A stretch of DNA of 33,169 nt from Planctomycetota bacterium (lineage in GTDB: Bacteria > Planctomycetota > Planctomycetia > Pirellulales > Thermoguttaceae): positions 1 through 33,169 of the forward strand of contig JAKPGL010000052.1 of NCBI GenBank assembly GCA_029550925.1, in the 5' to 3' direction. Shown here piece by piece: positions 1-33,169 of this stretch (position 1 is its first letter; each line of letters opens with the position of its first letter). The translations under genes and the position numbers were made by a program. The notes beneath the pieces were generated by a model that was not told the origin of the DNA, made no database searches, and saw nothing but the letters and a program-made list of their open reading frames with translations.

Positions 1-791
1 ACCGCCGGACGCCGGTCGTGCATGTGGAGGCGGGGCTTCGGACGGGCAACCTCTTGGCTCCTTGGCCGGAGGAGATGAACCGCCGGGTGGCCGACCTGGT
101 AACCGCCCTTTATTGTGCGCCGACCCAGCGGGCAGCCGAGGCCCTGCTGGCCGAAGGCGCTCTGCCGCAGCAGGTCCATGTAACCGGCAACACGGTGATC
201 GACGCTCTTTTATACACTTTAGAGCGAGAACGGGCCCGCTGCTCCTATTGGCAGGCCAAATATCCCATGCTCGGCGATCGGCGTCTGGTGCTGATTACCG
301 GGCATCGGCGCGAGAGTTTTGGCCAGGGCTTGGCCAATATCTGCCGGGCGATCGCCCAGTTGGCCCGGGAGTTTCCGGATCACATATTTTTGTATCCTGT
401 TCATTTGAATCCCAATGTGCAAGGTCCGGTTTATCAACGGCTCCAGGGTATTCGGAATGTGCATCTTGCACCGCCGGCGGCGTATCCGGAGTTTGTCTGG
501 CTGATGGACCGAGCGTATCTGATTTTGACCGATTCTGGGGGCGTGCAGGAGGAAGCGCCCAGTTTGCGAAAGCCCGTCTTGGTCATGCGGGAGACGACCG
601 AGCGTCCGGAGGCGGTCGAAGCCGGGGCCGCCCGGTTGGTGGGCGCATCGGCTGAAAAGATCGTTGGCGAAGCCCGTCGGCTCCTGCTGGACCCAAAAGA
701 ATACGCCGCTTGCCAGATCGAGCGGAACCCCTACGGCGACGGCCAGGCCGCCGAGCGGATCGTCTCCCTCATGCTCCAGCAAGACTGGTAG
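1..791 (+). CDS. wecB: UDP-N-acetylglucosamine 2-epimerase (non-hydrolysing), 3' part
   Basis: The reading frame is open from the window edge (first full codon at base 3), so the N-terminal part of the gene lies outside. The visible part has the family hallmarks in order: HVEAGLRTGN, WPEEMNR, NTVIDAL, ITGHRRES, YPVHLNPNV, and near the C-terminus DSGGVQEEAPSLRKPVLVMR followed by TTERPEA. These are the signature segments of WecB-type epimerases, which interconvert UDP-GlcNAc and UDP-ManNAc in the cytoplasm and supply ManNAc-type sugars for surface polysaccharide. The acidic residues of HVEAG and PEE and the histidine of TGHRRE are known active-site residues in this family. A GTG at base 18 could be read as a start, but it falls inside the conserved VVHVEAG strand and is not the real one. 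The gene ends 75 bases before the end of the convergent aceF gene. Confidence 0.93.
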   Translation, partial: RRTPVVHVEAGLRTGNLLAPWPEEMNRRVADLVTALYCAPTQRAAEALLAEGALPQQVHVTGNTVIDALLYTLERERARCSYWQAKYPMLGDRRLVLITGHRRESFGQGLANICRAIAQLAREFPDHIFLYPVHLNPNVQGPVYQRLQGIRNVHLAPPAAYPEFVWLMDRAYLILTDSGGVQEEAPSLRKPVLVMRETTERPEAVEAGAARLVGASAEKIVGEARRLLLDPKEYAACQIERNPYGDGQAAERIVSLMLQQDW

Positions 792-842
792 GCCGAACGC
801 CAATCGTCCTCTGCGATCTGCCTTTTATGGCAACCTTCCTCT

Positions 843-864
843 GAGTGGGCGAGGCCCCACCCTC
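843..864. terminator. Weak hairpin between convergent wecB and aceF
   Basis: In the 75-base gap between the two convergent stop codons, GTGGG at 845-849 can pair with CCCAC at 856-860 across a 6-base loop. No clean T-run follows on either strand, so this is only a candidate bidirectional terminator. Confidence 0.2.
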
Positions 865-866
865 AT

Positions 867-2231
867 TTATCCCATCAGCAGCAGTTTACCGGGGTTTTGG
901 ATCCAGTCGATCACTTCGGCGAGGAACCGGGCGGCCGTGGCCCCATCGACCAGCCGATGGTCGTAGGAAAGGCTCAAAGGCAGCATTAGCCGTTTTTCTA
1001 TCTGTTCGCCCCGAACCACGGGCATCCAACGGGATCGGCCTGCCAGTAAAATCGCCACTTCCGGGAAGTTGATAATGGGGGTGCTGTACGTGCCGCCGAC
1101 AGCGCCTAGGTTACTGATGGTAAAGGTGCCGCCGCGGGTTTCTTCGATGGCAAACTGGGCGGTGCGTGCCCGCTGGGCCACCTCGGCCACGGCTCGGGCT
1201 ATCTCCGGAATGGTCATCCGATCCACATTCCGCACCACCGGCACGACCAGGCCGCGCGGCGTATCGACGGCCACACCGATATTTACATATTCCTTATAAA
1301 TAATTTGTTCATTATCCGGCTGCATGTCCAACGAAGCGTTTAGCGCCGGATTCCTGCGTAGGGCCAGGGCCACCGCTTTCATCAGAAATGGCATCAGGGT
1401 CAGCTTTACCTCCGGGCCTAAAAACCCCGGGGGGATGCTTTTGCGCAGGGCCTCCAGCTCGGTGATATCGGCGTCGTCGAAATTGGTAACATGCGGGATG
1501 GTCGAGGCGGAGCGGACCATTTGGGCGGCGATGGTGCGGCGGATGCGGGGCATGGGTTCTCGACGGATTGGCCCCCAAGCGTCGGTTCCCGGCGATCCAG
1601 GCGGAACCACCGGCGCCCACGGTTGGACCAACTCTGGCCCTGTCGGCATTTTGGCTGGGCCAGGCGAAGACGGACCGGCGGCGGCAGCAGGGGCCGACGG
1701 CGCACCGCCTGCCGACGCCGACGGCAATCGGGCGGCCGCCGCCTGTACGTCTTCCGGCCGGATGCGTCCGCGAGGGCCGGTCCCTTGCACGGTGCGAAGA
1801 TCGACGCCCAGTTCTCTGGCCAATCGCCGGGCCGCCGGACCCGCCGGAATGAGCGATTCGGCAACGGCAGCGGAAGAAGCCGCGGTGGCGGCCTGGGCCA
1901 ACGGACAGGAAGCCTCAGGCGGCGTGGCAGTTCCAGCAGGTGTGGCCGCGGCTTGGGCGGCGATCGGCGCCGATGGTGCTGGGCCGGCGTCCGCCTCCGT
2001 TTCGATGGCAACCAGCGGCTGTCCCACTTTCACCTTTTGCCCTTTGCGCACGTGGACCTTGCTGATCCGGCCCGCATGGGGGCAAGGGATTTCGACAACG
2101 GCCTTGTCGGTCTCTAGTTCCACGACGCTTTGGTTGGCCTGTATCTGGTCGCCTTCGGAGACCAATACATTGACCACATCGGCCGACTCGATGTTTTCGC
2201 CTAATTCGGGAAGCACGAAGTCAATCGCCAT
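867..2231 (-). CDS. aceF: Dihydrolipoamide acetyltransferase, E2 of pyruvate dehydrogenase
   Basis: This 454-residue protein transfers the acetyl group from the lipoyl arm to CoA in the pyruvate dehydrogenase complex. It has one N-terminal lipoyl domain with the lipoylated lysine in VELETDKAVVEIP (about K43). Next come a long Ala/Pro/Ser-rich linker, a peripheral subunit-binding domain (about 127-160, PAARRLARELGVDL...GTGPRGRI) and, after a second linker, the catalytic acyltransferase domain. That domain ends in SYDHRLVDG, with catalytic H425 and D429. The open frame continues upstream to 2498, but that part only shadows aceE. The ATG at 2231 sits 4 bases after GGGAGA and starts the lipoyl fold directly. 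The gene begins 16 bases after aceE ends and is clearly co-transcribed. Single-lipoyl E2 proteins are common; E. coli AceF has three. No E3 (lpd) gene follows. Confidence 0.95.
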   Translation of the reverse strand: MAIDFVLPELGENIESADVVNVLVSEGDQIQANQSVVELETDKAVVEIPCPHAGRISKVHVRKGQKVKVGQPLVAIETEADAGPAPSAPIAAQAAATPAGTATPPEASCPLAQAATAASSAAVAESLIPAGPAARRLARELGVDLRTVQGTGPRGRIRPEDVQAAAARLPSASAGGAPSAPAAAAGPSSPGPAKMPTGPELVQPWAPVVPPGSPGTDAWGPIRREPMPRIRRTIAAQMVRSASTIPHVTNFDDADITELEALRKSIPPGFLGPEVKLTLMPFLMKAVALALRRNPALNASLDMQPDNEQIIYKEYVNIGVAVDTPRGLVVPVVRNVDRMTIPEIARAVAEVAQRARTAQFAIEETRGGTFTISNLGAVGGTYSTPIINFPEVAILLAGRSRWMPVVRGEQIEKRLMLPLSLSYDHRLVDGATAARFLAEVIDWIQNPGKLLLMG

Positions 2232-2247
2232 AGTTCTCCCATTCTTC

Positions 2248-4986
2248 TTAGACCAAGACAGGATTCGGATGATTGGGGTCCAAACCGAGTTTTTTGATGG
2301 CTTTGGGGAGGTCTTTTTGGGGATATTTTCCTTGTTGGGCCAGGGCGGACAAGGCGGCCAGGGCCACATTCTCGGCATCCACTTCGAAGAAGCGGCGTAG
2401 TTGCTCCCGGGCCTCGCTTCGGCCAAAACCATCAGTCCCCAGCACGACATACGGCTTAGGCGTCCAAGGAGAGATGGCCAGCGGCACCGCCCGGACATAA
2501 TCCGAGGCCGCCACCACAGGCCCTTCGCTTCCTTCTAACACCTGCTGCACGTAGGGAACCTTGGCCGGTTCGCTCGGATGGAGCCGATTCCACCGGTCGC
2601 AGTCCAGACCGTCGTAATAGAGATTTTTATAGCTCGTTACACTGTACACCCGGCTGGAGACGCCGAACTCCGCAGCCAAGAGGTCCTGCGCCCGGAGGAC
2701 TTCGCGCAGGATGGCGCCGCTGCCGAATAGTTCGACCCAGGGGCTACGGTTGCCGGCCTCTTTGGTCGAAAGCCGATAGATACCCCGGCAGATGCCCTCC
2801 GTAGAACCCATAGGGAGGATGGGCATCTCGTAGTTTTCGTTCATCAGGGTGATGTAATAGAAGACGTCGTGTCCCTCGAAATACATCCGCCGGATGCCGT
2901 CCAGGATGATGACCGAAAGTTCATACGCATAGCAGGGATCATAGGCCCGGCAGGTAGGATAGGCCAAGGCGTACAGGTGGCTTTGGCCGTCTTGGTGTTG
3001 GAGTCCTTCGCCGGCCAGGGTGGTTCGGCCTGCGGTGCCGCCCAGCACAAAGCCTCGGCATCGCATGTCGCCGGCAGCCCAGATCAGATCGCCGATCCGC
3101 TGGAACCCAAACATGGAATAGAAGATGAAAAACGGGATCATCGTTACGCCGTGGCTCGAATGGGCCGAGGCGGCGGCGATAAACGAGGCCATGGAACCGG
3201 CCTCGGTAATCCCCTCTTCGAGAATCTGGCCGTCTTTGGCCTCCCGGTAGTACAGCACCGTGTCGGAATCGACCGGGTCATAAAGTTGGCCGACATGGCT
3301 GTAGATGCCAAACTGCCGGAACAGGGCCTCCATGCCGAAGGTGCGGGCTTCGTCCGGCACGATGGGCACAATGTACCGGCCGAGGTTTTTATCGCGCATC
3401 AGCCGGGCCAACAGTCGGACAAACGCCATCGTCGAGGAGACCTCCCGGCCTTCGCTGCCGGCGAAGAACTCGGCAAAATCTTCCCATTTGGGCGGTTTGA
3501 GCTTCATGCGAGCCTGTCCCCGGCTGGGCAGAGGGCCGCCGAGGGCTTTGCGCCGGGCCTTCAAATATTGGATTTCGGGGCTATCGTCCGGAGGCCGGTA
3601 AAACGAGACTTTCGATACCTCCTCGTCCGAAAGCGGAATGCCGAACCGAGTGCGGAAGTGGAGCAACTCTTCTTCGTTGAGCTTTTTCTGCTGGTGGGTG
3701 ATGTTGCGGCCTTCGCCCGCTTCGCCCAGGCCGTAGCCTTTGATCGTCTTGGCCAGGATGACCGTTGGGGCGCCTCGGTGTTCGACGGCCGCTTTGTAGG
3801 CGGCATAGACTTTCAGCGGATCGTGGCCGCCCCGGCGGAGGTCTTTGAGCTGTTCGTCGCTGAGATCCGCCACGAGCGCCTCCAGCCGAGGGTCCACGCC
3901 GAAAAGGTCTTTCCGCATATAAGAGCCAGGCATCACGGTGTATTTCTGATACTGACCATCGACCACTTCGCCCAGCCGGTGGACCAGCAAGCCCTCGGTG
4001 TCCTTGGCAAAAATGGGATCCCAATCGGACCCCCAGATCACTTTGATCACATTCCAGCCGGCGCCTCGGAAAACGCCTTCCAACTCTTGAATGATTTTGC
4101 CGTTGCCGCGCACTGGCCCGTCCAGCCGTTGCAAATTGCAGTTGACCACGAAGATGAGGTTATCCAATTTTTCGCGGCCGGCCAGACTGATGGCGCCCAG
4201 TGTTTCCGGCTCATCGCATTCGCCGTCGCCGAGGAAGGCCCAGACTTTGGATTGGGCGGCCTGCGGCACGATGCCTCGGTCGGCCAGGTATTGATTGAAC
4301 CGGGCCTGATAGATGGCCATGATCGGCCCCAGCCCCATCGACACGGTGGGAAACTCCCAAAAGTCCTTCATCAGCCAGGGGTGCGGATAGCTGGAAAGTC
4401 CGCCGCCGGGCGCCAACTCGCGCCGAAAGTTTTTCAGATGCTCTTCGGTCAGTCGGCCCTCCAGAAAGGCCCGTGCATAAACGCCCGGGGCGGCATGACC
4501 TTGGAAAAACACCTGGTCGGCCGGCTGTTGGCCCTGCTTGCCGCGGAAAAAGTGGTTGAACCCCACTTCATACAAAGTGGCTGCCGAAGCAAAGGTCGAG
4601 ATGTGCCCGCCGATACCGGAAGATTCGCGGTTGGCCCGCACGACCATCGCCATCGCATTCCAGCGAATGATGCTTTTGATGCGACGTTCCAGTTCCCGGT
4701 CGCCGGGATACTCGGGCTGCTGTTCCGGCGGAATGGTGTTGATGTAGGGGGTCGTATTGCCGGCGATGTAGCGAACGCCGCACCGGTAGGCCCGCTCGAC
4801 CAGCCGATGCACCAAATACCCAGCCCGCTCACACCCGGACGACCCAATCACATAGTCCAACGCTCCAAGCCATTCTTGGGTTTCTTCGGGGTCGGCGTCG
4901 TTTCGAGGAAGCAAGCCGGCCGGTAGTTGCATCTCCACCGCGGGCGTCGTTTCAGGAGTCCCTTCAGGAGTCCGCTGTCGATTCAT
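2248..4986 (-). CDS. aceE: Pyruvate dehydrogenase E1 component, homodimeric type
   Basis: This 912-residue protein is close in length to E. coli AceE (887) and decarboxylates pyruvate with thiamine diphosphate, passing the acetyl unit to the E2 lipoyl arm. The ThDP motif runs from GDGE (about 253-256) to NCN (282-284), about 30 residues apart as expected. Other typical segments are GHAAPGVYARAF, RLDGPVRGNGKIIQELE and, in the C-terminal half, GGTAGRTTLAGEGLQHQDG. It is the fused single-chain E1, not the split alpha/beta type. The ATG at 4986 was chosen because GGAAAGG lies 7 bases upstream; an in-frame TTG at 5010 adds only 8 residues. It is the first gene of an aceE-aceF operon and is divergent from the heparinase-like gene across a 338-base gap. 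Confidence 0.96.
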   Translation of the reverse strand: MNRQRTPEGTPETTPAVEMQLPAGLLPRNDADPEETQEWLGALDYVIGSSGCERAGYLVHRLVERAYRCGVRYIAGNTTPYINTIPPEQQPEYPGDRELERRIKSIIRWNAMAMVVRANRESSGIGGHISTFASAATLYEVGFNHFFRGKQGQQPADQVFFQGHAAPGVYARAFLEGRLTEEHLKNFRRELAPGGGLSSYPHPWLMKDFWEFPTVSMGLGPIMAIYQARFNQYLADRGIVPQAAQSKVWAFLGDGECDEPETLGAISLAGREKLDNLIFVVNCNLQRLDGPVRGNGKIIQELEGVFRGAGWNVIKVIWGSDWDPIFAKDTEGLLVHRLGEVVDGQYQKYTVMPGSYMRKDLFGVDPRLEALVADLSDEQLKDLRRGGHDPLKVYAAYKAAVEHRGAPTVILAKTIKGYGLGEAGEGRNITHQQKKLNEEELLHFRTRFGIPLSDEEVSKVSFYRPPDDSPEIQYLKARRKALGGPLPSRGQARMKLKPPKWEDFAEFFAGSEGREVSSTMAFVRLLARLMRDKNLGRYIVPIVPDEARTFGMEALFRQFGIYSHVGQLYDPVDSDTVLYYREAKDGQILEEGITEAGSMASFIAAASAHSSHGVTMIPFFIFYSMFGFQRIGDLIWAAGDMRCRGFVLGGTAGRTTLAGEGLQHQDGQSHLYALAYPTCRAYDPCYAYELSVIILDGIRRMYFEGHDVFYYITLMNENYEMPILPMGSTEGICRGIYRLSTKEAGNRSPWVELFGSGAILREVLRAQDLLAAEFGVSSRVYSVTSYKNLYYDGLDCDRWNRLHPSEPAKVPYVQQVLEGSEGPVVAASDYVRAVPLAISPWTPKPYVVLGTDGFGRSEAREQLRRFFEVDAENVALAALSALAQQGKYPQKDLPKAIKKLGLDPNHPNPVLV

Positions 4987-5324
4987 ACGCCGCCTTTCCA
5001 GAACGAGCAAGCAAATACGGTTATGACACTTCCGTCGAACAGTGACGATTGGCGTTCCTTCTCCCCTCCGGGAAAAGCGAGTGTTTCCAGCCCAGATAAG
5101 TTGGCCTATTTATTTTACGGGATCGTCTCGGAAAGGGGAGAGGGAGAAAAAGGAAAAATCCTAGGAGGTGGGCAGACGTCGAGGGGAAACGCGGCTTCGG
5201 CGGTTGTCGAATGCGGAAAGGTCCGCTATGATACCGGTTGCCCACCTTGGTTGTCCCACCATTTCATCCCCGTTTTGGTTACGTATTGGCCTACCGGGTT
5301 TTCTTTGTGCAGGAGGAACCCAGC
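4987..5324. other. Divergent intergenic region, aceE and heparinase-like gene
   Basis: These 338 bases separate two divergent genes and hold no credible coding sequence. On the plus strand there is a good promoter candidate (listed separately) and the AGGAGG of the heparinase-like gene at 5311-5316. On the minus strand I see the aceE Shine-Dalgarno and an AT-rich patch around 5105-5120 that could hold an aceE promoter. No convincing pair of boxes stands out there. Confidence 0.6.
5204..5232 (+). promoter_or_regulatory. Sigma70-type promoter for the heparinase-like gene
   Basis: TTGTCG at 5204-5209 and TATGAT at 5227-5232 are separated by exactly 17 bases. Each box matches the consensus at four or five of six positions. 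The expected start of transcription near 5239 leaves an untranslated leader of about 85 bases before the ATG at 5325. Confidence 0.5.
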
Positions 5325-7172
5325 ATGTGTTCGGTGTTTGTATATCTTGTGTTGCTGGCGCCGTTGGCAGACGAGACGGCTTCGGCGGTGCAAACGCCGC
5401 CGGAGGAGAAGATTTTGGCCAGTCTTCGGCCGGGGCATCCCCGGCTGATTGCTCCGGGAGAGCAGACGGCCTGGCTGAAGAAACTTTTGGCCGAGGACCC
5501 GACAGCCGCCGCCTTTTACAAAGAAGTGCGATCCCACGCGGACGGTCTGCTCCGGGACAAACGCACCGTGGAGTACAAGCTAGTCGGTCCCCGGCTTTTG
5601 GGCGAAAGCCGACGCTGCTTGGAGCGGGTTTATACCTTGGCCACTGTTTACCGCCTGGAAGGAGATCGGCGGTATGCGGAGCGGGCCGTTCAAGAGATGC
5701 TGGCCGCTGCCGCCTTTCCCAATTGGAACCCAAGCCATTTTCTCGATACGGCCGAGATGACCCATGCCTTGGCCATTGGCTACGATTGGCTTTTCGACGT
5801 GCTCGGGCCGGAAGAGCGGAAGACCATCCGCGAGGCGATCCTCCGACACGGGCTGCGGGAGGGAGAGAAGATTTATCGACGAGGCGGCTGGTGGACATCC
5901 ACTCAGTATAACTGGAACCAGGTCTGCAACGGCGGCATGACCATCGGCGCACTTGCCCTGGCCGACGAAGAACCAAAACTGGCCGCCTATATCGTCCATC
6001 AGGCGGTCGGGTCCGTGCAACGGGCCATGCGGGAGTACGGCCCCGATGGCGCCTGGGCCGAAGGCCCTGGCTACTGGAACTACGCCACCTCCTACAATGT
6101 GTTCATGCTGGCAGCCTTGGAAACGGCGCTGGGCACGGATTTCGCCCTGAGCCAGACCCCCGGTTTTTCGTTGGCCGGCGATTTCCGAATCCATACGCTG
6201 GGGCCGACAGGACAGACGTTCAATTTTGCGGATGCAGGTTCTGGAGCCGGCTCGGCGCCGTGCATGTTTTGGCTGGCTCGGAAGTTCAACCAGCCCTGGT
6301 ACGCCTGGCATGAGCGGGAGGTGGTCTGCCGTCAGGTGGTGCGTCGGCCCACCGCCTGGCATCTATGGTGGTACGACGGCCGGCCCAAACCGGCTGGCAG
6401 CCTGCCGCTTGCCCGGCAGTTCCGACATGCCGACGTGGTGCTCATGCGATCCAGTTGGGACGATCCGGGGGCGGTGTTTGTCGGTTTTAAGGCGGGCGAC
6501 AATAAGGTCAACCACAGCCATCTGGAACTAGGCATGTTCGTCCTGGACGCCGACGGTGTGCGGTGGGCCGTGGATTTGGGGGCCGACGACTACAACCTGC
6601 CCGGCTATTTCGGCCGACAGCGATGGACCTACTATCGGCTCGGAACCGAAGGCCAAAATACCCTCTGGATCGACCGCCAAAACCAGAACCCCAAAGCGGT
6701 TGCTCCGATCGTGGCTTTCGGTAGTCGGGGGGATCGGCATTTTGCGGTGGCAGATCTGTCAGCCGCCTACGCTGGCCTGGTAGGCAAGCTCCAGCGAGGC
6801 ATTGCTCTTGTGGGCCGACAGGTGCTCGTGCAGGACGAAATCCAGCAGTCCGAAGGCCGGACCATCCAATGGCAGATACACACCAAAGCCAAGTTGGAAC
6901 TGCGGGGTCAAGAGGCGGTCCTTCGGCAAGCGGGCCGAACGCTTCGACTCCGGATTCTAGAGCCTGCCGGAGCGGCGTTTGAAAAGGCCTCCGGCAATCC
7001 ACCGCCGCCGCAGCGTCAGGACCCCGAGGTGTCCAAACTGATTGTGGTCTTGAAAGGTCAAAAAGAGCCGATCCGGTTGGCCGTCTTGTTCCAGCCGGAA
7101 ACGGCGGCCCAAACGTCCCCGCCGCCGCTCCATCCTTTGGCCGACTGGCCTGCCGCCTTCGGACAAAAGTAG
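5325..7172 (+). CDS. Secreted heparinase II/III-like polysaccharide lyase family protein
   Basis: This 615-residue protein starts with a short signal peptide (about 1-21, ending in ETASA). An alpha-helical toroid region contains LDTAEMTHALAIGYDWL, the YNWNQVCNGG motif and WAEGPGYWNYATSYN (about 244-258). A C-terminal beta-sandwich region contains NHSHLELGMFVLDADG (N396, H397, H399) and YYRLGTEGQNTL. This order matches the heparinase II/III-like fold, whose members cleave uronic-acid polysaccharides such as heparin, alginate or ulvan by beta-elimination. The Asn, Tyr and His positions fit a catalytic set, but the substrate cannot be told from sequence. The start at 5325 has AGGAGG 8 bases upstream and gives the signal peptide; longer in-frame starts do not. 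It stands alone, with no sulfatase or SusC/D-type partner beside it. Confidence 0.85.
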   Translation: MCSVFVYLVLLAPLADETASAVQTPPEEKILASLRPGHPRLIAPGEQTAWLKKLLAEDPTAAAFYKEVRSHADGLLRDKRTVEYKLVGPRLLGESRRCLERVYTLATVYRLEGDRRYAERAVQEMLAAAAFPNWNPSHFLDTAEMTHALAIGYDWLFDVLGPEERKTIREAILRHGLREGEKIYRRGGWWTSTQYNWNQVCNGGMTIGALALADEEPKLAAYIVHQAVGSVQRAMREYGPDGAWAEGPGYWNYATSYNVFMLAALETALGTDFALSQTPGFSLAGDFRIHTLGPTGQTFNFADAGSGAGSAPCMFWLARKFNQPWYAWHEREVVCRQVVRRPTAWHLWWYDGRPKPAGSLPLARQFRHADVVLMRSSWDDPGAVFVGFKAGDNKVNHSHLELGMFVLDADGVRWAVDLGADDYNLPGYFGRQRWTYYRLGTEGQNTLWIDRQNQNPKAVAPIVAFGSRGDRHFAVADLSAAYAGLVGKLQRGIALVGRQVLVQDEIQQSEGRTIQWQIHTKAKLELRGQEAVLRQAGRTLRLRILEPAGAAFEKASGNPPPPQRQDPEVSKLIVVLKGQKEPIRLAVLFQPETAAQTSPPPLHPLADWPAAFGQK

Positions 7173-7219
7173 AAAAAAAGTCGTTCCCTCTACGGCCATG
7201 CTGGCGAAAGTAGCTATTT

Positions 7220-8329
7220 CTACGAGCCTGGCGAAGAACCCGGCTGGTAGATGCAGTCGGGTTCGGAGCCGAGGGGGTCGCCGGTAACGGCGTAGGCTCT
7301 GGCGCGGCTTCCGCCGCAGAGGTGGCGGTATTCGCACTGGCCGCATTTGCCCCGGAAATCATCCGGCCGGCGAAGCGACTGAAACAGCGGGTGGTTCTGG
7401 TAGGTCTGGACTACAGAATCTTTGGGGAACCGGCCGCACTCCAGGGGCAAAAAGCCGGCGGGGAAAATCTGCCCTGTATGGCTGACGAACATGATGCCCC
7501 GCCCATCCCAGACGCCCAACGGCGCTCGATGGCCGCGGGCCGCCTCCGGGGCGATGTGCGTTGCACGGGCCGGCCCGGCCAGCGGATTACCGCCCTGCTG
7601 GAGCACATAGCGGCGGTAATGCGGGGCCTCGGTCGTTTTGACGGCAAAGGGCTGATTTTGGGCGTGATACCACAGCCGGGCGAAGGCCTGTTCGTATTCT
7701 TCCGGGCGGAGACGTTCTTCTTGTAAGCCCCGGCCCACCGGCACCAAAAAGAAAACCGCCCACATGACGATGCCCTGGGCGGCCAAAAGCTCGGCAATTT
7801 GATCCAGTTGGTGGAAATTGCGTCGGCAGAGGCTGGTATTGACCTGGACGGCTAGGCCCAACTCTCTAGCGTCGGCCAGCATTTGCATCGTCCGATCGAA
7901 GCTGCCAGACCAGCCGCGGAAGGCATCATGGACGGCCGGGTCCGCACCGTCCAGGCTGACGCCGAGCCGTTGCACTCCAGCGGCCTTGGCCCGGGCAAAC
8001 GCCTGCCGGGTGGCCAGCGGGGTGGCCGACGGCGTAAGCACCGGCTCGATGCCGCAGGATCGGGCATGGGCCAACAGGTCAAACAGGTCGGTGCGTTTTA
8101 GCGGATCGCCGCCGGTAAAGACCATCGTGGGCCGACGGGGAAACATGGCCACCTGTTCAATGAGCGCCAATGCTTGAGAAGTAGAAAGCTCTTCCGGATG
8201 AGCGGCGGGCTGAGCCTCGGCCCGGCAATGTTTGCAGACCAAATCGCAGGCCAACGTTGTCTCGTAATAAAACATGAGCGGACTATGATCGAAGTCTTCC
8301 CGGGTGTACTGCGCATGTGCGGACGCCAT
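7220..8329 (-). CDS. Radical SAM/SPASM protein, TIGR04053-like
   Basis: This is a 369-residue radical SAM enzyme. The CxxxCxxC cluster motif is C28, C32, C35 (ACDLVCKHC), followed by the SAM-binding GGDP (73-76) and a TIM-barrel core with VSLDGADPAVHDAFRG. A C-terminal SPASM-type cysteine set (C329, C332, C338, C359 in GKCGQCEYRHLCGGSRARAYAVTGD and EPDC) would bind an auxiliary iron-sulfur cluster. The segments FFLVPVGRG, KTTEAPHYRRYV, MFVSHTGQIFPAGFLPL and GGSRARAYAVTGDPL are what I recognise from the TIGR04053 family. That family is related to the haem-pathway enzymes AhbC/AhbD and to peptide-maturing SPASM enzymes. No short precursor peptide or haem gene is adjacent, so the substrate is unknown. 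GGAAGG lies 9 bases before the ATG. It is convergent with the heparinase-like gene. Confidence 0.85.
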   Translation of the reverse strand: MASAHAQYTREDFDHSPLMFYYETTLACDLVCKHCRAEAQPAAHPEELSTSQALALIEQVAMFPRRPTMVFTGGDPLKRTDLFDLLAHARSCGIEPVLTPSATPLATRQAFARAKAAGVQRLGVSLDGADPAVHDAFRGWSGSFDRTMQMLADARELGLAVQVNTSLCRRNFHQLDQIAELLAAQGIVMWAVFFLVPVGRGLQEERLRPEEYEQAFARLWYHAQNQPFAVKTTEAPHYRRYVLQQGGNPLAGPARATHIAPEAARGHRAPLGVWDGRGIMFVSHTGQIFPAGFLPLECGRFPKDSVVQTYQNHPLFQSLRRPDDFRGKCGQCEYRHLCGGSRARAYAVTGDPLGSEPDCIYQPGSSPGS

Positions 8330-8482
8330 CGCCTGCCGCCTTCCATAGAAAGGTTTTCTACAAACCGCCGAAAGGACATCTGCCCCCGACGGAGGACAAC
8401 TCAGGGAATTCTACCGCCTCCCGAAGCGAAGACCAGAGCGCATCGGCTGCACGAGAGAGCCGGGGCCGTTGTGGGGAAGCGG

Positions 8483-9832
8483 TTATTTCCGGGAGGAAGA
8501 TTTCGGCGTTTTCGGCGCGGTTTTCGGGGTGGATTTCGAGCCGGTCTTGGATTTACCGGAGGGGCCAGCTTCTTCTTGTTCTTCCAGTTCCTGGCTTCGA
8601 CGCTCGTTTTCTTCCATTTCTTTCAGGGTGACTTTGGTTTCCAACGAGTGCCGGAGGTCTTTCTTTTGTTCGCCGGGTGAAGGCGGCAGGATTTGTTTCA
8701 GTACGATGTCGTCGAACTCGATCCAACCGGCCCCCAAGTAGCCGTAGAGCATGATCCGACCATACCGAGGGGTGTATTTCGTATGGCGGGGAGTAAACTC
8801 TTCGACATGGACGTTCCAGGTATTGGGCGGTCCTTTGAGGTTGATTTGAGAGCGATAAACTTCGCGCATTTGGGATTCGTCAGGTCGATAGAGTTTGGGG
8901 TTGTTTCCGGGAGGCGTCGGCCGACCGGCGGAAGCGGCGCGATATTCCGTCGTGGTCGGCTCGCCGCATTTGATGAACACTTTGCCCTGTACGCCGCTGG
9001 ATCGCCATCGGCATTGGAAGCGGTAGGTGGCGCCTTCTTCGACGGGGAAGTAGTCGCTGTAGTACATCACGCCCTCGGCGTCGCCCACGCTAGCGGGGAA
9101 CTCCAACCGGATGATCTTGTTCGACGGATTGCCCGGCTCGGGGATCCATTTGACCAGGTTTCCGAGGGGTTCGCGTTGTTGACCGCCGCGGGAGTCCCAT
9201 CCTTTGGGGTGTCCGACGCCTTGTTGGAAATCGCCGATCACCAGATTGGGATTTTCTTTCCAATTTTTCTCGGCGATGGGGTTCATGGGTTTAGGGCCGC
9301 CCGGTTGCCGATCGTAGAGTTTATCGAGCATCTCTTTCACATAGGTGTGTGGGATTTCGCTAACGGTTTTGGTGCGGGTGGAGACTTCGTAGATGACCTT
9401 CGGTTCCGTGCCGGAGAAATCAACGCACTTGATCACCAGATCATAGACATCCCAATCGTGCCCCGGCGCCCGTTCCACACTGCCCCAGATGCCGATATGG
9501 GCGTCGAAGTCTTCGCGCACGATCTTTTTGACAGTTTCCAAGGGAGTATTCGGACCGAGCTGGATTTTTTTGGCCTGGCAGAAATCCCGCACGTCGGCCA
9601 TGGCCTCCGGGAGGATGAATCCGCCTTCCCGCTCCAACTTTTTCCAGATCAGGTCGCCGACCATCTGGCCGTACCGGCCGTTGTCGAACTTGGATTCGAA
9701 ATCGAAGGGGATGATCACCTTGCGGGTATCGGTGCTCTGGCCGGCGGTCCACCAGGCCAAACCACCAACGAGCGCAAGCGTCCAGACAGCGGCCCATCGA
9801 GGCCAGCTTTTGCGTCCGATTATTCGTCGCAT
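8483..9832 (-). CDS. Exported protein of unknown function, TolB/CsgG-like N-terminal part
   Basis: This 449-residue protein has a basic start and one hydrophobic segment (about 11-30), so it is exported or membrane-anchored. After this, a segment with IIPFDFESKFDNGRYGQMVGDLIWKKLEREG and DAHIGIWGSVER resembles the alpha/beta domain of TolB-N or CsgG-like envelope proteins; this is a pattern impression only. A second part (about 240-390) looks like a beta-rich jelly-roll, with YYSDYFPVEEGATYRFQCRWRS and GAGWIEFDDIVLKQ. The last 60 residues are a charged helix and a Ser/Lys/Pro-rich tail. The start at 9832 was chosen over the longer frame to 9877 because AGGAGGGA lies just upstream. It begins 81 bases after the DUF4175-like gene and is likely co-transcribed with it. 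I cannot name its function. Confidence 0.7.
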   Translation of the reverse strand: MRRIIGRKSWPRWAAVWTLALVGGLAWWTAGQSTDTRKVIIPFDFESKFDNGRYGQMVGDLIWKKLEREGGFILPEAMADVRDFCQAKKIQLGPNTPLETVKKIVREDFDAHIGIWGSVERAPGHDWDVYDLVIKCVDFSGTEPKVIYEVSTRTKTVSEIPHTYVKEMLDKLYDRQPGGPKPMNPIAEKNWKENPNLVIGDFQQGVGHPKGWDSRGGQQREPLGNLVKWIPEPGNPSNKIIRLEFPASVGDAEGVMYYSDYFPVEEGATYRFQCRWRSSGVQGKVFIKCGEPTTTEYRAASAGRPTPPGNNPKLYRPDESQMREVYRSQINLKGPPNTWNVHVEEFTPRHTKYTPRYGRIMLYGYLGAGWIEFDDIVLKQILPPSPGEQKKDLRHSLETKVTLKEMEENERRSQELEEQEEAGPSGKSKTGSKSTPKTAPKTPKSSSRK

Positions 9833-9897
9833 CGAATCTTCCCTCCTGAGAGATGAAACGATCCTGTTTCCGCCCAAGGAATCTCGCCTTGTCGCAT

Positions 9898-9910
9898 CGT
9901 CTGTCAGACG
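9898..9910. repeat. Short CGTCT/AGACG hairpin between two genes
   Basis: CGTCT-GTC-AGACG forms a perfect 5-base stem with a 3-base loop directly beyond the stop codon of the DUF4175-like gene. The same stem recurs at 20333-20351, 27164-27176 and 29338-29353. It may be an RNA hairpin in the intercistronic space. Confidence 0.5.
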
Positions 9911-9913
9911 GCG

Positions 9914-12900
9914 CTACTTTTGCGCCCCCGGGGCGCCGGTTTCCGAAAGCCGCCGGTAGTAATCCCGGATCAGGTCTTCCCAGCCGGGCGGGGCTGCTTC
10001 GGACATGCTGCCGAGGATCTCTTTCTGAATATCGCTGGGCAAGTTTTCGCTGGCATCTTGGCGGACTTGGAACTCGCCGGAGACATATTGTTTGGTGCTT
10101 CGGAGTCCTTCCAACAGGACTTGCCGTTGACGCAGGGCGTTTTGATATCGGCCCGTGCGCAGGTCCTCTTCGATCTGGGACATCATTTCGATAAGTTTTT
10201 TGAGGTCCGTTCGGTGGAAGTTCATGATTTGAAATTGCAGGTTGATCCCTTCGGCTTTATTGCGTAGCTCGGCCTGTTTGCCGGCCAGACGTTGCATGTC
10301 GGCCATGTTGCGGGGCTTGGGAGCGGGGCCTTCGAGACCTTGGCCGCCTTGGCCGCTCTCTTTACCGCCGCCGGTGGCCCCGCCGGTCGGGTCTTTGCTG
10401 TGGTCTTTGATTTGACCCTTCACGTAGGGATCGGGAGTCAGTCGGCTCGGGGTGTTTCGACCACCTTTGCCGACCGCTTCGTCGCCGACAAACTCGCCGC
10501 TGGATTTGCCCTGCCGGCCTTCGCCGCTTCGGCCGCTCATTTCGCTGGTGTTGGGCAGTCGGTTGCCGGTAGCGCCTTTGGCGCTCATGTTGGAGATGGG
10601 GCCATCTGTCACATCCCAACCGGCCCCTTTATCCAGCGAATCGGCCGCACTGCTGGAGACATCCTCCATCTCGTCGAACAGGTCCTCTTCTTCTTCCATC
10701 AGGTCGCCGATCAGGTCTTCCAACTCGCCGGGCAGCTCGGCCATGGGGGCCTCTTTGTCGGCGTCGGTGAGCGACTCTTCCTGGCTCCACCGCTCCCGAT
10801 CCGGCGTATCGGGCAACCATTTTTCCAGGTTGGTTTTAATTTCTTCGGCTCGTTCGTAGCCGAGCTGCTCCAACGGCACCGCAATATCGGCCGTCTTTTT
10901 GGTCAGGGCGTCCTCGGCCATTTTGATTTCGGTCTGGATTTCGACCAGTTCCTTGGCCAAGGTGGGGTTGGCGAAGTCTTGCTCGGCCAATTTGCTCAGG
11001 TCGGTGTTGAGTTCCTTCATGAATTTGTTCCAGTCGTCTTCGGAGGCGGCCAGGGCTTTGAGCAACTTTTTATCTTCTTCGGTGAAATCTTCGACCGGCT
11101 TTTTGGCCAGGTCTTCGGCCGCTTCGAGGATTTTTTTCCGTTGTTTGAGGAACTCATCCATTTTGTTGTAGAGTTCTTCGAGTTTGCGTTTGGTATCGTC
11201 GGGCAGGTCAGCACCGGGACGTTTTTTCGCTTCGGCAAGGACTTCGTTCTGGGCCTGCCGGGCTACGTCCAAAAGTTGCCGCAGGGCTTCGATGATCCGG
11301 TCCTGGGTCTGTTGCAGCGGAGGCGTGGCTTTGGCGAAACTGTCGAGGTCTTTCAATTTGAGCAAGGCGTCGCACTGCTGGACGGCTTGTAGCATATCGT
11401 TGGCGGCCAGGGCGGCCAAGACGCGCTTGATGGTTTGCCGTTCGGGTTTATCCGTTTCGGTAACCGAGGCGGCCGTTTCGGTGGTCATCTTCTGGATTTC
11501 GATCTGCACGGTACGGACTTCCTGGGCGGCCTGTTGGCGGGCCAGGAGTTCTTCGTCTTTCAGCATCAGCGTCGTGCGGACCCGAGCACGGACCTGGGTC
11601 TCCAGGATCTTCCAGATTTTATTTCGCAGTTGATCCAGTTGGGCCAAGGCCTCTTGGGTCCGGGCCGACTCGTCGATCAAGAGGATTTTGTGCTCAGCGC
11701 TGGCGGCCTCCTGGGGCATGAGGCTGAGGCCCCAATCGGTAACAATGCGTTCGTCCCACACCACGGCCCGAAGCACGAGCACCTGGCCTGTTTTGAGTTT
11801 ATCGGCCGGCAGTTCCAGGCGGTAAGGGAGCGTAACCACATTGCCCGGCTTGAAGTCTTTTTCTTTGACCCAGCTTTTCGGGTCGATCGGAGCGAATCGT
11901 TCTTGGCTTTTGGACGCCGGCGGTTCTGCTTTTTCTTTTTCTCCCGATTTGGACTCCGTGGTTTCTGTGGCTTCCGGCTGTTCAGCCGATTTGGCGTCGA
12001 TCAGAAGAGTGTCCAGCCGGATTCGGCCAATGCCGTAGTCGTCGGAAGCCCGGATGAGCACTTCAATCACATCGCCGGGGGCGGCCCGACTTTCCCGAGC
12101 CGGTTTGAGAATCTCCACCGTCGGCGGCTTGTCCGGAATCACCCGGATACGGTTTACCCTGGGATTCGGATCGGCCCCGCCGGCGTTGGCCAGGTGGATG
12201 GTAAACGAACTGTCTCGAATCAGAGGCAATTTGCTAATCACTAGTTCCTGGCCCTTTTCTCCTTGTTCCACGCGGCCGCTATACTCCTTGCCCTCCAATT
12301 GAATCCAGCCGCGCTGGATCGGCGCCGAAGGCCGAATCCGCAATTCCGCCTCGGAATACTGCGGGGCCTCCAGATCGGCGTGTCGTTGCTCAAACACAGC
12401 CTCCGGCCGACGCAAATAGGAAGGATACCGAATGCGGATTTGCACGTCTTGGATCGCCGGTTTTTCGCAGAGTTTCACCGTATAAATGGCGCTTTGCGAG
12501 TCGCCCACTTCCAGGCGATATTGGAAAGGTTTCATCACCGAGGGTACCGTTCCGCGATAGACCGTGTTGGCCGGTTTGGCCTCGGGGTCGGGCGCCATCG
12601 GCAGGGCGGATTCTTGTTTTTCCCCTTCATAGGTAACAAAGAGTTGGGCGGGATAGGCTTGGCCGTCCGGATTGGAAATTTTGGCGGTTACCGCCAGATT
12701 GGCGCCCACGAGCAATTCCGTATCGCCCGGCTGGACTTCCAAAATCTTGACCCGACCGACCGAAGGGACGAACTTCCAGGGGCTCATCAGTCGGCTGCCG
12801 GCGGAACCCCAATTGGGGATCATCAGATGGCACAGAAACGCCAGGCCGATCAAGACCGCCAGCAATGCCGACGCTTCGCCCAGGTCCCGAGCGGTTTGCA

Positions 12901-13360
12901 TACAGCAGCGGAACCGCTCCCAACGGGTCTCTTTTTCGGCGGCGTTTTCAAAAAACACTCCGCTCAGCCGGGCAGCCGCCTGTTTGACCGCCGCCTCGCA
13001 AAAGGCCCGGTTTTCGTTCTTTCGGTCCTCGGCCAACTGGACCAGGTTGATCAGATCGCTGCCCAGTTCGGGGAACTCGGCTTCGATGCGGCGAGCGGTG
13101 GCTTCCAGGGTCCGCTGGCTGCGGACCATCCGACGGATCACCATCCAGGCCAAGCTAATGGTAATCCCCGTCCAGACCAAAAACAGTGTCCCCAACACCC
13201 ACTGCGAAAAAGTAAACATCGCGTCGATGAACATGAACAACAACAGCACGGCCAACGAGGCACTGGCCGCCAGCACCAGACTCGTCAGCAGCGTAAAAAT
13301 CCACCAACGCTGACGCACTTCGTCCAACCGCCGGACCACCGCTTGGGCCATCGGAGGCAT
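9914..13360 (-). CDS. Large DUF4175-like membrane protein
   Basis: This 1148-residue protein has two N-terminal membrane helices (about 20-45 and 52-76) and a third at about 162-181. A long extracytoplasmic part follows, with beta-rich segments to about residue 520 and a highly charged, probably coiled-coil helical region (about 570-870). A Gly/Ser-rich low-complexity stretch (about 920-1015) precedes a helical C-terminus. This layout matches the large DUF4175-type proteins often encoded beside DUF58 and BatA-like genes in planctomycetes; the family call is from memory of that architecture. Its biochemical role is not known. It likely forms an envelope complex with the vWA proteins encoded divergently. 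ATG 13360 is preferred to GTG 13366 because the GTG overlaps the AAGGAAG Shine-Dalgarno. Confidence 0.75.
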   Translation of the reverse strand: MPPMAQAVVRRLDEVRQRWWIFTLLTSLVLAASASLAVLLLFMFIDAMFTFSQWVLGTLFLVWTGITISLAWMVIRRMVRSQRTLEATARRIEAEFPELGSDLINLVQLAEDRKNENRAFCEAAVKQAAARLSGVFFENAAEKETRWERFRCCMQTARDLGEASALLAVLIGLAFLCHLMIPNWGSAGSRLMSPWKFVPSVGRVKILEVQPGDTELLVGANLAVTAKISNPDGQAYPAQLFVTYEGEKQESALPMAPDPEAKPANTVYRGTVPSVMKPFQYRLEVGDSQSAIYTVKLCEKPAIQDVQIRIRYPSYLRRPEAVFEQRHADLEAPQYSEAELRIRPSAPIQRGWIQLEGKEYSGRVEQGEKGQELVISKLPLIRDSSFTIHLANAGGADPNPRVNRIRVIPDKPPTVEILKPARESRAAPGDVIEVLIRASDDYGIGRIRLDTLLIDAKSAEQPEATETTESKSGEKEKAEPPASKSQERFAPIDPKSWVKEKDFKPGNVVTLPYRLELPADKLKTGQVLVLRAVVWDERIVTDWGLSLMPQEAASAEHKILLIDESARTQEALAQLDQLRNKIWKILETQVRARVRTTLMLKDEELLARQQAAQEVRTVQIEIQKMTTETAASVTETDKPERQTIKRVLAALAANDMLQAVQQCDALLKLKDLDSFAKATPPLQQTQDRIIEALRQLLDVARQAQNEVLAEAKKRPGADLPDDTKRKLEELYNKMDEFLKQRKKILEAAEDLAKKPVEDFTEEDKKLLKALAASEDDWNKFMKELNTDLSKLAEQDFANPTLAKELVEIQTEIKMAEDALTKKTADIAVPLEQLGYERAEEIKTNLEKWLPDTPDRERWSQEESLTDADKEAPMAELPGELEDLIGDLMEEEEDLFDEMEDVSSSAADSLDKGAGWDVTDGPISNMSAKGATGNRLPNTSEMSGRSGEGRQGKSSGEFVGDEAVGKGGRNTPSRLTPDPYVKGQIKDHSKDPTGGATGGGKESGQGGQGLEGPAPKPRNMADMQRLAGKQAELRNKAEGINLQFQIMNFHRTDLKKLIEMMSQIEEDLRTGRYQNALRQRQVLLEGLRSTKQYVSGEFQVRQDASENLPSDIQKEILGSMSEAAPPGWEDLIRDYYRRLSETGAPGAQK

Positions 13361-13458
13361 CGGCACTTCCTTTCGCTAGAAAACTGAGGGAAAAGAGAAC
13401 CCGGTTGGCCGTTGAAACAGGCAGCCGTCTAGCTTATTTCCGAAAACGCCCCTAAGGT

Positions 13459-13489
13459 TTGACAACCATCTCCCATCGTTGAGTATTTT
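13459..13489 (+). promoter_or_regulatory. Weak promoter candidate for the plus-strand vWA operon
   Basis: TTGACA at 13459-13464 is a perfect -35 box. The best -10 match at a usable distance is TATTTT at 13484-13489, with a long 19-base spacer. If used, the leader before the first gene would be over 400 bases, so a second promoter nearer 13820 (AT-rich, TATAAC at 13819) is also possible. Confidence 0.25.
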
Positions 13490-13645
13490 GGGATTTCGGG
13501 GTCAAGGGAGGTCATGCTTCCTTGGCCGATCTCGCTTGCTTTCCTGCCCGTGGGGGATAAAGTATTCCTCGGACAGGGATTTCCGTCGGCTGAGCTTTCC
13601 TTAATTTTATTTCCTATTGACCTACTGTATTATCCTCGAAAAGAG

Positions 13646-13669
13646 GGGGATGCGTCAATACGTCCCCCA
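13646..13669. other. Stem-loop in the divergent gap
   Basis: GGGGGA pairs perfectly with TCCCCC across a 12-base spacer that can itself partly pair. It would be a stable RNA hairpin in the long leader of the vWA operon, or a DNA-level operator. It has no trailing T-run. Confidence 0.35.
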
Positions 13670-13923
13670 CGAAAGGGGGGATTTCCCTATTTCCCCATTT
13701 TCTAATTCGGCCCGGGCGGAACAGAATATTCCTGGGACCTCAATCTATTTCCCTCTTGCCTCGTTTTTCGTAACAAGGGCCTTCGGTCAGTACCCAACAG
13801 ACGCTAAATGGGAGATAATATAACTTAAAGGACCTCTTTTCGGATAGAAGTCTCAGAGAAGTTCTTTTGGCATTCTTGGGAGGCTTTCAAGGATAGAACC
13901 CATTCCTAAAGGAGGACGAAAAC

Positions 13924-14718
13924 ATGGCCGGGTTGAAAATCGGTTGGTTTGGCAAAAGCAGCGCGGAGGGTTCGGACGGCGCAGTGTTGTCCAAGCGGTC
14001 TGGTCGGGTCGATTGGCAGACGGTCTTGGCCTTAGCGGCAGCGGCGGCGGCCTGGGCCGCGGTGGGCGCTTGCAAATTTACCCTCATGGCTGCCGAGGAA
14101 GAGCCGCCCGTGGTGAACCCCTTTGGCGCCCGACCCACCGACCGGGAAGACGCCGTGCCCGGCTACGTGGAGACCTCCGACGGCAAGGTCTATCCGGGCC
14201 TGATCTACATGACCCGCGACAAACGGCTGAAAGTGTACGACGACCAGTTGCAGCGCCAGCGGGAGATCCCCTTGCGGGTGGTAAAACAGATCGACTGTCA
14301 GGTGAAAAAAGAGTGGATGGAAAAGGAGTGGCGGTTTAAGGAGTTGGCCCTGGACGAAAAAATGTACACAGGCCGGGAATATCCCGCCCGGGAATGCCTC
14401 CACACCATCACCCTGCAAGACGGACGCCAGATTACCGGCCCGTTGGCCGAAATCATTTACGTCAAACCCTATATGCCCAAACCGGAGCCGGGGTCCAAAA
14501 TCTATCAGCCCGATGTGGAGCCGATGCGGTTTCTCCTCCACAAGCGGCAAAAGGGAGAATTCGGCGAGAGTTTGAAGTCGCTTGTGTATGTCAAGTGTAT
14601 TAAACTGGGAGAAGAGGCCCTGGAGGAGGGGCGTCGGAAGGCGTCTGCTCGGCCAAGCAGCGGTTCCGCCTCTACCAAAAAGGCCCCGGCCGCAAAGTCG
14701 AAAAAGGATGAACCGTAA
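13924..14718 (+). CDS. Conserved-type membrane-anchored protein of unknown function
   Basis: This 264-residue protein has a cytoplasmic N-terminus and one very Ala-rich membrane helix (about 31-50). The soluble part follows, with a repeated beta-type pattern (VETSDGKVYPGLIYMTRDKRLKVYDDQ and later ITLQDGRQITGPLAEIIYVKPY) that looks like two copies of a small all-beta unit. It ends in a Lys/Ser/Ala-rich tail. I do not recognise a named domain. It is the first gene of the plus-strand operon (44 bases before the vWA/GATase-like gene) and has the strongest ribosome-binding site in the region, AAAGGAGG 8 bases before the ATG. Its position suggests it is a structural or accessory subunit of the vWA membrane system. 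Confidence 0.75.
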   Translation: MAGLKIGWFGKSSAEGSDGAVLSKRSGRVDWQTVLALAAAAAAWAAVGACKFTLMAAEEEPPVVNPFGARPTDREDAVPGYVETSDGKVYPGLIYMTRDKRLKVYDDQLQRQREIPLRVVKQIDCQVKKEWMEKEWRFKELALDEKMYTGREYPARECLHTITLQDGRQITGPLAEIIYVKPYMPKPEPGSKIYQPDVEPMRFLLHKRQKGEFGESLKSLVYVKCIKLGEEALEEGRRKASARPSSGSASTKKAPAAKSKKDEP

Positions 14719-14762
14719 CCACCGAACCGAATCTCCCCGCCCCTTCCGGAGGCTTTAAGCTC

Positions 14763-17003
14763 GTGGTTGACCTGAAGTTGGAATATTCTACACTTGGCAT
14801 GGCGCTGGTGGTTGCGCTGGCGGCCATTGGGCTGGTGTCGGTGTTTTATTATTTTGCTTTCGGCAGGCTTCGGCCCCTGCAATGGCAGACGCTGCTCGTG
14901 CTGCGGATCATCGCCATTCTGATTGTGGTGCTTCTGCTTTTCCGGCCGGTTTTTAGCTACCAGAAGGAAGAAGAGGAGAAACGGACGGTCGTTTTGTTGG
15001 TGGATCGATCCGCCTCGATGAGCATTGCCGACAGCGCCGGCGGCCAAACCCGCTACCAGCAGGCCTGTGAGCTGGTGCAGCGATGGACGGATCGGCTCAA
15101 AGACACGGTGAATTTACATGTGGTGGCCTTTGCCGAGGACGCGGCCGATGCGGCCGATCCACGCCTGCTTCCCACCCTGCAACCCGACGGCAAAGCCACG
15201 TCCATTTCCCGCGGGCTTCGTGCGGCCTCCAAGAAAGCCCCTCGCAGCGAGATGGAAGCCATCTTCTTGATCTCCGACGGGGTGCATAATTCGGTGGGCC
15301 GACCGGTGGATGAAGCCGGCCGACTGGGCGTTACCGTCCACACCGTCGGCGTCGGAGCGACGCTCAAAAGCGACGTGTCCTACCGGGACGTTCAAGTAAC
15401 CGGCCTGGATGTTGCGGAACGAATGCTCATCAACAATGCGGCCAAGATCAAGGCTTCTGTGGAAGGCATTGGACTGCCGGGCCGGGTCGTGCGCGTCATC
15501 CTCCTGGAAGACGACCAGCAGATCGGCGAGAAGGAACTCACCCTCGATGAGATCGAAGGGGCGCAGATTGTGGAGTTTGATTTTCGGCCTACGGTAAAAG
15601 GCCGACATGTTTACACCGCCCGCGTCGAACCTGTCCCCGAAGAACGCATCCAGGAAAACAACCGCCGGTCGGCCGTCTCGCTGGTCGTCGAACCCGGTAT
15701 TCGCGTGCTCTATCTGGAAGGCACCATCCGAGCTGAGATTGGGGCCCTTGTGGGGCGATTCCTGGCCAAGGACCCTGACCTGGAGTTCTGCGCCCTTTGG
15801 CAAACCAAACAAAATACCTTCGCCATGCGATCGAACATCCCGCAGTTGGACCTAACGAGTATTCCGACCGACCCGGCCCTGATCAACACCTTTGACGTGT
15901 TTTTGATCGGCGACCTGGACAGTTCGTTTTTACGGCCGGAGGTTCAGCAGCTCATCCTGGAGCGGGTAAAGAATGGGGCGGGGCTGATGATGCTAGGCGG
16001 CTATCATAGTTTGGGGCCGGGCGGGTATGCCGGGACTCCGATCGGCGAGGCATTACCGGTCATCTTAGGATCGCGAGACATCGGCCAGGTAACGGACCAA
16101 TTTTTGCCGCAACTGACGCCTGACGGAGCGGCCCATCCGATTTTTGCCAACATTGCGGACTTCTTCCCCACCAAGCAACGGGCGACGAAAGTGGAGGGGT
16201 TGCCGCCGCTAGACGGTTGTACCCGCGTCGGCGCCGCCAAACCCGGCGCTACTGTGCTGGCCGTCTGCCCCCTGGAAAATGAGATGCCGGTGTTGGCCAT
16301 TCGGCCCTTAGAAAAAGGCCGCACGGCCGTCTTCACCGCGGATACCACCCGCAAATGGCAGCAGGGACCTCGGGCGTTGAACCAACAATCCCCCTTCTTG
16401 CAGTTCTGGGGTCAGGTGGTCCGTTGGTTGGCCGGTCGAAGCGAAGAAGTCAAAACCGAAGCCAGCGTCATTGCCGCCACCGACAAAGGCTTCTATGAGC
16501 CGGAAGAACCGGTACGCATCTCCGCCATCGTGCGAGACACCCAAGGGGAAGGCGCCCGGGATGCGAAGGTCCGCGCCAACATCCGCGGCCCCGGCGGCAG
16601 GCCCGACATGGTAGAACTGACCGCCATTCCCGGCCCGACGGGCCATTACAGCGGCACGTTCGAGCCGAAAACGCCAGGCCCTTATGAAATCGAAGTCGAG
16701 GCCCGGCTGGCCGACCAAACGATCACCGCCGAAAAACTGAAAATCGAAGTGGGCCGACCGAACCTGGAGTTTGAAAAACTCGACTTGGATGAGAAGATGT
16801 TGGCGCAGATTGCCGCCCAGGCCAAGGGGAGATATGTACATATTACGGCGGCGGATCGGCTGGTGGACCAACTGGATACGGCGGTTCGGAAACGACAACT
16901 GCAACTCCAATCGCAGCTTTACTGGCCGCCCGGTTTCTGGGCCGTGTTCGTCGTGGTGCTCACGGTCGAATGGGTCTTGCGCCGCAGGTTCCAATTGCGA
17001 TAA
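14763..17003 (+). CDS. Membrane protein with vWA and glutamine-amidotransferase-like domains
   Basis: This 746-residue protein has two N-terminal membrane helices (about 13-32 and 43-64) and a vWA domain starting at VVLLVDRSASMS. Its metal-site motif DRSAS is at 81-85, and AIFLISDGVHNSVG lies later in the domain. From about 308 to 480 there is a class I glutamine-amidotransferase-like fold (RVLYLEGTIRAEIGALV, then GLMMLGGYHSLGPGG). There is no catalytic Cys in the expected elbow, so it is probably non-catalytic. A beta-sandwich region and a last membrane helix (about 725-742) end the protein. This architecture is typical of the large vWA proteins in MoxR-associated clusters. The start is GTG at 14763 with GGAGG 10 bases upstream; no nearby ATG fits. 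It is followed by DUF58 after 53 bases. Confidence 0.82.
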   Translation: MVDLKLEYSTLGMALVVALAAIGLVSVFYYFAFGRLRPLQWQTLLVLRIIAILIVVLLLFRPVFSYQKEEEEKRTVVLLVDRSASMSIADSAGGQTRYQQACELVQRWTDRLKDTVNLHVVAFAEDAADAADPRLLPTLQPDGKATSISRGLRAASKKAPRSEMEAIFLISDGVHNSVGRPVDEAGRLGVTVHTVGVGATLKSDVSYRDVQVTGLDVAERMLINNAAKIKASVEGIGLPGRVVRVILLEDDQQIGEKELTLDEIEGAQIVEFDFRPTVKGRHVYTARVEPVPEERIQENNRRSAVSLVVEPGIRVLYLEGTIRAEIGALVGRFLAKDPDLEFCALWQTKQNTFAMRSNIPQLDLTSIPTDPALINTFDVFLIGDLDSSFLRPEVQQLILERVKNGAGLMMLGGYHSLGPGGYAGTPIGEALPVILGSRDIGQVTDQFLPQLTPDGAAHPIFANIADFFPTKQRATKVEGLPPLDGCTRVGAAKPGATVLAVCPLENEMPVLAIRPLEKGRTAVFTADTTRKWQQGPRALNQQSPFLQFWGQVVRWLAGRSEEVKTEASVIAATDKGFYEPEEPVRISAIVRDTQGEGARDAKVRANIRGPGGRPDMVELTAIPGPTGHYSGTFEPKTPGPYEIEVEARLADQTITAEKLKIEVGRPNLEFEKLDLDEKMLAQIAAQAKGRYVHITAADRLVDQLDTAVRKRQLQLQSQLYWPPGFWAVFVVVLTVEWVLRRRFQLR

Positions 17004-17056
17004 AAGGGGCGACGTTTTGCGCATGGTAGAAACAACCTGAGAGGGCGACGCCTACA

Positions 17057-17950
17057 ATGGACACAGGGTATCGTTTTCTGGAGCCGGAAGCCCTGGCGAG
17101 GGTGAAAAACCTTTCGATGGTGGCTCGCGGCGTGGTCGAAGGCTTCATCAGCGGGCTTCACGCCAGCCCCTATAAGGGCTTTAGCGTCGAGTTCGCCGAG
17201 CACCGAGAATACGTCCCCGGCGACGACCCCCGGCACTTGGACTACAAGATGCTGGCCCGCACAGAGCGGCTTTACATCAAGCAGTATGAAGAAGAAACCA
17301 ACATGCGGGTCCAGATTCTGCTGGACACCAGCGGCTCGATGAATTATCGGCACGAGGCCCGAATCACCAAGTTGGAATACGGCTGCTATTTGACGGCCGT
17401 GTTGAGCTATCTGATGATCCGGCAACAGGATTCCGTGGGGCTGACCACCTTCGATACGGAACTGCGTTTGGACATGCCGCCGCGGAGTTCGCCCCGGCAT
17501 TTCAACGAGATGATGCGCCAATTGGAGGCCATCCAGCCCGGCGGCGAAACCAACATCGCCGAAACGCTCCATCGACTGGCCAACCGGTTCAAACGCCGCT
17601 GCTTGATCGTGCTCATCAGCGACCTGTACGACGAGCCGGAAGAGGTCATGCGCGGCCTGCACCATTTCCGCCACCGTCGGCATGAAGTGATCGTATTCCA
17701 TGTGTTCGACAAAGCCGAGCTGGAGTTCTCCTTTAAAGACACGGTCGCCTTCCACGACCTGGAAACCGACGAGCGCATCCAGATCGACCCGACCTATGTG
17801 CGGGATGCCTATCTGGAACAGATTCGCGAGTTTACCGAAACCTACCGCCGTGAATGCGCCGAATCGCAGATCGACTACATCATGACAGATACATCCGTAC
17901 CGTATGACTTCATGCTCTCCCGATACCTGGCCAAACGAAACCGACTGTAA
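17057..17950 (+). CDS. DUF58 domain protein with vWA-like fold
   Basis: This is a 297-residue soluble protein. The DUF58 signature is clear: EFAEHREYVPGDDPRHLDYKM (about 45-65), then TERLYIKQYEEETN. It is followed by the metal-ion site DTSGS (90-94) and a vWA-like alpha/beta domain to the C-terminus (LIVLISDLYDEPEEVMRGL). DUF58 proteins are usually encoded next to a MoxR AAA+ ATPase and are thought to act with it in assembling or modifying membrane or periplasmic complexes. No membrane helix is seen, so it likely works on the cytoplasmic face. It lies between the vWA/GATase-like and BatA-like genes with gaps of 53 and 28 bases, so all are one operon. The MoxR partner is not in the window. Confidence 0.92.
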   Translation: MDTGYRFLEPEALARVKNLSMVARGVVEGFISGLHASPYKGFSVEFAEHREYVPGDDPRHLDYKMLARTERLYIKQYEEETNMRVQILLDTSGSMNYRHEARITKLEYGCYLTAVLSYLMIRQQDSVGLTTFDTELRLDMPPRSSPRHFNEMMRQLEAIQPGGETNIAETLHRLANRFKRRCLIVLISDLYDEPEEVMRGLHHFRHRRHEVIVFHVFDKAELEFSFKDTVAFHDLETDERIQIDPTYVRDAYLEQIREFTETYRRECAESQIDYIMTDTSVPYDFMLSRYLAKRNRL

Positions 17951-17978
17951 CTTGGATAGCCCTTGACGACGATCCGCC

Positions 17979-20228
17979 ATGACCTTTCTAGCCCCCCTGT
18001 TTTTGCTCGCTACGCTTGCCGCCGTGATTCCGGTGATCCTGCACCTGATCAATCGGCAGCGGGCCAAGGATTTGCCGTTTCCGACCCTGCGGTTTTTGCG
18101 GATCGCCGCCCAAAAGACCCGCCGACGTCGCCGCATTCAGGACATGTTTCTCCTGTTGGTCCGAATGGCCGCCTTGATCTTGATCGCCTTGGGGTTGGCC
18201 AAACCAACCGTTACCAAGCTGGGCAGCCTGCTGGGTGCCGGCTCTTCGACCGGGGTGATGATCATCCTGGACAATTCGGCCAGTATGGGCGTGGTGGATG
18301 GGGAACGGGTGCGATTTGAGACGGCCCTTGGAGCGGCCCGGCAAATCTTGGACGAGCTGCGGGACGGCGACTATGTGGGACTGTTTCTCACCGGCGGCCC
18401 ACGGTTTCCCGAAGAAGGCAAACTGGACCGCTCGCCGGACAAAGTGTTTCAAATCCTCAACCAGGCCGCCCCCAGTTACGAACGGGCCGACTTGGCCGTG
18501 CGAATCCGCCAGTCCCGCAAAGCCCTGGCCAAGCTGGACGTACGCAACAAACTGATCTACGTCATCACCGACATGCAGGCCGCCTGCTGGGAAGGCTATG
18601 AATCCCTGCCCGAAGGGACCCGCCTGGAAGACCTCGACGAAGAGCAACGAAAAGAACTCCGAATCCCGGTCGTGATCGTCGATTGCCAGCAGTCGCCCAA
18701 GCCGAATGTGGCTATTCAGAACGTAACCGCCGAGGCCACGGTGCCGGTGGCCGGGGTGCCCATCAAAGCAGATGTTCTTTTGTACAACGCCTCTTCGGCG
18801 CCCCAACAGCGCCATCTGGAGCTTTACATCGATGGGGTCCGGGAAGTCAGCAGCCCAGCCATTGAAATCCCCGCCGAAGGAACCAAAGAATTCTCTTTCC
18901 AATTCCGGTTTCGCACGGGCGGTCGGCATCGGTGCGAGGTGCGTCTGGTGGGCGAAGACGGTTCCACGATGGACGACCGCCGCTTCTTCGCGATGGAAGT
19001 GAACCAAAATATCCCCATCGCCATCGTCAAGGCCCAGGCCCACGAAATCGCTTACCTGGACGATACGTTCTATCTGGAACGTGCCTTCACGCCGACAAGC
19101 GGCCAGGATTGGGCCTTGAAACCCCGCATCCTCACCCTAGCCGAACTGACCAGCGAAAACTTGAGCCAATACCTGGCCGTCTTTCTGGTCAACGTCCCAG
19201 CGCCGACGGCGGGCCTGGTGGAACGCCTCCGGGATTACGTGCAGCACGGCGGCAACCTGGTATGGATCAGCGGCGAAAACGTCCGGCCCGCCGAGTACAA
19301 CGCCATGAACGAACAGGCCCAGGGCAAACTCCTGCCCGCTCCGCTCCTAGATGTCCGGGAACCCGAACCAGGCAGCGGACGGGAAAGCTGGCTCATCAGT
19401 TCCCTGGACCGCGAACATAAAACGATGAAACTCTTCCTCGAACCAGCCACCCTGTACCAAACGGTGCTCGTCTATAAATATGTACGGATCGACGAACGGG
19501 CGCCCGAAGCCGGCGGCGTCCGGGTCTTGGCCCGCCTGGACGACGGCCAGCCAATTTTCGTGGAACGTCCGGTAGAACGGGGGCGGGTTTATTTCCTGGG
19601 CACTAGCGCCCATGTCGGCTGGACCAACCTGCCCTTGAAGCCGCTGTTTTTGCCCCTTTTCGTTCGGCTCAGTTTCGACATGCTTGGCGTCGAGCAGGCC
19701 CAGGCGTCCATCTTGGCCGGGCATCCGATCGTCGTGCATCTGGACCAGGAGCAGCGCCCCTCGATCGTCGAAGTCGTGCCCCCTTCGGGTCAACGGACCC
19801 AACTACCGACCACGGATTCCCAAGGCTCGCCCTTGGCCGAGGTGCGGTTCCACGAAACCTATGAACCTGGAATTTACACCGTAAAACTCCTCGGCGGTCC
19901 CCAGCCGAAAGAACGATGGTATTCCGTCAATATCGACCCCGAAGAAGCCAACACCGCAAAAATCGACCGCGCCGAACTGGAAAAACGTTTCTCCCCGGCC
20001 GGCCTCGTCTTTGCCGAGAATCCAGAAGACCTTTCCAGCACCTTTAAGCTGCTGCACGAAGGCGAAAGCCTCTGGGAGACGTTCCTTTGGGCGGTGCTGA
20101 TCGTCTTGGTGTTCGAGACCTTTGTCTCCAACTATTTCAGTCCGAAGCGGGAGGAAGAAGAGCTTCAATATCTCGGCCCCTACGCCGCCCGCCGCGGCCG
20201 TCGCACAGCCCCCCTGGCCGCCTCCTGA
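17979..20228 (+). CDS. BatA-like membrane vWA protein
   Basis: This 749-residue protein starts with the BatA N-terminal domain: a membrane helix (about 3-22), the conserved HLINRQRAKDLPFPTLRFL, a basic patch (TRRRRR) and a second helix (about 56-76). A vWA domain begins at MIILDNSASM (metal site DNSAS, 98-102). A long extracytoplasmic region rich in beta-strands follows, with a GATase-like segment around 390-440 (AVFLVNVPAPTAGLVERLRDYVQHGGNLVWISG). A C-terminal membrane helix lies at about 700-719, before a charged tail. BatA was named in Bacteroides aerotolerance, but the molecular role is not settled. The gene is the last of its operon; a convergent dehydrogenase gene lies 265 bases on. Confidence 0.88.
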   Translation: MTFLAPLFLLATLAAVIPVILHLINRQRAKDLPFPTLRFLRIAAQKTRRRRRIQDMFLLLVRMAALILIALGLAKPTVTKLGSLLGAGSSTGVMIILDNSASMGVVDGERVRFETALGAARQILDELRDGDYVGLFLTGGPRFPEEGKLDRSPDKVFQILNQAAPSYERADLAVRIRQSRKALAKLDVRNKLIYVITDMQAACWEGYESLPEGTRLEDLDEEQRKELRIPVVIVDCQQSPKPNVAIQNVTAEATVPVAGVPIKADVLLYNASSAPQQRHLELYIDGVREVSSPAIEIPAEGTKEFSFQFRFRTGGRHRCEVRLVGEDGSTMDDRRFFAMEVNQNIPIAIVKAQAHEIAYLDDTFYLERAFTPTSGQDWALKPRILTLAELTSENLSQYLAVFLVNVPAPTAGLVERLRDYVQHGGNLVWISGENVRPAEYNAMNEQAQGKLLPAPLLDVREPEPGSGRESWLISSLDREHKTMKLFLEPATLYQTVLVYKYVRIDERAPEAGGVRVLARLDDGQPIFVERPVERGRVYFLGTSAHVGWTNLPLKPLFLPLFVRLSFDMLGVEQAQASILAGHPIVVHLDQEQRPSIVEVVPPSGQRTQLPTTDSQGSPLAEVRFHETYEPGIYTVKLLGGPQPKERWYSVNIDPEEANTAKIDRAELEKRFSPAGLVFAENPEDLSSTFKLLHEGESLWETFLWAVLIVLVFETFVSNYFSPKREEEELQYLGPYAARRGRRTAPLAAS

Positions 20229-20253
20229 CCCGTGATCGACCATTTGGGGAACA

Positions 20254-20268
20254 GAACATTTCGGCTGA
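20254..20268. repeat. Degenerate copy of a recurrent AACATTTC-type motif
   Basis: GAACATTTCGGCTGA differs at two positions from GAACATTTCAGCCGA at 27383-27397. It lies in the gap after the BatA-like gene. The motif family is discussed in the findings. Confidence 0.3.
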
Positions 20269-20297
20269 GCGAAGAAAACGCTCCTCCCCGCCACGGG

Positions 20298-20313
20298 CAT
20301 TGGTATCTACCCA
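20298..20313. repeat. Orphan copy of the miniature-element terminal repeat
   Basis: CATTGGTATCTACCCA matches the left terminal repeat of the element at 31125-31336 in 15 of 16 positions. I find no inverted partner in the following 200 bases, so this is either a decayed element or a half copy. It lies in the gap between two convergent genes. Confidence 0.55.
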
Positions 20314-20332
20314 TTTGAGAGTGCGATGGGAA

Positions 20333-20351
20333 GGCCGTCTGTAAGACGGCC
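20333..20351. terminator. Perfect hairpin between convergent genes
   Basis: GGCCGTCT-GTA-AGACGGCC is a perfect 8-base stem with a 3-base loop, lying between the BatA-like gene and the convergent dehydrogenase gene. The position fits a bidirectional terminator, but no T-run follows directly. It also belongs to the recurrent CGTCT/AGACG hairpin set. Confidence 0.45.
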
Positions 20352-20493
20352 GACAGGTCGCTTTGTTTCAAAAGTTTGATTCCTATACAAACATGATGGG
20401 ACGGTTCCTGTTGAGAAAGCGGCGTTGCCGGGCCTTGTGGGCGTTTTGCCGCCGCACTCCAACAGTCGCCCTCTGCTGGGCGGCGACGGAGGG

Positions 20494-21498
20494 TTAATCT
20501 TCTGCTTCGGGCGTTCCCCAGATGGGCACGCCGGAACCTCGGATGGGAAAGCCAAGGCGTTTGTCGGCCAGATAGTTGATCAACGGGCGTCCGGCGTACC
20601 AGCGGCGCAGGTTTCGGCAAAATAGAGTAGTCATGTTATCGATGCGCCATCGGCTCTGGCCGGCCACATGGGGAGTAATGATCACGTTGGGTATGTCCCA
20701 CAGGGGGCTATCGGGCGGCAAGGGTTCTGGATCGGTAACGTCCATGACTGCGCCGGCCAAATGGCCGCTGCGAAGCGCGGCGACTAGATCGGCGGTTACC
20801 ACCAGCGGTCCGCGGGCCATATTGGCCAAGAGCGCCCCCCGCTTCATCCGGGCCAATCGTTCTGCATGAAACAGTCCGCGGGTGACGGCGTTCAGCGGCA
20901 GGCACAGGATTACCACATCGGACTGGGCCAACAGGTCGTCGAGCCGATCGGCCGACCACAACGCTTCCACCCACGCCGGTCGATCGACCGGAAACATATC
21001 GACGGCCAGTATCCGGGTGCGAAACGGCGCGAGCAGTTCGGCCACGCGTCGGCCTACACCTCCAAAGCCCACAATGCCGATGGTCAACCGATGCAGGTCC
21101 TGCGTAGGACGGCGGACAAATTCATGTCGCTGTTGGCCCCGAAGAAAGACCGGCAGACGCCGAAACCAGGCTGTCAGCAGGGCCAGGGTGTGCTCGGCCA
21201 CCTGGTCGGCCAACACGCCCGACGCGCTGGTAACAATAATGTCCGACTCGATGACCGGCGGCGTCAGACAGTGGTCCATGCCGGCGGCCGAGGACTGAAT
21301 CCATTTGAGCCGACCTCGCCGAACCACTGCCTGCCAATCCACTTTGACCTTGGCATGGCCGCAAAAGATGTCTGCCTCCAGAATTTCTTCGGCAATGCGT
21401 TCCTGACCGGCGTCGATAATTTCATCGCCCGGCGCCGCCGCTGCTGCAATTTCCAACTTGTGCCGCGCTTCCACCGGATAACAAAGCACAATCCGCAT
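20494..21498 (-). CDS. D-2-hydroxyacid dehydrogenase family protein
   Basis: This 334-residue NAD(P)-dependent oxidoreductase reduces 2-oxoacids or oxidises D-2-hydroxyacids. The Rossmann motif is GFGGVG (144-149), with an acidic residue at the end of the next strand (ILAVDMF) favouring NAD. The catalytic set is complete: R229 in NMARGPLV, E258 in DVTDPEPLPPDSPLW and H277 in ITPHVAG. Substrate choice (glycerate, phosphoglycerate, lactate or other) cannot be told; it lacks the extra C-terminal regulatory domain of long SerA proteins. The frame is open to 21630, but ATG 21498 has GAGGA 9 bases upstream and begins the first beta-strand (MRIVLCYPV). The epimerase gene lies 179 bases upstream on the same strand. 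Confidence 0.9.
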   Translation of the reverse strand: MRIVLCYPVEARHKLEIAAAAAPGDEIIDAGQERIAEEILEADIFCGHAKVKVDWQAVVRRGRLKWIQSSAAGMDHCLTPPVIESDIIVTSASGVLADQVAEHTLALLTAWFRRLPVFLRGQQRHEFVRRPTQDLHRLTIGIVGFGGVGRRVAELLAPFRTRILAVDMFPVDRPAWVEALWSADRLDDLLAQSDVVILCLPLNAVTRGLFHAERLARMKRGALLANMARGPLVVTADLVAALRSGHLAGAVMDVTDPEPLPPDSPLWDIPNVIITPHVAGQSRWRIDNMTTLFCRNLRRWYAGRPLINYLADKRLGFPIRGSGVPIWGTPEAED

Positions 21499-21677
21499 CC
21501 GTCGATATCCTCGCTGCTGCAAACGTCTTGAATGGCCTTTGGAAAATCGTGTTGAGGAACTGTTGCGATTCCGGCCGGACTCTCGACCAGCCGCCCTTTT
21601 CCCTTTCGCCGTCCGGGAAAGATGCGCCATTTTCCGTCAGGGGGGAAAGGTCCCCGGAACGCAGCGGCGTCTCTCGC

Positions 21678-22763
21678 CTATTGCCCTAAATCTACCTGAG
21701 CGGCCCAGGAGCGATGTTGCTGATACCAGGCGACCGTTTGGGCCAAGCCCTCTTCTAGGGATGTCTGAGGACGCCAGGCCAATTTCTCGGCGGCCCGCCG
21801 GATGTCCGCCCAGGTGGCAGGTACATCCGCTGGATGGGACGGACGATGCTCCGCTCGGACCGGTTTGCCCACCAATTGCCCAATCCGTTCCAACAACTCC
21901 CGCACACTCACGGGCCGGTCGCCGCCCAGATTGATTACGTCAAACCCTTGCAGGTCCAAGGCGGCCAACGTCCCTCGGGCAATGTCCTCCACATAAGTAA
22001 AATCCCGCCGCTGGCTGCCATCGCCGTAAATCCAAACCGGTTCCCCCTCGGCGATCTGCCGAACAAACCGAAACACACTCATGTCCGGCCGACCGGCCGG
22101 GCCATACACGGTAAAATACCGAAGCACGGTTACATCCAGGCCGTGCAAGTAGTGATAGGTGTAGGCGAGGCATTCAGCCGCCTTTTTCGAGGCGGCATAG
22201 GGGGAAAGGGGTCGGCTGGTATCGGCGTCTTCCTGATAGGGCGTTGGATTGTGAGCACCATAAAGGGCGGAAGTGGAGGCTAACAGAAACTTCCGGACCC
22301 CATGCCGACGACACGCCTCTAGCAAGACCAACGTGCCTAGTCCATTGGTGCGGAAATACACTTCCGGCTGCTGGACCGAAGCCCGTACCCCGGCGCGAGC
22401 CGCTAAATGGATCACGGCATCAAACGGCCCGGGCGATCCGGCCCCGCCGCCGCCCTGAGCGGCCCCGTTTAGGATCGGACGCCGCCGACCTTCTCCCGCA
22501 GACAGAACCTCCTGGGAACCAGCAGAACGTTTTCCCGCCGGGCGGGCAAAGACCTTTTCGACCGATTCCGTGTGGGTAATATCGGCTTGGAAAAACTGGA
22601 ATTTCTCAAAAGCTTTCAGCAATTCCAATCGCCATTGCTTCAGCCGAACATCGTAGGCGTCGTTCAGATCGTCCAGGCCGACGACCTCTGCCCCGGAGCG
22701 GAGCAAAAGTTCGGTCGTTTTCCAACCGATAAATCCCGCACATCCCGTTACCAAATACCGCAT
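21678..22763 (-). CDS. NAD-dependent nucleotide-sugar epimerase with a 40-residue insertion
   Basis: This is a 361-residue short-chain dehydrogenase of the extended type. It has GCAGFIG at the N-terminus for NAD binding, STSALYG (163-169), the catalytic pair Y189 and K193 (YAASK), RYFTVYGPAGRPDM, and DGSQRRDFTYVEDIARG. These fit a UDP-sugar 4-epimerase, most like UDP-glucuronate or UDP-glucose 4-epimerases; the exact sugar is not certain. Residues 73-112 are a Gly/Ala/Arg-rich stretch inserted just before the strand FDAVIHLAA, where relatives have only a few residues. The reading frame stays open through it. ATG 22763 has a modest AGGA upstream and is the natural start of the Rossmann fold. 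The product probably feeds envelope polysaccharide synthesis. Confidence 0.87.
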   Translation of the reverse strand: MRYLVTGCAGFIGWKTTELLLRSGAEVVGLDDLNDAYDVRLKQWRLELLKAFEKFQFFQADITHTESVEKVFARPAGKRSAGSQEVLSAGEGRRRPILNGAAQGGGGAGSPGPFDAVIHLAARAGVRASVQQPEVYFRTNGLGTLVLLEACRRHGVRKFLLASTSALYGAHNPTPYQEDADTSRPLSPYAASKKAAECLAYTYHYLHGLDVTVLRYFTVYGPAGRPDMSVFRFVRQIAEGEPVWIYGDGSQRRDFTYVEDIARGTLAALDLQGFDVINLGGDRPVSVRELLERIGQLVGKPVRAEHRPSHPADVPATWADIRRAAEKLAWRPQTSLEEGLAQTVAWYQQHRSWAAQVDLGQ

Positions 22764-22928
22764 GGTCCTGCTCGCCTAAACTAGACCGACTCCGATCGAC
22801 CGGTTTCCCTGCCCCCCAATCAGCAGGCCACATGGCCGCGGAGAGCGGCGCCTTGCATCGAGAAAATCAGGTCCACCGTCTTACGGAGGCGTCGTGGGTG
22901 GGGCGTGGTTTCGGCGGCTTGACAGGAA

Positions 22929-23867
22929 TCAGTCTTGTTCCTCAGAGTCCTCTGAGGCGGCGGCGGCCGAGACCACGGCGGCGGCGTGGGCGCCGCGGTA
23001 ATCGCTGGGCAGACCGGCGGCTCGCCATACTTTATCCAGCCCGTCGCCCGCCATCCGGGCCACTGTGTCCCGGCGGGTTCGGCCAAAAAGGCCGCGATAA
23101 GGCGTCGGCGTAACCGGGCCGTCATAACCCATCTCCGCCAATATCCGCAAAAAGGCGGGAATGTCGATGACGCCGCCGTCGCCGGGCAGACGCCGATGTT
23201 CTTCTTTGGCCTCCATAAAAGGAACGTCCGCTGGCAGGTCCGCTACCTGGACCGCTACGATCTGTTCCCGAGACAGACTCCGGAGTTTTTCAATCGGCAG
23301 CCCGCTTACGGTCCAGTCCCACACATCCACCACCAAGCCGACGTTTTTCGCCCCCGACATGCTAATCAGCAGAGTCGTAGCGTCCAGGTCGTGGATAAAC
23401 TGGAAGGTTCGGTCTTTCCGAAGGCTTCCGGCGGCCTGAAATCGAAGCCCAATCCACACGCCCGCCTGGCTCATGGCCTCAGCAATCTCGGCCAGCCGAC
23501 GCCGATGCACCTCGAAGTTCTCATGATAAGGAAGCTGATCGCTGGCCGGCGTAATGGTCAACACACACCGGGGACACCCGATCTGCGAGGCGACGAGGGC
23601 GTATTCCGGAACCTTTCCCATTCCCGCCCGAAACACCTCTTCCTCCCCTTCCCAATCAAAGGGCAAAGTAAAATTGCCCAATCGGAGCATCTTCGATGCG
23701 CTGCGGATCAATCGGGTGGCGTACTCCAACCCCCGGCGTTGAACCCGGGAGGTAAAATCGGCTATGTCGATATCAATCCCCCGAAATCCATAGGTCAACG
23801 CAATCTCAATGACTTCGCTCTGATGACCAGAAACTCCCAACACCGATGGATTTAAGTTCTTAAACAT
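22929..23867 (-). CDS. Sugar phosphate isomerase/epimerase-like TIM barrel protein
   Basis: This 312-residue protein has the AP-endonuclease-2/xylose-isomerase-like barrel pattern: GFRGIDIDIADF near the N-terminus, VLTITPASDQLPYHENFEVHRRRLAEIAEAM, VGLVVDVWDW and then GGVIDIPAFLRILAEMGYDGPVTPTP. Enzymes of this superfamily isomerise or epimerise sugars, keto-acids and inositols, usually with a divalent metal. The specific reaction is unknown here. Several expected metal-binding acidic or His positions are not obvious, so activity is uncertain. The ATG at 23867 is preceded by GGGAGG at 7 bases, which rules out the longer frame to 23960. The last 20 residues are Ala/Glu-rich. It lies 165 bases upstream of the sugar epimerase on the same strand. 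Confidence 0.75.
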   Translation of the reverse strand: MFKNLNPSVLGVSGHQSEVIEIALTYGFRGIDIDIADFTSRVQRRGLEYATRLIRSASKMLRLGNFTLPFDWEGEEEVFRAGMGKVPEYALVASQIGCPRCVLTITPASDQLPYHENFEVHRRRLAEIAEAMSQAGVWIGLRFQAAGSLRKDRTFQFIHDLDATTLLISMSGAKNVGLVVDVWDWTVSGLPIEKLRSLSREQIVAVQVADLPADVPFMEAKEEHRRLPGDGGVIDIPAFLRILAEMGYDGPVTPTPYRGLFGRTRRDTVARMAGDGLDKVWRAAGLPSDYRGAHAAAVVSAAAASEDSEEQD

Positions 23868-24232
23868 ACAAACCTCCCAGAAAAAACTTAAACCTGTATT
23901 ATGCCTCATTTCGCGATTTTGACTAGGGGAAGTCTCTGGAAATCGGCCAGAAAAAACCATTCCAAAGCAAAAATAGAAGAATTGGGCAGGTTATACTTAA
24001 ACAGCCAATCGCTCCACCTGATCCCGGCGGAGTCCTGAGTTGCGGAGGATTTCAAATACACAGCCCCTCCTTTTTGGGGGGGGATATAATAACAGCATCA
24101 AGGCAAATCATGGTGCCGAATCGGGCGGAACGAAACGGCCACAATTTGTTGTGGATTCAAATTTTTGCCCACAATATGTCGTAACTGTTTGACCGACGGA
24201 ATCCCCTCCACGTAAAGGGTCCGGAACTTTTT
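23868..24232. other. Divergent intergenic region before uppP
   Basis: These 365 bases lie between the divergent sugar-isomerase-like gene and uppP and hold no credible coding sequence. They contain a C-rich/G-rich stem around 24064-24083, a perfect TATAAT at 24085-24090 without a good -35 box, and a hairpin plus related direct repeat at 24139-24181. TTGACC lies at 24189-24194. Ribosome binding for uppP looks weak: only AAGGG, about 14 bases before the ATG. Confidence 0.5.
24139..24181. promoter_or_regulatory. Operator-like repeats upstream of uppP
   Basis: CCACAA-TTTG-TTGTGG (24139-24154) is a perfect 6-base inverted repeat. The related CCACAATATGTCG at 24169-24181 repeats its left part (CCACAATTTGTTG) at 11 of 13 positions, 30 bases downstream start to start. 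Such spacing on roughly the same helix face is seen in repressor sites, but no regulator is identified. Confidence 0.3.
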
Positions 24233-25018
24233 ATGCTCCTGCTGGAAATATTCTTTTTAGCCGTGGTCCAGGGAATCGGGGAGTTTTTGCCCATCAGCTC
24301 TTCCGGGCATGTGGTGGTGGGGGCGGCCCTGTGCGACCAATGGGGCCATCCGATCCATGAAAAATTGGCCCTCAATGTGGTCCTTCATCTGGGGACGTTG
24401 CTTTCCGTTTTGGTCTTTTTCTCCAAACGCTGGCTCAAAGTGGTTCTGGAAGAACCCCGGGTAGTTCTGCTGGGAATTTGGGCCACTATTCCGGCGGTCG
24501 TGGTGGGGCTGGGGTTAAAATATTGGGCGAAAGACGTTCTGGAATCCCCTCTTTTGGCGGGGTTTGCTTTCCTGATTACAGGTCTGGGGCTGCTTTGGAC
24601 AAAAAAACTCCCGCCTGGTCGGCTGGAATGTCGCCAGTTGGGGTATCGGCAAGCTCTGTGGATCGGTTTTGCCCAGGCATTGGCCGTCCTACCGGGGATT
24701 TCTCGGAGCGGGGCGACCATTGTGGCCGGTTTGGCCGGGGGACTTCAAAGGGCCGAGGCCGCCGCCTTTTCCTTCCTGTTGGCCATCCCCGTGATCGCCG
24801 GTGCGGGCCTGCTGGAAGCGGTGGAAATGCTCCGTGAAAACTCCAACTCGTTACCTCTTAACTATTTAGGATTTGGGATGGCCGTCAGTTTTTTGGTCGG
24901 ATTAGCGGCACTGGCTTGGCTGGTCCGATGGTTGGAACAGGGGCGGTTGCACTGGTTTGCCTATTGGCTTTTTGCCCTAGGGCCGGTGGTCATCCTCTGG
25001 CAGATGTTTCTGCATTGA
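24233..25018 (+). CDS. uppP: Undecaprenyl-diphosphatase
   Basis: This 261-residue polytopic inner-membrane protein removes a phosphate from undecaprenyl diphosphate, recycling the lipid carrier for peptidoglycan and polysaccharide synthesis. The two family signatures are present: QGIGEFLPISSSGH (E17, S22-S24, H26) and LPGISRSGATI (about 153-162), with the essential Arg in the second. The remaining sequence is a series of about eight hydrophobic segments of expected length. The ATG at 24233 starts directly at the first helix; a good Shine-Dalgarno is missing, so translation may be weak. UppP homologues are also called BacA because overexpression gives bacitracin resistance. It is followed by asnB after 171 bases on the same strand. 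Confidence 0.95.
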   Translation: MLLLEIFFLAVVQGIGEFLPISSSGHVVVGAALCDQWGHPIHEKLALNVVLHLGTLLSVLVFFSKRWLKVVLEEPRVVLLGIWATIPAVVVGLGLKYWAKDVLESPLLAGFAFLITGLGLLWTKKLPPGRLECRQLGYRQALWIGFAQALAVLPGISRSGATIVAGLAGGLQRAEAAAFSFLLAIPVIAGAGLLEAVEMLRENSNSLPLNYLGFGMAVSFLVGLAALAWLVRWLEQGRLHWFAYWLFALGPVVILWQMFLH

Positions 25019-25189
25019 GCCAAGATTTCTTCCATACTCAGCAGTTGGAGGATAGGGACCTATTCTGCTGGGAATAAGGTTCTCTCCCTTGGTCAGAACT
25101 TTGTGGGTGATTTTTGAGAGTATGGGTAAAATGCACAAAATGAATAGACGTGCTAAATAAAGGCCGCTCCAAAGGAGTAACTTCGGACT

Positions 25190-27163
25190 ATGTGCGGAAT
25201 TACGGGCGTCGTCTGGTGGGACCACCAGCTCCGAGTCGAACCGCACCTCTTTCGGCAGATGGTAGAAGTCTTGCACCACCGGGGGCCGGACGAGCAGGGA
25301 ATGGTGTTTTTGCCCCAAGCCAAAGAGGAGGGCAATTTCCCCCAGCAAGAGCACCATCCGCTCCAAGGATCGACCGCTTTGCTGCCTGGAGTGGCTTTGG
25401 GGGTGCGCCGGTTGGCGATTATCGACATTGCCGGCGGCCAGCAGCCCATGACCAATGAAGACGGTACGATCTGGGTGGTCCAGAACGGTGAGATTTACAA
25501 CTATCAGACTCTCCGGCGGGAGCTAGAGCAGCGGGGCCATCGGTTCCGCTCGACCAGCGATACGGAAGTGATCGTCCATCTGTACGAGGAGCAGGGCCTG
25601 GGGTGTCTTCAGCAGCTTTGGGGGATGTTTGCCCTTGCCATCTGGGACGGTCGTCGGAAGCAGCTTCTTTTGGCCCGGGATCGGCTGGGCAAAAAGCCGC
25701 TTGTCTATCGTCAGGAGCCGGGCCGGCTGCTGTTTGCCAGTGAGCTGAAAAGCCTCCTGGCATTGCCGGGCCTGGAGCGGCGGGTCGATCCGGCCGCTGT
25801 GGATGCTTATTTACTGTATCAATACATTCCGGCGCCGCGGACGATTTTGGCTGGATTCTGCAAATTGCCGCCCGCTGGGTTTTTGGTCTATCGGCAGGAC
25901 CGAATCGAACAAGGCCTTTATTGGCAGCCGGACTTTCAGCGTGAAGAGGATCGGTCTTCCGAGGCATATCGGGAAGAGCTTCGGGAGCTACTGAGCGATG
26001 CGGTTCGTCTTCGGCTACAAAGCGAGGCGCCGTTGGGGGCGTTTTTGTCTGGCGGGATCGATTCGACGATTGTGGTGGGCCTGATGCAGAAGTTTGCCGA
26101 CGAGCCGGTCCGCACTTTTTCCATCGGGTTCCCGGTGGCAGAGTACGACGAGACGCATTACGCCCGGATGGCCGCCCAGTCGTTGGGTACCGTGCATCAG
26201 GAGTTTCGGGTAGAGCCGGACGCCTTACGGGTATTGCCGCAACTTGTGTGGCATTTTGACGAGCCGATGGCCGATAGTTCCGCCCTGCCTACCTGGTATG
26301 TGGCCCAGCAGACCCGTCGGCATGTCACGGTGGCGCTGACGGGCGACGGCGGCGACGAACTTTTTTTAGGCTATCCTCGGTATCAGGCGGCTGGTTTGGC
26401 CGGGTGGGTGGATCGGTTGCCCAGGCGGCTTCAGTCGGTGAGCCGATGGGGGCTTTGGCGGTGTTTGCCAGCCGGTGGATGGCGGAGAAACCCTTTGCGT
26501 CGGTTGCGCCGATTTATGGAGGCGGTGAGCCTGCCGCCCGCCGAGCGGTATTTAGAGTGGATAGGTATTTTCAACCAGGCCCGGCGCTTGGCCCTGTACA
26601 CGGAAGAGTTTTTGCACTGTTTACCGCCGGAAGGGCCGGAGACTTTTTTGACCGAGGTATTCGGCCGGGCTGCTGGCCGAGACCCCATCTCCACAGTCGG
26701 CCTGGTCGATCTGGTAACCTATTTGCCCTGTGATCTGATGGTCAAGGTGGATATTGCCTCAATGGCCCACAGCCTGGAATGTCGGCAGCCATTTTTGGAC
26801 CATCGGGTGGTGGAACTGGCTGTTCGGATGCCGCGTCGGCTGAAATATCGGTGGGGCCGGGGCAAATGGATTTTGCGACGCACCTTTTCGGACATTTTGC
26901 CGCCGGCCATTCAGCGGCGAGGCAAGATGGGGTTCGGCGTGCCGATCTCTGAGTGGTTTCGGGGCCCCTTGCAGGGCTGGATCGAACAGCTTCTTACGGA
27001 CGGGCGGTTGTACCACCGGGGATATTTCCGACCGGAAAGCATTCAGGCCCTCTTGGCCGAGCATAGGACGGGCCGATTTGATCACGGCAACAGGCTGTGG
27101 GCCTTGGCGATCCTGGAGCTTTGGCATCGCCTGTGGATCGACGGCGAGGAGCCTGTCGGCTAA
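25190..27163 (+). CDS. asnB: Asparagine synthetase, glutamine-hydrolysing
   Basis: This 657-residue protein makes asparagine from aspartate, ATP and glutamine. The N-terminal glutaminase domain begins with the catalytic Cys2 (MCGITGVV), followed by HHRGPDEQG, RRLAIIDIAGGQQPM and QNGEIYN. The C-terminal synthetase domain has the pyrophosphate loop SGGIDST (287-293), TGDGGDELFLGYPRY and VDIASMAHSLECRQPFLDH. Around residues 43-62 there is a Gln/Pro-rich insertion in the glutaminase domain. AAGGAG lies 10 bases before the ATG. Relatives of this length also occur in exopolysaccharide clusters as amidotransferases that modify sugars or peptides, so a role beyond free asparagine cannot be excluded. 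The 171-base gap before it shows no clear promoter boxes. Confidence 0.93.
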   Translation: MCGITGVVWWDHQLRVEPHLFRQMVEVLHHRGPDEQGMVFLPQAKEEGNFPQQEHHPLQGSTALLPGVALGVRRLAIIDIAGGQQPMTNEDGTIWVVQNGEIYNYQTLRRELEQRGHRFRSTSDTEVIVHLYEEQGLGCLQQLWGMFALAIWDGRRKQLLLARDRLGKKPLVYRQEPGRLLFASELKSLLALPGLERRVDPAAVDAYLLYQYIPAPRTILAGFCKLPPAGFLVYRQDRIEQGLYWQPDFQREEDRSSEAYREELRELLSDAVRLRLQSEAPLGAFLSGGIDSTIVVGLMQKFADEPVRTFSIGFPVAEYDETHYARMAAQSLGTVHQEFRVEPDALRVLPQLVWHFDEPMADSSALPTWYVAQQTRRHVTVALTGDGGDELFLGYPRYQAAGLAGWVDRLPRRLQSVSRWGLWRCLPAGGWRRNPLRRLRRFMEAVSLPPAERYLEWIGIFNQARRLALYTEEFLHCLPPEGPETFLTEVFGRAAGRDPISTVGLVDLVTYLPCDLMVKVDIASMAHSLECRQPFLDHRVVELAVRMPRRLKYRWGRGKWILRRTFSDILPPAIQRRGKMGFGVPISEWFRGPLQGWIEQLLTDGRLYHRGYFRPESIQALLAEHRTGRFDHGNRLWALAILELWHRLWIDGEEPVG

Positions 27164-27176
27164 CGTCTCAGAGACG
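27164..27176. terminator. Hairpin between convergent asnB and the small membrane gene
   Basis: CGTCT-CAG-AGACG starts directly after the asnB stop codon and fills most of the 18 bases between the two convergent genes. It has no T-run, so termination is a guess from position. The stem is the same as at 9898-9910. Confidence 0.4.
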
Positions 27177-27181
27177 GCATT

Positions 27182-27346
27182 CTACGGAGCGGATTCGGTT
27201 TTTTCGTCCAACCGTTGGCCCATACGCAGAATTTCCCAGCCGCCCTTAAACCCGACGTAGAACAGCAAGAAGAAATACCAGGCGATCGAGGCGAAGATCA
27301 TCACCGCCCAAAAGATTTCCAGGGCTTTCTCTATCGGACCTTGCAT
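27182..27346 (-). CDS. Small single-helix membrane protein next to a symporter
   Basis: This 54-residue protein has one membrane helix (about 9-33, rich in Phe, Trp and Tyr) and a charged C-terminus (RLDEKTESAP). It begins 124 bases downstream of the symporter gene on the same strand and is probably read from the same message. AGGAG stands 11 bases before the ATG at 27346; a longer frame to 27388 has no better signal. Short one- or two-helix proteins often accompany sodium:solute symporters as small subunits, so that is the likely role, although I cannot assign it to a named family. Confidence 0.65.
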   Translation of the reverse strand: MQGPIEKALEIFWAVMIFASIAWYFFLLFYVGFKGGWEILRMGQRLDEKTESAP

Positions 27347-27383
27347 GGTAGGTAGGCTCCTGAAAAGGAGTTGGATTTTTGGG

Positions 27384-27400
27384 AACATTTCAGCCGAATG
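27384..27400. repeat. 17-base repeat, copy 1
   Basis: AACATTTCAGCCGAATG is identical to 32887-32903. Both copies lie between genes, here between the symporter and the small membrane protein. Confidence 0.5.
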
Positions 27401-27470
27401 GAGAGGAGCGTTCTTTTTTCCTCTCCCACGGTCATCGACTCTTGTCCTTGCGGGCGAAGTTCCTTTCTGG

Positions 27471-29228
27471 TCATTGACTTTCGTCTTTGCGGGCGAGGCT
27501 CCAGTCCTGTCCGACGGTGTTAGGTAGGAACAGTCGGCCCACCAGAGAGCCGACTATCATGCCGGCAAAGGCGCAACCGAAGGCGGCCAGTCCGGCTATT
27601 TCCGGAGCAATTTTCCAGGGGAACTGATCGGGCTTCCAATCGTGAAGGAAATTGACGATCAAGAAACTGAGCGGTCCCACCGCCCCCAGGATGATGGCGG
27701 CGGTAGCCCCGATACGATTGGCCGTGGGCCAGTACAACCCGCCCACCAATAGGGTAAACAAACTGGCCAAGTAGATGTTCCCGGTAACGACCAAGTAGTC
27801 CCAGGCCTTTCCGGGCAACTGGTACCACAGGCCATAGAAGACCAAAAACAACCCGATCAGCACCACCAAACTTCGGATGATCAGAAGGCGAGTTTTTTCC
27901 GACGGTTTCCGCCGCACCAGCGGCATGAGCAGGTCGTTATAGATGACCGTGGCCCAGGTGAGGAGGTAGCCGCTGTCGGTGGACATTTCGGCGGCCAACA
28001 TGGCGGCCACCATGAGTCCCAGCAGTCCCATCGGGAGCAGGGTGGCCAAAAACCGCGGCATGGCCCGTAGAGTATCTACTCCTTCGGGCAATCCGCCCTG
28101 CTGCCAGAAATAGATAAAGGCGGCGGCGCCCCAAAGACCCGGCAAAGCAAACCGGCCCACAAAGTAAAAGGCGGTCCGACGATAGATGCGTTTGGCCGTC
28201 TTGGAATCCCGAGCCGCCAACACTCGGGCAATGGTCGTCTGCCAGGTGGTTACCACCGCCAAAGCAGTCATGGCCTGCCAAAGGACCCACATCCAACCCA
28301 AGCCGCCCCGACCTACCGGATTGAACGGATTGCCCATTTTCATCCCCTTGGGAAGGGGTTTGACAACCGCGGGATCCGTCGTCTCCGAGGATTTTTGGGA
28401 AACTGCCGTTCCCGTCGCCGCAGAACCGGCGGAGGAGGTTGCTTGAGGTTGGGCTTGATGTGGGGGGGCTGTTGTCGCAGAGATAGACTGTGGCTTTGCT
28501 GAAGGGGCCGATTCACCGCTGCCCAATGAGCCAAGACCTGTTTCTTGCTCTTGGGCGGCCGAAGTGGCTTGATGGGCCAGGGTCAGTTGCTGGGTAAACA
28601 CCGGCCAAGGCGTGTGCCAAAGGACCAACACCGAAGTAATCACAATACCCATGCCCATCACTAAAAACTGCAAATAATCGGTTACCAGCACCGAAAGCAT
28701 CCCGCCCAGCACCGTATAAAGTAGCACCAGGGCCAAAAGGGCCGTCATCGTTACTTCCAAATACTGCTGGGGCAGACCGATCAGATGCACCAGAAACTCA
28801 CCGCCCAGCCGAAGGAAAATACCCATATTCAGCACGCCGCCCAGAATGATCACCAGACCGGCCAGCCAACGCACTCCCACCCCGAACCGCTTCTCAAATA
28901 GTTCCGGAATGGTCATCACTCCGGCGTTTCGCATCGGGGTAATGACAAAGCCCGTCAGCCCCACCAGGAACATAGCCAAGGCCGATAACACGCCATAGGT
29001 GGCGCCCGCTGGGCCGTTGGTAAAGCCCATCTCGGCCGTGTACATGATCGTTACGACGCCGACCTCGGTGGCCGCCAACGAAGCCACGCCAAGGTAAACA
29101 TCCATTTCGCGTCCGGCGACGGCAAAATCTTCCACTCCCCGGACATACCGCTTCATCCATACGCCGGCCGCCACACAGCCGATCAGATATACTCCAATAA
29201 TCGCCCAATCCAACGGGGTGAGAGTCAT
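27471..29228 (-). CDS. Sodium:solute symporter family protein
   Basis: This 585-residue protein has about thirteen hydrophobic segments and the SSS-family start (DWAIIGVYLIGCVAAGVW...GVEDFAVAGREM). It also has the GGMLSVLVTDYLQFLVM segment and, in the middle, MLAAEMSTDSGYLLTWATVIYND, the conserved region of the sodium site. It moves a small organic solute with sodium across the inner membrane; the solute is unknown. Residues about 218-290 form an Ala/Ser/Thr/Gln/Pro-rich loop that interrupts the usual fold between two helices. ATG 29228 follows GGAGG by 9 bases; the open frame beyond this point runs through the upstream gap. A small membrane protein gene lies downstream. Confidence 0.9.
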   Translation of the reverse strand: MTLTPLDWAIIGVYLIGCVAAGVWMKRYVRGVEDFAVAGREMDVYLGVASLAATEVGVVTIMYTAEMGFTNGPAGATYGVLSALAMFLVGLTGFVITPMRNAGVMTIPELFEKRFGVGVRWLAGLVIILGGVLNMGIFLRLGGEFLVHLIGLPQQYLEVTMTALLALVLLYTVLGGMLSVLVTDYLQFLVMGMGIVITSVLVLWHTPWPVFTQQLTLAHQATSAAQEQETGLGSLGSGESAPSAKPQSISATTAPPHQAQPQATSSAGSAATGTAVSQKSSETTDPAVVKPLPKGMKMGNPFNPVGRGGLGWMWVLWQAMTALAVVTTWQTTIARVLAARDSKTAKRIYRRTAFYFVGRFALPGLWGAAAFIYFWQQGGLPEGVDTLRAMPRFLATLLPMGLLGLMVAAMLAAEMSTDSGYLLTWATVIYNDLLMPLVRRKPSEKTRLLIIRSLVVLIGLFLVFYGLWYQLPGKAWDYLVVTGNIYLASLFTLLVGGLYWPTANRIGATAAIILGAVGPLSFLIVNFLHDWKPDQFPWKIAPEIAGLAAFGCAFAGMIVGSLVGRLFLPNTVGQDWSLARKDESQ

Positions 29229-29313
29229 CGGGATCGTCCTCCGATCTTTTGAAGGTGGGCTTGGGAATAAAAGGGGACCTGTTTGCTCTGAAACCGGGAA
29301 TAGAACGTAACTT

Positions 29314-29390
29314 AGGCTGTCCAGCCTGAGTGGTTCGCCGTCTGGACAGACGGGGTTACTAGGAGTGGCAATATAGTCGGCCGAAGGCCG
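29314..29390. repeat. Cluster of three short hairpins
   Basis: The three perfect stems have loops of 4, 4 and 3 bases. The first extends to 8 pairs if a G-T pair is allowed (29311-29330). The first two share complementary loops: GTCC in one and GGAC in the other, so a loop-loop contact between RNA hairpins is possible. Confidence 0.5.
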
Positions 29391-29477
29391 TTTGGCAACT
29401 CTGGGGACCGCCGGAAAATCTGAATTATCCCCAGTTTTGAGGTGGGACGGAAGAATTGGCGGTTTCTGAAAAATAGG

Positions 29478-29507
29478 TTGACCTTGCCAAAAAGCCCCGG
29501 GTATGGT
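29478..29507 (+). promoter_or_regulatory. Sigma70-type promoter for the exported-protein gene
   Basis: TTGACC at 29478-29483 and TATGGT at 29502-29507 are 18 bases apart. The boxes match the consensus at five and four of six positions. The leader to the ATG at 29625 would be about 110 bases. Confidence 0.45.
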
Positions 29508-29624
29508 AAGAGAAGCCTGGTGGGTAGAAAGGCGGCAAATGTGCCGAAGGGGGGTGCTTGCGGCCAAGAAGGTGGCCTCTTCCTTCGGTCAACCAGACTT
29601 CTACTGGTGGAAAGGAAATCTTCC

Positions 29625-31085
29625 ATGAAGGACCAAAACGATACGCGGCTGCTTGGGTGGATCGCCGCGGCGGCGATGGGGTGGGTTTTGTCAGCCCCCA
29701 TGGGCTGGGCGGAACAGGCCAATAGGTATGATCTTCGGCCACGCCGAGAGGAAGGCCAGACGGATCGGGTCTCGGTGAGTCTGGAGGTCGAAGGCGTGCT
29801 GGTGGTCTCCGAAGACCCAAAGCACGCCAAGCCCAAGATGAAGGTAACCGCCCAAAACGTGTATGACGAACAGCTTTTGGAGACGGCGCCGAACGGTGGC
29901 GTCCCGGTCCGGAGCGTCCGCTATTATCAGAAGGCCGAAGCGGCTATCCAGGTCGAAGAAGAAACCATCACGCCGCAGCTTCGGCCCGAAATGCGATGGA
30001 TAGTCGGCCAAGCCCAGGGCGGACGTATCATCCTCTTTGCGCCCAAAGGCCCTTTGACCCGGGAAGAGCTGGATTTGGTGGACCTTTTGGGCAATAGTTT
30101 GGTGCTGGATCGGCTTTTGCCGACCGAACCAGTCGATCAAACCAGCTCCTGGAAGCCCAGCGACGAGACCTTGGCCATTCTGCTGGGGCTGGACAAAGTG
30201 AGCCGAGCCGATGTCCAGTGCAAATTGGGCAACGTTACGGAGCGATCGCTGCTGATCGAGATCAGCGGTACGGTGCAGGGGCAAACGGGCGGAGGCCAGT
30301 CGGCTATGGTGCTCAAAGGCAAGTACCGGGTGGACCGGGCCACCGGGCGGATCAATTGGTTGGGGCTGGCCTTGGCCGAACGCCGCACGCCGGGGCCGGT
30401 CCTACGAGGCGTGGACATTACGGCGAAACTGAGCGTGCAGATCGGTCCGTCTCAAGAAGTCCCTGAACTCTCGACCGATTCGCTTCGGGACCTGCCGTTG
30501 GAGGCGAAGGAAGACCTGCTTATTTTGGCTTATCAGCCGCCCGGCAAAGGTTGGCAAATCCTCCATTCTCGCTCCTGGCACGTCAACCGCGAAGAGAATC
30601 AGACGGCCGTCTTGGGGCTGTTTGACCAAGACCAATGGGTAACCCAAGGCACCATTACCTTGTTACCCCCGCTGGCCCAAGGCCAAGACGTTACCTTAGA
30701 ACAGTTCCAACAGGATATTCGACAGGCCCTGGGGAAAAATTTCGGTGAGTTCGTCCAAGCCGGTCAATATCCGGCGCCGGAAAACATGCGGATGTATCGG
30801 GTGGTGGTTCACGGGAAAGTGATAAGCCAAAGTCAAGGCAAACCAGTCGAAACCCCCATGCAGTGGCATTATTACCGCCTGGCCGACGCCCAAGGCCGTC
30901 AGGCCGTCTTCGCGTTCACCTTGGACCCCGACCAACAAGATCGCCTGGGCCAGGCGGACAAGACCCTTGTGGAATCCTTCCGGTTTTTGGACGCCGGCGA
31001 CCGCCCGCTTTCGCCCACGCCTGCTTCCAGCGAAAATAAATCGCCCAAACAGACCGCCCAAAGACCCCCAAAAGATAAAGAGTAA
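29625..31085 (+). CDS. Exported protein of unknown function
   Basis: This 486-residue protein has a clear signal peptide (about 1-29, ending MGWAE) and no other membrane segment, so it is likely periplasmic or outside the cell. The body has long beta-strand-like repeats (RVSVSLEVEGVLVVSED and later YRVDRATGRINWLGLALAERR). A C-terminal part (about 330-465) contains the SYQPPGKGW-like segment and LGQADKTLVESFRFL, reminiscent of the small alpha/beta fold of PsbP or DUF1795 proteins; this is a weak resemblance. It ends in a Lys/Pro/Ser-rich tail. ATG 29625 follows AAAGGA by 8 bases and gives the signal peptide, so the frame from 29442 is too long. The symporter is divergent. I cannot name its function. 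Confidence 0.75.
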   Translation: MKDQNDTRLLGWIAAAAMGWVLSAPMGWAEQANRYDLRPRREEGQTDRVSVSLEVEGVLVVSEDPKHAKPKMKVTAQNVYDEQLLETAPNGGVPVRSVRYYQKAEAAIQVEEETITPQLRPEMRWIVGQAQGGRIILFAPKGPLTREELDLVDLLGNSLVLDRLLPTEPVDQTSSWKPSDETLAILLGLDKVSRADVQCKLGNVTERSLLIEISGTVQGQTGGGQSAMVLKGKYRVDRATGRINWLGLALAERRTPGPVLRGVDITAKLSVQIGPSQEVPELSTDSLRDLPLEAKEDLLILAYQPPGKGWQILHSRSWHVNREENQTAVLGLFDQDQWVTQGTITLLPPLAQGQDVTLEQFQQDIRQALGKNFGEFVQAGQYPAPENMRMYRVVVHGKVISQSQGKPVETPMQWHYYRLADAQGRQAVFAFTLDPDQQDRLGQADKTLVESFRFLDAGDRPLSPTPASSENKSPKQTAQRPPKDKE

Positions 31086-31124
31086 GCAAAGCCGGTCCGG
31101 GAAAAAATTGCCTCCCTTCGCTCT

Positions 31125-31336
31125 CATTGGTATCTACACATCCCAGAGGCCCGTGCAGGAGGCCGGGCAAACCACCAAGGCGGCGGAACTCCTTCGCCTC
31201 TCCCCAGGCCGTCGAGAGGCCGCCCTCGGCAAAGCCGAGGCCGGCTAAAATCCCCGAAGGCCCGGATCACCGTCCTTTCCCGGTTTGCCCTCTCCGGAAC
31301 CTCGGCTCCCTCCACCGGGTTGTGGAGATACCAATG
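31125..31336. mobile_element. Miniature inverted-repeat element with 9-base target duplication
   Basis: The left end is CATTGGTATCTACACA (31125-31140). The right end TGTGGAGATACCAATG (31321-31336) is its inverted copy at 15 of 16 positions. Outside both ends lies the perfect direct repeat CTTCGCTCT (31116-31124 and 31337-31345), as expected for a target-site duplication. Within the 212 bases there is no gene. Further inverted parts (GGGCAAACC near the left, GGTTTGCCC near the right, and CCTCGGC/GCCGAGG in the centre) give the element a fold-back character. This is a non-autonomous element that needs a transposase from elsewhere; the family is not known. Confidence 0.8.
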
Positions 31337-31362
31337 CTTCGCTCTCCCAGAGGGCGGCTTTT

Positions 31363-31430
31363 GTCATTCCCGTGAACGCGGGAATTCAGAATACGTTGAA
31401 AAACTGGGGCCCCGCTTGCGTGGGGATGAC
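31363..31430. repeat. REPIN-like pair of inverted palindromic units
   Basis: The left unit begins GTCATTCCCGTGAACGCGGG. The right unit, read on the other strand, begins GTCATCCCCACGCAAGCGGG. Each folds as a hairpin (CCCG/CGGG and CCCC/GGGG stems) and the two are mirror-placed around a short spacer. This is the classic layout of REP doublets; related GTCAT-CCCG hairpins are widespread in bacteria and are usually moved by REP-associated tyrosine transposases. Confidence 0.65.
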
Positions 31431-31637
31431 ATTGTAGGCTGCCGCCTGAGAATAACAAAATGTTCCCTTTGGCGGCTCTAAGGTCTGGTTTCGCGGATTT
31501 CTGCCAGGAATTCCTTCTTTCGGGATTTGCCAAGCGGCCAGAATTGAATAAGAATAGAAAGGAGCCTGATTAGACGCGGTTTGTCCAGATTCCCGGTTAG
31601 TTGGCGAGCTTATTTTCTCCAAAGAAAGGCGTCCTGG

Positions 31638-32840
31638 ATGCAGAAATCGTTGGATCTGAAACTGGCGCGGATTTTGGCGGACAGTTCTTGTCGGGATTTT
31701 ATCCTTGCCGACGCTAAAGACGCCGATATGGCCTTCGGCTTGGCCGCTCCGGGACGTAGCCCGGAATATCACGCCGACGAAGCCCGCTTCCGCACCCTGG
31801 AAGAGTATCGGCAACAGATGCGGGAGATTGTGCTTCAGGGGCTGATTGACATTATGCTCATGAGCGCCAGCACCAATGAAATTTTGACCATCCGGGAACG
31901 CCTCTTCGACAATAGCCATGTTACGCCGGCGGTTCGAGCCAACGATACCACGGACATCTGGCTTGCCGGTGGGACCGGCCGGTATCCGAGTCAGCCGTCG
32001 CTTCCGTTTCGGACGGCCACGTTGGACCATATCATGTGCGGCCATTTGGACTGTGCGCCAGAAGAACGGCGGTTGGGGGCGGATCTGGGCCTGTACTCGA
32101 TCACTTTTAATAACGACGCCCATTTGGACCGACAGGCGCTGGAGGCTTACAAAGAGTTCCGCCTGGAGGCGGAGCGGAAAGGATTTCGGCATTTTCTGGA
32201 AGTTTTCGATCCGAACGCCCCCGCGGAAAAACCGGCGGACTTTGGCCGATTTATCGCCGATCATATTGTCCGGGCCTTGGCCGGGGTAACCAGCCGCGGT
32301 CGGCCCTTGTTTTTGAAAATTCCCTACCACGGCCCAGCCGCCATGGAAGCCCTGGTCCGGTATGATCGCAGCATAGTGGTTGGTATTTTGGGCGGGGCGG
32401 CCGGCACCACGATGGACGCCTTTCACATGCTCTGGGAGGCGAAAAAATACGGCGCCCGCGTGGCCCTCTACGGCCGAAAAATCAACAACGCCGAACACCA
32501 ACTCACCTTTGTCAAATATCTCCGCGCCGTGGCCGACGAGCAAATCCTGCCCGCCGAGGCCGTACGCGCCTACCATAATGACCTGGCCAAACTGGGCCTC
32601 CGACCGCACCGCTCGCTGGAAGACGATCTCCAGCGGACGGAGACGGCCTCCGCCTACGCCGCCAGCACCGGTCGGCCTGTTACGAGCCGAAGGACATCCA
32701 GAGCCCCGTCCGTCTCTTCTCCTTCCGCAGCAATCCCGCCAGGGGCAAAGACTCCGGAGGAAGAACCGGATTTCCGCTCCATGACCCCGGCCGAAAAAGC
32801 CCGCTGGAACTTGGAGCGATGGAAACGCATCCTGGGGTAG
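31638..32840 (+). CDS. Class I aldolase-like TIM barrel protein, substrate unknown
   Basis: This 400-residue protein has an alpha/beta barrel pattern. Segments include GLIDIMLMSASTNEIL, LGLYSITFNNDAHLDRQALEAYKEFRLEAERKGFRHFLEVFDP, then RPLFLKIPYHGPAAMEALVRYDRSIVVGILGGAAGTTMDAFHML and GARVALYGRKINNAE. The K in FLKIPYHG followed by the GGAAGT phosphate-type loop recalls DeoC/FbaB/LacD-type class I aldolases, which use a Schiff-base lysine. This is inferred from pattern and is not a firm family call. Residues about 340-385 are Ser/Pro/Arg-rich and probably disordered, with a short helical end. ATG 31638 has AAAGG about 8 bases upstream; an alternative at 31581 adds 19 unconvincing residues. Confidence 0.6.
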   Translation: MQKSLDLKLARILADSSCRDFILADAKDADMAFGLAAPGRSPEYHADEARFRTLEEYRQQMREIVLQGLIDIMLMSASTNEILTIRERLFDNSHVTPAVRANDTTDIWLAGGTGRYPSQPSLPFRTATLDHIMCGHLDCAPEERRLGADLGLYSITFNNDAHLDRQALEAYKEFRLEAERKGFRHFLEVFDPNAPAEKPADFGRFIADHIVRALAGVTSRGRPLFLKIPYHGPAAMEALVRYDRSIVVGILGGAAGTTMDAFHMLWEAKKYGARVALYGRKINNAEHQLTFVKYLRAVADEQILPAEAVRAYHNDLAKLGLRPHRSLEDDLQRTETASAYAASTGRPVTSRRTSRAPSVSSPSAAIPPGAKTPEEEPDFRSMTPAEKARWNLERWKRILG

Positions 32841-33169
32841 CCATCGCGATTCCCCTGCCGATTCCCAAGCAATTTTCTCTTTCTGTAACATTTCAGCCGA
32901 ATGCACAGGAGGCTTATTTTATTGACCCCTGCGCAGTCAATGCGACGGTTCCAGGGGAAGTTTGGCGTAGGCGAAAAAGGATCGGAGAATGGTTTGGTCA
33001 TGGCTCTGCCGGGTCATCGACCTTTTCTCCGCCTTTTGGAGGTGCTGGAAATTGTCGGGAATGAAATTGGCCAGATCGTGGCACTTCGTATGGTTCCAAC
33101 TGGAGTTTTGCAAAATGGGCTTGTTCAGGTGTTCGTACACGGAACAGGTCCCTCAAAAATCCCGAGATT
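32841..33169. other. Unassigned right end of the window
   Basis: The last 329 bases have no gene I can support. They hold the second copy of the 17-base repeat and an inverted repeat, ATTGAC (32921-32926) with GTCAAT (32936-32941). There are two opposed short frames in the same register: plus-strand from ATG 33000 running off the edge, and minus-strand 32937-33140 (67 codons, GTG start). The minus frame has the higher third-position GC, but neither resembles a known protein to me. One may be part of a gene or an insertion-sequence remnant that continues outside. Confidence 0.4.
32887..32903. repeat. 17-base repeat, copy 2
   Basis: AACATTTCAGCCGAATG is identical to 27384-27400. It lies 46 bases after the aldolase-like gene stop codon. 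Confidence 0.5.

Follow-up and report, generated by a model that had tools for sequence, protein, structure and literature searches.

A MITE with IS50-type ends and its multi-copy family in a planctomycete genome

Introduction

The closest described relatives of the element reported here are found in three different settings, and what is said of them below holds for the parts of three papers (PMC2266710, PMC10969869 and PMC1525189) on which this comparison draws. The first is the IS50 (Tn5) subgroup of insertion sequences, for which Table 1 of De Palmenaer et al. 2008 (PMC2266710) gives a length of 1350-1550 bp, a target duplication of 8-9 bp, a YREK signature and the end consensus CW------Y---CA-A--W-, with most of the recorded members coming from proteobacteria. 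The second is made up of two bacterial MITEs, QMITE2 of Coxiella burnetii and Chunjie of Geobacter (PMC10969869), and the part of this review that was drawn on names no IS50-type MITE family. The third is ISRm22 of Sinorhizobium meliloti, an IS4-family element that inserts at the axis of repeated extragenic palindromes (PMC1525189) and is assigned to the IS4Sa subgroup (PMC2266710).

How, then, does the present locus compare? The element lies at 31125-31336 of a 33,169-nucleotide stretch of DNA (the window), which is one contig of a 4.9-Mb draft genome in 233 contigs. An insertion sequence with the same ends, found in relatives, resembles the IS50 subgroup in size, end consensus, signature and duplication length, whereas the window element is geneless, only 212 bp long and departs from the consensus at one position in each end, and the present hosts fall outside the proteobacteria (PMC2266710). 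With QMITE2 and Chunjie it shares a size of about 200 bp, inverted repeats, many truncated copies and a fold-back core, and with QMITE2 a duplication length comparable to the 7-9 bp given there, but the end sequences are different (PMC10969869). Insertion at a palindrome axis and the G/C pairs at the ends of the duplication recall ISRm22 (PMC1525189), which differs in its subgroup, in its six-base duplications and in that no MITE is noted for it in the parts cited (PMC2266710, PMC1525189). The kind of element, its likely mover and its way of choosing a target therefore all have precedents. No IS4- or IS50-type MITE of planctomycetes was found among the open-access papers listed, as represented largely by the openings of abstracts, and within that scope the suggestion made in an initial annotation, that the family is undescribed, is plausible for the family as a whole; the ends themselves belong to a type already known from the IS50 subgroup of the IS4 family.

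Structure of the element

Direct reading of the sequence bears out the borders given in the initial annotation (31116-31345), with an exact 9-bp repeat, CTTCGCTCT, present at 31116-31124 and again at 31337-31345 as the two copies of a target site duplication that brackets the 212-bp element. The terminal inverted repeats match at 15 of 16 positions, the left being CATTGGTATCTACACA (31125-31140, + strand, an A-type end) and the right, read inward, CATTGGTATCTCCACA (31321-31336, - strand, a B-type end). Comparison of the two halves shows that the A-type subterminal stretch at 31141-31193 (+ strand) contains GGGCAAACC at 31165-31173, the inverse of which, GGTTTGCCC, recurs at 31282-31290 within the B-type subterminal stretch at 31246-31320 (- strand). 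Between them, at about 31194-31245, genome matches and folding delimit a core made of a REP-like palindromic repeat beginning CCTCTCCCCAGGCCGTCGAGAGGCC, which includes the hairpin CCTCGGC-AAA-GCCGAGG at 31224-31240.

That such an arrangement is unlikely to occur by chance, as had been argued, is upheld by a scan for ends matching at 15 or more of 16 positions, spaced 60-1500 bp apart and bounded by an exact 9-mer pair, in which the real window gave one case and 200 versions of it shuffled in 2-base blocks gave none in total. The interior is indeed partly fold-back: with DNA parameters the element strand folds to -53.4 kcal/mol, whereas shuffles average -35.6 (sd 3.2, z -5.6) and 0 of 200 reach the value of the real strand. 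The lack of coding capacity likewise holds, since none of the five tested open frames that overlap or touch the element (such frames being 82-143 aa) has a Pfam match up to E 0.1. Rfam gave no match at the gathering score over the whole window and none up to E 1 over 30900-31600. Short, with inverted repeats and an exact 9-bp duplication, devoid of a transposase gene and represented by copies at multiple sites, the element is a MITE, that is, a non-autonomous DNA element.

A family held together by its ends

A search of the own genome with the 230 bases of the element and its duplications finds 40 places. Besides the window element these comprise about nine further copies, either long or half, in which an end is present; the rest are short matches confined to the core. 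The three longest of the other matches are 84, 92 and 94% identical to the window element, so that by sequence the copy is not fresh, and the intact duplication on which the claim of a recent insertion had been based is no proof of it. When up to 2 mismatches are allowed, the 16-base end occurs at 58 places (21 exact matches), compared to none for the reversed control. When all 58 ends are read they resolve into subfamilies that have only the ends in common, with A/B elements of about 200 bp (to which the window element belongs), C elements of about 100 bp and D elements of about 190-210 bp.

Exact duplications of 9-10 bp that differ from one another are kept at 7 of the 17 inward-facing end pairs in the own genome (CTTCGCTCT, CAACAAAGC, CACCAGGAG, CCCGCAAGGG, CCTTATTGG, CGCTTAACG and CTTTGGGGG), which is the outcome that the initial annotation had put forward as a check on transposition. 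The only other two-ended copy of the window subfamily among these 17 pairs (L002) has no duplication. When the end pairs of every genome read are taken together (n=86), 20 carry an exact duplication of 8-10 bp and 37 a duplication with at most one mismatch, compared to 1.4% and 1.9%, respectively, when the left flank of one pair is set against the right flank of another (n=7310). The 86 pairs retain nested and alternative pairings, and the 49 pairs that have no good duplication include nested mispairings.

The window holds a further trace of the same superfamily, a D-type end, CATTGGTATCTACCCA, recognised in the end search at 20298-20313 (+ strand), for which there is no partner in the window with up to 4 mismatches. 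It appears to open a D-type element running from 20298 to about 20470 that has one good end and an interior that resembles, by eye, the other D-type end.

A second MITE-like family, mostly of about 190 bp, has ends (GTAACATTTCAGCCGAATGSAG) that we take to be reminiscent of IS66-type elements. It is present in the own genome at L010 619-813, L012 1217-1377, L014 1764-1957 and L137 1436-1624, the window has lone ends of it at 27384 and 32887, and exact 8-bp flanking repeats were seen by eye at four of its pairs (TGAGCTTG, TAATTTTG, CAAAGTTT and CTTTTGGA). The REP-like core CGCCTCTCCCCTGGCCGTCGAGAGGCCGGC, which spans about 31193-31245 in the window and recurs at L012, L016, L020 and L029 (around 1501), lies inside members of both MITE families and is also present at places with neither kind of end.

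An insertion sequence with the same ends

If the element has no gene of its own, what moved it? An insertion sequence of 1363 bp that shares the element's ends is present in two genomes outside the genus, G179 (locus L186) and Rhodopirellula sp. SM50 (locus L236); the left end of the window element is identical to it at 16 of 16 positions, in genomes of other families. The insertion sequence has a single unshifted open frame of 439 codons at both loci, and the two encoded transposases are 86% identical. The protein matches the NCBIfam model transpos_IS4_3 with E 1.3e-29 and a score of 103.5, under the model cut-off of 160, and Pfam DDE_Tnp_1 with a score of 19.8, below the cut-off of 23. In both proteins the signature Y-(2)-R-(3)-E-(6)-K reads YYWRWLIETYFKLLK, the duplication is exact in SM50 (CCCAGAGGG) and matches at 8 of 9 positions in G179, and all four ends fit the IS50 end consensus, against a background of 16 matches in 33149 window positions. 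The five published marks of the IS50 (Tn5) subgroup that were compared are present, namely length (1363 bp), end consensus, signature, a duplication of 8-9 bp and a single-frame IS4-family transposase. The insertion sequence is a cousin of Tn5, and its preference for sites is open to testing.

The window element itself departs from the end consensus at position 19, a mostly conserved one, where each end has C; elsewhere the conserved positions agree. Of the 58 own-genome ends, 24 fit in full. Because of this position, and because it has no gene, it is classed as a MITE with IS50-type ends rather than as a member of the subgroup. Beyond the ends, no evident likeness between the MITE interior and the insertion sequence is visible by eye.

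A search with the protein gave matches in 7 of 99 genomes and none in the window's genus, where the transpos_IS4_3 model also found nothing in the three genomes, all of these being fragmented drafts. An insertion sequence with matching ends, which the initial annotation had advised looking for, has accordingly been located in G179 and SM50 and was not detected in the genus. Transposase fragments adjoin the same ends in G046 and a variant end in G011, and relatives of up to 41% identity in a plasmid collection are annotated only as transposase or hypothetical protein. Sequence searches against solved structures turned up nothing credible, whether the query was the transposase by itself or a six-row alignment. 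Since no such transposase was detected in the three drafts of the genus, the window copy may be stranded.

Two groups of candidates in the genus were considered and set aside. The own-genome PF01609 (DDE_Tnp_1) genes at L136 and L137 have inverted ends that are unrelated to CATTGGTATCTACACA. Wider end pairs that could have marked autonomous elements, G000 C102 (about 2.3 kb), G000 C232 and G002 C80 (about 2.7 kb), have translations in which no transposase was recognised by eye.

It is highly probable, judging from the sequences, that the window element is a MITE which an IS4-family transposase of the IS50 (Tn5) kind mobilised in trans, and a transposase like that of L186 and L236 most likely moved the window copy. 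Counting against this are the lack of a detected transposase in the three fragmented drafts, the dissimilar interiors, the consensus position missed at the window ends, the profile scores under their cut-offs, the half-fitting target site and the 49 pairs that have no good duplication. Such an enzyme would bind the common ends of 16-19 bp, excise the element and join its ends to target DNA at a staggered cut of 9 bp, after which gap repair would leave the 9-bp duplication; this cut-and-paste chemistry is established for Tn5 and would apply to the window family by extension. The host lineage would once have carried the transposase and then lost it, or the gene may lie in unassembled repeats. 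A multi-copy MITE superfamily would thereby gain a likely mover, in bacteria for which the literature, within the scope given above, yielded no IS50-type MITE, and part of the intergenic repeats in these genomes would be explained for annotation.

Choice of target

The superfamily prefers the centres of C-rich/G-rich palindromes. The 36 usable elements with a duplication of at most one mismatch (the 37 such pairs minus one with a short flank) give a consensus of flanks and duplication of about CYTCY[CCCNNNGGG]RGARG. At the window site the left half (CCTCC) fits this preferred target and the right half does not. Four pyrimidines occupy positions -13 to -10 before 39 of the 58 own-genome ends, compared to 2-9 of 58 for starts from -25 to -18 and 19 of 58 for the start at -17, which borders the tract; the corresponding figures for G002 are 37 of the 83 ends read, against 5-14 (starts -25 to -18) and 22 (-17). 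Over all 36 elements the flanks pair slightly beyond what the consensus gives, the observed value being reached by 60 of 5000 shuffles for 4 positions and by 152 of 5000 for 6 positions; for the 7 own-genome elements such pairing is unsupported (4799 of 5000 shuffles reach the observed value).

The preference is plainest in G179, where all 10 of the ends listed, of 18 counted, abut CTCTYCCASTGRG at one position of a repeated palindrome. Uninterrupted copies of the palindrome carry the site once (4 of 4 read), so that empty and filled copies of one repeat stand side by side. One of the 10 listed ends (L269) has a different interior yet occupies the position in the repeat that the insertion sequence does, and thus the insertion sequence and a different element have their target in common. 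IS50-type elements are in this way linked to an insertion point in the middle of repeated palindromes. When the two flanks of the insertion sequence in G179 were joined and compared with 14 genomes of its genus, no orthologous empty site turned up, only three weak matches of 38-60 bases elsewhere, but the search brought out the repeated palindrome within G179. The landing-site repeat (L273-L276) is a high-copy sequence of about 58 bp, GCAGTTGAAC...TTCACTCTCCCACTGGGAGAGT, with 80 matches listed in G179, many of which are both strands of one copy.

Palindrome-centre targeting, together with a palindromic core common to a second MITE family, adds interest to the locus. A wider proposal, which is speculative and on balance doubtful, would have an IS50-type transposase that favours the axis of intergenic repeat palindromes driving several MITE subfamilies with unrelated interiors; the core of the window subfamily, a palindrome like its preferred target and common to the second, unrelated MITE family, would then let the elements spread their own landing sites.

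Could the mover have been something else altogether? A transposase of an unrelated family with look-alike ends might have mobilised the MITE, with the IS50-type insertion sequence of the relatives as a coincidence or a fellow traveller, and the lack of a detected IS50-type transposase in the genus, the different interiors and the consensus position missed at the window ends all lean that way. Set against these are the identity of the left end to the insertion sequence at 16 of 16 positions in genomes of other families, the agreement of both duplication length and target preference with the insertion sequence, and the different ends of the two own-genome DDE_Tnp_1 genes, which together make an unrelated mover improbable.

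Congeners and the wider order

The open frame at 29442-31085, the stop codon of which ends 39 bases before the element starts, is present in both congeners (G001 and G002) and is followed in each by the same downstream gene. The corresponding spacer lacks the window element or any such end in 2 of 2 cases. As to the empty site that the initial annotation had proposed seeking, the element is absent between the same genes in both congeners, whose spacers have diverged too far for an exact empty site to be aligned. Past transposition, as originally claimed, is borne out by this absence, by the copies with different duplications and by the same-ended insertion sequence in relatives.

The position next to a gene end allows for a MITE that was once moved by an IS50-type transposase and has since been fixed as a host-serving hairpin, for instance as the 3'-end or terminator of the upstream gene. 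The element does come right after the frame that stops at 31085, and RNA of 31100-31380 folds well (z -3.5), but there is no T run at the element's end and the element is not conserved at the same place in the congeners, so a fixed role of this kind appears very improbable. Least credible of all is a static intergenic fold-back, either a REP-like repeat or a transcription terminator with flanking 9-mers that match by chance, as the strong folding (z -5.6), the start 39 bases after a stop codon and the occurrence of the core repeat elsewhere without ends are outweighed by the absence of the arrangement from 200 shuffles, the copies with different exact duplications that contradict it, the lack of the element from the same spacer in both congeners and the want of any Rfam match.

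The 230-base query, run against 60 genomes, has matches confined to the three of the window's genus, and in G001 these are to the core only. The 16-base end gives 119 matches in G002 (controls 1 and 1) and none in G001, where there is one reversed-control match. Across 396 genomes sampled from the order, which to judge by the Rhodopirellula match is probably Pirellulales, the exact end is present in 21, the own genome and G002 included. In G002, pairs of elements of about 100 bp lie a few bases apart at L108, L126 and L140 (435-641). The L140 pair as a whole (207 bp) is flanked by an exact CCCGACGGC repeat, as if the tandem pair had moved as one unit or one copy had later doubled.
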